A stretch of DNA of 64,000 nucleotides from Magnetovibrio sp. (GTDB taxonomy: Bacteria; Pseudomonadota; Alphaproteobacteria; Rhodospirillales; Magnetovibrionaceae): contig NZ_DATCTF010000011.1 in the NCBI RefSeq assembly GCF_036568125.1, positions 124,001 to 188,000 of the forward strand, given 5' to 3'. The position numbers were made by a program, and so were the translations under genes. Shown piece after piece: positions 1-64,000 of this stretch. Under the pieces are notes generated by a model. The model saw nothing but the letters and a program-made list of their open reading frames with translations. It did not search any database and was not told the DNA's origin. Each line of letters opens with the position of its first letter. The stretch's first letter is position 1.

Positions 1-1
1 A

Positions 2-223
2 TCCGGTCTCAAGGTTTACGCCCTGGGCGGTTTGTTCAGTTTCATGTTGCACTTCATCTTCATCACGGTTTTGGAAATGCTATTGCGCTTGCCGGCGCGC
101 AAGGCGCTCCGTCGCCCATACATGGCCTTGCATCGCGCCTGTTTGCGCCTGGACCGGTTCGCACCTCTGGTCCCATCGGCTTACGTTATTTGCAAAACCA
201 AGTTAACCGAGGGGCTTACATAA
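2..223 (+). CDS. C-terminal fragment of an unidentified protein (5' end outside window)
   Basis: The frame is open from the first bases of the window to a TAA at 221-223, so this is the tail of a gene that begins upstream. The visible part has a hydrophobic stretch (roughly FMLHFIFITVLEMLL) and then a basic, arginine-rich segment ending in a SAYVICKTK-like sequence. Tails of this kind occur in SAM-dependent methyltransferases of polysaccharide loci, but no diagnostic motif is present and I do not assign a function. It ends one base before the asnB start, which suggests the same transcript and translational coupling with the downstream surface-polysaccharide genes. Confidence 0.55.
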   Translation, partial: SGLKVYALGGLFSFMLHFIFITVLEMLLRLPARKALRRPYMALHRACLRLDRFAPLVPSAYVICKTKLTEGLT

Positions 224-224
224 C

Positions 225-2147
225 ATGTGCGGCATCTCGGGTCTGTTGACGCAAACGGCGGTGGACCTCGAAGGTCTGGCTGTCGCCATGAGCGACAGCA
301 TGGATCACCGCGGTCCCGACGACCAAGGGGTTTGGAGCGACCGCGATGCCGGTATCGCACTCAGCCATCGCCGTCTTTCGATCATTGATTGCAGCCCTGC
401 CGGACATCAGCCGATGGCGTCGGCCAGCGGCCGCTTTGTGATTTCCTACAACGGTGAAATCTATAATTTCGCCGACATCGCCAAGGACCTGCACGCCGCC
501 GGACATAGCGTCAAAGGCGGATCGGATACCGCCGTGTTGTTGGAAGCCTGCGCCGCATGGGGGGTAGAGGCTACCCTGGAACGCTGCATCGGCATGTTCG
601 CCTTCGCCCTTTGGGACCGTGACACCCGCACCCTCACCTTGGCGCGCGACCGGCTCGGCATCAAGCCGCTGTATTGGGCCCATGTCGACGGAACATATCT
701 ATTCGCATCCGAGCTCAAGGCCCTGCGCGCGACGAAGCTTGTCGACGAACGGATCGACCGCGATGCGCTGGCAGGATATCTGCGCCACGCCTACGTGCCC
801 GCGCCGCAAACCATTTTCAAAGATGTCTTCAAGCTGCCGCCCGGTCACACCCTGACGGTCCGCGCCGACGATGAGGCCGAGTTGCGCCCCTACTGGGATC
901 TGCGCGCCATCGCGCGTCACGGGTTCAACACCCCCTTTTCCGGCACCTACGACGAAGCCCTCACCGAACTCGAACGTCACCTTTCCGATGCCGTTGCAAA
1001 ACGCATGGTCGCCGACGTACCGCTGGGGGCTTTTTTATCGGGTGGCGTCGACTCATCGACCGTCGTCGCCCTGATGCAGGCCGCCAGCTCGCGCCCGGTT
1101 AAAAGCTTTTCCATCGGCTTTCACGACAAGACCTTCGACGAATCCGCCCATGCCAAGGCTGTTGCGGATCATCTGGGCACGGATCACACCGAACTGTTCG
1201 TCACCCCGCAAGATGCGCTGGACGCGGTCGTCGAGTTGCCCCGCTGGTACGACGAGCCGTTCGCCGACAGCTCGCAAATCCCCACCCTGTTGCTGTCGCG
1301 TCTGACTCGCCAACACGTCACCGTGGCGCTGTCGGGCGACGGCGGGGACGAGGTATTCGCCGGTTACAACCGCCACTTTTGGGCCTCCCGCATTTGGAAC
1401 AACGCCGAACGCATTCCCGGTTTTGCGCGCACCATGGCCGCAGGGTTGATCACCGCCGTTCCACCCAGCGCGTGGGATAGCCTCGCCAAGGCGGTGCCGG
1501 TAAGCGGTATTCCGCCGCAGCTGGGCGATAAGCTGCACAAGGTCGCCAACATCTTGGGCGCGGATGACATCGACGGCGTCTATCGCCGCTTGGTCAGCCA
1601 ATGGCAGGACCCGTCCAGCGCGTTGCTCAACGCCCATGAACGTCAAGGGGTGCTGTGGGACGAGACCACCGCCCATGACCGCCCCGATGCCATCGGCCGC
1701 ATGCAGATGTTGGATATGTTGACGTATTTACCCGATGACATTTTGACCAAGGTCGATCGCGCTTCGATGGCGGCATCTTTGGAAGCGCGGGTGCCGTTGC
1801 TCGATCATCGGGTGGTGGAATTCGCCTGGACCCTGCCGCGCGATTTCATGGTGCGTGACGGTCGAGGCAAGGCGATCTTGCGCGACGTACTGTATCGCCA
1901 TGTGCCCCGCGAGTTGATCGAACGCCCCAAGATGGGCTTCGGCGTACCACTGGCCGATTGGCTGCGCGGCGATCTGCGCGAATGGGCGGAAGATTTGTTG
2001 TCCGCCGAACGTCTCAACGCCGACGGTTATTTCAACGTTGCGGTCGTGCGCAACCTCTGGGCGGACCATCTATCGGGCAAGCGCAACGCCCAACACGCGT
2101 TATGGGCGGTTTTGATGTTCCAGGCGTGGCGTGTGTCTAAGCCTTAA
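225..2147 (+). CDS. asnB: asparagine synthetase (glutamine-hydrolysing)
   Basis: Class II glutamine amidotransferase that makes asparagine from aspartate, ATP and glutamine; paralogues in polysaccharide loci may amidate sugars or acids instead. The protein begins MCGISG, so Cys2 is the N-terminal nucleophile of the glutaminase domain (residues 1-210), which also shows the RLSIID and NGEIYN motifs. The synthetase domain follows, with its PP-loop SGGVDSS at residues 272-278 and SGDGGDEVFAGY further on. At 640 residues it has the normal length for bacterial AsnB. A GAGGGG ribosome site lies about 10 bases before the ATG. The 3' end overlaps the convergent methyltransferase gene by 4 bp. Whether the product is free asparagine or a modified glycan cannot be told from sequence. 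Confidence 0.93.
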   Translation: MCGISGLLTQTAVDLEGLAVAMSDSMDHRGPDDQGVWSDRDAGIALSHRRLSIIDCSPAGHQPMASASGRFVISYNGEIYNFADIAKDLHAAGHSVKGGSDTAVLLEACAAWGVEATLERCIGMFAFALWDRDTRTLTLARDRLGIKPLYWAHVDGTYLFASELKALRATKLVDERIDRDALAGYLRHAYVPAPQTIFKDVFKLPPGHTLTVRADDEAELRPYWDLRAIARHGFNTPFSGTYDEALTELERHLSDAVAKRMVADVPLGAFLSGGVDSSTVVALMQAASSRPVKSFSIGFHDKTFDESAHAKAVADHLGTDHTELFVTPQDALDAVVELPRWYDEPFADSSQIPTLLLSRLTRQHVTVALSGDGGDEVFAGYNRHFWASRIWNNAERIPGFARTMAAGLITAVPPSAWDSLAKAVPVSGIPPQLGDKLHKVANILGADDIDGVYRRLVSQWQDPSSALLNAHERQGVLWDETTAHDRPDAIGRMQMLDMLTYLPDDILTKVDRASMAASLEARVPLLDHRVVEFAWTLPRDFMVRDGRGKAILRDVLYRHVPRELIERPKMGFGVPLADWLRGDLREWAEDLLSAERLNADGYFNVAVVRNLWADHLSGKRNAQHALWAVLMFQAWRVSKP

Positions 2148-2899
2148 GCGGGCGTGCACACAGCCCAAATTTCGCCCCACCGCACATCTTGGCTTTCGAT
2201 CTGAAGGCCCGCGCGCGCGGTTTCGTCGGCGAATTCCTCCAACGTATGTTCGATGTAGTGGGTGGTGTCGGAAAAATAGCCGATGCCCAATTCCTTACGC
2301 ATGGGCAAATGCCAGGAGCGTTCGAACACAGGCACGCGGATCAGCACCTTTTTGGGTTGAACCTTGCTCAGCAATCCCCGCATGAACGCGACCCGGTCTT
2401 CGATGTGTTCCCACACGTTGGACAGCACCATCACGTCCCATTGACCGGACGGTAGATCACGCAAGGCGTCGCCGAGAACGAACGTCAGATTGGCGGGGTT
2501 GTCGGCGTTTTGCGCTTGGGCCAGACGCGGCCCGTCGCTATCGATGCCCGTCACCTTGGCCCCGTCCACCCGCGCAGCGATGGAGCGCGCCAACGCCCCA
2601 TAACCACAGCCGATGTCCACCACTGCGCTGCCGGGCGCGATGTTGTCGACGAAGAAGTCGTGGTAGCGGGTCAAGCGGTGCTTGGGATGCACGCCGTCAC
2701 CCAACGCCATGGCACGTTCCGAAATCACCTTTTCCGCCATATCGAGAATTTGAAACTGACGGCGCAACGCGTCCGCAGGCGCGCCGACACGCGAATCCAA
2801 AACCATCAGGCCTTTGATCAATCCCAATCGCGCCTTTGCAGGGATCAGGTACAACGGCCACGACAACACGCGGATCAAGGCAAGCAGCAGGGGTCTCAT
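2144..2899 (-). CDS. class I SAM-dependent methyltransferase
   Basis: A 251-residue protein with a short hydrophobic N-terminus (residues 4-20) and a Rossmann-type methyltransferase core. Motif I is VVDIGCGYG at residues 93-101, the acidic SAM-ribose motif is GIDSD at 118-122, and a VLSNVWEHIED segment corresponds to motif IV. Its substrate is unknown. Membership of a glycan cluster and its position 4 bp downstream of the GT4 gene on the same strand suggest that it methylates a sugar or a lipid-linked intermediate. The hydrophobic N-terminus may anchor it at the inner membrane. It is convergent with asnB and overlaps it by 4 bp. Confidence 0.85.
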   Translation of the reverse strand: MRPLLLALIRVLSWPLYLIPAKARLGLIKGLMVLDSRVGAPADALRRQFQILDMAEKVISERAMALGDGVHPKHRLTRYHDFFVDNIAPGSAVVDIGCGYGALARSIAARVDGAKVTGIDSDGPRLAQAQNADNPANLTFVLGDALRDLPSGQWDVMVLSNVWEHIEDRVAFMRGLLSKVQPKKVLIRVPVFERSWHLPMRKELGIGYFSDTTHYIEHTLEEFADETARAGLQIESQDVRWGEIWAVCTPA

Positions 2900-2903
2900 T
2901 CGT

Positions 2904-4109
2904 TCAGGCTCTTTCTTCGATTAAGCGGGCAAACACCTCACCGTGGCGCTGTTCCCAATGGCGAATGTCGAACCGTTCGACGGCGCGGGTGCGCGCGATA
3001 CGGCTGTAGTCGTCGTGCTTGGCGGCAATATCGACCATGCCTTGGGCAATCGCTTGCGGATCCGGCGCGTGGGGCTCGTCCCAGCTTTGTACGCAATCCA
3101 GACCTATGCCCGCATCGCCGACCAACTCGCCGACCCCGCCGGTGTCGGAATACAACACCGGCAGGCCGCTGGCCAGGGCTTCCAACACGGTATTGGGGCA
3201 CGGGTCGTTGTGCTTGGTCATGATGTAGGCGTCGGCACTTTGATAAATCGCCGGGGCTTGTTCTTGGGTGTACGCCCCGCTGAGGCGCACCCGATCTGCG
3301 ATGCCGAGCTCGACGGCCAAAGCCATGGTGCGCGCAACTGCGTCGGGGGCAACCCAGCCCGCGATCTCCAACACCGCGTCCAACCCCAATTCCACCGCCA
3401 GCGCCAAGCCGCGCACGGAGCTGTCGATGCGGTAAAACAGGTGGTTGTCGATTTTTCCGGTGAGCAAGAACCGGTACGCCTGCCCGCCAACCAGCGTCGG
3501 TGCAGTTGTGGGGCGATAAAAATTGGTGTCCACGGCGTTGTAGAGGACCTCCCCAGCTCCTTCACGGTGTCCGAGGTACTTTTCCGCCGAACGACGGCAA
3601 AATTCGCTTTGGAAAAACACGTGGTCGGCCTTGTGGAAGGTACGTGCCATGCGGCGGTTTTGCGCCTGCCAGTCGCCATCGTACCAGCCTGGATAAAACA
3701 CCCCGTTTTGATTGTGCACGATGGGCACGCCGCGCAATTTCAGCAGCGCCAAGGCAAAATCAGGCAAGTAGGGGGTGTTGGACAGCACGTACACAACGTT
3801 GTAGCGCCACAACCGTTCGGGAAACAACGCCCGCAGACGCTTGACCTTGACCAACGGCCCGCCCACATCGCCGGGCCTGGCACCGCCGTAAAACACCCGC
3901 ACACCGCCCGCACGGTTGGAAAACGGCATGCTGAAAACGGCATGAACCGCCAAAGCGGTCGACCAGCCCCAACGGAGGATTTTCTTGGATACGGGATCGT
4001 GCAACATGGCCCTATACATGGCATATCTTAAGCGCCAGGGGAATCCGTCTCTTAAGCGTGGATAATGGGGGCGAAAAGGTTGGTTTTCGGGCCAAATCTT
4101 TTTCCCCAT
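2904..4109 (-). CDS. glycosyltransferase family 4 (GT-B fold)
   Basis: Predicted retaining glycosyltransferase of the GT4/group 1 type, acting on the cytoplasmic side of the inner membrane in O-antigen or capsule assembly. The C-terminal half carries the signature nucleotide-sugar site PCPNTVLEALASGLPVLYSD around residues 303-322, followed by TGGVGELVG. The N-terminal acceptor domain is less conserved and includes a HNQNGVFYPGW segment near residue 132. The 401-residue length is normal for the family. It is the first gene of a two-gene minus-strand unit with the methyltransferase and is divergent from the GT2 gene across a 61-bp gap. Donor and acceptor sugars cannot be predicted. Confidence 0.85.
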   Translation of the reverse strand: MGKKIWPENQPFRPHYPRLRDGFPWRLRYAMYRAMLHDPVSKKILRWGWSTALAVHAVFSMPFSNRAGGVRVFYGGARPGDVGGPLVKVKRLRALFPERLWRYNVVYVLSNTPYLPDFALALLKLRGVPIVHNQNGVFYPGWYDGDWQAQNRRMARTFHKADHVFFQSEFCRRSAEKYLGHREGAGEVLYNAVDTNFYRPTTAPTLVGGQAYRFLLTGKIDNHLFYRIDSSVRGLALAVELGLDAVLEIAGWVAPDAVARTMALAVELGIADRVRLSGAYTQEQAPAIYQSADAYIMTKHNDPCPNTVLEALASGLPVLYSDTGGVGELVGDAGIGLDCVQSWDEPHAPDPQAIAQGMVDIAAKHDDYSRIARTRAVERFDIRHWEQRHGEVFARLIEERA

Positions 4110-4170
4110 ACCGCAACAGAGCGACTATAATCCGCTACCTTTCAGCTTAGAGACCGCGACTGACCGATTC

Positions 4171-5076
4171 ATGTCCGAATCCGCACACCAATCCCACGAT
4201 GCACCCGCACCGGAAATCTCGGTCATTTTGCCGTGCTACAACAGCCACCTGCACCTGCAGCAGACGCTGGACAGCCTGCGCGCCCAGACCTATCGCGATT
4301 TCGAAATCGTGCTGGTGGATGACGGTTCCAATGATCCCGACACCATTGCCTATCTCGACGCGCTGCCCGACGACGTGCGCATGATTCGCCAAGAAAATCT
4401 GGGGTTGCCCGGTGCGCGTAACACCGCGTTTCGCAACGCGCGCGGCACCTACGTGCTGCCGCTCGACTGCGACGACTGGCTGGAACCGACCTATTTGGAA
4501 CGCGCCATCGCCACCCTCAAGACCGGCCCGGATAAAACCGTGGTTTACAGCCATCTGGTCGTGTTCGGCGATGTCAGCGGCGTTTTGCGCAAGAATTATA
4601 ACTTTTTCGAACAGTTGTTCCTCAACCAGCTGCCTTATTGCCTATTGATGCCCAAGTCGGCGTGGCAAGAGATCGGCGGCTATGACGAAACCATGCGCCA
4701 GGGCTACGAAGACTGGGAATTCAACATCCGTCTCGGCATTCATGGCTATTTCGGCGAGGCAATAGACGAGCCGCTGTTTCATTACCGGGTCAGCCAGACC
4801 GGCATGCTCAAAAGCATCTCACGCAGCAAACACGGCCGTCTTTGGGCGAGCATTCAAGAAAAGAACCCCGCGGCCTACACGCCGTCGCAATTGTTCAAGA
4901 CATGGCGGATTTGGCGCAAAAAGCCATCCACATACCCATTGTGGCTCTATTTCGGCTGGATCTTGCTGCATTGGTTGCTGCCCAACGCTATATTTGCCAA
5001 GCTGTTTCAGGCTCTTTTACCCTATTCCCATTCCGCCCGTGAAAACACCGGGCAGGAAACCGGGGCACCCGCTTAA
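4171..5076 (+). CDS. glycosyltransferase family 2 (GT-A fold)
   Basis: Predicted inverting glycosyltransferase. The N-terminal GT2 domain shows ISVILPCYNS at residues 16-25, VDDGS at 49-53 and the metal-binding DCDDW at 99-103, followed by the QGYEDWEFNIR segment that commonly holds the catalytic ED pair. The C-terminal 60 residues contain an amphipathic or hydrophobic stretch (PLWLYFGWILLHWLLPNAIF) that may sit in or on the inner membrane. It heads the plus-strand series GT2-gmd-fcl-ligase, which suggests it transfers a sugar in the same O-polysaccharide, possibly fucose or mannose. The specificity is inference only. Confidence 0.87.
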   Translation: MSESAHQSHDAPAPEISVILPCYNSHLHLQQTLDSLRAQTYRDFEIVLVDDGSNDPDTIAYLDALPDDVRMIRQENLGLPGARNTAFRNARGTYVLPLDCDDWLEPTYLERAIATLKTGPDKTVVYSHLVVFGDVSGVLRKNYNFFEQLFLNQLPYCLLMPKSAWQEIGGYDETMRQGYEDWEFNIRLGIHGYFGEAIDEPLFHYRVSQTGMLKSISRSKHGRLWASIQEKNPAAYTPSQLFKTWRIWRKKPSTYPLWLYFGWILLHWLLPNAIFAKLFQALLPYSHSARENTGQETGAPA

Positions 5077-5106
5077 CTATCATTTCTAACAAAACGGAAT
5101 CACCTT

Positions 5107-6174
5107 ATGTCAGGCAAAACCGCGCTCATCACCGGCATCACCGGCCAAGACGGCGCTCTTCTCGCAGAGCTGTTGTTGTCGAAGGGATATACGGTTCACG
5201 GCGTCAAGCGCCGCTCGTCGTCGTTCAACACCGGGCGCGTGGACCATCTGTATCATGATCCGCACGAGCAAGATGTCCGGTTTTTCATGCATTACGGTGA
5301 TCTCACCGACGCCACCAACCTGATCCGCCTGATCCAAGAAACTCAGCCTGACGAAGTTTATAACTTGGCGGCGCAAAGCCACGTGCAGGTCAGTTTCGAA
5401 ACGCCGGAATACACCGCCAACTCCGATGCCTTGGGCACCCTGCGCTTGTTGGAGGCGATCCGCATTTTGGGCCTGGAAAAAACCACCCGTTTTTATCAAG
5501 CCTCGACCTCGGAACTGTTCGGTGACGCCCCTGCGCCGCAAAGCGAAACCACCCCGTTTCAACCGCGTAGCCCGTATGCGGCGGCCAAGCTTTACGCTTA
5601 CTGGATCGTGCGCAATTACCGCGAAGCCTATGGTATGCACGCGTCCAACGGCATTTTGTTCAACCACGAAGGCCCGACCCGAGGCGAAACGTTCGTCACG
5701 CGCAAGATTTCACGTGCCGTGGCCGCGATCAAACACGGTCTGCAAGACCGCATCTATCTGGGCAACCTGGATGCATGCCGCGACTGGGGCCATGCGCGCG
5801 ATTACGTCGAAGGCATGTGGCGCATCGTCCAACACGATGAGCCCGACGATTTCGTTCTGTGCACCGAAGAAACGCACTCGGTGCGCGAATTCGTGGAACT
5901 GAGCTTCTCACACATTGGACGCACCATCGAATGGCGCGGCGAAGGCGTCGATCAAAAGGGCGTCGATGCACAAACCGGCGACGTGCTGGTCGAGATCGAT
6001 CCGCGCTACTTCCGCCCGACCGAGGTCGAATACCTGCTCGGCGACGCCACCAAGGCCCACACTGTTTTGGGCTGGAAACACACCACTCCGTTCACCGAAC
6101 TGGTGCGCGAAATGGTCGAATACGACCTGGAACTCTTAACGAAGGACAGCAATCGCCACAACCGCCATGACTGA
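5107..6174 (+). CDS. gmd: GDP-mannose 4,6-dehydratase
   Basis: Converts GDP-D-mannose to GDP-4-keto-6-deoxy-D-mannose, the first step to GDP-L-fucose. It is an extended SDR protein of 355 residues: NADP-binding TGITGQDG at residues 9-16, RRSSSFNT near 36-42, the catalytic STSE with Thr134, and YAAAK with Tyr157 and Lys161. All catalytic residues are present. The 3' end overlaps fcl by 8 bp, indicating translational coupling of the two steps. Together with manC at 8.4-9.8 kb the locus supplies GDP-mannose and then GDP-fucose. Confidence 0.97.
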
Positions 6175-7111
6175 TCTGCTCTATCCTCTCAAAGGCAAAC
6201 GCATCTGGGTGGCTGGCCATCGCGGCATGGTTGGCGCCGCCCTTGTTCGACGCCTCGCCAATGAGGATTGCGAAGTCATCACCGCGGGACGGGACGTAAT
6301 GGATCTGTTGCGCCAGCAAGAGGTCGAAGATTGGATGGCGGCCACCCGCCCCGACGCCGTGATCATTGCAGCGGCCAAGGTCGGCGGCATCTACGCCAAC
6401 GACACCTACCCGGTCGATTTTCTCTACAACAACCTGATGATCGAATCGAACATCATCCACGCCGCACATTTGAACGGCGTGGAAAAATTGATGCTGCTCG
6501 GCTCGTCGTGCATATACCCCAAGCTCGCCCCTCAGCCGATACCCGAAGACGCTTTGCTGACCGGACCGCTGGAGCCCACCAACGAATGGTATGCGGTGGC
6601 GAAGATCGCCGGCATCAAATTGTGCCAAGCGCACCGCAAGCAATACGGCTGCGATTACATTTCCGCCATGCCCACAAATCTTTATGGCCCCGGCGACAAT
6701 TTCGATTTGCTCAGCAGCCACGTCGCCCCTGCATTGATGGTAAAAACCCATAACGCCAAGCTTGCAGGAGACAAGAACGTCGAAATTTGGGGCACGGGAA
6801 CGCCGAAGCGCGAGTTCCTCCATGTCGACGACCTCGCCGACGGACTGGTTTTTTTGATGCAGAACTACTCCGATTATGACCACATCAATATCGGACGCGG
6901 CGATGAGGTGACCATTCGCGAATTGGCCGAGACCATTGCCGAAGTGGTCGGTTACGAGGGCGGCTATGTCTACAACACCGACAAACCGGATGGCACGCCG
7001 CGCAAGTTGATGGACAGCTCGCGCATTCACAATCTGGGCTGGAGTGCGCCGACGTCTTTGCGCCAAGGCATGGCATCCACCTATGCGTGGTTTATGGAAA
7101 ACGTGGCCTAA
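6167..7111 (+). CDS. fcl: GDP-L-fucose synthase
   Basis: Bifunctional epimerase/reductase that turns GDP-4-keto-6-deoxymannose into GDP-L-fucose. An extended SDR protein of 314 residues with the cofactor loop GHRGMVG at residues 17-23, the conserved SSCIYP at 113-118, and the catalytic YAVAK (Tyr142, Lys146). Length and motifs fit WcaG/Fcl proteins closely. The start lies inside the end of gmd (8-bp overlap), and the next gene follows after only 3 bp, so gmd-fcl-ligase look like one operon. The presence of this pair predicts fucose, or a derivative, in the cell-surface glycan. Confidence 0.97.
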
Positions 7112-7114
7112 ACG

Positions 7115-8356
7115 ATGACCTTGGCGAACCAACCGACGATGCGCGCGGCGACCTTAGGCTTGTTCGCCGCTGTCTTCATCGGGGCCGGTGTGCCGTTGAT
7201 GATGTTCGGTCGCGCGGTGATGCAAGCGGACTTGGCCATTGCACTCCTGATGGCCTTGGGCCTCGCTTATGTCCGTACCGGCACATATGCCCACGCAATG
7301 AACGCTGGTCGCAACATATTCGGGCTGGCTTTGCTATTGACAGCAACCTCATGGCTTCCGGGGCTTTTACATTCGGTTGATCCCGCCAGTTCCTTCAAGG
7401 CCTGGGCCCGTAGCTTTGCATTTATTGCCGGTGCGGGTGTGATCTGGGCCCTGTTGAACGACAACGAAAAAGAACGTGCACTCAGTCTGAAAGCGTTTAT
7501 GACCATCAGCTGCGCGACCCTAGGCGCGGCTGCGATCAGCTTGCTGATCTGGCCCGGTTTCGTGAATATCTTGCGTGGCCTTGGCGATGTGATCCCCCGT
7601 CCAGAGTTGGTGCTCAAATCGTTCGGCGCAACGGCGATGTGTCTGGTGCCCGTTCTTGTATGGGGTGGGCGGCGCCTTGGCGGCCGATGGATTGCTGCTG
7701 GATTGATTGCAACGGCTTTGGCGGTGATCGTCATTTTCCAAACCTCCAACCGCGCCTCCATCGCCGGGTTGATGGCGATGATTCTGGTCTGCGCCCTGGT
7801 TTTGGGCATCCGCGACAAACGTACCCGATTGCCGATGCTGATCGGCGCGCCGATCGTGGTCGCGGGGATGTTTGCATGGCTGCAAATCTTCGGACCATCT
7901 TGGTTACAAACCAAATCCACCTACTTGCCCACTTGGCTTGTCGACCCTCATCGCCAAATGATTTGGCAGTTCACGTTCGAACACGCCATGCAGGCGCCAT
8001 GGTTCGGCCACGGCATCGACACCATCAACCTGTTGCCCGGCGCGGACATCAACATCCGCGGCATGGGGCAATCGTACATTCCGTCCCATCCGCACAACTG
8101 GACCATGGAAATCCTCGCCGAAACGGGCTGGATTGGATTGTCGGTATTTGTCGCAACGCTGCTGATTTTGGCCGTGAGGTTGGCGCGCGCGACGTTGGCC
8201 AATCAAAGCCCGGCCGTCAATCTCACCTTATTGGCGTTGAGCACCGGATTTTGGACCTCGGCGCTGTTCAATTTTTCGATCTGGTCGACGTGGTGGTTGC
8301 TGACATACTTCGTCTTGTTCGCCCTCGTCGCGGCTTGGCGCGAGCCGAAAACTTAA
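7115..8356 (+). CDS. O-antigen ligase / Wzy_C family membrane protein
   Basis: Polytopic inner-membrane protein of 413 residues with about ten to twelve hydrophobic segments. A large periplasmic loop contains the Wzy_C-type SHPHNWTMEILAETGWIG stretch, with His325 and His327. This is the pattern of WaaL ligases, which move undecaprenyl-linked O-antigen onto lipid A-core, and also of Wzy polymerases; the two cannot be separated by motif alone. It follows fcl by 3 bp and is convergent with manC (3-bp gap). In context it probably ligates or polymerises the fucose-containing polysaccharide made by the neighbouring genes. Confidence 0.78.
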   Translation: MTLANQPTMRAATLGLFAAVFIGAGVPLMMFGRAVMQADLAIALLMALGLAYVRTGTYAHAMNAGRNIFGLALLLTATSWLPGLLHSVDPASSFKAWARSFAFIAGAGVIWALLNDNEKERALSLKAFMTISCATLGAAAISLLIWPGFVNILRGLGDVIPRPELVLKSFGATAMCLVPVLVWGGRRLGGRWIAAGLIATALAVIVIFQTSNRASIAGLMAMILVCALVLGIRDKRTRLPMLIGAPIVVAGMFAWLQIFGPSWLQTKSTYLPTWLVDPHRQMIWQFTFEHAMQAPWFGHGIDTINLLPGADINIRGMGQSYIPSHPHNWTMEILAETGWIGLSVFVATLLILAVRLARATLANQSPAVNLTLLALSTGFWTSALFNFSIWSTWWLLTYFVLFALVAAWREPKT

Positions 8357-8359
8357 AAA

Positions 8360-9778
8360 TCAGCTGCGCCCGTAGAGGTCTTCGAACCGCTCGATATCGT
8401 CTTCACCCAGGTAGCTGCCTGTTTGCACCTCGATGATGAACAGCGGCGCATCACCCTTGTTTTCCAAACGGTGCTTCGTACCAGCCGGAATGTAGGTGGA
8501 CTCGTTGACGCCCAAGGTGATGGTTTCATCGCCGCGCACCACGCTGGCGCTGCCGGACACCACCACCCAATGCTCGGAACGATGTTGGTGGCTTTGCAGG
8601 CTAAGCACGCCGCCCGGGTGAATCATCAACTGCTTGACCTGAAAATGGTTGGCGGCGTCCATACATTGGTACCACCCCCACGGACGGTAGACACGCTTGT
8701 GGATTTGATGTTCGGTGCGGCCTTCGCTTTCCAAAACGGCGACCACGTCCTTGACGTCTTGGGCGCGGCTTTTGTCGGCGATCAGCACCACGTCGTCGGT
8801 GGTCACGACGATGGTGTCGCTGAGACCGATGGTCGCCACCAACTGGCCCGAACTGCGCACATACGAGCCATTGACGTCATGCGCGATCACATCGCCGAGC
8901 AAGATGTTGCCCTGTTCGTCTTTTTCACCGACGCTCCACAGCGCCGACCAAGAACCGACGTCGTCCCAGCCCATATCCACCGGAACCACCACGGCATTAG
9001 CGGTTTTTTCCATCACGGCATAGTCGATGGAATCTCCCTTGATGTCGCGAAACCGTTCTTCGTGGAGACGGAAAAAGTCCATATCCCGCTGGCCATCCTC
9101 GATCGACCGACGGCACCCTTCGACCATGTCGGGGTGGGTGCGTGTCAATTCGGTCAAAAAGTCGCTGGCCTTGAACAGGAAAATCCCGCTGTTCCAGAAA
9201 TACCCGCCGTCCGCGAGGTAGCCCTCCGCAGTTGGCTTGTCGGGCTTTTCGACGAAGCGGTCGATCCGAAAGCATCCGTCCACATCGGTGAACGGCTGGC
9301 CTTGATGGATATAGCCGAAGCCCGTTTCCGGTGCGTTGGGAATAATGCCGAACGTCACCAGCGCACCCGTCGCCGCGGCGGACCGGGCTTGGGCACAGGC
9401 CGTCAAGAAGGCCTCGGGCTTGGTGATCAGGTGATCGGACGGCATCAACAGCATCAAAGCATCGGGATCATCCTGGACAAGCATCAACGCCGCCACCGCC
9501 GCCGCCGGGGCGGTGTTGCGGCCCACCGGCTCCAACACGATGGAATGCGGACCGAGGCCGGCTTCGTGCAGTTGTTCGGCAATAACGAAGCGGTGCTCGG
9601 CGTTGCAGATCACGATGGGCGCGGCAAAATCATCCCCCGATACACGTCCCGCCGTTTCCACCAGCATTGAGCGCTCGGAATAGAGCGACTGCAGCTGCTT
9701 GGGGTACAGGGTCCGCGACATCGGCCACAGCCGTGTGCCGGAACCGCCGGAAAGAATGACAGGTACGATGGAGGCCAT
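8360..9778 (-). CDS. manC: mannose-1-phosphate guanylyltransferase / mannose-6-phosphate isomerase
   Basis: Makes GDP-mannose from mannose-1-phosphate and GTP, feeding Gmd-Fcl. The type II bifunctional protein has an N-terminal nucleotidyltransferase domain with ILSGGSGTRLWP at residues 8-19 and MLLMPSDH, and a C-terminal cupin isomerase domain (about residues 340-470) with RPWGWYQ and HRSEHWVV metal-binding motifs. I chose the ATG at 9778, giving MASIVPVILSGG, because it matches the usual family start. An in-frame ATG at 9814 would add 12 residues without homology-like sequence. It is a single-gene unit on the minus strand, separate from the plus-strand gmd-fcl operon it serves. Confidence 0.93.
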   Translation of the reverse strand: MASIVPVILSGGSGTRLWPMSRTLYPKQLQSLYSERSMLVETAGRVSGDDFAAPIVICNAEHRFVIAEQLHEAGLGPHSIVLEPVGRNTAPAAAVAALMLVQDDPDALMLLMPSDHLITKPEAFLTACAQARSAAATGALVTFGIIPNAPETGFGYIHQGQPFTDVDGCFRIDRFVEKPDKPTAEGYLADGGYFWNSGIFLFKASDFLTELTRTHPDMVEGCRRSIEDGQRDMDFFRLHEERFRDIKGDSIDYAVMEKTANAVVVPVDMGWDDVGSWSALWSVGEKDEQGNILLGDVIAHDVNGSYVRSSGQLVATIGLSDTIVVTTDDVVLIADKSRAQDVKDVVAVLESEGRTEHQIHKRVYRPWGWYQCMDAANHFQVKQLMIHPGGVLSLQSHQHRSEHWVVVSGSASVVRGDETITLGVNESTYIPAGTKHRLENKGDAPLFIIEVQTGSYLGEDDIERFEDLYGRS

Positions 9779-9864
9779 AAGCGATGATATCCCGGTGAAC
9801 GTCTGCGCCAACATAAGCCATAGGGGTTAACGCTTTCAAACCGAAAAATCCCGCAGCCGGGAAA

Positions 9865-11427
9865 TCAGTGGCTGGTACCCGCCGAATAGGTGATTTTGTT
9901 GTAAACGTTGTATTTGCCCACCGGCTTTTTCATCGGAATGCGTTTGACCTCTTCGAGCGTCGCGGCGTCGTACACCACCAATGCTCCGTCCATTTCCCAC
10001 ACACTGACTAGGGCATGTTTGCCGTCGCGGTCGAATTCAACATGCGCGCCGGTTTTGCCCGGTTCCGGACGGATGGTTTTGACGATATCCAAGGTGCGCT
10101 TGTCGATAACATGCAAAGCATCCTTGTCGGGGCCAAAAAACACATCGACCCAGGCGTAAGGGGTGTTGTCGTGGCTACGCATGAAAAATCCCGGCCCCAG
10201 GGTTTCGATTTTCTTGATGGTCTTCCAGCTTTGCATGTCGATAACGCTGACCGTGCCGCCCTTCAAGTGCGGGGTGGCTAGAACCGGGCGGCCTTGGTAT
10301 TCGAAGGTGATGCCGGAACCCAAATGCGGCATGCCCGCGAGATCGATGGTTGCGATCTTGCGGCTCACGTCCAAGTTCACCACCTGGCCTGACTTTCCGT
10401 CGCGCGCCGCGCCGACCACGTGCTCATAACTTTGGTCGAAAAAGAAATCGTCGAGATAATCGTTCAGAACGATGCGCCTTACCGGAAAAGGTCCGTAGTC
10501 GAAGTCGCCTTCTTCCTGACCTGGTGTCCAATTGTGCACCATCCCTTTGGCGACGGGGCGCGGGTTATCTGAATATTCGATTTCCCAAATTTCCGGGATG
10601 TCCTTGAGCGCCACCACGAAGCTGTTGCGCGGGGGTGCGGTGTAGACGGCGCTGACCCGTGACGAGGTGCCGTCCTTGCCCAACACATCGAAGCTTTTGA
10701 TTGGACTCAAGTCCGAAGCGTTGAGCAGCGTCAGTGTATGGGGCAGATAATTCGCCGCCATCACATACCGCCCATCCGCGGAAACCGCAATGTTACGCAT
10801 GTTGATGCCGGCGCGAATTTCCGCGACGATTTGAAAACTGTGCAGGTCGTACTTGCTGACCCAGCCGTCACGCGAACCCAAATACATGAACCGCCCGTCC
10901 GGCGAATACTTGGCCCCGCCATGAAGTGCATAACGCGAAGGGAACCGCCACAGGGGCTCGAACGCGTCGCCATCCAAAATGGTCACATGATGATCACCTG
11001 TTTCCACCACCGTGAACAGGTTCAGCGGATCGGCTTTGTGCAACGGTTTGTCCGGCAACGCGGAAAGCGGTGTGTGGATGATGTGACTGGCAGAAATATC
11101 GGCCATGGTCCAGGTCGGCGGCGCCGCAGGTGGCTGATAAATAAAATCGGCAAGCGCGGCAATCTGCTCATCGTTCAAGACTTCGCCAAAGCCCTGCATC
11201 TGCGTCGCGGGACGGCCAGACTTGATGACCTGGACGGCGCTTTTCTTGCGCAAGCGGCTGAGGTTTTCGGGCAGCAAGGCCGGACCGATGCCCCCCAGGC
11301 GATTGAGGCCATGACATTCGCTGCAATGGGTTTTAAACAGGCTTTCGGTATCTTCCGCTGCGGCAGGAACGCCACTCATCACACCCGCCGTCACCAGTGC
11401 AAGAAGCGCCCACTTCTTCTTGGTCAT
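9865..11427 (-). CDS. nirN: NirN, cytochrome c / d1-type dihydro-heme d1 dehydrogenase
   Basis: Periplasmic NirS paralogue that in characterised systems catalyses the last step of heme d1 formation and delivers it to NirS. A Sec signal peptide (to about residue 24, APAAA-like) is followed by one c-heme site CSECH near residues 35-39 and then an eight-bladed propeller (about 130-510) similar to the d1 domain of NirS. The ATG at 11427 overlaps the nirJ stop codon (TGATG); a GTG one codon upstream is possible. It is the last gene of the nirE-to-nirN operon, matching the terminal nirJ-nirN order seen in Pseudomonas. It is told apart from NirS by its short cytochrome domain and its place in the biosynthetic operon. 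Confidence 0.88.
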   Translation of the reverse strand: MTKKKWALLALVTAGVMSGVPAAAEDTESLFKTHCSECHGLNRLGGIGPALLPENLSRLRKKSAVQVIKSGRPATQMQGFGEVLNDEQIAALADFIYQPPAAPPTWTMADISASHIIHTPLSALPDKPLHKADPLNLFTVVETGDHHVTILDGDAFEPLWRFPSRYALHGGAKYSPDGRFMYLGSRDGWVSKYDLHSFQIVAEIRAGINMRNIAVSADGRYVMAANYLPHTLTLLNASDLSPIKSFDVLGKDGTSSRVSAVYTAPPRNSFVVALKDIPEIWEIEYSDNPRPVAKGMVHNWTPGQEEGDFDYGPFPVRRIVLNDYLDDFFFDQSYEHVVGAARDGKSGQVVNLDVSRKIATIDLAGMPHLGSGITFEYQGRPVLATPHLKGGTVSVIDMQSWKTIKKIETLGPGFFMRSHDNTPYAWVDVFFGPDKDALHVIDKRTLDIVKTIRPEPGKTGAHVEFDRDGKHALVSVWEMDGALVVYDAATLEEVKRIPMKKPVGKYNVYNKITYSAGTSH

Positions 11428-12632
11428 CACACCTGCTCCATCGCTTTGGTTTTTGAAAAAGTCGTCACGGCAACACGCTCGGCCCCGTTCGCATCAATGC
11501 CCAGTTCATCGTCGTCGATATAACAGCCGGGGTCTTCCGCCCACGGATCGCCGGTGATCTGTTCTGCGCGCACCCGGGTGTTGCCGCCGCAAATGTCGAA
11601 CTGCCGACACAACGCGCATCGCCCTTTGACCGCGCGCGGCGATGCTTTGAGGCCCGCCATCAACGGATCGGAAAGATCCGACCAAATTTCCGAAAACGGG
11701 CGCTCCTTGACGTTGCCCAAGGTGTGGTGCCACCACATGGTGTCGGGGTGCACGTCGCCGATGTTGTCGATGTTGGCGACATTGACGCCCGACGCATTAC
11801 CGCCCCATTGCACCAACTTGGCCCGCATGTGCCCAGCGTGTTCGGGAAAATTACGCTCGACCCATTTGAGCATGAACACCCCGTCTGCATCATTATTGCC
11901 GGTGACGAATTCCTTTTCCTGACCCGACTGCATGTAGCCCCAGCACCTTGCGAACAGTTTCTCCATCGCCTCGCGGGTCATGTTGAAAAAGGCGTCGTCG
12001 CGACGGTTGTGATTGCCGCGCCCGGCATAATTCAAGTGCGAGAAATAAAACCGCTCGATTCCTTCGCGCTCCAGCAGGTCCATAACGTCGTCGAGTTCAT
12101 GGGCATTGTCTTGGGTCATGGTGAAACGCAGCCCGACCTTAAGCCTGCGTTCAACGCACAGGCGCACGGCGTGCATCGACGCATCGAACGCCCCTTCCAG
12201 ACGGCGAAACCGGTCATGGGTTTCGCGCAGGCCATCGATGGAAATGCCGATGTAATCGTAGCCGATGTCTTCGATGGCTTGAATATCGTCGTCGCCGATC
12301 AGCGTGCCGTTGGTCGATAGCGCGGTGTAAAAACCCATCTCTTTCGCACGCGCCGCGATGGTGTGAATGTCGGTGCGCAACAAAGGCTCGCCACCCGACA
12401 AAATCAACGCGGGCACGCGAAACGATTTGAGATCGTCGAGAACGCTGAACGCTTCTTCGGTGCTCAGCTCACCGGGAAATTCCTTGTCCACGGCCAAAGC
12501 GTAACAATGTTTGCAGGTTAGGTTACAGCGCCGGGTCAGGTTCCAGATCACCACCGGTCCGGGCGGGTTGCGGCGCGGCCCGGCTGGGGTGGGGTTTTCG
12601 ATCTCGTGCAAAAACTTGGTGATGCGAAACAT
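11427..12632 (-). CDS. nirJ: heme d1 biosynthesis radical SAM protein NirJ
   Basis: Radical SAM enzyme that converts 12,18-didecarboxysiroheme by replacing propionate side chains with oxo groups during heme d1 synthesis. The radical SAM cluster motif CNLTCKHC gives Cys36, Cys40 and Cys43, followed by SGGEPLL and the GISIDG strand. The C-terminal SPASM-like part has CALCRQFDICGG and a later cysteine (DPGCY) for an additional Fe-S cluster. At 401 residues it is a full-length NirJ. A strong GGGAGAG ribosome site precedes the ATG, and the 3' end overlaps nirN. Confidence 0.95.
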   Translation of the reverse strand: MFRITKFLHEIENPTPAGPRRNPPGPVVIWNLTRRCNLTCKHCYALAVDKEFPGELSTEEAFSVLDDLKSFRVPALILSGGEPLLRTDIHTIAARAKEMGFYTALSTNGTLIGDDDIQAIEDIGYDYIGISIDGLRETHDRFRRLEGAFDASMHAVRLCVERRLKVGLRFTMTQDNAHELDDVMDLLEREGIERFYFSHLNYAGRGNHNRRDDAFFNMTREAMEKLFARCWGYMQSGQEKEFVTGNNDADGVFMLKWVERNFPEHAGHMRAKLVQWGGNASGVNVANIDNIGDVHPDTMWWHHTLGNVKERPFSEIWSDLSDPLMAGLKASPRAVKGRCALCRQFDICGGNTRVRAEQITGDPWAEDPGCYIDDDELGIDANGAERVAVTTFSKTKAMEQV

Positions 12633-12644
12633 GCCCGCTCTCCC

Positions 12645-13136
12645 TCACGCCACCAATCGGAGGCCGGTTTTTTTCAAGATGCGGGTGGAAAACAATATCT
12701 CCCCACCGCGACAATGCGGACCCAACAGGGTGCGGATGGTGTCGGCTTTGGCTTCGACTTCGGCGCGGTCGCGACCGTGCGCCATGGCGAACAGGTTATA
12801 GGGCCACCCCGGCAAATGACGCGGGCGCAAGTAAGCATGGCTGACAAAATCAAGCTCGCCGACGAGGCGCCCGAGATCCAGCGCATGCGCGTCATCCACG
12901 TCCCACACCGTCATCCCGTTGCCGCGAAATCCCAGGGCGTAGTGATTGGGCACCGCGCCGATGCGACGGATCACGCCGCTTTCCAGCATCCGCGTCATGC
13001 GCGTCACAACCTCATCGGCGCTAATCCCCACAACCTCGCCCACTGCCGCATAAGGCGCACGGACCAGCGGCAAGCCGTCTTGGGTGGCGCGAATGATGGC
13101 GCGATCGATGTCGTCGATAGGTGCCGGGCTGCTCAT
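12645..13136 (-). CDS. nirH: siroheme decarboxylase subunit NirH (Lrp/AsnC-like)
   Basis: One of four Lrp/AsnC-fold proteins that together decarboxylate siroheme to 12,18-didecarboxysiroheme. The N-terminal winged-helix-like part (residues 1-60, with DDIDRAIIRATQDGLP) resembles AsnC regulators but is used as a protein scaffold in this family. The ligand-binding half has the NirL/NirH signature RPRHLPGWPYNLFAMAHG around residues 103-120. At 163 residues it is of normal length. The start overlaps the nirG stop in an ATGA. NirL and NirH are close paralogues, and I assigned NirH by gene order (L before G before H). Confidence 0.87.
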   Translation of the reverse strand: MSSPAPIDDIDRAIIRATQDGLPLVRAPYAAVGEVVGISADEVVTRMTRMLESGVIRRIGAVPNHYALGFRGNGMTVWDVDDAHALDLGRLVGELDFVSHAYLRPRHLPGWPYNLFAMAHGRDRAEVEAKADTIRTLLGPHCRGGEILFSTRILKKTGLRLVA

Positions 13137-13603
13137 AGCTCCAACCTCAATCCGATATAGAACTCTTGCGACTTAGGCATGTCGTAGACCTTGTGCCCGG
13201 TCGCGGCTTCGATCTCAGCCAGGGTCTCGCCGATGCGTTCGGGCGTTTCGGTGGCGAGTACGAACCACATGTTGAAATCGTGATCGCGGGCGTAATTGTG
13301 CGCGACCTCGGGAAAGCTGTTGACGATGGCGTTGACGCGCTCGAAATCATCATCGGGCAGCTGCATCGCCGCCAAGGTCAACCCACCGCCCAGACGTTCG
13401 GCATGATACATCGGGCCGAAGCGGCTCAGCGCACCGCTTTCGAGCAATGCCTGCAGCCGCTCGATCAACTCATCTTCTTGAAGGCCAAGCTCGGTTGCCG
13501 CCACCGCGTACGGGTGTTCGCAAATGGGTAGCCCGCCTTGCAAGGCATTGATGATTTGGCGATCCGTCGCGTCGAGATCAATTGAGCGTGCAGGGTTCGT
13601 CAT
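13133..13603 (-). CDS. nirG: siroheme decarboxylase subunit NirG (Lrp/AsnC-like)
   Basis: Lrp/AsnC-type siroheme decarboxylase component of 156 residues. It belongs to the NirD/NirG half of the family, recognised by HNYARDHDFNMWFVLATE in the middle and a C-terminal MPKSQEFYIGLRLEL segment in place of the PYNLFAM signature of NirL/NirH. It overlaps nirL by 26 bp and nirH by 4 bp, so translation of the subunits is probably coupled. Symbol choice between D and G rests on order in the operon and on similarity to the matching positions of the Pseudomonas cluster. Confidence 0.86.
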   Translation of the reverse strand: MTNPARSIDLDATDRQIINALQGGLPICEHPYAVAATELGLQEDELIERLQALLESGALSRFGPMYHAERLGGGLTLAAMQLPDDDFERVNAIVNSFPEVAHNYARDHDFNMWFVLATETPERIGETLAEIEAATGHKVYDMPKSQEFYIGLRLEL

Positions 13604-14096
13604 CGACCTTCCCCTTGCAGCCGTAGCGCGCGCCGCATTGCTTGAACTGGCGGCGGCTGAACAACACGTCGTGTTGAACGTTTTTCAACTCCAGACGCTC
13701 GGCGATTTCGCCCACTTGTTCCAACACCTTTTCACGTGCTGCACCATGCACCATTGCGAACAGGTTGTAAGGCCAGTCCGGAAGATGACGCGGACGGCTG
13801 TAACACAGCGTGACATAAGGAAGACGCCCCATCGCCTGCCCGATCTCGCGCACCCGCTGGTCGGGTACGTTCCACACCGACATGCCGTTGGCGGTATAGC
13901 CCAAACGGCGATGTTGGACGATCACGCCGAAGCGCCGGATCACGCCGCCGTCGATGAGATTTTGCAACCGCCGAATGACCTCGTCTTCCGACATGCCGAT
14001 GCGTTCGCCCAAAACCTGATAGGGCCGCGCCGCCAGCGGCAAGCCACCGCAGATAATTTCGATCAAGGCTAGGTCTTCGCTGCTGACGTCCATCAT
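13578..14096 (-). CDS. nirL: siroheme decarboxylase subunit NirL (Lrp/AsnC-like)
   Basis: Lrp/AsnC-type siroheme decarboxylase component of 172 residues, of the NirL/NirH half: SRPRHLPDWPYNLFAMVHG in the C-terminal domain. The frame stays open well upstream, but the ATG at 14096 makes a 4-bp ATGA overlap with nirD and gives the normal family length, so I chose it; ATG codons at 14102 and 14093 are alternatives. It ends with a cysteine-containing tail (QCGARYGCKGKVDDEPC) that is absent from its paralogue NirH here. The role of these cysteines is unknown. Confidence 0.87.
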   Translation of the reverse strand: MMDVSSEDLALIEIICGGLPLAARPYQVLGERIGMSEDEVIRRLQNLIDGGVIRRFGVIVQHRRLGYTANGMSVWNVPDQRVREIGQAMGRLPYVTLCYSRPRHLPDWPYNLFAMVHGAAREKVLEQVGEIAERLELKNVQHDVLFSRRQFKQCGARYGCKGKVDDEPCTLN

Positions 14097-14542
14097 GACC
14101 ATTCCAACTTGAACCCAAGATCGAGGTGATAGTCTTCGATGATGGGCAAGCTCATCACCGATATGTCGGTCTGCGCTTCGATCCGGTCTAGCACCGCGCC
14201 GACGCGCATGACGTTGTCGGCCGCGACCACGAACCACAAATTGATGTCGTGTTCGCGCTCGTAGTTGTGGTTCACCTCATCAAATGACGATACCAGTTCA
14301 GCGACCTCCTCCAAGCGGTCTTGCGGCACGCTCATCGCCGCCAAGGTGCTGGCGCCGACACGGTTGGGCGCAACCACGGCCCCGATACGACTGATGTATT
14401 TCTGGTCCATCAGGTTCGCATAGGCTTGAATGACGTCATCCTCGCTCATGCCCAAGTGCTTGCCGATTTCCGCATAGGGGCGCGCCACCAACGGGAAATC
14501 CCGTTGGAAATCGTCAAGCAGGCGTTTGTCGGCGTCGTTCAT
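14093..14542 (-). CDS. nirD: siroheme decarboxylase subunit NirD (Lrp/AsnC-like)
   Basis: First of the four Lrp/AsnC-like decarboxylase genes, 149 residues. It has the NirD/NirG signatures HNYEREHDINLWFVVAAD (near residues 90-107) and SLPIIEDYHLDLGF at the C-terminus. The N-terminal AsnC-type helix-turn-helix-like region is present, but the family works as an enzyme complex and not as a DNA-binding regulator. It follows nirF after 16 bp and overlaps nirL by 4 bp. NirD and NirL probably form one hetero-pair and NirG and NirH another, as in characterised systems. Confidence 0.87.
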   Translation of the reverse strand: MNDADKRLLDDFQRDFPLVARPYAEIGKHLGMSEDDVIQAYANLMDQKYISRIGAVVAPNRVGASTLAAMSVPQDRLEEVAELVSSFDEVNHNYEREHDINLWFVVAADNVMRVGAVLDRIEAQTDISVMSLPIIEDYHLDLGFKLEWS

Positions 14543-14558
14543 AACACTCCCCCCCTAC

Positions 14559-15722
14559 CTACAGGCCGATCCGCCCGGCGCGCCATGTGAAGAAAATGCC
14601 GCTGGGCTTGGCTGCGGGAAGCTCAACTTTCTGCGCGAAGCTGGCGGTGTCGAGGACCTTGATGACGTCCAGATCGCGCACGCTCATCCACACCTCTTCA
14701 CCACGCGGGGTGAACTCCATGTGCAACACGCCCTTGCCGGGGGTCAACGTTTGGATGATCTGCTGTGACTGGGTGTCGATCACCTGAATGGTGTCGTTGA
14801 GGGGAAAGGCGAAATTCACCCACACCTGGCGGCCGTCGGGTTGGGCCATCACGAACACCGGCTGACCGTGAGCGGGAATGCGCCCGACCTCTTTCCAGGT
14901 GTTCGTATCCACCACCAGAACTTCATGACGCCCGACGGCGGGCACGAACGCCTTGTCGCCGGCAATCGCCCAACCTTCGAGATGGGGCATCTTGTAGACC
15001 GGCAGTTTTTCTTCACCGCGGCCATACCCGTCGAGAATGCGCCGTGGGCCCTTGTCGACGTTCCACAGGTCCACCAGAACCATGCCGTCTTCGCCGAACA
15101 GACCGGCGATGTAATAGCGTCCGTCCGGCGTCACCAGCGCGTCATAAGGTTGCGAACCTACGTCGGGAAATTTGGTGATCTTGGGCGTCGCTGGGTCGCC
15201 CATATCCGCGACCCAAATCTCGCCCGCATCGTACAGCGAAAAAACGAAGCGGTTGCCCGGCGCATCGACCAAGCCGACGGTTTTCGAACCGGTGGGAATG
15301 TCGGCAACCAAATCCAGCGTTTGCGCGTCGAATACCTTAACCCCACCGGGTTCGTAATTCGACACCGCGACCAAACGGCCATCTTGCGAGATCGCTCCGC
15401 CGATGGAGTTGCCGCCTTGAATAACACGTTTCACCACCTTGGCGGTGAGGATATCGACCTTGCTCAACCCGCCGTCACGACCGAACACGAAAGCGTATCT
15501 GGCATCGCGCGAATACACCACCGAAGCGTGACTGAGATCGCCTAAACCCTCGACACGTGCCAACTGGCTGCGCGCGGTGTTTTCCACCACCAACAGCGAG
15601 CCGCTGGCGCGTTCGATCACCACCCCCATGTCACCGGTACCGCGCAGTTCACCCGCTTGCGCCGAAATCACCGTCGCCATCGCGACCAGCATTCCGGCTG
15701 TTAAATGCGCCCACAATTTCAT
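14559..15722 (-). CDS. nirF: NirF, periplasmic heme d1 biosynthesis protein
   Basis: Periplasmic d1-type propeller protein needed for heme d1 assembly, thought to act on a late precursor before NirN. It has an N-terminal signal peptide (residues 1-23, ending AQA-G) without a lipobox cysteine, so it is predicted to be soluble and not the lipoprotein form known from Pseudomonas. No CxxCH is present. Repeats typical of the NirS/NirN/NirF propeller run through residues 30-380. At 387 residues it is normal for NirF. The ATG overlaps the nirC stop by 4 bp (ATGA). Confidence 0.9.
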   Translation of the reverse strand: MKLWAHLTAGMLVAMATVISAQAGELRGTGDMGVVIERASGSLLVVENTARSQLARVEGLGDLSHASVVYSRDARYAFVFGRDGGLSKVDILTAKVVKRVIQGGNSIGGAISQDGRLVAVSNYEPGGVKVFDAQTLDLVADIPTGSKTVGLVDAPGNRFVFSLYDAGEIWVADMGDPATPKITKFPDVGSQPYDALVTPDGRYYIAGLFGEDGMVLVDLWNVDKGPRRILDGYGRGEEKLPVYKMPHLEGWAIAGDKAFVPAVGRHEVLVVDTNTWKEVGRIPAHGQPVFVMAQPDGRQVWVNFAFPLNDTIQVIDTQSQQIIQTLTPGKGVLHMEFTPRGEEVWMSVRDLDVIKVLDTASFAQKVELPAAKPSGIFFTWRAGRIGL

Positions 15723-16090
15723 TTAACACGCGCTCCTGATTTCAAAACATGCGCCAACCACGTGGCTTCTTGAGGTTCCAGCAACGGACGCCACGGCGGC
15801 ATCGGCGTGCCCGGCACGCCATCCAAGATGATCGCCGCCAAGTCGTCCACATGACGGTCGGACAGTCGGTCCGGCAACAGCGCGGGCCCCAGCCCGCCTT
15901 TCAGCGTCAGGCCGTGGCATGAGCCACAGTCTTGCTCCAACACATACATAAGCTCGGCTTGGCGGGCCGTTGAGATGTCGCTCGCGACCGACGCCGCGCT
16001 CAATGAGCCCACACACACAAGCGGAACGGCGAAGACCGCGCGTTTAAGCGCTGACCTTGGCGTCCAGGGTTTCAAGCCCCAGGTTTTCAT
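15719..16090 (-). CDS. nirC: small periplasmic cytochrome c (NirC-like)
   Basis: Mono-heme class I cytochrome c of 123 residues with a signal peptide (RSALKRAVFAVPLVCVGSLSA) and one heme site CGSCH near residues 55-59; a PMPPWRPLL segment supplies the likely distal methionine. In Pseudomonas, NirC can donate electrons to NirS and may serve NirF or NirN in d1 maturation. The ATG lies 47 bp inside the nirE gene in another frame. An in-frame TTG five codons later is also possible, but the overlap would remain. It is assigned by size, heme count and position between nirE and nirF. Confidence 0.82.
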   Translation of the reverse strand: MKTWGLKPWTPRSALKRAVFAVPLVCVGSLSAASVASDISTARQAELMYVLEQDCGSCHGLTLKGGLGPALLPDRLSDRHVDDLAAIILDGVPGTPMPPWRPLLEPQEATWLAHVLKSGARVK

Positions 16091-16886
16091 AGGTCAATCC
16101 CTGCCAGTTGAGTTCATGCGCAAGCGACACCACGCGCCCGATCAGGCACAGCACCGGCGGCGTAAAATCGATGTCCTTGAGCGCGAGGGGCAGTTGCTCC
16201 AGTGTCGAAACGCACTGGCGCTGCTTCGCGGTGGTGCCGTTGGCCACGGCGGCGGCCGGGGTGTCGGGGGACAAGCCCGCCGCGATCAAGCGGCGGCTCA
16301 ACTCCGGCAATTTGGCAAGTCCCATGTAAATGACCAAGGTGGTCGATCCATCGGCCAGCGAACGCCAGTCGAGATCCAATTCTTCATCGCCTTTGCCGTG
16401 GCCGGTGACGAACCTCACCCCGGTGGCGAGACCACGATGGGTCAACGGAATACCGGTCGAGGCACTGATCCCTGCGGCGGCCGTGATGCCCGGAATAATT
16501 TCAAAACACACTTGGTGACGCGACAAATGCATCGCTTCTTCGCTGCCGCGCCCGAAAATGTAAGGATCACCGCCCTTTAGGCGCACCACCGAATGGTTGG
16601 TGCGCGCCAATTTAACCAAAAGTTCATTGATTTCATCTTGCGGAAGGGTGTGATTGCCCGAGGCCTTGCCGACAAAAATTCGCGTACAACCTGGCGGCAC
16701 GATATCGACGATTTCTTGAGACACCAACCGGTCGTAGACCACCGCATCGGCGTTCTGCAAGACCCGGTAGGCCTTGCGCGTCAACAATTCGGGATCCCCT
16801 GGCCCCGCTCCGACCAAATACACACAACTGCTTGTTTTGCCCACGGTCTCGGCTCCGTCCTGACAACGCCCGGCGTTGCTCCCCAT
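16044..16886 (-). CDS. nirE: uroporphyrinogen-III C-methyltransferase NirE
   Basis: SUMT enzyme that methylates uroporphyrinogen III at C2 and C7 to precorrin-2, the entry to siroheme and heme d1. Motifs: VYLVGAGPGDPELLT near the N-terminus, VVRLKGGDPYIFGRG in the middle and the GITAAAGISA loop. No CysG dehydrogenase/ferrochelatase domain is fused, so siroheme formation must be completed elsewhere. The ATG at 16886 is preceded by a GGGG site; a GTG at 16889 is an alternative. It is the first gene of the d1 operon and lies about 56 bp from a perfect Fnr/Dnr palindrome. Being part of the nir operon argues for nirE over cobA. Confidence 0.92.
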   Translation of the reverse strand: MGSNAGRCQDGAETVGKTSSCVYLVGAGPGDPELLTRKAYRVLQNADAVVYDRLVSQEIVDIVPPGCTRIFVGKASGNHTLPQDEINELLVKLARTNHSVVRLKGGDPYIFGRGSEEAMHLSRHQVCFEIIPGITAAAGISASTGIPLTHRGLATGVRFVTGHGKGDEELDLDWRSLADGSTTLVIYMGLAKLPELSRRLIAAGLSPDTPAAAVANGTTAKQRQCVSTLEQLPLALKDIDFTPPVLCLIGRVVSLAHELNWQGLTYENLGLETLDAKVSA

Positions 16887-16942
16887 CACACGTGCCCCAG
16901 CTCTGCGGCACAGTCAAAATATGGCACAAGATTACGCGCCCA

Positions 16943-16962
16943 TTATTGACGCCAGTCAATAA
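16943..16962 (-). promoter_or_regulatory. Fnr/Dnr-type box and promoter for the nirE operon
   Basis: Perfect 8-bp inverted repeat TTATTGAC-N4-GTCAATAA. The core TTGAC-N4-GTCAA matches the Dnr/Nnr variant of the FNR site. Read on the minus strand, a CATATT element at 16918-16923 falls at the -10 position if the box centre (16952.5) is at -41.5, which predicts a start site near 16911, about 25 bases before the nirE ATG. Spacing and symmetry are seen directly; activation is inference. Confidence 0.82.
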
Positions 16963-17086
16963 TCGCGGCCGAAATGGAAAATGGCCGTTTACTGCTTATC
17001 GCGGGCACTCATTATATCTGCACCGAATTCCGAATTTCGGCTCTTGAAACGAATATTAGAATTTTACCCTTTTTTTTCGTGTGGAT

Positions 17087-17100
17087 TTGACACTCGTCAA
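17087..17100 (+). promoter_or_regulatory. Fnr/Dnr-type box and promoter for nirS
   Basis: Perfect inverted repeat TTGAC-N4-GTCAA. A GATAAT element at 17124-17129 (five of six matches to TATAAT) lies where a -10 box should be if the palindrome is centred at about -42, predicting a start site near 17136 and a leader of about 125 bases before nirS. The region upstream of it carries a pyrimidine run. This is the expected class II layout for an Fnr/Dnr-activated promoter. Confidence 0.83.
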
Positions 17101-17260
17101 GGTGGCCGATCCGCCAAGCACCCGATAATGACGCCAGCGCACGGAATTTGCCGAGCGTTGCGTGTCGTGAGCATAGATAAATCAGCTCTCGATTCGGAGG
17201 GAAACACACTTTGGGGCGTAATTTCGTGTGGGCCGTCTCAATTTGGACAGGGGTAAATCA

Positions 17261-18868
17261 ATGAAGTTGGCATTGTCCCTTTCAGCCATAAGTATGGCGG
17301 CAGGCGCAGTCCTGTTGGGTTCGGGGGGAGCCTTGGCTGCGGAGCCGACACTCTCCGAGAAGGATTTCGAGGAAGCTAAGGTTTTGTATTTCCAGCGTTG
17401 TGCTGGTTGCCACGGTGTCCTTCGCAAGGGTGCTACGGGCAAAAACCTCGAACCGGAAAACACCAAAAAACTCGGGCAGAAGCGGCTTGAGAAGATCATC
17501 ACGCTCGGCACCGAAGGCGGTATGAACAATTTTGACGATACCTTCAGCAAAGAAGAGATCGCGAAGTTGGCCACCTACATCCAAATGGATGTTCCGCCGC
17601 CGGCTGAAATGTCTTTGGCCGAGATGAAAAAACGCTGGAAAGTGTACATCAAGCCCGAAGAATACCCAACCAAACCCATGCACGGGCGTAATTGGCAGAA
17701 CTTCTTCGTGGTTATTTTGCGCGATGCCGGCAAAATGGGCATCATCGACGGCGATACCAAGGAAATCGTCACCAAGGTCAACACCGGCTATGCGGTGCAC
17801 GTGACCAAGGAATCGTCCGATGGGCGTTTCTGGTACACCCAAGGTCGCGACGGAAAAATGACCAAAATCGATTTGTGGATGGACCCGCCGCAGGTGGTTG
17901 CCGAAACACAGATCGCATCCGATGCCCGTGACGTCGCCGTTTCCCACTACGGGGAATGGAAAGACAAATACGTGATCGGTGGCGGGTATTGGCCGCCGCA
18001 CTTCGTGATCCTCGACGCCGTGACCATGGAGCCGCTGAAAGTGGTTTCCACCCGCGGCATCAACGTGGATGGCGAATACGTCAACGAAGCCCGCGTTGCG
18101 GCCGTTTACAATACGCCCAACGCACCGACGTGGATCGTCGCGGTTAAGGAACTCGGCCAGCTTTGGCAGGTCGATTATTCCGATCTCGACAACCTGCGCA
18201 TCGAGCAGATCAACTCTCACAAGTTCCTGCACGATGGCTTCTTCGATCCGACCCAGAAGTATTTCCAAATCGCTGCAAACGCGTCGAACCGTATGGAAGT
18301 GATGGATTCCGAATCTCGTAAATTCGTCGCTTCGATCGAAACCGGCACCAAGCCGCACCCGGGACCGGGCGCGAACTGGGTCGATCCGAAATGCGGCCCG
18401 GTGGGCGGCACGGTTCACTTGGGCGAAGGCAAGGTCACCGTTTGGGGCAACGATCCCAAGGGCCATCCCGACAACGCCTGGAAGATCTGCTACAAGACGG
18501 CAACCGACGGGCCGGGGCTGTTCATTCGCACGCACCCGAACTCGCCGTACGTCTTCGCCGATCAGACCTTGCATCCCGATCCTGATGTTCAACAGTCCAT
18601 CAAGGTCATCGACAAGAAGACCGGCAAGGTCGTCAAAACCATCCGTGTGACGGACATCGAAAAGTCCGTGGCCGTGCACAGCGAATTCAACCAAGACGGT
18701 TCCGAAGTTTGGGTTTCCGTTTGGGTTCGCGGCGGCAAGAAGACTTGGCTGGATGGTCACATCGTCGTCTACGATTCCACAACCCTCGAGAAGAAGGCTG
18801 TGATCAAGGGCCTCGAGACGCCGACAGGCAAGTTCAATGTGTACAATCGCGTACATCATAACACCTAA
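17261..18868 (+). CDS. nirS: cytochrome cd1 nitrite reductase
   Basis: Periplasmic homodimeric enzyme that reduces nitrite to NO. The ATG at 17261 gives a Sec signal peptide (residues 1-27, GALAA-E) and has a GGACAGGGG ribosome site; the frame extends upstream but without signal-peptide logic. The c-heme site CAGCH is at residues 47-51, followed by the eight-bladed d1 propeller (about 140-535). The YAVHV segment supplies the proximal d1 ligand, and NSHKFLHDGFF and GTKPHPGPG hold the two active-site histidines of known cd1 enzymes. At 535 residues it is of slightly shorter or normal length. It is divergent from the d1 operon, with an Fnr/Dnr box about 160 bp upstream, and heads nirS-nirT-cytochromes-cupredoxin. 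Confidence 0.97.
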   Translation: MKLALSLSAISMAAGAVLLGSGGALAAEPTLSEKDFEEAKVLYFQRCAGCHGVLRKGATGKNLEPENTKKLGQKRLEKIITLGTEGGMNNFDDTFSKEEIAKLATYIQMDVPPPAEMSLAEMKKRWKVYIKPEEYPTKPMHGRNWQNFFVVILRDAGKMGIIDGDTKEIVTKVNTGYAVHVTKESSDGRFWYTQGRDGKMTKIDLWMDPPQVVAETQIASDARDVAVSHYGEWKDKYVIGGGYWPPHFVILDAVTMEPLKVVSTRGINVDGEYVNEARVAAVYNTPNAPTWIVAVKELGQLWQVDYSDLDNLRIEQINSHKFLHDGFFDPTQKYFQIAANASNRMEVMDSESRKFVASIETGTKPHPGPGANWVDPKCGPVGGTVHLGEGKVTVWGNDPKGHPDNAWKICYKTATDGPGLFIRTHPNSPYVFADQTLHPDPDVQQSIKVIDKKTGKVVKTIRVTDIEKSVAVHSEFNQDGSEVWVSVWVRGGKKTWLDGHIVVYDSTTLEKKAVIKGLETPTGKFNVYNRVHHNT

Positions 18869-18881
18869 GGCCATATGAGTG

Positions 18882-18913
18882 AGGGGGAAGAAGGCGTTGT
18901 CCTTTTTCCCCCT
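18882..18913 (+). terminator. hairpin between nirS and nirT
   Basis: Inverted repeat AGGGGGAA / TTCCCCCT with inner AAGG/CCTT pairing, starting 13 bases after the nirS stop. No T-run follows, so it is more likely a partial attenuator or a 3'-end stabiliser that keeps nirS mRNA more abundant than the downstream cytochrome genes than a full terminator. Confidence 0.55.
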
Positions 18914-18977
18914 ACATTCCTCTACTCAAATGAAACACAAATCAGCACATTAAGTTTCTTCACCATATGGGGCTTAG

Positions 18978-19634
18978 ATGGTTATGCACGGCTTATGGAA
19001 AGTATTTTGGTCGCCTACCTCGCGTTTTAGCCTGGGCGCCATCCTGATCGCCGGTGGGTTTGCGGGCATTGTTTTCTGGGGTGGTTTCAACACCTTCATG
19101 GAATACACCAATACCCTGGAATTCTGCGTCTCGTGTCACGAGATGGAGCAGAAGGTTTATCAGGAATACAAAAAAAGCGTTCACTACAGCAACCCATCGG
19201 GTGTGCGCGCCATCTGTTCCGACTGTCACGTGCCCAAAGAGTGGCTGCCCAAGGTCGTGCGTAAGATCAAAGCATCCAACGAATTGCTGCACAAAGTCCT
19301 AGGCACCATCGACACGCCCGAAAAATTCGAAGCCAAACGATTCGAGCTGGCCAAGAATGTCTGGGCCTCCATGGAAGCCAACGATTCACACGAATGCCGC
19401 AACTGCCATTCCTACGGCGCGATGCACTGGGAAAAACAGCGTCCGCGCTCCAAGGAAAAGATGCAAGTGGCGTTTAAGGAAAAGAAGACCTGTATCGAAT
19501 GCCACAAGGGCATCGCCCATTCGCTGCCTGCCGAGGCCATGATGCAGGAAGAAGACGATGCGCCGCGCCCCGCTCAGGTGGAAGCCGCACCGAAAACCAC
19601 AAAGTCGATGGATAAGTTTCTCGAAGAAGAATAA
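18978..19634 (+). CDS. nirT: NapC/NirT-family tetraheme cytochrome c
   Basis: Membrane-anchored quinol dehydrogenase predicted to pass electrons from the quinol pool to periplasmic cytochromes serving NirS. One N-terminal transmembrane helix (residues 18-40) is followed by four CxxCH sites: CVSCH 50-54, CSDCH 80-84, CRNCH 140-144 and CIECH 172-176. That is the NapC/NirT/NrfH pattern. The C-terminal tail (after residue 185) is acidic and charged. No separate nap genes are nearby, so a NirS role is more likely than a Nap role. The start could be the ATG at 18978 or the one at 18984. Confidence 0.9.
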   Translation: MVMHGLWKVFWSPTSRFSLGAILIAGGFAGIVFWGGFNTFMEYTNTLEFCVSCHEMEQKVYQEYKKSVHYSNPSGVRAICSDCHVPKEWLPKVVRKIKASNELLHKVLGTIDTPEKFEAKRFELAKNVWASMEANDSHECRNCHSYGAMHWEKQRPRSKEKMQVAFKEKKTCIECHKGIAHSLPAEAMMQEEDDAPRPAQVEAAPKTTKSMDKFLEEE

Positions 19635-19682
19635 TGCTATGGTAAGGCGACAAGCTTGAAGAAAATGAGGAGAGATCGCCCC

Positions 19683-20558
19683 ATGCGCATATCGCAACTT
19701 GGCCGAGGACTCATACTTCGCGCGGCGCTGGGCGCACTGGTTGCGTTCAGTATGTCGCCGTCCGCCATCCAGGCCCAGGATCCAGCCAGCGTCACCCACC
19801 AGATGTATCTGGATATGAAGCTGGGCAAGCTCAACATCCATGGCGACAATGCGGTGGTCGAAGCGCTGATCTTGCAGCGCGACATTCCCATTCCCTACGA
19901 CTACATCGCCACGCTGATGCGCACGCCCAACGCCTTTGGCGAAGGCCCGGCGTGCGTGGTGTGTCACAGTTCCAACGAGCAAAGCAAAAGCTATCGCGGT
20001 TTGGACTTGTCTAGTTGCGAGGGTATTTTGCGCGGCGCAACGGAGGAACCGGCCCGCGTCATCGTGCATCCGGGCGACCCAAGCCAAAGTTTTCTGGCCA
20101 AGCGCATTCGCGACAATCGCATGCCTTTGGGGGTGCCGTTCTTCGCCTCGGTGGACTCGGACAGCATCACCGCCGTGAAATCGTGGATCGACGCCGGCGC
20201 GCACAATGACGAAAGCTTCGCCACCAAGGTCCTGCCGCTGTTGTCGGAACCAACCGCATTCGGATCCGACACCGCCTGCATCGATTGCCACAAATCGTTT
20301 CGCGACCCGCCAAGCTTCAACGAGGTCAACCTCACCAGTTTCGATGCCATCATGACCGGGGCGTTTTCGCGCACCCGAAAGAAGGAAGGCCTGCCCGGAT
20401 TACCGATCGTGGTGCCAGGTGACGCCGAGGCCAGCCCGCTCTACCAACGCCTGACTATGAACCGCATGCCCCCCGGCATTGACCCGGGATCACCCCAAGA
20501 TCACCCCAATACGCTTTTGCTGATGCGTTGGATTGAACAAGGCGCACCATGCAATTAA
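19683..20558 (+). CDS. periplasmic di-heme c-type cytochrome with internal duplication
   Basis: Secreted protein of 291 residues. The ATG at 19683 follows a GAGGAGAG ribosome site and gives a signal peptide ending near AIQA-Q (residue 31). Two heme sites, CVVCH (91-95) and CIDCH (199-203), each sit in a copy of the same unit: an AFG-x4-AC-x2-CH motif, a short variable part, a V-x-PGD motif, and N-R-M-P-x-G. The two halves align over about 100 residues, so the gene arose by tandem duplication within the frame. It lies between nirT and another di-heme cytochrome. A role in electron transfer to NirS is likely from context, but no characterised homologue is recognised. Confidence 0.82.
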   Translation: MRISQLGRGLILRAALGALVAFSMSPSAIQAQDPASVTHQMYLDMKLGKLNIHGDNAVVEALILQRDIPIPYDYIATLMRTPNAFGEGPACVVCHSSNEQSKSYRGLDLSSCEGILRGATEEPARVIVHPGDPSQSFLAKRIRDNRMPLGVPFFASVDSDSITAVKSWIDAGAHNDESFATKVLPLLSEPTAFGSDTACIDCHKSFRDPPSFNEVNLTSFDAIMTGAFSRTRKKEGLPGLPIVVPGDAEASPLYQRLTMNRMPPGIDPGSPQDHPNTLLLMRWIEQGAPCN

Positions 20559-20590
20559 AATTATCCAATTCCTAGGAGGAGGGATACGTC

Positions 20591-21262
20591 ATGAAAATCA
20601 ACGTAACACTTGTGAAAGGCGCACTTACCGGGCTCACCGTCATGGCTGGTTTGGTGGCGTATTCATCTCAGGCTCAGGCACTGACCCCGGAAGGCATGAT
20701 GGTGCGCGGTGGCCAACTCTACGACTGGTACTACCAGATCACCACCGGCGACATACAGACCGGAACCCACGTATCCATGCCGGCCGATGCCGGCCAAACG
20801 GGCAAAAAGACATGGCGTTGCTCGGCCTGTCATGGCTTCAATTACGCTGGCGACTTAGGAATCGGCGGTATCCTCGGCGCGAGCGGGAAATCCGCCGATG
20901 AAATTATCGCCATCATCAAGGACGCCAAGCACAACTACACATCGGATATGTTCACCGACGAAGATTTCCAATCGTTGGCGATGTTCGTGTCCAAAGGCGC
21001 CGTGGATATCTCTAAGCTGTCCGGCGACGTGAAGAAGGGCCAAGGCTACTTCGAAACCATTTGCGCCGCGTGTCACGGCAATGATGGCAAGAAAATTACC
21101 GACATGCCGCCGGTCGGCGCGGTGGTGAACAAACTGCCGGACCGCTCGTTGCACCGCATCCGCTTCTCCAAACCCGGCGACAGTATGCCTGCGCTTTCGG
21201 CACTGCCGCTCGACGTGTCGGTGGATGTGTGGAGCTACACCAAGACCCTGCCGCAGGAGTAA
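20591..21262 (+). CDS. di-heme cytochrome c
   Basis: Secreted protein of 223 residues with a signal peptide (to about residue 30, QAQA-L) and an unusually strong AGGAGGAGGG ribosome site. The two heme motifs are CSACH (77-81) and CAACH (158-162). The second domain looks like a standard class I cytochrome c with KPGDSMPALSALP as a likely methionine-ligand segment; the first is more divergent. Similar two-domain cytochromes act as electron carriers next to nirS in other bacteria, so a NirT-to-NirS shuttle is the best guess. It is probably co-transcribed with the genes on each side (32 bp upstream, 5 bp downstream). Confidence 0.82.
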   Translation: MKINVTLVKGALTGLTVMAGLVAYSSQAQALTPEGMMVRGGQLYDWYYQITTGDIQTGTHVSMPADAGQTGKKTWRCSACHGFNYAGDLGIGGILGASGKSADEIIAIIKDAKHNYTSDMFTDEDFQSLAMFVSKGAVDISKLSGDVKKGQGYFETICAACHGNDGKKITDMPPVGAVVNKLPDRSLHRIRFSKPGDSMPALSALPLDVSVDVWSYTKTLPQE

Positions 21263-21267
21263 ACGCT

Positions 21268-21708
21268 GTGGCCGCCTGGCGTGTTATTTCTTTCCTCGTC
21301 GGCATGGCCGTCCCCGCCTTCGCGGGGGCGGCTTTTGCCGCTGACGAAGCCGAGCAGGCTGCCATATGCGCCGCCGCCCAAGAGCGGTTCGAAGCCTTTA
21401 AAGATTTGCCTGCTGACGAAGCCCTTCCCCCTGCTGCGCCCGGCACCGTTCATGTTTTGATGCACAAATACACCTTCTGCCCGCCCCAATTGACGGTCGT
21501 GAAAGGCACCACAGTACGCTTCGTCAACGTCGACAAGCGCACCAGCCACAGCGTTTGGTTCAAAGAGGCCGGAAAAGAAGAAAGCACGCGTCTGTTCCCG
21601 GTCGAGTTTTGGGAAGAAACTTTTACCGAACTCGGTCGCTATCCCTATCTGTGCGGACCACATTGGGAACAAAACGGCATGAAGGGCGTCATTGAGGTGA
21701 TGCCTTAG
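21268..21708 (+). CDS. secreted cupredoxin (plastocyanin/azurin-like)
   Basis: GTG start at 21268, five bases after the preceding stop, with a GCAGGAG ribosome site. The 146-residue product has a signal peptide (residues 1-24, AAFA-A) and a cupredoxin domain. The type 1 copper ligands are visible as His94 (THSVWF-like segment), Cys129, His132 and Met138 in YLCGPHWEQNGM. Blue copper proteins such as azurin and pseudoazurin are known donors to cd1 nitrite reductase, and its position at the end of the nirS operon fits that job. A region before the domain (residues 25-58) is helical and alanine-rich, of unknown role. Confidence 0.83.
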   Translation: MAAWRVISFLVGMAVPAFAGAAFAADEAEQAAICAAAQERFEAFKDLPADEALPPAAPGTVHVLMHKYTFCPPQLTVVKGTTVRFVNVDKRTSHSVWFKEAGKEESTRLFPVEFWEETFTELGRYPYLCGPHWEQNGMKGVIEVMP

Positions 21709-21820
21709 GCTCCCCCCTCCATCGTCACTAACCTGAAAGTCACAACGAACACTGCGACAACCAAAGTCGCGCTCTCTTTGCGTTACCCGCAGATTACGTT
21801 TCTGTATATGTCCGCGAAGA

Positions 21821-21864
21821 GGGACGGAGGGAGGGGAGAGATTTGATTTCGCACCCTCCGTCCC
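21821..21864 (+). terminator. perfect 11-bp inverted repeat after the nirS operon
   Basis: GGGACGGAGGG and CCCTCCGTCCC separated by a 22-base loop. It sits about 110 bases after the cupredoxin stop, with no T-run after the second arm. It may end or protect the nirS operon transcript; the large loop is unusual for an intrinsic terminator. Confidence 0.5.
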
Positions 21865-22066
21865 GATGGCGCAGATGTTTGCGGCTCATCGTCATGAGCG
21901 GCAATTTCACTGTGACCATTTGAATAACGAGCCGTTCCCTCGTCATCCAGATTTAGCTAGCCGCCATTTATAACAGCAGCCGAGCCCGATTCCTCATCTT
22001 GTCAACAAGGTGAAACAAGTGGGAAACTTCACGATGACAATTTGAACGATTGTCGCCGCTGCGTCC

Positions 22067-22080
22067 TTGATCAAAATCAA
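22067..22080 (+). promoter_or_regulatory. FNR box and promoter for bacteriohemerythrin
   Basis: Perfect consensus TTGAT-N4-ATCAA, centred 81 bp before the GTG start. A TACACT element at 22103-22108 is placed correctly for a -10 box if the site is at -41.5, predicting a start near 22115. Half-sites are TTGAT here, while the nir and reductase boxes use TTGAC, so a different or broader Crp/Fnr regulator may act here. Confidence 0.8.
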
Positions 22081-22154
22081 TCCGCATTTGGACGCAAACC
22101 GATACACTCTTTCCCATACCCCGAATACGCATTCATCCGAGGAGACCCCTGAGC

Positions 22155-22556
22155 GTGGCTTTAATCAAATGGGATGACACCATGAAGGTCGGCATACCGT
22201 CTGTCGATCACGAACACGAAACATTGATCGGCGAAATCAACGCCTTGGGAGACGTGATAACGGGCGACATGATCAAACATGCCGAAGTCACGGCTCTGCT
22301 CGGTAAAATCCATGCCCAGATCGAAGCGCACTTCGCATTGGAAGAAAAGATCATGCTCGACAGGGGCTACACCGGCTATCATGCCCACAAGGAAGATCAC
22401 GACCGCCTGCTCGAAGACATCCGCGACATCATGGATGACACGCTCAACGCCGATCCCAAAGACATCTCCGACACCCTGGGCGCGCGTCTCGACACCTGGT
22501 TCTCAGAGCACTTCCGCACCTTGGACCGTAGCTTCCATACCTTTTTGGAACACTGA
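22155..22556 (+). CDS. bacteriohemerythrin
   Basis: Single-domain hemerythrin of 133 residues; binds O2, and possibly NO, at a non-heme di-iron site in the cytoplasm. All ligands can be seen: His21 (VDHEHE), His59 and Glu63 (HFALEE), His78 and His82 (HKEDHD), His119 and Asp124 (HFRTLD). The GTG start follows a GAGGAG ribosome site and gives the classic MALIKWDD N-terminus. It has its own FNR-box promoter, is convergent with the reductase operon (2-bp gap), and is the first of two hemerythrin genes flanking that operon. A role in scavenging O2 or NO during denitrification is likely from context. Confidence 0.93.
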   Translation: MALIKWDDTMKVGIPSVDHEHETLIGEINALGDVITGDMIKHAEVTALLGKIHAQIEAHFALEEKIMLDRGYTGYHAHKEDHDRLLEDIRDIMDDTLNADPKDISDTLGARLDTWFSEHFRTLDRSFHTFLEH

Positions 22557-22558
22557 AC

Positions 22559-23290
22559 TTATTTGAAGTAGAAAACGTGGTCGTTTTCGTGAAAGCCGAC
22601 GATCAGGTTTTGCGTCGGCTTCACGTCGACGATTGCGCTCTGTTCGTGGGTGTAGGGTTTGCTCGGATCACCGTCGTTCATGCGTACGGTCATCCGGTGG
22701 GTTCCCGCCGCGATGAAAAACTTTTTGTAAAAACTCGACGCGCCATCGCTACGCAGCCCCGTGGCTTTCGCTTCACCCTTGAAAAGCAGCTCGCCGTCCA
22801 TTTCCAATTCAAGCAGAACCGCTGAGCGTTCGCGCGAGCATTTCATCTTCGCACGCATGTTCGGCGGCAAGGCCGCCAGCTCTTCCTTGGTGCGTTTGAC
22901 GCAGGCCTCGACACGCTGGCCTGGATGACTCAAATTGAGCTTAATCTGCGCTTCCCCTGCACCCAAGTAGCTGTACGTGGGATACGCCGAAAACACCCCG
23001 ACCACCGCCATGAACAATCCATAAACCGCCGCTTGGGCGATCCAGTACTTAGACGGCATGGTGGCGGCGTGGGCTTCGCGCTGGCGGGTGCCGGCCTTGG
23101 CTTCGCGGCGCTTGTTGATGCGCTCCAGATGCTCGCGTTGAAGACGTTTACGCTCGCGTTTTTCCTCATCGACGCGAAAGAGGTTTTTGACGCCGATGTG
23201 CCAAACGAATGAAAAGTAGATCGGAGCGAACACCGCGAACGGCACCGCATAGAACCACACCGCATTTTCGCCATCGAAGAAATCAAACAT
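22559..23290 (-). CDS. unknown inner-membrane protein of the reductase operon
   Basis: A 243-residue protein I do not recognise. The ATG at 23290 overlaps the upstream gene by 8 bp and begins directly with MFDFFDGENAVWFYAVPFA. Layout: transmembrane helix about 11-31, a highly charged Glu/Arg/Lys-rich and probably helical cytoplasmic segment 35-80, a second helix 82-104, then a periplasmic domain of about 140 residues, rich in beta-type sequence, that ends HENDHVFYFK. Cysteines are few and there is no heme or Fe-S motif. It is the last gene of the operon for the heme-copper enzyme, so an assembly or accessory role is possible, but this is inference. Confidence 0.75.
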   Translation of the reverse strand: MFDFFDGENAVWFYAVPFAVFAPIYFSFVWHIGVKNLFRVDEEKRERKRLQREHLERINKRREAKAGTRQREAHAATMPSKYWIAQAAVYGLFMAVVGVFSAYPTYSYLGAGEAQIKLNLSHPGQRVEACVKRTKEELAALPPNMRAKMKCSRERSAVLLELEMDGELLFKGEAKATGLRSDGASSFYKKFFIAAGTHRMTVRMNDGDPSKPYTHEQSAIVDVKPTQNLIVGFHENDHVFYFK

Positions 23291-24815
23291 CAGCGCTCTC
23301 CCCACCCGGCAGCGCGTCAAGGTCAGCCTTGAACTCGGCCACAGTGTCGTGCAGCAACTCAACATCCAGCGGCGATGCCCACAAGGTGCGGATACGCTCA
23401 CGCGGGACGCGTTTTCTCAAATACGGATCACGCCGCCCTTCCAAACGGTCTTGCATCCACTGCACCCCATAGCGGAATCGGCAGCCGCAATCGGGACAAC
23501 CGGCGATCAACACCCCTTTGGCGCCTTGGCTGATCATGTAATCAATGAACGACGGCGGCATATGCGATACGCACGGCAGCACCACCGCTGCCGTACCTTT
23601 GATGCCATCGACCTTTTGGCCATGATCGCATCCGACCAGAACGATGCCATCGCTGGCATTTTGCAACGCTTCATCGACCGATTTGCGCATCGCCTTCAAC
23701 GGCAAATTCACAAGGTCAATGCCGGTGATAAGTTCATCCTCGGCGCGAAACGGCGTCGAGGTCGGGCACGCGCCGACACAAATTCCGCAACGCGTACACA
23801 TAGACGGTTCGACCACGGCCTGTTGCTCGTAGGGCAAGCCGTCGGTACGCGGCACCATGGTGATCGCGCCATAAGGACAGTCTTCGTAACAGCGCTTACA
23901 GCCGTTGCACATATCCAAGGTCACCACGGCGGCCTTGGGCAACTTCATCGGCGGCAACCACGGCATGATCGCCAGAAACAACGAACCGCCGATGGCCAGC
24001 CCCCACAACACCGCAGGCCCCCAAATGTCGAACAGCGGATAAAAGGCCATGTAAAACCAATCGAGCGCCAAATCGGTCGGTATCACGTCCAAGTTCGCTT
24101 TGGCGTGACTGATGGCAGGCTGAACGAGGGACAGAACCGTCAGCGCCACGGTCGTGCCGATGGCCAGACCGCGCGGCGGGTTGATCTTCGGCTGGGTGAC
24201 GCGGATCACGTGGATCCACATCATGAACAGCAAAAACAGCGGTGCGAAAATGTGCATAAACACCAGCAGCGTGAAGAACCGATCGGTGAGCGATCCTTCG
24301 GCCAAGAAGTTACTGGCGACGGGTTTCCCGAAAATGCCCAACCAGTCAATCCATTCCATCGAACCGATGGCGACGTACTGCGCCAGTTCGTCCCATACCA
24401 GCCAGTAGCCAGACAGGCCCGACACATACAAAAGCCAAATCACCGGCACGCCGGTGAACCACGCATACCAGCGAACCCCGCGATAGCGATCGAACGACCA
24501 TTCACGCACCAGATGCAGCGCCATCGTCAACACCATGCCATCAGACGAATAACGATGCAGGCTGCGCATGACGCCGCCGAACCACCACTGATCGTTGGTC
24601 AGGTATTCAACCGATTCATACGCACCGTTCACCGAGGTTTCAAAAAACACGTACAACACGATGCCGGTGATGGCCGCGACGAAGAACAGGTAAAACGCTA
24701 ACGTGCCCAACTGACGCATGGGGTTCCACTCGGGCCCGAAAGCCTGGTCAAATCCCTTTTCAGCTCGCAAAAAGAAATTTTGGATAAAAATACGGATCGA
24801 GGTGAGAGCGTTCAC
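23283..24815 (-). CDS. cytochrome b / 2x[4Fe-4S] ferredoxin / MvhD-domain fusion
   Basis: A 510-residue redox fusion. Residues 1-290 form a cytochrome b N-terminal-type membrane domain with histidine pairs His87/His188 and His101/His202, spaced as in bc-type cytochromes, so two b-hemes are predicted. Residues 300-352 are a bacterial ferredoxin with two complete clusters, C303-x2-C306-x2-C309-x3-C313P and C340-x2-C343-x2-C346-x3-C350P. Residues 390-460 resemble the delta subunit of F420-non-reducing hydrogenase (MvhD/FlpD): VGCDHG, LPC (Cys415) and GVLIAGCPDCGCRFRYG (Cys440, 443, 445). The domain order suggests electron flow between a membrane quinol site and a soluble partner. It lies between SCO and an unknown membrane gene in the reductase operon. 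Direction of electron flow and partner are unknown. Confidence 0.85.
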   Translation of the reverse strand: MNALTSIRIFIQNFFLRAEKGFDQAFGPEWNPMRQLGTLAFYLFFVAAITGIVLYVFFETSVNGAYESVEYLTNDQWWFGGVMRSLHRYSSDGMVLTMALHLVREWSFDRYRGVRWYAWFTGVPVIWLLYVSGLSGYWLVWDELAQYVAIGSMEWIDWLGIFGKPVASNFLAEGSLTDRFFTLLVFMHIFAPLFLLFMMWIHVIRVTQPKINPPRGLAIGTTVALTVLSLVQPAISHAKANLDVIPTDLALDWFYMAFYPLFDIWGPAVLWGLAIGGSLFLAIMPWLPPMKLPKAAVVTLDMCNGCKRCYEDCPYGAITMVPRTDGLPYEQQAVVEPSMCTRCGICVGACPTSTPFRAEDELITGIDLVNLPLKAMRKSVDEALQNASDGIVLVGCDHGQKVDGIKGTAAVVLPCVSHMPPSFIDYMISQGAKGVLIAGCPDCGCRFRYGVQWMQDRLEGRRDPYLRKRVPRERIRTLWASPLDVELLHDTVAEFKADLDALPGGESADV

Positions 24816-24860
24816 GGCCAGGGTCTTCTTCTATTTTATGGTTTTTCGGGGATGCTTTTT

Positions 24861-25760
24861 TCAAAGACTGGGACGAATATTCGCACGCCCATGCGTGAGC
24901 AGGCGACGCTTTCGTTTGCGGTCTTGCCACACCCAATTGAGCAAAAATGCAATCATCGAAAGGATGATGGTGCCGCCCACGATCAGACGGAAGAATATCG
25001 CATATTCGAAGCGGTACTGATCAGCAACCGGATCGTAGATGGTGCAAAACAGCCGTACTTTGTTAACCAGGTCGCCAAGGCTGGCGAACGGCGTCTCGGT
25101 GCCGAAGGTTAAGTTTTTCAAAGGTTCGACGAAATGCGGGGTTTCGAAGCTTTCGCCATAAATCTGTCTGTAGACCACGCCGTTCTTATCCAAGATGGTG
25201 GTCTGGGTCAGATGATCGAATCCTTTTGGCGATTCGAAAAACTGAAAACCCAAATCCTCGCTAAGCCCGGTGACGGACATCAAGTCGCCGCTCAAAAAGC
25301 GCCAGTGGTCGCTGATCGGCACGCCGTACTTGGCGGCGAAACTTTTCATCCGCACGGGGTTGTCTTCGGCAATGTCGAAGCCGATGGTGACGATATTGTA
25401 GCTATCGTCACCCAACGCATCGCGCGCGGTTTCATCGACGCTTTCCAAGGTTGAGGTGATCACCGGACAGACATCCGCACAACTGGAATAGATCAGCGAA
25501 ATCACCAACGGTTTACCGCGAAAATCCGACAGTTTGACCCGATGGCCAGCGGTGTCACGAAAACTGTAATCGCCGACCTCTCGTCCAATCGCTGCTTGCG
25601 AAATGGCCAGCGCTTTCTTTTCATCCAATGCGCCCGGCTCGGCGTTGGATAACGTCGGCTGGGCGTGCGCCTCGAACGACGCCGCCACGCCCGCCATCAT
25701 GAGCGTCGTGGCGAACATCGTGCAAACTCTACGCAACAGGGTCATGTTTGTTTCGATCAT
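24861..25760 (-). CDS. SCO1/SenC-family copper chaperone, membrane-anchored
   Basis: Delivers copper to the CuA centre of heme-copper enzymes. A signal-like N-terminus (to about residue 33) leads into a thioredoxin-fold SCO domain with the copper site CADVC (Cys94, Cys98) and the partner His183 in GFDHLTQ. Unlike most SCO proteins, a second transmembrane helix follows at the C-terminus (about residues 262-284, IVGGTIILSMIAFLLNWVW), with a basic cytoplasmic tail. It is 299 residues, longer than typical SCO (about 200). Downstream of a CuA-containing subunit II and subunit I it almost certainly matures that enzyme. The combination of reductase genes with a senC gene resembles the norSY-senC arrangement known in ammonia oxidisers. 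Confidence 0.9.
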   Translation of the reverse strand: MIETNMTLLRRVCTMFATTLMMAGVAASFEAHAQPTLSNAEPGALDEKKALAISQAAIGREVGDYSFRDTAGHRVKLSDFRGKPLVISLIYSSCADVCPVITSTLESVDETARDALGDDSYNIVTIGFDIAEDNPVRMKSFAAKYGVPISDHWRFLSGDLMSVTGLSEDLGFQFFESPKGFDHLTQTTILDKNGVVYRQIYGESFETPHFVEPLKNLTFGTETPFASLGDLVNKVRLFCTIYDPVADQYRFEYAIFFRLIVGGTIILSMIAFLLNWVWQDRKRKRRLLTHGRANIRPSL

Positions 25761-25827
25761 CAGGCTTCACCCACAAGAGCCTACCCACAAGACGAAAAGG
25801 CCAAGGACACACAGGCCCGGTAAGAAA

Positions 25828-25867
25828 GGGGCGGATGCCATTCTGTGGGCATCGTAGCATCCGCCCC
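25828..25867 (-). terminator. strong hairpin between subunit I and SCO genes
   Basis: Perfect 11-bp inverted repeat: on the minus strand GGGGCGGATGC, an 18-base loop, then GCATCCGCCCC and TTTCTTA. It has the shape of an intrinsic terminator with a short U-rich end. Placed between two genes of the same operon it may attenuate, so that the accessory genes are made in lower amounts than the enzyme subunits. Confidence 0.65.
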
Positions 25868-25897
25868 CCCGGAGCACCCTCGAAAGAGTGCTTGCGG

Positions 25898-27589
25898 TTA
25901 GCTCAGTCCCCACACACTCGCCAAGTATTTCCAGTTGACGAAGTAGTAGAGGACGAAAGCTGTCAGGAACACCAGCGCCAGCACGAAGGTTCCGGGAACC
26001 TCCATGGTTCCGGCGCTGCCGTATTCGGTTGCAGCACCGCTGATGGCCGGTTCCGGCGTCGACGTTTCCGCAGCCGCGGGCGCCGGTACCTTGGCTTTAC
26101 CCCACAGCAACGTGCCGACCATGTTGAGGATGAAGATACCCCCACCGACACCGCCGATCACACCGGAGATGCCTGCCAGCCCCATCATCAGATAGGCCGA
26201 TTCTGGGAACTCGTGGACCATCATGGCATCAGCAAACGAGATGTCCCAGTGACGACGGGGAACGCCCAGCGTGCCCGCGCCCATCATGAAGGTCGAAGCC
26301 AAACCCATGCCGATACCGAAAATATACGGCTGCCATTTGGCGAGACCCGGGAACACCAGTTCCTTTTGCCACAACACCGGCACCAGCCAGTAGCTCAGCG
26401 CCATGAACGCCAAGGTCGTACCGACCACGACGGTGCCGTGGAAGTGGCCTGGAACGTACATGGTGTTGTGCACGATGATGTTGAGCTGTTCGGTGCCCAT
26501 CATCACGCCCGTGATGCCGCCCAAGAAGCCGAACATCACCACCGACAAAGCAAACCCGGAGAACACCGGATTACCCCACGGCGCTTTGCGCAGCCACTCG
26601 AACATACCCCGGTTGAAGCCTTTTTTGCGTTGTGCGGCTTCGACCGCGCCCGGAACCGTAAGGCCATGCAACATGGAACCCAAAACGGCGAGATACAGAG
26701 CGTAGGACGTATTGAAGATCTTCCATTCTGAGCTCATGCCCGGATCAACCAGAATGTGGTGAGCCGAAGCCAGTTGCAGGAACAGAATGTAGAACAGGAA
26801 CGCCGTACGGCTGACCTTTTCCGACAACGGTTGAGCGTTGAACAAGATCGCCGCGATCGCGTACCAGCACGAGATTTGTGCCGCCACGTTGATCTGCTGC
26901 GACGAGTGTCCCATACCCCACCAGATGACGCGATACATCAAGGTGTCGATGTTGGCGATGAAGCCCATGGACCAGAACATGGTCGGAACCAAAATCACCG
27001 CGCCCGCCAAGATGGTGAACACCGCGATGATCGCCGCCGTCATGGCGCCGAAGGTCACCAACGGGATCGAGCCCTCATAGGTCTTGTCACGCTTGGCGAT
27101 ATACAGCGTGGCGAAAAACACCAAGCACCCCAGCAGCGCACCCACGGCAAACAAAATGATGCCGAGGTAGAAGTGCGGCGCCGCCATCATCGGGACGTAC
27201 GACGTGAACATCACGCTGCTTTCGCCTTGCAGAACGGCGACGTTGGTGATCGCCGCGCCGACCAGCATCAAAATGTATTGAAGCCAACCGACCCAAGGGA
27301 GCGCCAAACGCGTCTTGAGCAAAATGGACGATGTAAAATACAGCAACGCCATTTCAAAGAAGATGATCCACACCAGCAAGACGTCCAGTCCGTGCGCGGT
27401 GAGAGCAAGATAAAACAAATCGGGATCCAGCAGGTGGACGGCGGGCCAGCGCGTCAGCGCGACCAGAATGCCGAACAAGCCGCCGACCAGCAGAAACACA
27501 ACGGCCGTAACCGCATTCCACTTGATCAGCTTGTCTGCCGCTAGATCGATTGCGAACCCGGTGTCCGGGCAAGTTCTAAATTCAGCCAT
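25898..27589 (-). CDS. heme-copper subunit I lacking the cross-link Tyr; probable nitric oxide reductase catalytic subunit
   Basis: Polytopic 563-residue protein with about 13 helices. The metal ligands are complete: His66 (TAHG) and His384 for the low-spin heme, His382 (PGHFHG) for the high-spin heme, and His228, His277 and His278 for CuB. In oxygen reductases of types A and B the helix VI sequence is GH-x3-Y; here it is GHSSQQ, so the position of the cross-linked tyrosine (His+4) is Gln232. The helix VII position used by cbb3 enzymes (six residues before the HH pair) is Leu271. With no candidate cross-link tyrosine, O2 reduction is unlikely. The sequence around VHNTMYVPGHFHGT is closest in style to B-type enzymes, and non-canonical NO reductases (sNOR, eNOR and related groups) show this combination. 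NO to N2O is the proposed reaction. It follows the CuA subunit after 10 bp. Confidence 0.85.
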   Translation of the reverse strand: MAEFRTCPDTGFAIDLAADKLIKWNAVTAVVFLLVGGLFGILVALTRWPAVHLLDPDLFYLALTAHGLDVLLVWIIFFEMALLYFTSSILLKTRLALPWVGWLQYILMLVGAAITNVAVLQGESSVMFTSYVPMMAAPHFYLGIILFAVGALLGCLVFFATLYIAKRDKTYEGSIPLVTFGAMTAAIIAVFTILAGAVILVPTMFWSMGFIANIDTLMYRVIWWGMGHSSQQINVAAQISCWYAIAAILFNAQPLSEKVSRTAFLFYILFLQLASAHHILVDPGMSSEWKIFNTSYALYLAVLGSMLHGLTVPGAVEAAQRKKGFNRGMFEWLRKAPWGNPVFSGFALSVVMFGFLGGITGVMMGTEQLNIIVHNTMYVPGHFHGTVVVGTTLAFMALSYWLVPVLWQKELVFPGLAKWQPYIFGIGMGLASTFMMGAGTLGVPRRHWDISFADAMMVHEFPESAYLMMGLAGISGVIGGVGGGIFILNMVGTLLWGKAKVPAPAAAETSTPEPAISGAATEYGSAGTMEVPGTFVLALVFLTAFVLYYFVNWKYLASVWGLS

Positions 27590-27599
27590 GACACGTTCC

Positions 27600-28142
27600 T
27601 CACTTATCGACTACGTGAATTTTGCCGACCATCGTGTGATGGCCAATGCCGCAAAATTCGTTACAGACAACACTGAATTCGCCGGAGCTGGTCGGCGTCA
27701 CCGTCAGCACCATGTCGTATCCAGGATGAACCTGAATGTTGATGTTTTCAGGCTGAAGCGAAAAACCGTGCAGCCAATCGACTGAAGACAGGTGCAGGCG
27801 ATAGGACTGCCCTTTCTCCAATTCCAGAACCGGCCACCATTCCCACAACCGCGCCAACATATAGACGTCGCTGCCTGCAGGCGGATGGACCACCGGAACG
27901 CCGGTATCGCCCTCTTCGCGGACTTTATATTTGGCGGCCATTTCTTCGGTGCGTTGCGCATAAACTTCTGGACGAATTTTATACGCTTCGTTGGAAAGGT
28001 TCTGTTCGCCGTTGATGTGCCAATACGGCATCATGAAAAACATCACCAGCGCCCAAAGCAACGCGATGAAGATCCATAGAACTTCCGATTTCTCAACCGG
28101 CTCGTTCCACCAGATCCGAGACTTTGGAGGTGTAATACCCAT
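27600..28142 (-). CDS. heme-copper enzyme subunit II with intact CuA site
   Basis: Membrane-anchored electron-accepting subunit of 180 residues. One transmembrane helix (residues 21-40) is followed by a periplasmic cupredoxin domain. The binuclear CuA ligands are all present: His125 (DWLHGFS), Cys160, Glu162, Cys164, His168 and Met171 in CNEFCGIGHHTM. The single helix (most A-type subunits II have two) fits a B-type or alternative NOR subunit. CuA implies electrons from a soluble periplasmic cytochrome or cupredoxin. Canonical cNOR subunit NorC instead carries a c-type heme, so this enzyme is not a NorCB. Confidence 0.92.
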   Translation of the reverse strand: MGITPPKSRIWWNEPVEKSEVLWIFIALLWALVMFFMMPYWHINGEQNLSNEAYKIRPEVYAQRTEEMAAKYKVREEGDTGVPVVHPPAGSDVYMLARLWEWWPVLELEKGQSYRLHLSSVDWLHGFSLQPENINIQVHPGYDMVLTVTPTSSGEFSVVCNEFCGIGHHTMVGKIHVVDK

Positions 28143-28160
28143 TTATCCAGTCCCCCCCTC

Positions 28161-28328
28161 TTACGGTGCGACGGGAATGGATACGATCTCCATCACGCCC
28201 CAGATGATGTAAATAACCGTCGGCAATGCGACGCCGAGAAACAGAAGGATGAATGTGGAATCCAATAACTTCTGCATAAACGGGATGCTCTCACCATCCC
28301 CCGCATGTGTACTGTCATGATCTGACAT
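28161..28328 (-). CDS. small single-helix membrane subunit
   Basis: A 55-residue protein that starts MSDHDSTHAG at 28328, behind a GGGAGGA ribosome site; an in-frame upstream ATG at 28343 lacks such a site. One transmembrane helix spans about residues 22-47 (STFILLFLGVALPTVIYIIWGV). It is the first gene of the operon, 18 bp before subunit II. Small single-helix proteins of this type (for example subunit IIa of ba3 oxidase) complete the helix bundle of B-type enzymes whose subunit II has one helix, and that is its most probable role. Confidence 0.75.
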   Translation of the reverse strand: MSDHDSTHAGDGESIPFMQKLLDSTFILLFLGVALPTVIYIIWGVMEIVSIPVAP

Positions 28329-28445
28329 ACAAGTTCCTCCCAATCAGCGATCACCATGGACTGAATTCAGGTGTGGCTGATGATCGACCCACGTAGGACT
28401 CCCCAAATTCACGGACAATTGCGCCAGAGAACCGATTTCCATTCC

Positions 28446-28459
28446 TTGACCAAGGTCAA
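28446..28459 (-). promoter_or_regulatory. Dnr/Nnr-type box for the reductase operon
   Basis: Perfect palindrome TTGAC-N4-GTCAA. If centred at -41.5 for minus-strand transcription, the start site is near 28411, with a CGCAAT element at 28418-28423 in the -10 position. It is the proximal site for the operon that begins at 28328. Confidence 0.8.
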
Positions 28460-28469
28460 ATGCCTGTGA

Positions 28470-28483
28470 TTGACGCCCGTCAA
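28470..28483 (+). promoter_or_regulatory. Dnr/Nnr-type box for the divergent hemerythrin gene
   Basis: Second perfect TTGAC-N4-GTCAA, centred 24 bp from the first. In the plus direction a CACAAT element at 28506-28511 fits a -10 box, giving a start near 28518, about 60 bases before the ATG at 28578. The two sites are about two helical turns apart, so two regulator dimers could bind the same DNA face, one per promoter. Confidence 0.8.
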
Positions 28484-28577
28484 TGCGGTTCCCATCGAAC
28501 CGGAGCACAATCGCCCCAATCGACTTGCGAGCATAAAAAAACGCCGCAATTGCCGTTATGAACATGGGGGGTAATGC

Positions 28578-29159
28578 ATGCAGGCCAAAGCCGATCATCC
28601 GCCGCCTGAAATCTTCGGCGTGCAGATCGAACGTATTCCCGACAATTTATTGTTGGAGCCGATCGAGTACATTTTCGCCGATCATTGCCGCCAGCGCGAC
28701 ATGTGTAGTGCGCTCAAATCGCTAACAAAAATGGACTTGTCCACCGACATCGCCATCGAAGCAGCGGAAATGATCCTCGCGTGCCTGCAGCACGATCTTG
28801 CGCGCCATATCGAAGACGAAGAACGCGACTTGTTTCCTTTGCTGAAGAAACGCGCAAAACCCGAAGACAAATTCGACGACACTTTGCGTTTATTGGGTTC
28901 TGAACATACCCGTGACCGTGAATTGGCGAACGACGTCATCGCAGGTCTCGAGCAGATCGCGCACGCCAAACCGTTGCCCGACCTCTACAGGTTTCGCACC
29001 TCGGCCGAAATGCTCTCGGAAATTCATCTGTCGCATTTGAATTGGGAAAACAACGTGGTGCTGGAACTGGCGCGTCTTAGGCTTACGGACGATGACCAGC
29101 GCAAGATGGCCAAAAGCATGGCCGCCCGGCGCGGCATCACGTTACCGCCATTCGACTGA
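28578..29159 (+). CDS. hemerythrin-domain protein (HHE type)
   Basis: A 193-residue four-helix HHE cation-binding protein, distinct from the short bacteriohemerythrin upstream. Candidate di-iron ligands are His36 (FADHCRQRD), the HIEDEERDLFP segment, HTRDRE and HLNWENN. Proteins of this type next to denitrification genes are proposed to sense or bind NO or O2, or to protect and repair iron centres. It is driven from its own Dnr-type box, divergent from the reductase operon, and is followed by the Crp/Fnr regulator gene on the other strand. The ATG has a GGGGGGTAA ribosome-like site. Confidence 0.83.
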   Translation: MQAKADHPPPEIFGVQIERIPDNLLLEPIEYIFADHCRQRDMCSALKSLTKMDLSTDIAIEAAEMILACLQHDLARHIEDEERDLFPLLKKRAKPEDKFDDTLRLLGSEHTRDRELANDVIAGLEQIAHAKPLPDLYRFRTSAEMLSEIHLSHLNWENNVVLELARLRLTDDDQRKMAKSMAARRGITLPPFD

Positions 29160-29172
29160 ACGTGAGCGTATC

Positions 29173-29925
29173 TCAGCAGCTGAGTGGGCCACTGCTGACC
29201 ATCGCGCGCAAGGCATCCAAATCCTTGATCATAATGTCGTGACCGACACTCTGCACGCCGACACCTTTGAGTTTCGCCAACGCGCGCGAAAAAGTTTCCG
29301 GCTGCATGCCCAGACGCGCCGCAATCAGCGACTTGTCTAACGGCAGCGTGATGCGCGTAGTGCCATTATGAGAATGCGATAAGCCGATGAGGAAATCCGC
29401 CAGGCGTTCAGTGGACGACATCGAACACATCTGATGCAACTTGGTGACATTGCGCCGCATCTGGCGCGACATCGACGCCAACATGTTGAAGGTGAAATTC
29501 ATGTTTTCGCTCAGCTGGCGCATGAGGCTTTCCGCGCTGATCACCAAAAGGCGTACATCCGTGATCGCCACGGCGCTGACGGGAAAAATGCTGCTGTCGA
29601 AGATCGCCGCCTCGGCAAAACTTTCACCCGGCGAGCTCACCGAAATAACCACTTCCTGACCGTTTTCGCTAAGACGGTACAACTTGACCCAACCATCCAT
29701 AACGACAAAAAAACGATCCGCAGGATCGCCTTCCATAAACAATGTCGTGTGATCGGGATAACGTCGGATGGAACTGGTCGCCAGCAACTTGCGTAAATCG
29801 TCAGGCACCAATCCCGAAAACAAATGCACCTGACCTAACCGGCGGATGTCTTCGCGCGTGATGCCGGTGCGCAGTTCAAAGTCGTCCACGTCCTTCGTCA
29901 TTTGCCCCATATCCAAGGTCCCCAT
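29173..29925 (-). CDS. Crp/Fnr-family regulator, Dnr/NnrR-like
   Basis: A 250-residue transcription factor: cyclic-nucleotide-binding-type effector domain (about residues 30-150, with ESFAEAAIF), dimerisation helix, then a winged helix with LGMQPETFSRALAKL. The ExxSR recognition helix matches Fnr and Dnr proteins that bind TTGA half-sites, as found at five places in this window. The N-terminal four-cysteine Fe-S motif of true FNR is missing, so an NO-responsive Dnr/NnrR role is more likely than O2 sensing by an Fe-S cluster. It is convergent with the hemerythrin gene (13-bp gap). Its own promoter lies in the AT-rich region 29926-30151. Confidence 0.9.
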   Translation of the reverse strand: MGTLDMGQMTKDVDDFELRTGITREDIRRLGQVHLFSGLVPDDLRKLLATSSIRRYPDHTTLFMEGDPADRFFVVMDGWVKLYRLSENGQEVVISVSSPGESFAEAAIFDSSIFPVSAVAITDVRLLVISAESLMRQLSENMNFTFNMLASMSRQMRRNVTKLHQMCSMSSTERLADFLIGLSHSHNGTTRITLPLDKSLIAARLGMQPETFSRALAKLKGVGVQSVGHDIMIKDLDALRAMVSSGPLSC

Positions 29926-30151
29926 TGCCCACAGCCTTCCAGCCCGTCCAAAGACAGTTGAAAATACTTCCCTGCAAAAACCTACACCATTCGCCTGTAA
30001 AAGACGAGTTCCAAGAATGCCAACACCGAATTTGACATATAATTAATTGATAATAATAAATAAATTTCCCTTTCTTCTCGCTAGTCGGCACCAGTACACT
30101 ACCCTGATAACTGTCCACACCTAATATATCGGACTGGGAAAGGCTGCATTA

Positions 30152-30718
30152 ATGGCGAACGATGGTTTTGAAGTCGGCATAGACAACGCGCTGCCTCAAA
30201 ATAAGGGGAAATCCGGTGAAGACAGCTCGACACCGGATCACTTGGCAAAGTTTCGCCTGTTCGAAACTGGTGAGGTGATCTTTCGCGAAGGCGAACGTGG
30301 GTCCGAAGCTTACGTGATCAAATCGGGCAAGGTCAGCATCGCCCAATCACCGTCGCGCGAACTGGGCACCATCGGCCCCGGCCAGATCATCGGCGAAATG
30401 GCGGTGATTTCGGATATGGAGCGAATCGCCACCGCCACCGCCACCGAAGAGACCGTCTGCGTCGCGCTGTCGCGCTTGGCCATGCGGCGCATGATGGACA
30501 GCGTCGATTTGGAAATGCGCACCATCATAGAATTCCTGGTCGATTACATCCGCGACAAAACCGAAGGCGCGCAAGTTGATGTCGAAGAAGGTCGACGTAA
30601 CCAGAGGATCTTGGAAATTCTCATGGCCAATCCCGACACGCAAACCAAGCTGGCCCTGCAAGAGCCGTTTTTCCGCATGCTGTGCAATTCACTTGTGGAA
30701 CGCGCCAAAACTGCGTGA
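30152..30718 (+). CDS. cyclic nucleotide-binding domain protein without DNA-binding domain
   Basis: A 188-residue protein with one cNMP-binding domain (about residues 30-145; GEVIFREGERGSEAYVIKSGKV, then IGEMAVI as the phosphate-binding cassette). The remaining 45 residues are helical and lack any helix-turn-helix. It therefore acts by protein contact or as a ligand-binding regulator. It is separated from the Dnr-like gene by 226 bp and followed by a strong terminator. A link to the cyclase at 34.6-36.4 kb is possible but not shown. Confidence 0.82.
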   Translation: MANDGFEVGIDNALPQNKGKSGEDSSTPDHLAKFRLFETGEVIFREGERGSEAYVIKSGKVSIAQSPSRELGTIGPGQIIGEMAVISDMERIATATATEETVCVALSRLAMRRMMDSVDLEMRTIIEFLVDYIRDKTEGAQVDVEEGRRNQRILEILMANPDTQTKLALQEPFFRMLCNSLVERAKTA

Positions 30719-30742
30719 GTGCGAACCAAAAGATCTAACGGC

Positions 30743-30772
30743 AAAAAAGCCCCCATGTCGGGGGCTTTTTTT
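30743..30772. terminator. bidirectional intrinsic terminator
   Basis: Stem AAAAAAGCCCCC / GGGGGCTTTTTT with the five-base loop ATGTC. It has A and T tracts on both sides, so it can end the plus-strand cNMP-domain gene and the minus-strand nifJ gene, which converge here. Confidence 0.93.
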
Positions 30773-30792
30773 CGAGACTGCTCGGCTTGTGA

Positions 30793-33700
30793 TTATTCTG
30801 CGGCGTCCGCATCCGTATCTGCGCCTGCCTCGACTTTGGGTTCGGTCTTGACCGTGGCCAAAGCTTCGTACACTTGACGGCGATGACGCAGTTCCTCTTC
30901 CAACTTACCCACCAACATGGCGAAGCGTTCAGGGTCCTTACGCTTCACTTGCATGAAGCGGTTTTCCTGCTCCAAAAAGTCGGAGACCGAACGGACCGGT
31001 GCTTTGCTGTCGAGTTGCAACGCCGCCTTGCCTTGTTCCATCAGGCGCGGATCGAAACGATACAAAGGCCAGTACCCACTTTCGACCGCTAGGGTCTGAT
31101 GTTCCAGACTGTGTTCCAACTCGTAGCCGTGTTCGCCGCACGGCGAATTGGCGATGATCAACGACGGACCGTCGAACTGCTCGGCTTCTTGGAACGCCTT
31201 GATGGTCTGCGCATCCTTTGCCCCCAACGCCACCGATGCCACGTAGACGTGACCGTAACTCATTGCGATCAGGCCCAGGTCTTTCTTCGGCAACGCCTTG
31301 CCGGCGCTGGCGAACTTGGCCGCCGCCGCCAACGGCGTCGCTTTGGACTGCTGACCGCCGGTGTTGGAATAGACTTCGGTGTCCAGAACCAAAATGTTGA
31401 CGTTGGCGCCCGACGCCAGAACGTGATCGACGCCGCCAAAGCCGATGTCGTAGGCCCAACCGTCTCCGCCCAAGATCCACAAGGTCTTTTTGACCAAGTG
31501 ATCGGCGATGATGCCTAAGCGTTCTGCCAGCTCACCGTCGATCCCGGCAAGCTTATCCTTCAGCGTTTGCACCCGGTGGCGTTGGGCGAGAATTCCCGCT
31601 TCGTCGGATTGGTCTGATGACAGCAAGGCGTTCACCAACTCATCGTCGCCCAGTTCGCCGCGTAATTGTTCGAGCAATTCCATGGCGATTTGGTGATGCT
31701 TGTCGAGCCCCAAACGAAGACCCAAACCGAACTCGGCGTTGTCTTCGAACAACGAATTCGCCCATGCCGGACCGCGCCCATTGCGGTCGCAGGCATACGG
31801 CGTGGTCGGCAGGTTGCCGCCGTAGATCGACGAGCACCCGGTGGCGTTGGCGATCACCGCACGGTCGCCGTACAGCTGGGTCAGCAACTTGATGTAGGGC
31901 GTTTCTCCACACCCCGAACACGCGCCGGAAAACTCGAACAGCGGTTCGGCGAACTGGGTCATCTTGACGTTGCCGCGCATCAACGTGCGATCCGCTTCGG
32001 GCAGGTCGAGGAAGAACTGAAAGTTTTCGCGTTCCGGCATGCGCAGGGGCGCTTGCGGCTGCATCACAAGGGACAGGCGTTCGGGATTTTTCTTGTCCTT
32101 GCCCGGGCACACCATCACGCACAGCTTGCAACCGGTACAGTCTTCCGATGCAACCTGCACCGTGTATTTGGCATCGTCGCCGAATTCTTTGCCTTTGTAG
32201 TCCATCGATTTGAACGTCGCGGGGGCGCCGTCCAGCGCAGCACCGTCGTAGGCTTTGACCCGGATGGCGGCGTGCGGGCAAACCAGTGCGCACTTGTTGC
32301 ACTGGATGCATAGATCTTCGATCCAAGTGGGAATTTCGGCCGCCAGATTGCGCTTTTCCCACTGCGCGGTGTCGGTCGGCCAAGTGCCGTCCACGGGGAA
32401 CGCGCTAACCGGCAACAGATCGCCATGGCCCGCCAACATCTTGGCGGTAACGTTTTGTACGAAGTCGGGTGCCGCTTCAGACACGATCGGCGGCACGTCG
32501 AAACCGGAGCTGACGGCGGACGGCACATCGATCTGTTCCAGATGCGCCAGGGACGAATCGACCACGGCGAAGTTCATCTCCACCACCTTGCGGCCTTTGG
32601 AACCGTAACTCTTTTCGATGGCGTCCTTAATGTGGCGGATCGATTGATCGTGATCGAGGAAGTCCGATAGCGCGAAGAAACACACCATCATCACGGTGTT
32701 GATGCGCTTGCCCATGCCCGCGTCCGCGGCAATGCGGCGCGCGTCGATGACGTAGAATTTAAGCTCTTTTTCGACGATCGCGCTCTGCACCGAACGGGGT
32801 AGCTTGTCCCAGACCTCGTCCTTGCCATACGGCGCGTTGAGCAAAAACGTTCCGCCTTTGGCGGCGTGGCTGAGCACATCCAGGGTGTCGAGAAAATGGA
32901 ACTGGTGACAGGCGAGAAACTCCGCCTCGTGGATCAGATAGCTGGAGCGGATCGGCTCGGTCGAAAAACGCAAATGCGAAATCGTCACCGCGCCGGCTTT
33001 TTTGGAATCGTAAACGAAGTAGCCCTGCACATAATTGTCGGTGTTGTCGGCGACGATCTTGATGGCGTTTTTGTTCGCACCCACCGTGCCGTCAGAACCA
33101 AGGCCGAAGAACAGCGCCCGATGCATGGTACCCGGCTCGTAACAATTGCCGCATTCGTCCCAATCCAACGACAAACCCGACACGTCGTCGTAAATGCCAA
33201 TGGTGAACGTCGGCTTGGGCGCGGCCTTGCTCAATTCGTCGAACACCGCCTTGGCCATGGATGCGGTGAAGTCCTTGCTCGACAAACCGTAGCGGCCACC
33301 GATGACCTTGATGGCACGGCCCGCACGATTGAGCGCGGCGACCACGTCCAGATACAACGGCTCGCCCAGCGCACCGCTTTCCTTGGTGCGGTCCAGGACC
33401 GCAACGGATTTCACGCTCGCGGGCAGCGCGTCACTGAAGCGCTCCAGGTTGAAAGGCCGATAAAGACGCACCTGCAACACGCCGACCTTTTCTCCGCCAG
33501 TATTGAGTACATCGACGGTTTCGCGCACGGTTTCACCGGACGAGCCCATGATGATGACCACGCGCTGAGCATCCGGCGCGCCGTGGTATTCGTACAGGGC
33601 GTACTTGCGACCCGTGAGGGTTTCGAATTTGGCGAACGCCTGCTCCACAAATCCCGGCACCGCATCGTGATAGATGTTGCGGGCTTCTTGCATTTGAAAG

Positions 33701-34377
33701 AACGTGTCGGGATTTTGGCTGGTGCCGCGCACCACCGGCTTGTCGGGGCTGAGGCCGTGTTTGCGATGCGCCTCGATCAAACCGTCGGGTAGCATCGCCT
33801 GCAGCACATCGTCTTCAAGGTATTCGATTTTGGACACTTCGTGCGAGGTGCGAAAGCCGTCGAAGAAGTGCATGAACGGCACCCGCGAGGCATAGCTCGC
33901 CACTTGGCCGATACAAGCGAAATCCTGAGCCTCCTGCACCGTTCCGCTCGACAGCATCGCCATACCGGTCTGACGACACGCCATCACATCGGAATGATCG
34001 CCGAAAATCGACAGCGCATGCGTGGCCACGGTGCGCGCCGCAACGTGCATGCAAAACGGCAGCAACTCGCCCGCAATCTTGTACAGATTGGGGATCATCA
34101 ACAACAAGCCTTGCGACGACGTGAACGTCGTGGTCAGCGCGCCCGATTGCAAACTGCCGTGAACCGCGCCCGCAGCGCCCGCTTCGGACTGCATCTCGAT
34201 CACTTGTGGAACGGAGCCCCAAATGTTGGTGCGCCCCGCCGCCGACCAGGCGTCTGCATGTTCGCCCATCGCCGATGACGGCGTGATGGGATAGATCGCG
34301 ATAACTTCGTTCATGCGATGGGCAACGGAAGCAACAGCCTCGTTACCATCGACGGCAACCATGCGTTTTTGCGACAT
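30793..34377 (-). CDS. nifJ: pyruvate:ferredoxin (flavodoxin) oxidoreductase
   Basis: Single-chain 1194-residue enzyme that converts pyruvate and CoA to acetyl-CoA and CO2 and reduces ferredoxin or flavodoxin under low oxygen. Domains in order: N-terminal pyruvate-binding region (IAIYPITPSSAMGEHADAW), the gamma-type domain, the ferredoxin insert with two [4Fe-4S] motifs (CIQCNKCALVCP and CTGCKLCVMVCP), and the TPP domain with ATGCSS, GDGWAYDIGFGG and NTGGQ. The ATG at 34377 has a GGAG site about ten bases upstream; a frame extension to 34410 lacks one. The C-terminus is Lys/Glu/Ala-rich. I see no Fnr box in the short upstream region. Confidence 0.96.
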   Translation of the reverse strand: MSQKRMVAVDGNEAVASVAHRMNEVIAIYPITPSSAMGEHADAWSAAGRTNIWGSVPQVIEMQSEAGAAGAVHGSLQSGALTTTFTSSQGLLLMIPNLYKIAGELLPFCMHVAARTVATHALSIFGDHSDVMACRQTGMAMLSSGTVQEAQDFACIGQVASYASRVPFMHFFDGFRTSHEVSKIEYLEDDVLQAMLPDGLIEAHRKHGLSPDKPVVRGTSQNPDTFFQMQEARNIYHDAVPGFVEQAFAKFETLTGRKYALYEYHGAPDAQRVVIIMGSSGETVRETVDVLNTGGEKVGVLQVRLYRPFNLERFSDALPASVKSVAVLDRTKESGALGEPLYLDVVAALNRAGRAIKVIGGRYGLSSKDFTASMAKAVFDELSKAAPKPTFTIGIYDDVSGLSLDWDECGNCYEPGTMHRALFFGLGSDGTVGANKNAIKIVADNTDNYVQGYFVYDSKKAGAVTISHLRFSTEPIRSSYLIHEAEFLACHQFHFLDTLDVLSHAAKGGTFLLNAPYGKDEVWDKLPRSVQSAIVEKELKFYVIDARRIAADAGMGKRINTVMMVCFFALSDFLDHDQSIRHIKDAIEKSYGSKGRKVVEMNFAVVDSSLAHLEQIDVPSAVSSGFDVPPIVSEAAPDFVQNVTAKMLAGHGDLLPVSAFPVDGTWPTDTAQWEKRNLAAEIPTWIEDLCIQCNKCALVCPHAAIRVKAYDGAALDGAPATFKSMDYKGKEFGDDAKYTVQVASEDCTGCKLCVMVCPGKDKKNPERLSLVMQPQAPLRMPERENFQFFLDLPEADRTLMRGNVKMTQFAEPLFEFSGACSGCGETPYIKLLTQLYGDRAVIANATGCSSIYGGNLPTTPYACDRNGRGPAWANSLFEDNAEFGLGLRLGLDKHHQIAMELLEQLRGELGDDELVNALLSSDQSDEAGILAQRHRVQTLKDKLAGIDGELAERLGIIADHLVKKTLWILGGDGWAYDIGFGGVDHVLASGANVNILVLDTEVYSNTGGQQSKATPLAAAAKFASAGKALPKKDLGLIAMSYGHVYVASVALGAKDAQTIKAFQEAEQFDGPSLIIANSPCGEHGYELEHSLEHQTLAVESGYWPLYRFDPRLMEQGKAALQLDSKAPVRSVSDFLEQENRFMQVKRKDPERFAMLVGKLEEELRHRRQVYEALATVKTEPKVEAGADTDADAAE

Positions 34378-34557
34378 GTGATTGAGCTCCGGGGTTATTT
34401 GTACGATCACATTATGTATATTTATGCGCCGACTCGGGGACTTCGCAAATCGTAGCGGAGTTTCGCGCTCACCCAGTCTGTTGAGAGGAACTTTTAGTTT
34501 AATCCAGCGGACCGCTCACGGCTAGTCCTTGCGCCAACCATTTGGCACAAAGGCCGT

Positions 34558-36411
34558 TTATTTTGTGTTGGCGTTCTTTGACATCATGTCTTGGGGGGCA
34601 TTTTCAGCCTTCTGCGATGGTTTCTCCCCATTTTTCACGGCATCTTTCCCTTCCGCTTTCGACGCCTCCGCCTTTGGCGGCGTCGCTGGCGCGTCGTCTG
34701 GATTCCAGACAACACTGTAAACCGTCACCGGGTCGTCGAAACCCTTCATATCCAAGTCCGCGAAACGTTCGAACTTGAGGCTTTTGCCCTGGCTTAAACC
34801 GTGCACCGAACTCGACACCAATATTTGCCCTGCACTGGCCTTGTCGACGATGCGCGCCGCCAGTTGCACGGTGGTGCCGAACAGGTCGTCGTCTTCGGAA
34901 ATCGGTTCGCCGGCGTTCAAGCCGATCTTCAGCCCCAAGGGATGGTTGGGATCGGATTCGTTGTGCGACCTGGTGCGTTTTTGCATTTCCATCGCCGCCT
35001 CGACTCCTGCGGCGGCGGAGGGAAACGACGCCATAATGCCGTCGCCTGTGTGCTTGATTTCCTTACCGGAAAAACCTTGGATCGCTTCGCGTACGATGCT
35101 GTTGTGACTGCGCACCACCGCCTGTGCGCCCTCGTCGCCCAATTTCTGGGTCATCGCGGTCGAACCCGCGATATCGGTGAACAAAACCGTGACCGGTTGG
35201 GTGCTGCCTTCCGATTTCGATTTTGGCTTATCCCACGCAACCAAAGCGTCCGACAGCGCGCCGCGCGGTCCGGTATCGCTTTTCAGATACTCGCCCATGG
35301 CGGAACGGCCGTTTTGGAACATCTCCGAATAACGCGGATTGGAAATCAGATATTCGTCGATGTGTTGGGAAAAGTGCTCGGCGCGCTCTTTGCTCAGGCC
35401 TAAGCCGCTCAAGGTTTGCGCCATCACCGAATTGCTCACCGTTTCAGACAATTTGTGCTGGTGGCGCAAGGCCTGCACCGCGCCGACCAAGAACAACACC
35501 AATCCGAATACGGTGTGGGCGTCTTGTTTGGACTTGTCATCTTGCAACACGTCGAAGGCGTCTTCGGCGAACGCATTCATTGTGACGAGTTCCGACAATG
35601 CATCGGCTTCGGCTTTCTTGGCCGCCTCGGCTTCGGCTTTGCGGCGAGCCTCCTCTTCGGCCAGACGGGCTTCTTCCTCCGCTTTCTTGCGCTCTTCTTC
35701 TTGGGTAGCAAGCGATTGCGCTTCGCTCTCCAAGCGTTCTTCCCTAAAACTGTCGACGGACGGTGTCAGGCGTTGAAGGCGTGTGCGTTTGGCGGGTTTG
35801 GCCGTAGGCGCGGGCCGCGTTTTCAAAATCGGCGCAATGTTCTTCATGGTCACCAATATGCGTGTGATCAATGCCAGCGCCATGATGACGAAAACCAAAA
35901 TGAAGACCAGATTGAGGAAATCGGCCTTGCCGAACAGTCCGACGGAATGCACGCCTTGCAGCGCGAGCGACACCAACTGCGTCACCACCATCGCGGCAGC
36001 CAAAGAAAACAGCAGCGACACCAAAATCTTGATGAAGGCCCCCAACAGAGAGCCGCCTTTTTTGGGGCTCTCGGCCTTTTGGCCGTGGTCCTCCCGGACA
36101 TCGCCCGTTTGGGATGCCTTGGAAGCCTTCTTTTCCTTGGCGGGCGCAGGCGATTTTTTCGGCGCGGACGCTTTCGCTGGGGCTGACTCTTGGGGTTTGT
36201 ATTCGTAAACCGTGAACGACCGGCTTGCGCCCGCCTTTTGGTCAAAGGATTCCTTGACCACTTTTACGCCTTTGACGGTGGACACTTTGGCCAAGGATTT
36301 TGCATCCGCGACCGCCGTGTGATGTTCGTTCGCCGCATAGACGCCTTGGGTTTCCCAACGGCCAGCAGTGAAGAGCAAAAGCTCGTACGTTACGTCATCT
36401 TTCTGCGCCAT
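34558..36411 (-). CDS. membrane-bound class III adenylate/guanylate cyclase
   Basis: A 617-residue protein. Order: a small N-terminal domain (about 1-65), a Lys/Ala/Pro-rich linker, two transmembrane helices (about 125-150 and 165-190), a Glu/Ala-rich coiled coil (about 225-285), a helical region (290-390) and a class III cyclase domain (about 400-575). The cyclase shows VTVLFTDIAGST (metal-binding Asp), HTGDGIMASF and LFGTTVQLAARIVDKA. The second metal Asp and the substrate-contact positions appear present, so it is probably active and makes cAMP. The ATG at 36411 gives MAQKDDVTYEL; an upstream in-frame ATG at 36468 has no support. Confidence 0.86.
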   Translation of the reverse strand: MAQKDDVTYELLLFTAGRWETQGVYAANEHHTAVADAKSLAKVSTVKGVKVVKESFDQKAGASRSFTVYEYKPQESAPAKASAPKKSPAPAKEKKASKASQTGDVREDHGQKAESPKKGGSLLGAFIKILVSLLFSLAAAMVVTQLVSLALQGVHSVGLFGKADFLNLVFILVFVIMALALITRILVTMKNIAPILKTRPAPTAKPAKRTRLQRLTPSVDSFREERLESEAQSLATQEEERKKAEEEARLAEEEARRKAEAEAAKKAEADALSELVTMNAFAEDAFDVLQDDKSKQDAHTVFGLVLFLVGAVQALRHQHKLSETVSNSVMAQTLSGLGLSKERAEHFSQHIDEYLISNPRYSEMFQNGRSAMGEYLKSDTGPRGALSDALVAWDKPKSKSEGSTQPVTVLFTDIAGSTAMTQKLGDEGAQAVVRSHNSIVREAIQGFSGKEIKHTGDGIMASFPSAAAGVEAAMEMQKRTRSHNESDPNHPLGLKIGLNAGEPISEDDDLFGTTVQLAARIVDKASAGQILVSSSVHGLSQGKSLKFERFADLDMKGFDDPVTVYSVVWNPDDAPATPPKAEASKAEGKDAVKNGEKPSQKAENAPQDMMSKNANTK

Positions 36412-36683
36412 GCAGAGAACCCACGGTCTAGAGCACACCAATACCGGCGGGTTGGTCCCGCCGTGCAAATTCTATCACTTATCCCAATTTACGCTGAAAA
36501 TGTCGAAATCCCAAGGGGTTGCATGCATAAATCGTCACACTAGCGTATCGGGAACAAATATCGTGCGATTATCGGGGTTTGCCAAAGCGCGCGCTTTTGC
36601 CTAACCTCCGCCCGATTTCGCCAGACCCCGCCCACGCAGGGGCCGAAATGACTTGAAAACGCACCGCTAAAGGACACCCCCTA

Positions 36684-38866
<2,183 letters not shown>

Positions 38867-38877
38867 GGACAGAAAAA

Positions 38878-39342
38878 ATGAGCGACATGAAAACCGAAAC
38901 GCTGGGCCAACTGGGCCACCAGGTCGACGCCCCCAACTCGCCGGAAGAGGCGGTTCTGGAAACGGTCCCCAACCCGCAAGCGGGCACCGATTACGTCACG
39001 CGCTTCGTCGCGCCGGAATTCACCTCGGTCTGTCCCGTCACCGGCCAGCCCGACTTCGCGCACATCGTCATCGATTACATCCCCGCCGACGTGTTGGTGG
39101 AAAGCAAGTCGTTGAAGCTCTACCTCACCAGCTTCCGCAATCACGGCGCGTTCCACGAAGACTGCACCATTTCCATCGCCAAGAAATTCATCGCCGCCGC
39201 CAAGCCCAAATGGCTGCGCATCGGCGGCTACTGGTACCCGCGCGGCGGCATCCCCATCGACGTCTTCTACCAAACCGGAACCCCGCCCGAAGGCGTGTGG
39301 ATCCCGGATCAAGGCGTTCAGCCCTATCGCGGGCGGGGCTGA
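38878..39342 (+). CDS. queF: NADPH-dependent 7-cyano-7-deazaguanine reductase
   Basis: Reduces preQ0 to preQ1 before Tgt uses it. Type I (unimodular) QueF of 154 residues from the ATG at 38878. The active-site Cys52 and Asp59 lie in [10 protein letters not shown], and ESKSLKLYL (about 76-84) is the QueF NADPH/substrate motif. It begins 12 bp after tgt, with the frame itself open far upstream as an overlap of tgt, so the start was set by homology. Complete. Confidence 0.95.
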
Positions 39343-39430
39343 TTGTCCCGGGACATTATTTCTCTTTACCTCACGTCGCGATGAGCTAATCATTTCGCGC
39401 ATTGCACCACGGAGTTGAGGAGTGTTTCCC

Positions 39431-40126
39431 ATGTCCAAGCCGCTTTTGATCATTGGCAACAAGAATTATTCGAGCTGGTCATTGCGCCCGTGGCTGGCGC
39501 TGACGGTCGGCGGCGTCGATTTCGATGAAAAGATGGTGCCGCTGTTCGAAGACGATTGGGCCGAACGCAAGGCCGAACTGCCGAGCGGCACCGTGCCGGT
39601 GTTGGAACACGACGGCAACGTGATTTGGGAAACCCTGGCGATCTTGGAATACGCCGCCGAAACTTGGCCGGACGCCCGGCTGTGGCCCTCTGACAAGGCC
39701 GCCCGGGCGCGGGCGCGGGCGGTGAGCAACGAAATGCACGCCAATTTCACCGCCGTTCGCGGCAATATGCCGATGAACATCCGTGCGTCCCACCCCGGAC
39801 GCGGGCGCGGCTTGACGACAGACGCACAAGCCGCCGTAAAACGCGACATCCGCCGCATCGAACAGGTGTGGACCGAGTGCCGGGAAACCTATGGCGCGGA
39901 CGGCGACTTTCTGTTCGGCGCGTTTTCCATCGCCGACGCCATGTTCGCCCCGGTGGTCAGCCGCTTCACCACCTACGCCGTGGAACTGAACCCCACCTGC
40001 CAAGCGTACATGGACGCGGTGCAAGCGCTGCCGGCGATGATCGAATGGTCCGACGCCGGGCGCGCGGAAACGTGGGTCATTGCCGAAGACGAAGTCGATA
40101 CCATCGAAGGCAAGCCGAAAGATTAA
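39431..40126 (+). CDS. glutathione S-transferase family protein
   Basis: A 231-residue GST. The ATG at 39431 has an AGGAG site about 10 bases upstream and starts [21 protein letters not shown], a thioredoxin-fold N-terminal domain whose Ser residues in YSSWS suit the catalytic position. A helical C-terminal domain covers about residues 90-220. Residue [12 protein letters not shown] is the cis-proline and Glu/Asp glutathione-binding segment. Its last bases overlap the convergent queD by 4 bp. It lies inside the queuosine block but has no known link to it. Confidence 0.88.
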
Positions 40127-40488
40127 GCTTCGTCTTCGCCTCGGTACACGCACCCTGCGGTGCAGGTTTCTTTCACCGCGACCTTGCTGAGCCCCGGCAA
40201 TGCCGTTTTGACTTTGCGCCAAATCCACCGCGCGATGTTTTCGCTGGTGGGATTTTCCAGGCCGTCGATTTCGTTGAGGTAATAGTGATCAAGCTGGTTA
40301 AGATACGGCTTGAACGCGGCTTTGACATCGGCGAAATCGACCACCCATCCGGTGTGATCGTCAACCGGACCGGCAACGTACAGGGTGACCTCGAACGAAT
40401 GGCCATGCAATCGTGCGCACTTGTGACCGTCGGGCACGTTGGGCAAACGGTGGGCGGCTTCGAAGGTGAAGATTTTATAGATTTCCAT
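40123..40488 (-). CDS. queD: 6-carboxytetrahydropterin synthase
   Basis: Turns dihydroneopterin triphosphate into 6-carboxy-5,6,7,8-tetrahydropterin, the second step to preQ0. The 121-residue protein has the zinc histidines His13, His28 and His30 (LHGHSFEV), the catalytic Cys24 ([10 protein letters not shown]) and a C-terminal Glu/Asp region. It is the last gene of the minus-strand queC-queE-queD unit, 23 bp after queE. Confidence 0.95.
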
Positions 40489-40511
40489 AGGGCGTCGTCC
40501 GTCTCTTGGCC

Positions 40512-41165
40512 TCAGCGAATGCCGAGCAGTTTATGGGTTTGCAGGCTCAAACGCCATTTCGGATGGCGGCGGCAGTAATCCAGCGCCATCAAGGTATTTT
40601 GGTGGTGGTTCTCATCGTCCTTTGGCTGCAAGTATAAGTGATCGAAGGCCAAGTCGGTGAAAATTGCAGGATCAATGCCGTTTTGTGGATAGACCAATTT
40701 CAGCTCATCGCCTTCGGTCACTTTCAAGGCCTCGAAGGCGCCGTGGCCCTTGGGCGACACGGTGATCCAGTGAAGGCCCTGGGGTAGGTCGAGCGTACCG
40801 TTGGTCTCGATCGCGACCTCGAAGCGGCGTGCGCGTAACGCATCGATCAAGGCCTCATCCACCTGCAAGGCCGGCTCGCCGCCGGTGAGGATGACGAAGC
40901 GTTGACCTTCCCCCGCCATGCCGGGCACCGGCCAGAACTTTTCCACCGCATCGGCGACGGCATCGGCATCGGCGAATTTTGCACCGCCATCGCCATCTAC
41001 GCCGACAAAATCGGTATCGCAAAAATCGCACTGCGCTTCGGCACGGTCCTGTTCACGTCCCGACCACAGGTTGCACCCGGCGAACCGGCAAAACACTGCG
41101 GCGCGGCCGGTGTTGCCACCTTCGCCTTGAAGGGAATAGAACATTTCCTTGACGCTGTAACTCAT
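40512..41165 (-). CDS. queE: 7-carboxy-7-deazaguanine synthase
   Basis: Radical SAM enzyme that contracts the pterin ring to make 7-carboxy-7-deazaguanine. The cluster motif is the expanded C-x14-C-x2-C form (Cys31, Cys46, Cys49) known for QueE proteins of some proteobacteria, in place of the usual C-x3-C-x2-C. FSLQGEG-type substrate motif ([12 protein letters not shown], residues 10-21) and a GGEPALQ motif are present. Length 217 residues is normal. The start overlaps the queC stop by 4 bp. Confidence 0.95.
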
Positions 41166-41884
41166 GCGTCCGCGCCCTGTTGATAAGCAGACGGATCGCT
41201 GAGCCCCGCTTCACGGAACCCTTTCAACCGCAGCTGACACGCATCGCAATGGCCGCACGCCGCACCATCCGGCGCGGGATCGTAGCAACTGGTCGTCATG
41301 GCGTAATCAACGCCAAGTTCGAGACCCTTTTCAATGATCTGGGCCTTGGTCAGGTCGATCAGCGGGGTGTGGATGGTCACCGGCAGGGTGCCTTCAACCC
41401 CACCACGGGTGGCCAGATTGGCCATGGCCTCAAACGCTTGAATGTATTCGGGGCGACAATCGGGATAGCCGGAATAGTCCAGCGCGTTAACTCCGATGAA
41501 AATGTCGCCGGTCTCCAACGTTTCCGCCCACGCCAGCGCGCACGATAAAAACACCGTGTTGCGCGCAGGCACATAGGTCACCGGAATATCGCTCGCCATC
41601 TGGGTTTCGTCGCGATCCTTAGGCACCGGCATGTCGGTGGTCAGTGCCGAGCCGCCGAATTGCGATAGGTTAAGATCCAAAATCACGTGTCGCACGCCCG
41701 CCTTGGCGGCGATTGCGGTGGCGCATTCAAGCTCCAGACCATGGCGCTGGCCGTAGCGGAAGCTCAACGCATGAACGTCGTAGCCCGCCGCTTGGGCGAT
41801 AGCCACAACGGTTGAACTGTCCAGCCCACCGCTCAACAGAACCACTGCGGCTTTGGCGGCTTTTTTCTGCGTTTCGACGCTCAT
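41162..41884 (-). CDS. queC: 7-cyano-7-deazaguanine synthase
   Basis: ATP-dependent amidation and dehydration of CDG to preQ0. The PP-loop [17 protein letters not shown] is at residues 17-33. A C-terminal zinc site of four cysteines lies in [20 protein letters not shown]. Length 240 residues. It heads the minus-strand queC-queE-queD operon and is divergent from queG, 92 bp away, so one intergenic region serves both. Confidence 0.96.
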
Positions 41885-41976
41885 GCGGGTCTCCGATCAT
41901 CGCGAGCCTTGCCTGGGGCGCGCGTTTGGCCCAGGATTTAGACATCTTTGACGACCAACGCAAGGCTCGCCTGTTT

Positions 41977-43017
41977 ATGACCTCCCCCGCCCTCACAAAG
42001 GACGCAATCCGCGCCAAGGCTCTTGAGCTTGGTTTCGACGCCGTCGGCTTTGCGCCCGCGACGCTCGATCCCAAGCATGGCGAGCGCCTGCACGCGTACC
42101 TGGACGACGGCCGCCATGGAACCATGGCGTGGATGGAAAGCCGCGCCGAGCAGCGCATCAGCCCCGACGCCCTATGGCCGGATGCGCGCACGGTGATCGT
42201 GTTGGGGACCAATTACGGCCCCCGCACCGATCCCACCGCGATCCACGCGCTCAAGGATCGCGCCGCCATCAGCGTCTACGCCCAGGGCAAGGACTATCAC
42301 GACGTGGTGAAAAAACGCCTCAAGGCGCTGGGCCGCTGGATGGTCGAAGAACTGGCGTGCCAAATCAAAGTGTTCGTCGACACCGCCCCGGTGATGGAAA
42401 AGCCGTTGGCGCAAATGGCCGGGATCGGCTGGCAAGGCAAACACACCAACGTGGTCAGCCGCGAATTCGGCTCGTGGCTGTTCCTGGGCGAGGTGTTCAC
42501 CACGCTTGATCTGGAGCCCGACCGCGCCGAGGTTGATCACTGCGGCACCTGCACCGCGTGCCTGGACGCGTGCCCGACCGGGGCGATCACGCCGTACCAG
42601 ATGGATGCGCGCAAATGCATCTCGTATCTGACCATCGAACACAAGGGCACGTTGGATCCCGACTTGATGGCCGCGATGGGCAACCACGTTTACGGCTGCG
42701 ACGATTGCCTGGCAGCATGCCCGTGGACCAAGTTCACCAAGCTGCACACCGAACCCAATTTTCTGCCACGGGTGGAATTGACCGCGCCCCGGCTCGCCGA
42801 TTTGGCCGCGCTGGACGACACGGAATTTCGCCAAGTGTTCGCCGGCAGCCCCATCAAACGCACGCGCCGCAACCCTATGGTGCGCAACGTGCTGATTGCC
42901 ATCGGCAATTCCAAAGCCCGCCGATTGAAGGAAGTCGCCGAAGCCCTGAGCGAGGATCTGAACGAAAGCGTCCGCGAGACCGCACGCTGGGCTTTGCAGC
43001 GCCTTGAAAAGCCATGA
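41977..43017 (+). CDS. queG: epoxyqueuosine reductase
   Basis: Final step of queuosine synthesis, reducing the epoxide in tRNA with a cobalamin and two [4Fe-4S] clusters. The ATG at 41977 gives MTSPALTKDAIRAKALELGFD; the reading frame extends upstream without homology. Cluster motifs CGTCTACLDACPTGAI and CDDCLAACPW are visible. After residue 275 a HEAT-like helical region follows, and the KIRTRRNPMVRNVL-like segment is also typical. Length 346 residues. It completes the pathway QueD, E, C, F, Tgt, QueA, QueG in one region; FolE (GTP cyclohydrolase) is not here. Confidence 0.95.
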   Translation: MTSPALTKDAIRAKALELGFDAVGFAPATLDPKHGERLHAYLDDGRHGTMAWMESRAEQRISPDALWPDARTVIVLGTNYGPRTDPTAIHALKDRAAISVYAQGKDYHDVVKKRLKALGRWMVEELACQIKVFVDTAPVMEKPLAQMAGIGWQGKHTNVVSREFGSWLFLGEVFTTLDLEPDRAEVDHCGTCTACLDACPTGAITPYQMDARKCISYLTIEHKGTLDPDLMAAMGNHVYGCDDCLAACPWTKFTKLHTEPNFLPRVELTAPRLADLAALDDTEFRQVFAGSPIKRTRRNPMVRNVLIAIGNSKARRLKEVAEALSEDLNESVRETARWALQRLEKP

Positions 43018-43048
43018 CAGAAGCCTCTAGTTTTTCTACACTCCGCCC

Positions 43049-43864
43049 ATGCGCTTGAAATTCACCCACATTCCGCTCGTCGCCTTGCTATTGGCCGTTG
43101 CCCTGGCAGGAACGGCATGTGCGGAAAATTTGGCGCCGCAACGTTATGCCGGCATCCAAGATTGCGACACCTGCCCCGAACTGGCGATCATCCCGCCCGG
43201 CAGCTACATCATGGGTTCCGATGGTCGGCATAAGAACGAAAGTCCAGCCCACAAAGTCACCATCGACAAGCCGTTCGCCATCGGCATGTTCGAAGTCACC
43301 TTCGACGAGTGGCAGGCGTGTTTCGACGCGGGCGCGTGCGGCACCGAACTGCCCAGCGACCACAATTGGGGTCGCGGCAAACGCCCAGTGGTCAACATCA
43401 CTTGGTTCGACGCCAAAATGTATCTGAAATGGTTGAGCGACAAGACCGGCAAGACCTACCGCCTGCCCAGTGAAAGCGAATGGGAATACGCGGCGCGCGC
43501 GGGCACCCAGACGGATTTCTGGTGGGGCGACGACGTCGGCCAGAAAAAAGCCAACTGCCGAAACTGCGGCCCGACCATCAGCCATCAATCCGAGCCCGTG
43601 GACAGCTTCGAACCCAATCCGTGGGGCCTGTACAACGTCCACGGCAATGTCTGGGAATGGGTCGAAGACTGCTGGAACCCGACCCATGACGGCGCACCGT
43701 CCGATGCGTCGCCGCGGCTTGAAGGCGATTGCCGCCAGCGGGTGATGCGCAGCGGGTCGTGGTATTATTTCTCGAAAAACATCCGTTCGCCGTGGCGGTT
43801 TAAAAACGACGGACGGGTGAAAAGCTATGGCATCGGCTTTCGCGTGTTGCGGGAGCTGCCGTAA
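43049..43864 (+). CDS. secreted SUMF1/FGE-sulfatase-like domain protein
   Basis: A 271-residue protein with a signal peptide (residues 1-25) and an FGE-sulfatase fold: IPPGSYIMGS, EVTFDEWQACFD, VVNITWFDAKMYLKWLS, RLPSESEWEYAARAG, and GNVWEWVEDCW. The C-terminal RVMRSGSWYYF segment lacks the cysteines used by true formylglycine-generating enzymes, so this is probably a C-type-lectin-like or scaffold member and not an oxidase of sulfatase Cys. Extra CxxC pairs (CDTC, CRNC) are unusual and may be disulfides. Function unknown. Confidence 0.83.
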   Translation: MRLKFTHIPLVALLLAVALAGTACAENLAPQRYAGIQDCDTCPELAIIPPGSYIMGSDGRHKNESPAHKVTIDKPFAIGMFEVTFDEWQACFDAGACGTELPSDHNWGRGKRPVVNITWFDAKMYLKWLSDKTGKTYRLPSESEWEYAARAGTQTDFWWGDDVGQKKANCRNCGPTISHQSEPVDSFEPNPWGLYNVHGNVWEWVEDCWNPTHDGAPSDASPRLEGDCRQRVMRSGSWYYFSKNIRSPWRFKNDGRVKSYGIGFRVLRELP

Positions 43865-43894
43865 AAGAAGCCAAAATAATGAAGGAATCCGAAG

Positions 43895-44734
43895 ATGGAT
43901 GATCCCGAACAGATCTCCCAACAGCTGCAAGAAATCATCGACCAAGTGATCTCGGTCATCACCACCTATGGCCTCAACGTGCTGGGCGCAATCGCGATCT
44001 TGGTTGTCGGTTGGACGATCGCCGGATGGGCCAAGGGCGCGATGGCAAAAACGCTGGGGCGCATCAAAGCCGTCGATGCGATGCTCACCAGCTTCTTCTC
44101 CAGCTTGGTCAAATACGTCATCTTGGCTTTCACCGTGGTCGCGGTGCTCAACCGCTTCGGGGTCGAAACCACCAGCTTCGTCGCCGTTATCGGTGCCGCC
44201 GGTTTGGCCATCGGCTTGGCGTTGCAAGGCACGCTGTCCAACGTCGCGGCGGGCGTGATGCTGTTGCTGTTTCGCCCCTTCAAGGTCGGCGATTTCATCG
44301 AAGGCGCGGGCTTGTCCGGGACCATCAAGGAAGCGGGGCTGTTCACCACCAAAATGGCCACCGGCGACAACATCCACATTGTGGTGCCCAATTCACAGCT
44401 GTGGGGTGCTGCGATCCGTAACTTCAGCCACCACCCCACGCGTCGCGTCGACATGACCGTCGGCATCGGGTACGGCGACGATATAGACAAGGCCATGGAC
44501 GTGATCAAGCGCATCGCATCCGAGGACGAGCGCATCCACGCCGACCCGGCCCCGTTCGTTGAAGTCGCCAACCTGGGCGACAACGCGGTTGAGCTGGTGG
44601 TACGGGTGTGGACGAACAACGGCGATTACTGGGGCGTAAAATTCGCCATGACCAAAGCCATCAAGCAGACGTTTGATAAGGAAGGTATATCCTTCCCTTA
44701 TCCGCAACGCGACGTGCATATCCATCAAGCGTGA
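43895..44734 (+). CDS. mscS: small-conductance mechanosensitive channel
   Basis: Inner-membrane channel of the MscS family, 279 residues. Transmembrane helices at about 20-42, 65-87 and 90-115, with the pore-lining TM3 glycine/alanine-rich (VIGAAGLAIGLALQGTLSNVAAGVMLL). The cytoplasmic beta and alpha/beta domains contain FRPFKVGDFIEGAGLSG, VPNSQLW and the NFSHHPTRR segment. It starts 31 bp after the SUMF1-like gene and ends just before a strong hairpin, so the two may form a short operon. Confidence 0.93.
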   Translation: MDDPEQISQQLQEIIDQVISVITTYGLNVLGAIAILVVGWTIAGWAKGAMAKTLGRIKAVDAMLTSFFSSLVKYVILAFTVVAVLNRFGVETTSFVAVIGAAGLAIGLALQGTLSNVAAGVMLLLFRPFKVGDFIEGAGLSGTIKEAGLFTTKMATGDNIHIVVPNSQLWGAAIRNFSHHPTRRVDMTVGIGYGDDIDKAMDVIKRIASEDERIHADPAPFVEVANLGDNAVELVVRVWTNNGDYWGVKFAMTKAIKQTFDKEGISFPYPQRDVHIHQA

Positions 44735-44742
44735 CGAAAAAG

Positions 44743-44762
44743 GGCTCACCACCGGGTGAGCC
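44743..44762 (+). terminator. hairpin after mscS
   Basis: Inverted repeat GGCTCACC-accg-GGTGAGCC, eight bases after the mscS stop. No long T-run follows, but it may act together with the next, stronger repeat. Confidence 0.55.
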
Positions 44763-44780
44763 ACATAAGCAAATGAGCAA

Positions 44781-44815
44781 GGGTATGGAGACGATCATGA
44801 TTTGTCTCCATACCC
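44781..44815. terminator. 12-bp perfect inverted repeat between mscS and hsp20
   Basis: GGGTATGGAGAC and GTCTCCATACCC with an 11-base loop. It sits between two convergent genes and could end transcription from either side, though flanking T-tracts are weak. Confidence 0.6.
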
Positions 44816-44829
44816 AAAGCAAAAGAACC

Positions 44830-45264
44830 CTATACCGACTTGGTGATCTTGATCTTTTTCCCCGTCGCACCGACGGCTTTTTTGGGCACCGTGATGCTGA
44901 GCACGCCGTCCGTATACGTTGCCTTCACATGATCTTCATCCGCATCTTCCGGCAAGCGGAACGAACGCTGAAATTTGCCGTATGAAAATTCGGAGAAAAA
45001 GAAATCTTGTCCGTCATGCAGGCGATGAAACTTTTTTTCACCCGATACGGTCAGCATGTTGCGTTCGATACGGATGGCAATGTTTTCCTCCGGAACACCC
45101 GGCAATTCGAGGCTGATTTCGTAGTGATCTTGGGTGTGGGACGCTTCGGCGGCAGGCGCGAAAAAATCTGCGACCTTTGCCGCCAACTGTCTTAACGGAT
45201 CCATGACGTTGCCCCACCAAGCATCACCGAAATGCATTGGGGTGCGACCTGAGTTCTCGACCAT
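44830..45264 (-). CDS. small heat-shock protein (Hsp20/alpha-crystallin)
   Basis: Chaperone of 144 residues that binds unfolding proteins. The ATG at 45264 (MVENSGRTPMHFGDAWWGN) has an AGGTG site; an ATG five codons upstream is also in frame. An alpha-crystallin domain covers about residues 40-135, with YEISLELPGVPEENIAIRIE and the GVLSITVPKK signature. The N-terminal region is hydrophobic and short. A T-rich, repeat-containing stretch (45265-45482) lies between it and phaR; no heat-shock promoter consensus was recognised. Confidence 0.92.
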   Translation of the reverse strand: MVENSGRTPMHFGDAWWGNVMDPLRQLAAKVADFFAPAAEASHTQDHYEISLELPGVPEENIAIRIERNMLTVSGEKKFHRLHDGQDFFFSEFSYGKFQRSFRLPEDADEDHVKATYTDGVLSITVPKKAVGATGKKIKITKSV

Positions 45265-45394
45265 AATGGCACCTCGCATTTATGTGTTGTATCCAACTCG
45301 GCGCCGCCTGAAGCGGCCCCCTATTTATTATATATAGCTTCCCCAAAAGCCCATACTGCCCAGATCACCCTCACGCGAACAGGCGCGACGAAAA

Positions 45395-45467
45395 GGGAGC
45401 CAACGCGCATTGCGATGGCTCCCTACATAGAGGTGATGGCTCGCCCGAGCGGGAGCCTTTTTCTTTT
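45395..45467. terminator. two hairpins between hsp20 and phaR
   Basis: Inverted repeat GGGAGCCA (45395-45402) / TGGCTCCC (45416-45423), then a shorter GGCTC (45438-45442) / GAGCC (45453-45457) followed by TTTTTCTTTT in the plus direction. The second has terminator form on the plus strand, although the nearest plus-strand gene is mscS; for phaR (minus strand) the first repeat lies after the stop codon. Confidence 0.45.
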
Positions 45468-45482
45468 CAAAGCTGCGCTAGC

Positions 45483-46079
45483 TTAACTGCGCTTGCTCAA
45501 TTCGTTCAGTTGCTTTTGCAGCTGGTCGAGTTGGGCGCGCATTTCTTCCATGTCGCCTTCGTCTTGAGGTGGGGCGGATTTCGCCGTGCCGCCGTAGCTC
45601 GTCCCCTCACCGCCGCTCGCGGCCATGGGATTGAACATCTTCATGGCGTTTTCGAACATCGCCATGTTTTGCCGCGCGATCTCTTCGAACGGTTTCAGCG
45701 CGGCGTTCGCACCGAAAGCCTGATCCATCAACTCGCGCATCTGGTCCTGATTGCCTGAAAAGGCTTTCATGGTCTGTTCCAGATAGCTCGGCACCATCGA
45801 TTGCAGGCTGTCGCCATAAAGCGAAATCAGCTGACGCAAGAAACTCAGCGGCAGCATGCTGTCGCCCTTGGCTTCTTCTTCCACGATGATGTGGGTGAGA
45901 ACCTGGCGGGTGATGTCCTCGCCGGATTTTGCGTCGTGGACGACAAAATCCACACCGTCGCGCACCATTTGCGCCAAGTGGTCCAAGGTCACATAGCTGC
46001 TGGTCGCGGTGTTGTAGAGACGCCGATTGGCGTACTTTTTAATTGTAATGGGCCCATCGGCCCGATTGGCATCTGCCAT
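45483..46079 (-). CDS. phaR: polyhydroxyalkanoate synthesis regulator PhaR
   Basis: Repressor that binds PHB granules and the promoters of phasin and its own gene. The ATG at 46079 gives MADANRADGPITIKKYANRRLYNTATSSYVTL, the typical N-terminal DNA-binding/PHB-recognition domain (PHB_acc_N), followed by a PHB_acc domain (about 75-135, SFLRQLISLYGDSLQSMVPSYL). A short coiled coil ends the protein (MEEMRAQLDQLQKQLNEL). Length 198 residues fits the family. It is divergent from phaA with putative PhaR boxes between. Confidence 0.93.
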   Translation of the reverse strand: MADANRADGPITIKKYANRRLYNTATSSYVTLDHLAQMVRDGVDFVVHDAKSGEDITRQVLTHIIVEEEAKGDSMLPLSFLRQLISLYGDSLQSMVPSYLEQTMKAFSGNQDQMRELMDQAFGANAALKPFEEIARQNMAMFENAMKMFNPMAASGGEGTSYGGTAKSAPPQDEGDMEEMRAQLDQLQKQLNELSKRS

Positions 46080-46143
46080 AACCGCCCCTTTGTTAGATTG
46101 GCGTAGTCCTTCGCACCTGCCTTCACTTTGTGCGCGTGTTTGC

Positions 46144-46212
46144 TGCATTGCAATGAAAAAATGCTGCAACCGCCGTAGATTTTTTTGTGCACTGCAACAT
46201 TATGTATTGCAC
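46144..46212. promoter_or_regulatory. putative PhaR operators between phaR and phaA
   Basis: Repeated TGCA-rich elements: TGCATTGCAA at 46144-46153, ATGCTGCAA at 46161-46169, TGCACTGCAA at 46188-46197 and TGTATTGCAC at 46203-46212. PhaR sites described in Paracoccus-type bacteria have this TGC-N-GCA character. They would let PhaR control itself and phaA-phaB. Confidence 0.6.
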
Positions 46213-46304
46213 GCCCGCCGCGAGTCCCTCTAAGCTAACGGGAGATTAAGAACAGGCTATGGGCTGCGGCAAACATGCTCGGCCCGCATTTGGGAGAAGC
46301 AACC

Positions 46305-47480
<1,176 letters not shown>

Positions 47481-47508
47481 CTCAAGCCCCGGAATCAGGA
47501 GAAATATC

Positions 47509-48237
47509 ATGTCCCGTACAGCACTCGTCACCGGCGGCACCCGCGGCATCGGCGCAGCCGTTTCCATCGCCCTCAAAGAAGCGGGCTATGAAGTCTGCGC
47601 GTCCTACGCCGGAAACGACGAAGCCGCCGCGACGTTCAAGGAACTGACCGGCATCCGCGTGCAGAAGTTCGATGTTTCCGACTACGACAGCTGCCACGCT
47701 GCCATCTTGGAAATCGAAGGCCATCTCGGCCCGATCGATATTTTGGTCAACAACGCCGGCATCACCCGCGACGCCATGTTGCATAAAATGTCGTTCGAGC
47801 AGTGGAACGAGGTCATCAACACCAACCTCAACTCCCTGTTCAACACCACCAAGAACGTGATCGAGAGCATGCGCGAACGCAATTTCGGACGCATCATCAA
47901 CATCAGCTCGATCAACGGTCAAAAGGGCCAGATGGGCCAGACCAACTATTCCGCCGCCAAAGCCGGCGTGATCGGGTTCACCAAGGCGCTGGCCCAAGAA
48001 GGCGCGCGCAAGGGCATCACCGTGAACTGCGTCGCCCCCGGCTACGTCGCCACGGAAATGGTCAAGGCCATCCCCGAAGACGTTCTGACCACGCAAATCC
48101 TGCCGCAAATCCCTGTGGGCCGCTTGGGCGAACCGGCGGAGATCGCGCGCTGCGTGACCTTCCTGGCATCCGAAGAAGCTGGCTTTATCACCGGCGCGAC
48201 CATCACCGTCAACGGCGGGCAATACATCACCACCTAA
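47509..48237 (+). CDS. phaB: acetoacetyl-CoA reductase
   Basis: NADPH-dependent SDR of 242 residues that makes (R)-3-hydroxybutyryl-CoA. Rossmann motif VTGGTRGIGAAV (7-18), NNAG, and catalytic Ser (NISSIN) and YSAAK. An AGGAGAAA ribosome site is six bases before the ATG. It is downstream of phaA and closed by an intrinsic terminator. Full length. Confidence 0.96.
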   Translation: MSRTALVTGGTRGIGAAVSIALKEAGYEVCASYAGNDEAAATFKELTGIRVQKFDVSDYDSCHAAILEIEGHLGPIDILVNNAGITRDAMLHKMSFEQWNEVINTNLNSLFNTTKNVIESMRERNFGRIINISSINGQKGQMGQTNYSAAKAGVIGFTKALAQEGARKGITVNCVAPGYVATEMVKAIPEDVLTTQILPQIPVGRLGEPAEIARCVTFLASEEAGFITGATITVNGGQYITT

Positions 48238-48265
48238 GACCAAAGCACACTCCTGCGCTTTAGCG

Positions 48266-48299
48266 AAAACCGCTTCGGGAATTCCGGAGCGGTTTTTTT
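48266..48299 (+). terminator. intrinsic terminator of phaA-phaB
   Basis: Stem AAAACCGCT / AGCGGTTTT with a 13-base loop and a run of seven T, 28 bases after the phaB stop. Confidence 0.9.
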
Positions 48300-48422
48300 G
48301 CTGTTGGAGCCCCCCCTTATCAAACCGAGCAACGTACAAGACTGACGGTCATTTTTCGTTTGGTCGCCCCGCACCGCCACCCCACATAATACTATTATAT
48401 GCAGTCGGGATGACGGTTGATC

Positions 48423-51005
48423 ATGATGACCCACAACGGCATTTGCCGCGCAGGCTTCAAAAGGCCATTGGCGCGAGGATACTCCGGCGTGCTTGCGCTG
48501 AGCTTTTTGCTTTTGGTTTTCCTGTCTCCAGGACGTGCATGGGCGGAATCCGAAATAACAGCCGCCGTCACAAGCAATTTCCCCCCCTATTATACACTTA
48601 ACGACAAAGGTCAACCCGAAGGGTTCGCCATCGACATCATGAACGCCATCGCGAAACGCAGTGGCTTTCGGGTGCGATATATCATCAAAAACTCATGGCC
48701 CGAGGCCACCAAGGCCCTTCAGGACGGTGAAGTCGATGTGATCCCCAATGCCGGCATCACGGAGCAACGAGAAGCCTTTGCAAAATTCACCCCGCCCGTG
48801 GAGACCTTCCCCGTATCGATCTTCGTGCGCACGGAAACCCAGAATATTTTTGGCCTTCGGGATCTAGACGGTAAGACCGTCGCCGTTGTCACGAATAATG
48901 TGGGCTACTCCCTGCTCAAACAACGAAACAACATCAACCTCAAAGTCTTCGATGACAAGGTGAACGCCTTATTCGCCCTGACCGCGGGCGAGGTTGATGC
49001 GCTTGTCTATCCCGAACCCGTCGCCATGCAAATTGCGCGCAAGGCAAAGATCGACCATCGCATCCATGTCGTGGGCATGCCGCTCACGGAAATCACCCGC
49101 GCCATTGCGGTGAGAAAAGACGCCCCGGAACTCCATGCGACGCTTTCGCAAGCTGTGGCGTGGTTCGTCCGCTCGCCTGAATATCGAGCCATTTACGTCA
49201 AGTGGTTTGGCACACCGACGCCGTACTGGACGAAACAACGCATCGTTTGGACGATCCTCTTTGTCAGTGCAGCCTTTTTGCTCGTCATCGTCATCGCGGC
49301 GTATTTCGCCCGATTGAACAGGAACCTGCGCCTTGAGGTGATCAACCGCACCCAAGCCGAACAACGCCTGCAACAGACCAAGCAAGATCTCATCTCGGCG
49401 CAAGAGATCGCCCGTCTGGGCAGCTGGCGACTTGATATCGCAAGCGGCGAGCTATGGTGGTCGGATGAAATCTATCGCATTTTCGGCATCCCCTACGACG
49501 AGTTCGGTGCAAGTTACGAAGCCTTTCTGGATGCCATTCATCCTGACGACAAGGCTTATGTCGCTCAGCAATACGAAGGCAGCATGCAAGGGACATTCCC
49601 CTATGACATCGAACATCGCATCATCCGTCACGACACGGCAGAGGTGCGCTGGGTGCACGAAAAATGCGAACACATTCGCAACGCTCAAGGTGAAGTCATC
49701 CGCTCCAAAGGCACTGTGCAGGACATCACCGAACGTAAACTGGTGTCTGATCGTCTAACGCAAGAGCTTGAGGCCCGAAAAATTGCCGAAGAAAAACTGC
49801 AAGAAACGCTGGACCAACTGGAAGTGCGTGTCGAAGAACGCACCCGTGACCTGTCCAATGAAGTGATCGCACGGCAAAAAAGCGAAGCGGAATTGCGCAA
49901 ACTGTCGCGAGCCGTCGAGCAAAGCTCCAGCGTCATCTACATCACCGACATTGATGCAACGATCGAGTATGTGAACCCGAAATTTTCGGAACTGCTCGGC
50001 TACACACCCGACGAGGCGATCGGACGGAACGCCAAGTTGCTGCAATCCGGCAACACCCCGACCGAAGTATATCAAGACATGTGGCAAGCCATTTTGTCCG
50101 GAGACGAATGGCGCGGTGAGTTGGAAGACCGCACAAAGAGCGGCGAGGTGTTTTGGGCTGCGGTTTCCATTTCCCCGGTGCGCGACGAGCACAACGCCAT
50201 CACCCACTTTATCGCCATGCACGAAAACATCACCGCACGCAAAAACACCGAAATCGCCATGGCCAATGCGCGACAAGCCGCGGAACTTGCCAACAAGGCC
50301 AAGACCGACCTGATGGCCAACATGAGCCATGAGTTGCGCACACCGCTGAACGCCATCATCGGTTTTTCCGAAACGATGAAGCATTCCGTCTTCGGCCCGC
50401 TGGGCAATGCACAATACGAAGAATACGCCGGCTTCATCCATTCTTCCGGCACGCACCTTTTGCAGCTCATCAACGACATTTTGGATGTATCTGCGGTGGA
50501 AGCCGGCAAGCTCAACCTCCGGGAAGAGGAAGTCATCGTTCAAGACATCTGTGCCGCAGCGATGCAAATCATCAGCCCCAAAGCGGATGAAAAATGCATT
50601 TCCCTCAAACCCATCGACACGCCCGATTTGCCGATGTTGATGGCCGACCCGCTGCGCCTCAAACAGATCTTCATCAACCTTCTGTCCAACGCCGTCAAAT
50701 TCACCCCCGAAAACGGTAACATTTCGTGCGATGCGCACATCGACGAACAAAACAAAATGGTTCTCACCATCACGGACACCGGCATCGGCATGGATCATGA
50801 CGGCCTCGACAAAGCCATGACGAAATTTGGTCAAGTCGACAGTTCTCTTTCGCGTACGCACGAAGGAACCGGGCTCGGGCTGCCCTTGACACAAGGCCTT
50901 GTCGAATTGCACGGTGGCACCATGGAGTTGGAAAGCGCAATCGGCAAAGGCACCAAGGTCAGCCTCACCTTCCCCGCCGAAAGAGTCCTGACCCTGGAAC
51001 TCTGA
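48423..51005 (+). CDS. sensor histidine kinase with periplasmic SBP_bac_3 input and two PAS domains
   Basis: An 860-residue membrane kinase. Order: signal/anchor (to about residue 42), a bacterial extracellular solute-binding domain of family 3 (about 43-260; SNFPPYYTLNDKGQPEGFAIDIM and AGITEQREAF), one transmembrane helix (about 275-298), PAS (about 325-440), coiled coil (440-490), second PAS (about 495-600), HisKA with phospho-His636 in NMSHELRTPLNAIIGF, and HATPase_c with DTGIGM and GTGLGLP. The amino acid-binding-type module suggests detection of an amino acid or related small molecule in the periplasm. No response regulator gene is adjacent, so it is an orphan. The ATG at 48423 or 48426 is the start; a TTG lies at 48417. 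Confidence 0.92.
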   Translation: MMTHNGICRAGFKRPLARGYSGVLALSFLLLVFLSPGRAWAESEITAAVTSNFPPYYTLNDKGQPEGFAIDIMNAIAKRSGFRVRYIIKNSWPEATKALQDGEVDVIPNAGITEQREAFAKFTPPVETFPVSIFVRTETQNIFGLRDLDGKTVAVVTNNVGYSLLKQRNNINLKVFDDKVNALFALTAGEVDALVYPEPVAMQIARKAKIDHRIHVVGMPLTEITRAIAVRKDAPELHATLSQAVAWFVRSPEYRAIYVKWFGTPTPYWTKQRIVWTILFVSAAFLLVIVIAAYFARLNRNLRLEVINRTQAEQRLQQTKQDLISAQEIARLGSWRLDIASGELWWSDEIYRIFGIPYDEFGASYEAFLDAIHPDDKAYVAQQYEGSMQGTFPYDIEHRIIRHDTAEVRWVHEKCEHIRNAQGEVIRSKGTVQDITERKLVSDRLTQELEARKIAEEKLQETLDQLEVRVEERTRDLSNEVIARQKSEAELRKLSRAVEQSSSVIYITDIDATIEYVNPKFSELLGYTPDEAIGRNAKLLQSGNTPTEVYQDMWQAILSGDEWRGELEDRTKSGEVFWAAVSISPVRDEHNAITHFIAMHENITARKNTEIAMANARQAAELANKAKTDLMANMSHELRTPLNAIIGFSETMKHSVFGPLGNAQYEEYAGFIHSSGTHLLQLINDILDVSAVEAGKLNLREEEVIVQDICAAAMQIISPKADEKCISLKPIDTPDLPMLMADPLRLKQIFINLLSNAVKFTPENGNISCDAHIDEQNKMVLTITDTGIGMDHDGLDKAMTKFGQVDSSLSRTHEGTGLGLPLTQGLVELHGGTMELESAIGKGTKVSLTFPAERVLTLEL

Positions 51006-51025
51006 CGAAAAGCCGAGACCGCCAC

Positions 51026-51967
51026 ATGAGAAAGGCACCCCACGTGAGCAGCGAACCGATCATCCTCCACCACTATCCGCAATCGCCAGTGACGGAAAAG
51101 GTCCGCGTGGTGCTGGGCATGAAGGGCCTGAGTTGGCGCTCCGTGATGATCCCGCGCCTGCCGCCCAGGCCGAACTTGATGCCCTTGACCGGTGGTTATC
51201 GCCTCACCCCGGTGATGCAGATCGGCGCAGATATTTACTGCGACACCAAATGCATCATCGACGAGATCGAACGCCGCGTCCCCACGCCGACCTTGTTTCC
51301 CTCGGCTCGCCCTGGGCTGTCCTGGGCCTTGGGCCAATGGACCGATGGCCCACTGTTCAAGGACGTGGTCACCGTCGCGTTGGTCGAAATGAGCCCCAAC
51401 ATGCCGCCAGAATTTCTCGCCGACCGCGGGCCGCTGTATTTCGGCCAGGACTTTTCGCTCGACGGCATCAAAGCCAAATACGCAAATGCGCTCGCGAACG
51501 TGCGCACCCAGTTCGCCTGGATCGACGACGGGGTCAAAGCTCAAAATTTCCTGATGGGTGCGCAGCCCGGATTGGCCGATGCACTGGCCTATTACCTGGT
51601 GTGGTTTTTGCGCGACCGCATGGCCGACGGCGAAACGTTTTTAAGCCAATTTGAAAACCTGATCCGCTGGGAACAGCGCATCAAAGCCATCGGCCACGGT
51701 AGTCCTGTAGAATTGAGCGACCTCGACGCGCTGGATATCGCCAAGAACGCTCAGCCGCAAACGCCCCAACTCATAGACTCCGCCGATCCCCTGGGGCTCA
51801 AGGCGGGCGACACCATCGGCGTGCAGCCCGCAAGCGGCGGCCCCGAGGTCGTCGGTACGCTGCACAGCCTCACCGCCGAACGCGTCACCCTGGTGCGCAA
51901 TGACGACCGCGCCGGAACCGTCGCCGTACACTTCCCGCGTTTGGGCTACGACGTGAAACCTGTCTAA
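51026..51967 (+). CDS. GST-fold protein with C-terminal beta domain
   Basis: A 313-residue protein. The N-terminal thioredoxin-like part (about 10-85, IILHHYPQSPVTEKVRVVLGMKGL and the TPVMQIG cis-Pro segment) and helical C-terminal part (about 100-230) match GSTs. After residue 250 an added domain of about 60 residues (GDTIGVQPASGGPEVVGTL, TLVRNDDRAGTVAVHF) is beta-rich and not part of the family. A GTG at 51044, with an AAAGG site upstream, may be the true start in place of the ATG at 51026. It is 20 bp downstream of the kinase gene and convergent with the PfkB-like gene (4-bp overlap). Confidence 0.83.
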   Translation: MRKAPHVSSEPIILHHYPQSPVTEKVRVVLGMKGLSWRSVMIPRLPPRPNLMPLTGGYRLTPVMQIGADIYCDTKCIIDEIERRVPTPTLFPSARPGLSWALGQWTDGPLFKDVVTVALVEMSPNMPPEFLADRGPLYFGQDFSLDGIKAKYANALANVRTQFAWIDDGVKAQNFLMGAQPGLADALAYYLVWFLRDRMADGETFLSQFENLIRWEQRIKAIGHGSPVELSDLDALDIAKNAQPQTPQLIDSADPLGLKAGDTIGVQPASGGPEVVGTLHSLTAERVTLVRNDDRAGTVAVHFPRLGYDVKPV

Positions 51968-53934
51968 GACCTGGCGCGAAACACCCCAGCCAGCAAGGCA
52001 TCGAGACGCAAGATCAACTGATCGGTCATTTCGTCTTCGAAGTCTTCGCGGGTGGTGGCGCGCACGCGGCCGAAACGAAACTGCGGGCGTTGCGCCTGAA
52101 CCACGTAATCGCGCAACGACTGGCGGATGATTTCCAGGCTTTGTTCACGCGACACGCCCCAGGTCTTGGTGTTCCACACCAAGCGCTCGTCCACGTCTTC
52201 GGTCGGAAAGTGCCAAAACTTGATGTCGCCGAACAATTCTGCGAAGTCTTCGGACGACAGAATTTCCAGCGTTTCCAGCAACGTCACACGCAACAGATAG
52301 ACGCCTTCGAAACCGCTCAAATCTTCTTTCAACACCCCATGGCGCACGGCGGAATCGTTTTCCAGATCGCCGATTTCCTTGCAGAACTTTCCGGTGTCGA
52401 CCAAGCGGGTCATGTCCTCGGCGCTGATCGCCTGCATGTCGGGCCGCCCCTTGGCGGCAGAGTGGGTGATCTGGCGCGGCACCACGCGCACCAGCGGGCT
52501 GAGGCTATAGCTACCGTCTTGGCATTTGCCCGCCAAATTGGCCAGCGCCGCACCCGCGCCGGTGATGCGCGGATGTTCCGGGTCGCCGGGATTGCCGCCG
52601 ATCAACAACACCAAGACGTTGCGGCTCGGCCCGCGCGGCGGGATCGGCGCGGGACGGATTTGGCATTCGTCGCGATCGAACGTTTCATGCTTACCTACGA
52701 ACGCGCCCGAGCTTTCGGCCTTGTGCAGCGCGTATTCGACGAAGCCACGATCCTTGTCGGTCAAATTTGGCCGGGCGCGTTGGAAGATGATGCCCGCGAT
52801 GTAGTGGGCGAAGTTGGCCGCTTGGTTTAGCTTCAGGCTTGAGCCCGCCATCAGGTAATAGGCCGCGATGGACGCGGCGAAGCTGTCGCCGCAGCCGGTG
52901 TCTTCTTGAACGCTGCGGTCGACCTCGATGGCGTTTTCCTGGATCAACGGCGAGTAGACGAATTCGACCCGCCCGCCGCGGGCCTTGCGCGCCAACGCCG
53001 CGCCCTTGGCGCCGTCGGTGATGACGACGTGGTTGGCGCCGTCTTCCAAAACCCGGCGGCTGATTTCGCGCGCGTACATGACCCGCAGCTCGGCGGCGTC
53101 CTTGTGCTTGCGGCGTAGCGGCTCGAAGCCGAAAAACTGCGCCGCCTCGGCGAGGTTGAGGCTGACCACATCGGCAATGGACAGAAAGTGACGATACTCG
53201 GTGTAGAGCTTTTTCAGCTGATTGCCGCCGACCAGCCAAAAGACCTTGAGACCCTTGTTCTTGAGTTTACGCTGCCAGATCAGATCAAACTTTTCGGAAT
53301 CCGCGGGCTCTTGGCCGACGAAGATGAAATCGTCGCCCGCGCCCAAGAAATCCTTTTCCGTTTGCCACAAATCGATGGCGTCCGAATCATAAGACGGACC
53401 ACGTTCGGTCAAGATCAGCTTGTCGAAACCGTCACCGCGAAAAATCATCGAGGTGCGCGAGGTCCCCGCGACCATCTGGCCGGGAAACGAATCTGCGGCG
53501 TCCGCCCACGTCAGATAGTCGATGTCAGGGCGTTTCGGCGCTGCGTCTTCTTCGCCCCCCTCGCCGACATCGCCAAGCACGTCGAGGATGATTTCAAGAT
53601 CCTTGGCCAAATTGCACAAGCCGCCGCCCAAGGTGCGCTTGAACGGCCCCGCATCGGAATCCGATATCACCAAACGTTCACCGCGCGCCGCATCCAAAAC
53701 CACCTCGTAACCATCTTCCGCCGCCGTTCGGCGGATCGCGTCGACCGCGACCTTGACCGCGTCGGGCGCGCGACCGCGCAAGGTTTCCAAGGTCGCGCGC
53801 AAACCGTCCGAAAGCCCGCCCGCGAACAAATCGATGGTTTGCGACCGCACCAGGGAAATCAGCACCCGCTCGGGCACGCCGTTGATTTCCGCGATGGCCG
53901 CTGTGCGGGCATTTGAAGGATCGCCGTCGCTCAT
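51964..53934 (-). CDS. PfkB-family carbohydrate kinase with extra N- and C-terminal domains
   Basis: A 656-residue protein about twice the length of a normal PfkB kinase. Residues 90-405 carry the ribokinase fold: the GGGLCNLAKDL segment, ITDGAKGAALA, and the anion hole with catalytic base DTGCGD at 345-350. The first 90 residues are unassigned. Residues about 436-656 form a separate domain starting RNVLVLLIGGNPGDPEHPRITGAG and containing an acidic tail; I recognise no family for it. The substrate sugar or nucleoside is unknown. It is followed by 31 bp and a cupin gene on the same strand. Confidence 0.8.
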   Translation of the reverse strand: MSDGDPSNARTAAIAEINGVPERVLISLVRSQTIDLFAGGLSDGLRATLETLRGRAPDAVKVAVDAIRRTAAEDGYEVVLDAARGERLVISDSDAGPFKRTLGGGLCNLAKDLEIILDVLGDVGEGGEEDAAPKRPDIDYLTWADAADSFPGQMVAGTSRTSMIFRGDGFDKLILTERGPSYDSDAIDLWQTEKDFLGAGDDFIFVGQEPADSEKFDLIWQRKLKNKGLKVFWLVGGNQLKKLYTEYRHFLSIADVVSLNLAEAAQFFGFEPLRRKHKDAAELRVMYAREISRRVLEDGANHVVITDGAKGAALARKARGGRVEFVYSPLIQENAIEVDRSVQEDTGCGDSFAASIAAYYLMAGSSLKLNQAANFAHYIAGIIFQRARPNLTDKDRGFVEYALHKAESSGAFVGKHETFDRDECQIRPAPIPPRGPSRNVLVLLIGGNPGDPEHPRITGAGAALANLAGKCQDGSYSLSPLVRVVPRQITHSAAKGRPDMQAISAEDMTRLVDTGKFCKEIGDLENDSAVRHGVLKEDLSGFEGVYLLRVTLLETLEILSSEDFAELFGDIKFWHFPTEDVDERLVWNTKTWGVSREQSLEIIRQSLRDYVVQAQRPQFRFGRVRATTREDFEDEMTDQLILRLDALLAGVFRARS

Positions 53935-53965
53935 GGTGCTCAGTCCTTTTCGTGTCGAAACTTAA

Positions 53966-54424
53966 TCAGATCTGCCCCGGATCGAACCCCGGCGGGGCCA
54001 ATTCGAAACTGGAAAACTCAAACGCCGGGGCGACTTGGCAGCCGACCAAGGTCCAATCGCCCAAAGCGCGGGCGGCCTGCCAGCCGTTGATCGGCACCAC
54101 CGCTTGGGGTCGCTGCCCGGCACGCAGATCGAGGCCGAGAATGTGGGTTCGGCGCGAACCGCCCGCAGGGTGAATCTGCAACTCCAACGCCGCGCCCGCG
54201 TGCCAGCACCAGATTTCTTCCGCGTCCAAGACCCGGTGCCAGTGCGAGCTTTCCCCGGCCTTGAGCAGGAAGTAAATGGAGGTCACCGCGCCGCGTGTTC
54301 CATCGCCGGGATCATGGCGATGGATTTCCTTGAAGTGACCGCCTTCGGGATGGGGAGCGAGATCCAAGATCTCGATCACCTCATCCGCCGTCAGACCGTG
54401 AAACGCGCCGTCCATATCACGCAT
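53966..54424 (-). CDS. cupin protein, DUF985 family
   Basis: A 152-residue single-domain cupin of the DUF985 (YML079w-like) group, with PEGGHFKEIHRHDPG, AGESSHWHRVLDAEEIWCWHAGAALEL and PINGWQAARALGDWTLVGCQVAPAFEF. The GESSHWHR segment supplies the metal-binding-type histidines. The ATG at 54424 overlaps the GST gene by 8 bp; a second in-frame ATG at 54415 does not. The biological role of the family is not established. It is in the run gloB-GST-cupin. Confidence 0.85.
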   Translation of the reverse strand: MRDMDGAFHGLTADEVIEILDLAPHPEGGHFKEIHRHDPGDGTRGAVTSIYFLLKAGESSHWHRVLDAEEIWCWHAGAALELQIHPAGGSRRTHILGLDLRAGQRPQAVVPINGWQAARALGDWTLVGCQVAPAFEFSSFELAPPGFDPGQI

Positions 54425-55019
54425 CCGGCGGCGGCGCGGTGGCGGTCATAAAGTCCTCGGTGGCGACCCGATCCAGCCATGCCGACAGGTGTGGGCGGTT
54501 TGTGCGGATGTCAGGTACGACGCTGCGAAATTCCAGCCAGCCGACCGCCGCCGCCACCGCCAAGATACCGATCTGGGTGCTGTCGCCGAATTCCCCCGCC
54601 ACCGCGTCGATGGCGTCGAGGCCGTGATTGATCTTGCTCGCCTGAGCGTCGATCCAGCCTTGCGATCGATGCTCTTCGCGGCGCTTGTTTTCCATGAAGA
54701 TCAAGATGCCCGCATCGGTGATACCGTCGGCCAACGCTTCCAGACACAAGGCCTGCCAGCGGGCTTCGGGGTTTTCTGGATACACCGCCGCTTCGTCGCC
54801 GAGGCTGGCGAGGTAAGCGGAAATCAACGGCGAATCGATCAACACCGTGTCGTCGTCCCGCGCCAACGCCGGAACCTTGCCGAGCGGATTGAGCTTGCGA
54901 TAGGCCTCGGCCTTGTAATCGATTTCGGTGACCTCGACCCGGTTTGCGATGCCCGCGACATGCGCGACCATGCGGCACTTGCGCCCGAACGGCGAGGTCA
55001 GCGACGTATACAGCTTCAT
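54417..55019 (-). CDS. glutathione S-transferase family protein
   Basis: A 200-residue GST. The ATG at 55019 gives MKLYTSLTSPFGRKCRMVAHVAG and overlaps the gloB stop (TGATG). The N-terminal domain has the Ser in TSPFGR at the catalytic place and GKVPALARDDDTVLIDSPLI as the glutathione site; the C-terminal domain is helical. It is translationally coupled to gloB, which also uses a glutathione adduct. Confidence 0.9.
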   Translation of the reverse strand: MKLYTSLTSPFGRKCRMVAHVAGIANRVEVTEIDYKAEAYRKLNPLGKVPALARDDDTVLIDSPLISAYLASLGDEAAVYPENPEARWQALCLEALADGITDAGILIFMENKRREEHRSQGWIDAQASKINHGLDAIDAVAGEFGDSTQIGILAVAAAVGWLEFRSVVPDIRTNRPHLSAWLDRVATEDFMTATAPPPDA

Positions 55020-55789
55020 CAAAAACGGTCCTTTCGTGAACGGATTTCGGCGAACACTTCTTCGGCCTCGCGATCGGCCATGCCCAGCATGGTTTTGAAG
55101 GCCGGGATGTCGCAACGCAAAAACGGATTGGTGCGTACCTCTTGCTCCAAAGTGCTCGGCACTGTCGACCGGCCCTGTTCGCGCAGACGAATAACCTCGT
55201 CGGCGCGGGCCTGCAGATCGGCGTTATCGGGGTCGATGCTCAACGCGAAGTCGGCGTTGGCGTTGGTGTATTCGTGGGCGCAATAAACCTGCGTCTGGGT
55301 GGGCAGGTCGCGCAGCTTTTTCAGGCTGTTCCACATCTGCGTGGCGGACCCGCCGAACAGCCGCCCGCAACCGAGCGAAAACAACGTATCGCCGACGAAC
55401 ACCGCGTTCTCCGCATCGAAACTATACGCCAGATGGTTTTTGGTGTGGCCCGGCACTTCCATCACCCGGGCCGTGGTTCCGCCCAATTCAATCAGATCGC
55501 CGTCCAGCACGCCGTGATCGCACTTGGGGATTTGGCCGAAATCGTGACGGTTGCCGTAAACCACCGACCCGAAGGCCTCGACGATTTCCGGGATACCGTC
55601 GGTGTGATCGTAATGGGGGTGAGTTACCAAGATGTGAGAAATCGTCCAGCCGAGCTTATTCGCCGCGTCGATCACCGGTCCTGCGACTGCGGGATCCACG
55701 CAAGCGGTTTTCCCGCTCTGCACATCGTGGATCAGATAGACATAGTTGTCGTTCAGGACCGGCACCTGCCGGATATCGAGACCGCTCAT
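55019..55789 (-). CDS. gloB: hydroxyacylglutathione hydrolase (glyoxalase II)
   Basis: Hydrolyses S-lactoylglutathione to lactate and glutathione in methylglyoxal detoxification. The ATG at 55789 gives MSGLDIRQVPVLNDNYVYLIHD, the family start; the frame extends 26 codons upstream. The metallo-beta-lactamase zinc motif THPHYDHTDG (His57, His59, Asp61, His62) is complete, followed by GHTKNHLAY, FVGDTLFSLGCGR and AHEYTNAN. Length 256 residues. Confidence 0.95.
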   Translation of the reverse strand: MSGLDIRQVPVLNDNYVYLIHDVQSGKTACVDPAVAGPVIDAANKLGWTISHILVTHPHYDHTDGIPEIVEAFGSVVYGNRHDFGQIPKCDHGVLDGDLIELGGTTARVMEVPGHTKNHLAYSFDAENAVFVGDTLFSLGCGRLFGGSATQMWNSLKKLRDLPTQTQVYCAHEYTNANADFALSIDPDNADLQARADEVIRLREQGRSTVPSTLEQEVRTNPFLRCDIPAFKTMLGMADREAEEVFAEIRSRKDRF

Positions 55790-55903
55790 GGGATGGTGCG
55801 CCTCATTCTGTTCTGTCGTTGCGCTGAAGGTATCATCCCTGAAACGTCTTCGCATCCGTGATTTCACTTTTTGCCCACGCCTTTAGGCCCTAAACTGCCG
55901 CCC

Positions 55904-56635
55904 ATGTGGATGGATGCCGTCGATCTTCGAGAATTTTACGCCACGACCACCGGTCGGGTGGCGCGTAGCGTGATCCGCCAAAATCTGCGCCAGATGTGGC
56001 CGGATGTGGCGGGTTTGGACGTGTTGGGCATTGGCTACACCACGCCTTATCTGGGCCTGTTCCGTCCCGAAGCCGCGCGTACCGTCGCCGCCATGCCCGC
56101 CCGCCAGGGGGTGTTGCACTGGCCGCCCAACGAACCGGGCCTGACCGCGCTGGTCAATGAAAGCGAACTGCCGTTCGCGGACCTGTCCATGGACCGCATC
56201 TTGATGGTTCATGCGGTGGAATCGTCCGAACAACTGCGTCACATGCTGCGCGAGGTGTGGCGGGTGCTGTCCGACAGCGGGCGGCTGATCGTGGTCGCGC
56301 CCAATCGCCGCGGCATCTGGGCGCGCTTGGAACGCAGCCCCTTCGCTCACGGCCAGCCTTACTCGCCGTCGCAATTGTCGCGGCTTTTGCGCGACAACAT
56401 GTTCACGCCGATCCGCTCGCAGGTCGGGCTGTACATGCCGCCCAGCCATTCGCGCCTGCTGCTCGGCGCCGCGCCGGCGTGGGAACAGATCGGGCGGCGA
56501 CTGTTTCCGGCATTCGGCGGGGTGGTGATGGTCGAAGCGGCCAAGGAAATCTACGCCGGACAACTGACCGCCAAACGCGAGACGCGGCGCGCCTTCGCCC
56601 TCGCCCCGCCCGGACGCGGCACCAACCGCGGCTAA
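55904..56635 (+). CDS. methyltransferase-like protein (type 11 fold)
   Basis: A 243-residue protein with a SAM-dependent methyltransferase fold: motif-I-like VLGIGYTTPYLGLF (degenerate: no GxGxG), then MDRILMVHAVE and EVWRVLSDSGRLIVVAPN typical of Methyltransf_11. The weak motif I leaves catalytic activity uncertain. The ATG at 55904 is preferred over the upstream TTG at 55871; another ATG is at 55910. It is divergent from gloB and common in alphaproteobacteria beside it. Function unknown. Confidence 0.8.
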   Translation: MWMDAVDLREFYATTTGRVARSVIRQNLRQMWPDVAGLDVLGIGYTTPYLGLFRPEAARTVAAMPARQGVLHWPPNEPGLTALVNESELPFADLSMDRILMVHAVESSEQLRHMLREVWRVLSDSGRLIVVAPNRRGIWARLERSPFAHGQPYSPSQLSRLLRDNMFTPIRSQVGLYMPPSHSRLLLGAAPAWEQIGRRLFPAFGGVVMVEAAKEIYAGQLTAKRETRRAFALAPPGRGTNRG

Positions 56636-56677
56636 ACGTTCACCCTCGGTTCATGTGCTGCGCGCTAGAGTGAGGGC

Positions 56678-57757
56678 ATGGCCTCTCATGTCCTCACCCG
56701 CCGCACGTTCTGTTTCACGGCCGCCGCGACCGCGCTCGCCCCTTGGGCCGCCCTGGCGCGCACGGAACCGCAAAACCTCGAACGCGCGCTCGATATGATC
56801 GCGCGCCACGTGGTGGTCGATCTGCATGCCCATCCGGGCAAACTTTACGACGGCGGCGATCCTTTGCCCCGGCTGCGCGATCTGGCCCTGGCCAAGATCA
56901 CCGCGTTCGGCTTCGCCATTCCCACCGACGCGCCGATTCTTGGCACGCGGGGCGGATTGCCACAGCCCGTGCGTCCGCCCGAACCCGGTGAGCTGTACGA
57001 TTTCACCGTTCAACACCTCACCACCTTGCGCAATGCCCTACACCTCGCCGACATGTCGGTTTTGAAAAAACCTGCCGACATTTTGCGCGCCAAGCAAATC
57101 GGACGGCCCGGCGCGCTGATCGCGTTGGAAGGCGGCGATTTCCTCGCAGGACGGTTGGAGCGCGTGGCCGCCGTCCATGCCTTGGGCGTGCATTCCATCC
57201 AACTGGTGCACTTCACCCCCAACGCGCTGGGCACGGTGCGCACCCAAGCCCCGAATGGCCCGGCCTTGAGCGATTTTGGCCATGCGGTGGTGCGCGAACA
57301 AAACCGTCTCGGCCTGATCGTCGATGTGACCCACATGACCCGCGAGGGCGTCGAGGCCGTGGCCGCAACCAGCCGCGCCCCGGTGATGCTGTCGCACACC
57401 GGTTTCGAAGGCCATTACATGCACGGTCGCGGCGTGCACCTCGCAACCACCCTGGCGGTGAAAGCCACCGGCGGGGTCATCGGCCTGCGGCCGCTGGGCG
57501 ATGTAGACGGTCACAAGAACCTGGGCGCGTTCGCCGATGAAATGATGCATTTGATCGAACATGTAGGCATCGACTATGTGGCGCTGGGCACCGACATGGA
57601 CGGTGCGAAAAGCCCCTTCAAGGGCTATGGCGCGATGGCGTTGTTCATCGACGAACTGTTCCGGCGCGACCTCGGCGAGGAAGAAATCGCCAAGATCATC
57701 GGCGGCAACTTCGTGCGCCTGTTCAGCAAAGTCATGAACGTCGCCGAAACCGGCTGA
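56678..57757 (+). CDS. membrane dipeptidase, peptidase M19 family, probable Tat export
   Basis: Zinc dipeptidase-fold protein of 359 residues. The N-terminus TRRTFCFTAAATALAPWAAL has a twin-arginine and a hydrophobic stretch ending ALA-R (residue 28), so Tat export is likely. The active-site motif VVDLHAHPG has His50 and His52; a second metal segment is MLSHTGFEGHY. Length and motifs match M19 dipeptidases, but some members cleave other amide bonds. It starts about 40 bp after the methyltransferase and ends 1 bp before the convergent metW stop. Confidence 0.9.
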   Translation: MASHVLTRRTFCFTAAATALAPWAALARTEPQNLERALDMIARHVVVDLHAHPGKLYDGGDPLPRLRDLALAKITAFGFAIPTDAPILGTRGGLPQPVRPPEPGELYDFTVQHLTTLRNALHLADMSVLKKPADILRAKQIGRPGALIALEGGDFLAGRLERVAAVHALGVHSIQLVHFTPNALGTVRTQAPNGPALSDFGHAVVREQNRLGLIVDVTHMTREGVEAVAATSRAPVMLSHTGFEGHYMHGRGVHLATTLAVKATGGVIGLRPLGDVDGHKNLGAFADEMMHLIEHVGIDYVALGTDMDGAKSPFKGYGAMALFIDELFRRDLGEEEIAKIIGGNFVRLFSKVMNVAETG

Positions 57758-58396
57758 TCATTTTCGGAGCAAGAACACACCCTGTTCGCCGAACCAGTTG
57801 GCGACGGCGACCGAATTGCCGATGGTTTTGGACGAGCCTTCTTCGTCCAAGAACAAGCTGCGTTCGATGGTCAGGTTCATCTCTTGGGTCAACGCGACGA
57901 AATCGCGAATGGTGCAAAAGTGGATGTTGGGGGTGTTGTACCATTCGTAGGGCAGGTTTTCGCTCACCGGCATGCGCCCCTTGAACATCATATAGAGCCG
58001 CAATCGCCAATAGCCGAAGTTGGGAAGCGACACGATGGCGCGTTTGCCGATGCGCATCATCTGTTCGAGAACTTCGCGCGGCTCGTGCATGGCTTGCAGG
58101 GTTTGGCTGAGGATCACATAGTCGAAAGCCCCGTCGGGATAATCCTTGAGGTCGGTTTCGACGTCGCCTTGCACCACCGACAATCCCGATGACACGCACG
58201 CCTGCACACCCTGGGTGCTGATTTCGATGCCGCGCGCGTCGACTTGCTTGAACCGCCACAGGTAATCCAGCAGCATGCCGTTGCCGCACCCCGCGTCGAG
58301 CACACGGGTGCCCGGCTCGATCATGTCGGCGATCAATTGCAGATCGACGCGGATGCCCTTGGGATTGTTTTCAAGGTCGGCGGGGGTCATCATCAC
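57758..58396 (-). CDS. metW: methionine biosynthesis protein MetW
   Basis: Methyltransferase-fold partner of MetX that is needed for full homoserine acyltransferase activity in many proteobacteria. The 212-residue protein has [13 protein letters not shown] at residues 31-43 and the family-typical [23 protein letters not shown] and [21 protein letters not shown] segments. It overlaps metX by 4 bp, confirming the MetXW pair. The ATG is one of three near the start (MMMTPADL). Confidence 0.94.
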
Positions 58397-59565
58397 GGCT
58401 CTTTCCTTTTCAAACCGCGATGCTCCGCGCAGCCTTCGAGAAAGCCCTCAAACACCTTGTGAAATTCCGGTTCGTCGAGCAAGAACGCGTCGTGGCCCTT
58501 GTCCGATTCTATCTCGACGAAGCTGACGTTGGCCGCCCCGGCGTTGAGCGCATGAACGATGTCGCGATTTTCGCGGGTCGGATACAGCCAGTCGGAGGTG
58601 AACGACATCACCAAAAAGCGCACCGGGGTGTTCTTGAACGCGTGCGCCAGATGCCCATCGTGGCGTTGGGCGACGTCAAAATAGTCCATTGCACGGGTGA
58701 TGTAGAGGTATGCGTTGGCGTCGAAGCGGTCGACAAAGGTGCTGCCTTGATGGCGCAGATAGCTTTCCACCTGGAAATCCGCGTCGAACCCGTACGTGAC
58801 CGCGTCGCGATCTTGCAGATTGCGGCCGAATTTGCGCGTCAGCGCGGTTTCCGACAGATAGGTGATGTGCGCAGCCATGCGCGCCACCGCCAAGCCGCGG
58901 TGCGGACGCTTGCCTTGGGCGTGATAATCGCCGCCGCACCAATCCGGGTCGGACATAATCGATTGGCGCCCAACTTCGTTGAACGCGATGTTTTGCGCCG
59001 AATGACGCGCCGCCGTGGCGATGGGCACCGCGGCGAAGACGTTTTCGGGATATTGACAGGCCCATTCCAGAACCTGCATGCCGCCCATCGATCCGCCGAC
59101 CACGGCAAACAGGCTTTCGATGCCCAAATGATCGATCAGCAGCTTTTGCGTGCGCACCATGTCGCCGATGGTGATCACCGGGAAATCCAGTGCCCATTCC
59201 TTGCCCGTGTCGGGATTGATGTCGCTGGGCCCCGTGGTTCCCATGCATCCACCCAAGATATTGGAACAAATGACAAAATATCGGTCGGTGTCGATCACCT
59301 TCCCCGGCCCGATGACCTGTTGCCACCATCCGGATTTTCCGGTCACCGGGTGATTTTCAACGGCGTATTGATCGCCGGTCAGCGCATGGCACACCAAGAT
59401 GGCGTTGGATTTTTCCGCGTTCAGCTGCCCCCAGGTTTGATAGGCTACATGTACGTCGTGCAGCTCCACCCCGCTGTCCAGGCGCAGGGGTTCATCCTGC
59501 GCCAGACACACGCGGTGTCCGGGCAGGGTCCACTCAGCATTTACGGCGGCCTCGTCAGCACTCAT
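58393..59565 (-). CDS. metX: homoserine O-acetyltransferase (or succinyltransferase) MetX
   Basis: Acylates homoserine in methionine synthesis. The ATG at 59565 gives a 390-residue alpha/beta hydrolase; upstream in-frame codons lack homology. Nucleophile Ser159 sits in [12 protein letters not shown], with Asp in FTSDWLYPT and His in [11 protein letters not shown] completing the triad. [17 protein letters not shown] is the usual MetX motif. Coupled to metW. No SAM-II or SAM-V riboswitch is seen in the 182-bp gap to the chorismate mutase gene. Acyl-CoA preference cannot be told from motifs seen here. Confidence 0.94.
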
Positions 59566-59747
59566 ACTCGCGGATCGTCCTTCTTGGATTGCATAAGCCT
59601 CATTGCTATGGTTGCGTCTTGGAAGTGTCAATGTTTTCTTTGATTTCTCTAGGATTACTCTTTAATTTCCGCCCCAGAGATATTGAAGAGACATTGAGTT
59701 GTTAGCGACCTTCATCATAAGCGAATCATACCCTTTTAGGACCCCTC

Positions 59748-60605
59748 ATGGCGCGTGACTTAACAGACCTCCGGCGCGAAATCGACGCCATCGACGATCA
59801 GATTCACGATCTGCTCAAACAGCGGACCAAAATCGTCGAGGAAGTACGCCTGTACAAGAAGGACGAACGGGTCAAGATTCGCCCCGCCCGCGAGGCCGAG
59901 ATCATTTACCGCCTGTTCGCCCAGCACGATGGCAAATTCCCCAAACGCGAACTGTTTCGCATTTGGCGCGAACTGATCGTCGCGACGCTGAGCCTCGAAG
60001 GGCCGTTTTCGGCGGGCGTGTTCATGGACGACGAAGGCAACAGTTTCTGGGATCTGGCCCGCGACCAGTACGGCAGCTACACGCCGATGACGCCGTTCCC
60101 ATCGACCCGGCGCATCATCGAAGCGGTGCAAAAGCAGGAGGTCACCGTCGGCATCGTGCCGATGCCCGAACGCGCCGAACAGGACCCGTGGTGGCGACGC
60201 ATGGCGTTCGAGGGTGAGCACGTGCCGCGGGTGATCGCCCGCCTTCCCTTCGTCAGCGGTTCCAACGCCCGCCCGCGCGACCAGGAAGCGTTGGTCGTTT
60301 CCCCGGTGCCCCAAGAACCCACCGGACGCGACCGCACCTATTTGGTGATCGAAAGCGCCGAGCAACTGGCCCCCAGCCAAATCAACGCCGCCTTGCGCGA
60401 CGTCGGTCTGGGCATGGTGTTTTCCACCGAATGCCACGACGACCATCGCCCCAGCGTGTGGCAGATCTTGATCGAGTTGGACGATTTCGTCGCCTCCGAC
60501 GATCCGCGCATCGAACAATTCAAAAACGCATTCGACGGCGCGGTGCAATTCGCCGTCACCATCGGTGGCTACGCCGTCCCTGTCGCGGATGACGAGCTGG
60601 CTTAA
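59748..60605 (+). CDS. chorismate mutase with a divergent prephenate dehydratase-like C-terminal domain
   Basis: A 285-residue protein. Residues 5-90 are an AroQ-type chorismate mutase (LTDLRREIDAIDDQIHDLLKQR, then PAREAEII, and a typical EL-x-RIWRELI helix). After about residue 95 the sequence resembles a prephenate dehydratase core only weakly: FPSTRRIIEAVQKQEVTVGIVPMPE recalls the family's valine/proline region, but the conserved catalytic TRF motif and a clear ACT pattern are not visible. A mutase-only function with a degraded or regulatory tail is therefore likely. It heads the run with hisC and tyrC, aromatic amino acid genes. Confidence 0.88.
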   Translation: MARDLTDLRREIDAIDDQIHDLLKQRTKIVEEVRLYKKDERVKIRPAREAEIIYRLFAQHDGKFPKRELFRIWRELIVATLSLEGPFSAGVFMDDEGNSFWDLARDQYGSYTPMTPFPSTRRIIEAVQKQEVTVGIVPMPERAEQDPWWRRMAFEGEHVPRVIARLPFVSGSNARPRDQEALVVSPVPQEPTGRDRTYLVIESAEQLAPSQINAALRDVGLGMVFSTECHDDHRPSVWQILIELDDFVASDDPRIEQFKNAFDGAVQFAVTIGGYAVPVADDELA

Positions 60606-60631
60606 GGACATTACGTCATGAGGATCTTGAA

Positions 60632-61720
60632 ATGAGCCCGGCCATTGCGCCGCGTCCCGGCATCTTGGACATCAGCCCCTATGTCGGGGGTGAATCCAAA
60701 TTATCCGGTGTTGAACGCATCATCAAACTGTCGTCGAACGAAGGCGCGTTCGGGCCTTCGCCCAAGGCCATCGCAGCCATGGAAGACGCCGCCAAGACCA
60801 TGCACCGCTACCCCGACGGCGGGGCCATTAAATTGCGCGAAGCCATCGCCAGGCGGTTCGGCCTGGATGCGGAACGGATCGTGTGCGGCGCGGGTTCGGA
60901 CGAGTTGTTGAGCCTGCTGACCTACAGCTACGCCGGTCCGGGCGACGAGGTGCTGTATACCGAGCACGGTTTTTTGATCTATCCGATTGCCGCGAAAGCG
61001 GCCGGTGCAACCCCGGTCAAGGCACCCGAAAGCAACCTGCGCACCGATGTCGAGGCGTTGTTGGACGCGGTGACGGACAAAACCCGCATCGTGTTCATCG
61101 CCAACCCCAACAACCCCACCGGCACGTACTTGAGCCACGCGGAACTGAACATGTTGCGCGCGGGCCTGCCCGACGATGTGTTGTTGGTGATCGACGCCGC
61201 GTACGCCGAATTCGTTGGCCGCAACGATTACAGTCCCGGCGTCGAACTGGTCAACGCGGGACAAAACACCGTCATGACGCGGACCTTTTCAAAAATGTTC
61301 GGGCTTGGCGGCATGCGCGTGGGTTGGGGCTATTTCCCCACCGAAATCGCCGATGTGCTCAACCGTGTGCGCGGACCGTTCAACGTTTCCGCCGCCGGGC
61401 AAGCCGCCGCGATCGCATCGATCGAAGATCTGGCTTTCCAGGAAAAATGCTTCGAGCACAACCTCGCCTGGATCGCCAAGACCGAAGCCGCCCTGCACGA
61501 AATGGGCATCGACACCACCGCCAGCGTCGCCAATTTCGTTCTGGCGCGTTTCGGCGAAACCAGCACGGCGGAAAAAGCCGACGCGTTCTTGCGCGAACGC
61601 GGCATCATCGTACGCCGGGTCGCCAGTTACGACCTGCCCGATTGCCTGCGCATTTCCATCGGCGCGGCGGACGAGATGGAAGCCTTCCTCGCCGCCATGC
61701 GCGAATTCACGGGAACCTGA
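60632..61720 (+). CDS. hisC: histidinol-phosphate aminotransferase family
   Basis: PLP enzyme of class I/II, 362 residues; in this gene context it may work on phenylpyruvate or prephenate as well as imidazole-acetol phosphate. PLP lysine Lys221 in TRTFSKMFGLGGMR; NPNNPTGTYLS and YSYAGPGDEV also match. It starts 26 bp after the mutase gene, and tyrC follows 3 bp after its stop, so they form one operon. Confidence 0.92.
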   Translation: MSPAIAPRPGILDISPYVGGESKLSGVERIIKLSSNEGAFGPSPKAIAAMEDAAKTMHRYPDGGAIKLREAIARRFGLDAERIVCGAGSDELLSLLTYSYAGPGDEVLYTEHGFLIYPIAAKAAGATPVKAPESNLRTDVEALLDAVTDKTRIVFIANPNNPTGTYLSHAELNMLRAGLPDDVLLVIDAAYAEFVGRNDYSPGVELVNAGQNTVMTRTFSKMFGLGGMRVGWGYFPTEIADVLNRVRGPFNVSAAGQAAAIASIEDLAFQEKCFEHNLAWIAKTEAALHEMGIDTTASVANFVLARFGETSTAEKADAFLRERGIIVRRVASYDLPDCLRISIGAADEMEAFLAAMREFTGT

Positions 61721-61723
61721 TCG

Positions 61724-62650
61724 ATGGCCAACGGCGCACCCATTTTCGACCGCGTGGCCCTGATCGGCATCGGCCTGATCGGTTCCAGCCTTGCCTTGGC
61801 CATGCGCCTGCACGGCCTGAGCCGCCATATCGCCGTTTCGACACGCAGCGCGCCGACGTTGGCGACGGCCGAGAAACTGAACCTCGGCGACAGTTATACG
61901 CTCGACGCCGCCGAAGCGGTGCGCGGCGCGGATCTTGTGGTGATCTGCACGCCGATGGGCGCACAAGGCGCGGTCGCCCAGTCGATCCGCGATAGCTTGA
62001 AGCCCGGCGCCATCGTCACCGATGTCGGCTCGGTCAAAGCCACCACCGTGCGCGACATCGCCCCACACCTGCCCGACGGCGTTCATCTGGTGCCGGGCCA
62101 CCCCATCGCGGGAACCGAGCATTCGGGCCCCGAAGCGGGATTCGCCGCCCTGTTCCCTGGGCGCTGGACCATCCTCACCCCCTCGCCCCAAACCGATGCC
62201 GGGGCCGTCGATAAAGTCCGGCGGTTGTGGGAAGGCTGCGGTTCCAACGTCGAAATCATGACCCCCGAACATCACGACCGGGTGCTGGCCATCACCTCGC
62301 ATCTGCCCCACTTGATCGCCTACACCATCGTCGACACCGCCGATCAGATGGAAGATGAAACCAAGGAAGAAGTGATCAAGTTTTCCGCTTCGGGCTTTCG
62401 CGACTTCACCCGCATCGCTGCGGGCGATCCGGTGATGTGGCGCGATGTGTTCTTGACCAACCGCGATGCGGTTTTGGAAATACTCGGCCGTTTCAACGAA
62501 GACCTCACCGCCTTGCAGCGCGCCATTCGTAAAGGCGACGGCGAGATGTTGGAAACCACCTTTGCGCGCGCGCGCGCGGTGCGCCGTTCGATCATCGACG
62601 CCAAACAACATATTCCCGATGTGAAGCCGGGCGACGAATCTGCTCAGTAA
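61724..62650 (+). CDS. tyrC: prephenate/arogenate dehydrogenase
   Basis: NAD(P)-dependent TyrA-family enzyme of 308 residues for tyrosine synthesis. Rossmann motif VALIGIGLIGSSLA near residues 8-21; VTDVGSVKATT and PGHPIAGTEHSGPEAG hold the conserved catalytic His region. The second half is helical, as in dimeric TyrA. It is coupled to hisC by a 3-bp gap and overlaps the convergent DUF2125 gene by 7 bp. Cofactor and prephenate-versus-arogenate preference are not determined. Confidence 0.93.
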   Translation: MANGAPIFDRVALIGIGLIGSSLALAMRLHGLSRHIAVSTRSAPTLATAEKLNLGDSYTLDAAEAVRGADLVVICTPMGAQGAVAQSIRDSLKPGAIVTDVGSVKATTVRDIAPHLPDGVHLVPGHPIAGTEHSGPEAGFAALFPGRWTILTPSPQTDAGAVDKVRRLWEGCGSNVEIMTPEHHDRVLAITSHLPHLIAYTIVDTADQMEDETKEEVIKFSASGFRDFTRIAAGDPVMWRDVFLTNRDAVLEILGRFNEDLTALQRAIRKGDGEMLETTFARARAVRRSIIDAKQHIPDVKPGDESAQ

Positions 62651-63825
62651 ATCGGTTTGACGTCTTTGTAATCGCGCGGCGGCGGCGGCGGTTCCACGGC
62701 AGGCACGGGCGCCGACGGCGCCACTTGACCTGGAAAGCCCCAATCCAGCGTCGGCATTTTCATCACCTTGAGCGGCCCCAGGCTGAGTTCGCCATCTTGC
62801 AGGGTGACCGAAACATTGATGAAGGGCGCCCCGCCGCCTTGAGGCTTTTTGCTCAGCGCCGACAGGGCCATGGTCGTCATCACCGCGTCGCTGTCACGCA
62901 TCACGCCGCGCGCGCGGAGAATTTCCAACACCTGGAATAAACCTTCGATCTTGGCCGTAAACGCGCCTTGAGGCTGGAGGTTCTTGTCAAACGCCAAGGT
63001 TCCACCCGCAGCCAATCCAAGCGGGCCGCTACGAAACTTCAGGCGTTCAAACTCGACCGCGCCGCCACTGTCGCGCCAGGCCGGAATGCTCACCTTGGCC
63101 GGGCCGGGCACCACCGATCCGGTGACGCGGGCGATCATATCGATGCTTTGCACGTGGTCGCCGAGCGGCTGGGGCAAGACATCGGGCAGCACGAGATTGC
63201 TACCAACGACGTTGAGCTTCAGTCCCGTACCCCCCGCCTGCGTGGCAGGATCATGGGACATTTGAATGTGTAATTGTTCAGCCGACAGCGGTGCGGTGCC
63301 GTTCATCGACAGTCCGCTCATCACGGCATTCAGGCTTTGAGGCCAGGCATCGCCCAACACCACATCGGCCACCAGTTTTTCGACGGCCCCGTTAAAACGC
63401 AACGCGCCGTCGCCCAGCGTCAGTTCGTGGTGGCCCGACGCGAGTAGGTGCAGCTTCCATGGCGTCCAGGGCCGCGCGCTGACCGTCACGCTGTCGCTTT
63501 TCCATCCGATCACGTTGGCGAAAGCGCTGCCCTCATAATGTGGCTCGCTCAAAGTCACGGTGATGCGCGTTGGGAACCCGGCGGTTTGCATCTCGGCAAA
63601 ATCGACGATAGCGCCCTGGGCGCGCTGTTGATCGACCCAGCCGGTGATCTCGGCCTTGGCCCAGGCCGACGCCGCGTACCACACGAACGACCACAAACCG
63701 AACACCAGCGCCGCACTAGCGATAAATGCCACCACGGTCTGAAATCTTCTCAGCTCTTTGGGTTTTTGGTAGGTGAGCGCGGGATGATTGTAGTGATCCC
63801 AGTCGCGATCGGGTCGTTTGGCCAT
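62644..63825 (-). CDS. DUF2125 domain-containing membrane protein
   Basis: A 393-residue protein with an N-terminal transmembrane anchor (about residues 27-50, VVAFIASAALVFGLWSFVWYAA) and a long periplasmic beta-rich domain of the DUF2125 family; ends in a Pro-rich tail. The ATG at 63825 follows a GGAGAAA site. DUF2125 proteins are common in alphaproteobacteria beside tyrC and have no defined function, though similarity to AsmA-type lipid-transfer folds is sometimes suggested. It is convergent with tyrC. Confidence 0.87.
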   Translation of the reverse strand: MAKRPDRDWDHYNHPALTYQKPKELRRFQTVVAFIASAALVFGLWSFVWYAASAWAKAEITGWVDQQRAQGAIVDFAEMQTAGFPTRITVTLSEPHYEGSAFANVIGWKSDSVTVSARPWTPWKLHLLASGHHELTLGDGALRFNGAVEKLVADVVLGDAWPQSLNAVMSGLSMNGTAPLSAEQLHIQMSHDPATQAGGTGLKLNVVGSNLVLPDVLPQPLGDHVQSIDMIARVTGSVVPGPAKVSIPAWRDSGGAVEFERLKFRSGPLGLAAGGTLAFDKNLQPQGAFTAKIEGLFQVLEILRARGVMRDSDAVMTTMALSALSKKPQGGGAPFINVSVTLQDGELSLGPLKVMKMPTLDWGFPGQVAPSAPVPAVEPPPPPRDYKDVKPIY

Positions 63826-63963
63826 CCGGTTTCTCCGAAACATGCACGCGTGGGATACTCTATAACCCACTGTGGGACCAACGTACAGAAAGACCTAATA
63901 CAATTTATGCTGTCGCTGAAATGTATCGTTGTGACTGCGCCGCGTTGAAGTTAGCATGCCCGC

Positions 63964-64000
63964 ATGAGCGACCCGACGACTCTCCCCTCCGTTTGGCCCG
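63964..64000 (+). CDS. start of a gene cut by the window end (possible ChaC-type)
   Basis: An ATG at 63964 opens MSDPTTLPSVWP and the frame runs to the window end. Divergent from the DUF2125 gene with 138 bp between. Many alphaproteobacteria have a gamma-glutamylcyclotransferase gene at this place, but 12 residues do not allow an assignment. Confidence 0.3.
   Translation, partial: MSDPTTLPSVWP

What the first reader, a model, noticed from the sequence alone, without database searches (positions are those of the whole stretch)
22559..28328. Operon for a CuA-containing heme-copper enzyme that is probably a non-canonical nitric oxide reductase
Subunit I keeps all six heme and CuB histidines but has Gln232 at the His+4 position where O2 reductases have the cross-linked Tyr, and no replacement Tyr at the cbb3 position. 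Subunit II has a perfect CuA site, so this is neither cNOR (NorC heme c) nor qNOR. With two Dnr-type boxes, a neighbouring Dnr-like regulator and an adjacent nirS locus, NO is the natural substrate. Context partly resembles norSY-senC of ammonia oxidisers, but the rest of the operon differs. If correct, this organism denitrifies nitrite to N2O with an alternative NOR as its local NO sink.
Basis: partly seen in the sequence, partly recalled or inferred. Interest (0 to 1): 0.85.

Follow-up and report, generated by a model that had tools for sequence, protein, structure and literature searches.

The report
eNOR-type nitric oxide reductase operon
This is a gene cluster for eNOR, an already described alternative enzyme thought to turn nitric oxide into nitrous oxide, here the only such enzyme found in an alphaproteobacterium that also carries genes for the other steps of denitrification; the main unexplained part is a fused heme/iron-sulfur membrane protein that usually accompanies it.

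Summary
Subunit I keeps the six heme/CuB histidines and has Gln232 at His+4, where oxygen reductases have Tyr; subunit II has a CuA motif; nirS and two exact Dnr/FNR-type boxes are near. All 48 close homologs in one alignment keep the Gln, and 25 Gln sequences part from 10 Tyr-type ba3 sequences on one fully supported branch. This Gln is the published marker of eNOR, a known B-type heme-copper family. Two MAGs whose eNOR is described in print (BS150m-G9, SI054_bin61) have relatives in the same clade. The genome (95.24% complete) shows four COX1-type proteins, none a recognisable cNOR or qNOR, plus NapA and a clade II NosZ: probably nitrate to N2, not a stop at N2O. Open: a fused cytochrome b - two [4Fe-4S] - MvhD protein found in 29 of 30 eNOR genomes and in 5 of the 368 others of a 398-genome sample, adjacent in many but not all. 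Activity was not tested here.

The parts
28446..28483 (.). two Dnr/FNR-type boxes (28446-28459, 28470-28483) between this operon and the divergent hemerythrin-like gene
   Evidence: exact matches to TTGAYN4RTCAA; an exact box lies in the stretch upstream of the small subunit in 40 of 76 related loci (36 have none), against 49 of 1520 random windows of the same loci
28161..28328 (-). 55-residue single-helix protein, in the place and of about the size of a ba3 subunit IIa (likeness recalled)
   Evidence: read; homologs in 79 of 83 loci; no Pfam match
27600..28142 (-). subunit II, CuA-binding
   Evidence: CoxB 6e-12, below that model's cut-off, PF00116 at 21.1 bits, just under its cut-off of 22; CuA ligands conserved; in 82 of 83 loci
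25898..27589 (-). subunit I of eNOR, six metal-ligand His, Gln232 in place of the cross-linked Tyr
24861..25760 (-). SCO-type copper chaperone
   Evidence: PF02630 1.7e-13; 79 of 83 loci
23283..24815 (-). fusion: cytochrome b6-like part (H87, H101, H188, H202), two [4Fe-4S] motifs, MvhD/FlpD domain
   Evidence: 75 of 83 loci; in 29 of 30 eNOR genomes of the phylum sample
22559..23290 (-). membrane protein of unknown family, helices then a beta domain
   Evidence: no Pfam or NCBIfam match at the limits used; 66 of 83 loci; model mean pLDDT 90, pTM 0.63; no PDB match at E <= 0.001
22155..22556 (+). bacteriohemerythrin, frequent neighbour
   Evidence: NF033749 90.7 bits, over cut-off; a homolog in 50 of 83 loci; own exact box at 22067-22080
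28578..29159 (+). divergent hemerythrin-like protein, weak match to the RIC/YtfE iron-sulfur repair family
   Evidence: PF01814; TIGR03652 26.4 bits, far below its cut-off of 204.7; only 3 of 83 loci
29173..29925 (-). CRP/FNR-type regulator
   Evidence: PF00027 and PF13545; best NCBIfam match FtrB, below cut-off; a relative in 26 of 83 loci
17228..18868 (+). nirS, cytochrome cd1 nitrite reductase, with boxes at 16946-16959 and 17087-17100
   Evidence: PF02239 388 bits; boxes; a nirS-like gene in 19 of 83 related loci

Best explanation
It is an eNOR: a CuA-type nitric oxide reductase of the B-type heme-copper superfamily. Inferred mechanism: NirS makes NO in the periplasm; a periplasmic electron carrier reduces CuA in subunit II; electrons pass through the low-spin heme to the heme-CuB centre, where two NO are reduced to N2O; protons come through a remnant of the ba3 K-channel. 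SCO loads copper. An NO- or anoxia-sensing CRP/FNR-type regulator switches on nirS and this operon through like boxes. It is probably the cell's only NOR, between NapA/NirS and a clade II NosZ. Shown here: gene content, residues, family placement, boxes, co-occurrence, genome content. Inferred: activity, electron donor, proton path, regulation. The fused cytochrome b-iron-sulfur-MvhD protein and the last gene are accessory; I lean slightly to electron supply over redox-linked assembly for the former and cannot decide.
For: Gln232 in an H-x-x-Q-Q-x-N motif, kept in 48 of 52 rows, the other four being the own aa3 and cbb3 subunits and two COX1-like proteins; 131 of 148 rows have H-x-x-Q-Q. Gln and Tyr groups separate on one branch, 100/100. 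PMC8756737 (passages) identifies eNOR by this Gln and tabulates Tyr for O2 reductases, Asn for sNOR and CuANOR, Asp for gNOR, Glu for cNOR and qNOR. PMC11388526 (passages) counts eNOR among the biochemically characterised NORs. PMC8879329 (passages) equates ba3-a1 with eNOR, cites reported NO reductase activity, and names BS150m-G9 and SI054_bin61 as having it with cd1 nitrite reductase and NosZ; loci L127 and L082 bear those isolate names and lie in the window's 14-row clade (95/95). PMC6431628 (passages) reports SCO in the ba3-a1 operon of magnetospirilli and the missing Tyr. Genome: four COX1 proteins, nirS, NapA, NosZ. Boxes.
Against: No activity was measured. The main biochemical paper on eNOR (Murali et al. 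2024, PNAS) was not held. No named sNOR, bNOR, gNOR or nNOR sequence was in my tree. The genome is 95.24% complete, so a missed cNOR/qNOR is possible, and the four COX1 proteins were sorted by their residues, not by a family scan. nirS lies near in only 19 of 83 loci and 36 of 76 have no exact box; many of these stretches are short.
Confidence: 0.9

Rival explanations
1. It is a degenerate B-type oxygen reductase that still reduces O2 (perhaps incompletely) at low oxygen, NO reduction being secondary.
For: Closest solved relatives are ba3-type oxidases; six His and CuA retained; PMC6431628 cautiously called ba3-a1 a degenerate B family oxidase (passage).
Against: Tyr replaced by Gln in every close homolog; clean split from Tyr enzymes; boxes and nirS setting; the genome already has an aa3-type and a cbb3-type subunit I.
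Confidence: 0.06
2. It belongs to another alternative NOR group of B-type ancestry (sNOR/norSY-senC, bNOR, gNOR or nNOR).
For: SCO/SenC and a CuA subunit in the operon recall norSY-senC.
Against: Published residue markers differ: Asn for sNOR and CuANOR, Asp for gNOR, Gln for eNOR. No reference sequences of these groups were tested; for nNOR I have no residue marker.
Confidence: 0.04
3. About one part only: the fused cytochrome b-iron-sulfur-MvhD protein is an assembly factor (a reductase for copper or for SCO thiols, working somewhat like CcoG of cbb3 oxidases; CcoG recalled, seen only in the listing), not an electron donor.
For: It follows SCO and is followed by a conserved membrane protein; the one Thermus and the one Thermomicrobium stretch examined have the enzyme without it, so catalysis may not need it.
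Against: It keeps the ligands for two b hemes and two [4Fe-4S] clusters and four MvhD-region cysteines in all 33 aligned rows, more redox capacity than an assembly reductase would seem to need.
Confidence: 0.4

Closest known systems
eNOR (earlier label ba3-a1), e.g. MAGs BS150m-G9 and SI054_bin61
   Same: Gln in place of Tyr and same clade; cd1 nitrite reductase and NosZ in those genomes (PMC8879329 passages); L127 and L082 also have the small subunit, subunit II, SCO, the fused protein and the last gene
   Different: no difference of kind found; a further member
eNOR-like enzymes of Thermus thermophilus plasmids and Thermomicrobium roseum
   Same: HGAQQ motif, subunit II next to subunit I, 48% identity
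   Different: no SCO or fused cytochrome b-iron-sulfur-MvhD gene in the one stretch examined of each; the Thermus copy has Lys where the second His of H-x-H is expected
ba3-type oxygen reductases in the PDB (1ehk; 7deg)
   Same: sequence relatives, E 2.7e-39 and 2.5e-40, same metal ligands
   Different: Tyr at His+4 (alignments)
sNOR / norSY-senC of ammonia oxidisers
   Same: CuA subunit and SenC (recalled; norSY papers seen only as a listing)
   Different: Asn, not Gln, at the marker position
MvhD and HdrA electron-transfer proteins of methanogens
   Same: the [4Fe-4S] and MvhD parts of the 23283-24815 protein match HdrA and MvhD of 5odc and HdrA2
   Different: here fused to a cytochrome b6-like membrane part

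Membership tests
eNOR | Gln at the position of the cross-linked Tyr | tested here: met
   Gln232 in the window; 48 of 52 rows and 131 of 148 rows, the others being other types; marker from PMC8756737
eNOR | six heme/CuB His in subunit I and a CuA subunit II | tested here: met
eNOR | one group with described eNORs, outside Tyr oxygen reductases | tested here: met
   25 Gln rows (window included) against 10 Tyr rows, one change, 100/100; includes L127 and L082, which bear the MAG names given in PMC8879329
eNOR | separate from named sNOR, bNOR, gNOR and nNOR sequences in a tree | not tested
   no such named sequences on hand; of 34 genomes matched, 30 are the eNOR genomes and the other four are Tyr-type
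eNOR | one proton channel kept | tested here: inconclusive
   Y243, S305 and T311 align with the same letters in Tyr-type enzymes and are conserved among Gln ones; subunit II E20 is conserved; that these are K-channel positions is recalled
eNOR | reduces NO to N2O | not testable with these tools
   needs the enzyme
cNOR / qNOR | active-site Glu; NorC heme c or fused quinol form | tested here: not met
   Gln at the site; CuA-type subunit instead
sNOR | Asn at the Tyr position | tested here: not met
   Gln232; marker
B-type oxygen reductase | cross-linkable Tyr at His+4 | tested here: not met
   Gln232; no Tyr at the cbb3 position either

The most novel reading that the evidence does not exclude
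In Pseudomonadota, eNOR works with a dedicated electron-input protein: a cytochrome b6-like membrane part fused to two [4Fe-4S] clusters and an MvhD domain that takes low-potential electrons from the cytoplasm (ferredoxin, HdrA- or pyruvate:ferredoxin-type donors) and feeds NO reduction, directly or through quinol. That would be a new route of energy coupling in denitrification.
Probability: 0.15. Interest if true: 0.6.

Novelty: new member of a known kind. Interest (0 to 1): 0.27.

Why it matters
Such genomes can look NOR-less to standard annotation, which labels this subunit I as a cytochrome c oxidase (for example most annotated plasmid hits), so NO-to-N2O capacity is undercounted. The genome shows a plausible nitrate-to-N2 route whose only identified NOR is eNOR. 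The tight genome-level link of eNOR with the cytochrome b-iron-sulfur-MvhD protein gives a specific target for asking how eNOR receives electrons or is assembled.

Tried and rejected
Rejected: cNOR/qNOR, sNOR and oxygen reductase (membership test). The own COX1-like protein L004 as a second NOR: rejected because it lacks the CuB His pair. Paper searches: searches were seen as listings; passages were read in PMC8756737, PMC11388526, PMC8114936, PMC10734462, PMC8879329, PMC12569097 and PMC6431628 and no paper was read whole. Three searches for a published link of eNOR with MvhD/FlpD, cytochrome b, SenC or hemerythrin showed no listing that pointed to this operon; a domain table in PMC8756737 lists one protein with cytochrome b6, ferredoxin-type and FlpD domains (RME88945.1, passage). 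These searches cover open-licence papers only. Fold search of the last operon protein: no match at E <= 0.001. The first tree with A-type, C-type and degenerate rows had very long branches and weak deep forks; in it the Gln group had support 81, and the degenerate L004 and L146 sat next to it with a long-branch warning. It was replaced, from which L001, L002, L004 and L146 were dropped as too divergent and L042, L145 and L148 to save time. In some searches at most three candidates per genome were scored, so absence there is not proof. Of 58 plasmid records matched, 16 were fetched. The box control draws random windows that may overlap the tested stretch, and measures from the open frame's start, not from a known start codon.
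Full report
What is there. On the minus strand, in order of transcription: a 55-residue one-helix protein (28328-28161), subunit II with CuA (28142-27600), subunit I (27589-25898), an SCO protein (25760-24861), a fused cytochrome b-iron-sulfur-MvhD protein (24815-23283) and a membrane protein of no known family (23290-22559). A bacteriohemerythrin lies convergent at 22155-22556; a hemerythrin-like gene, a CRP/FNR-type regulator, and further off nirS flank it.

Active site. H66, H228, H277, H278, H382 and H384 are the metal ligands by alignment, and Gln232 replaces the Tyr found at His+4 in oxygen reductases. In one search, 48 of 52 rows have this Gln. In one search, 131 of 148 loci (some repeat the same genome, and two are the window's own) have H-x-x-Q-Q; the other 17 are Tyr-type oxidases, the own aa3-type and cbb3-type subunits, and degenerate proteins.

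Family. A maximum-likelihood tree of 25 Gln and 10 Tyr sequences separates them on one branch (100/100); the window's nearest rows are a genome of its genus, then Rhodospirillaceae and same-order genomes. Deep forks inside the Gln group are partly unresolved, and the long Thermus and Thermomicrobium rows join each other with a long-branch warning. The Gln is the published sign of eNOR (PMC8756737, passages), and eNOR is counted among characterised NORs (PMC11388526, passages). PMC8879329 (passages) reports eNOR (ba3-a1) with cd1 nitrite reductase and NosZ in MAGs BS150m-G9 and SI054_bin61; it says that among the taxa of its Figure 2b only Minwuia has a classical NOR, and that most taxa of those clades lack a functional NosZ. 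Loci L127 and L082 bear those MAG names and lie in the window's 14-row clade (95/95). PMC8114936 and PMC10734462 (passages) report eNOR in Zetaproteobacteria and Gallionellaceae. The finding is therefore a new member of a known kind.

Host. Best named matches are Rhodospirillales MAGs; some contigs of unnamed same-family genomes have the same lengths as named records (G008:C129 and JANLGW010000072.1; G012:C9 and NVSZ01000005.1; G017:C192 and DAOWFT010000073.1), so the window's genome is inferred to be an alphaproteobacterium of that order.

Distribution. Of 41 genomes (own plus 40 relatives), 19 have an ortholog at 67% identity or more, one of them (G002) only as a 40-residue stretch at a contig end at 95%. 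Two genomes of the genus listed at 100% completeness (G003, G005) show none, so presence is patchy. In a 398-genome phylum sample 31 matched at E <= 1e-40; 30 of these are at least 54% identical, and the other (G360, 29%) is a Tyr-type enzyme.

Operon conservation. In 83 loci (80 and three plasmid records): subunit II 82, small protein 79, SCO 79, fused cytochrome b-iron-sulfur-MvhD protein 75, last protein 66, hemerythrin 50, CRP-type regulator 26, nirS 19; many stretches are short, so these are lower bounds. An exact Dnr/FNR-type box lies in the stretch from 250 bases before to 60 after the small protein's open frame start in 40 of 76 loci with enough sequence, against 49 of 1520 random windows.

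The accessory fusion protein. In the 398 genomes it occurs in 34, in 29 of the 30 with eNOR; 363 have neither. Fisher p = 8e-38 ignores kinship; the five genomes with it alone (G161, G177, G185, G266, G317) belong to family codes that otherwise have both, so missing contigs may explain them; G109 has eNOR without a match. Adjacency is common but not general: of the 29, I entered 17, and 16 of these have both genes on one contig, 14 with gaps of 1.2-2.2 kb and two with 13.6 and 19.0 kb; by the tables, 12 of the 29 have the two genes on different contigs, some of them long, and in the window they are in one operon. So in some genera the two are separate loci. Invariant in the 33-row alignment are H87, H101, H188, H202, the eight cysteines of two [4Fe-4S] motifs, and C396, C415, C440, C445. 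Profile and fold searches match cytochrome b6/bc1 for the membrane part, and profiles match HdrA-type ferredoxin domains and MvhD for the rest; the model has mean pLDDT 78.5. Its role is open.

Genome context. Four COX1 proteins by the Pfam search: an aa3-type, a cbb3-type, this eNOR, and a COX1-like protein without the CuB His pair; the labels rest on my reading of residues. NapA 1516 bits and Sec-type NosZ 900 bits, both over cut-off; no NarG over cut-off. That Sec-type NosZ is clade II follows PMC11388526 (passage). With nirS this suggests nitrate to N2 with eNOR as the only NOR found, in a genome 95.24% complete.

Limits. No activity data; no named reference sequences for the other alternative NORs; Murali et al. 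2024 was not readable here. What I say of eNOR biochemistry comes from papers that cite it.

Noticed in passing
L004 (G000:C2:21256-22626) and L023: A COX1-like protein next to the aa3-type gene and a UbiA/heme O synthase-like ORF (label recalled) keeps heme-ligand His but lacks the CuB His-His pair and has H-V-L-Q-F at the Tyr site; also in a genome of the same genus.
   Followed up: partly
L135:11983-13668: The Thermus thermophilus plasmid relative of eNOR has HFK in place of HFH, so a heme-ligand His is replaced by Lys.
   Followed up: no
genomes G176, G240, G266, G317, G404: Two neighbouring copies of the cytochrome b-iron-sulfur-MvhD protein, one of them in G404 matched only in part.
   Followed up: no
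L134:6181-12927: Defluviimonas sp. carries the eNOR operon on a plasmid, with a heme O synthase gene inside it and a hemerythrin at its end.
   Followed up: partly
window 14559-15722: Second cytochrome d1-domain protein beside nirS (PF02239, 372 bits); the likely label NirF/NirN is recalled.
   Followed up: no
window 30793-34410: Large pyruvate:ferredoxin (flavodoxin) oxidoreductase-like ORF close to the eNOR operon, a possible source of reduced ferredoxin; named from recall, read only.
   Followed up: no
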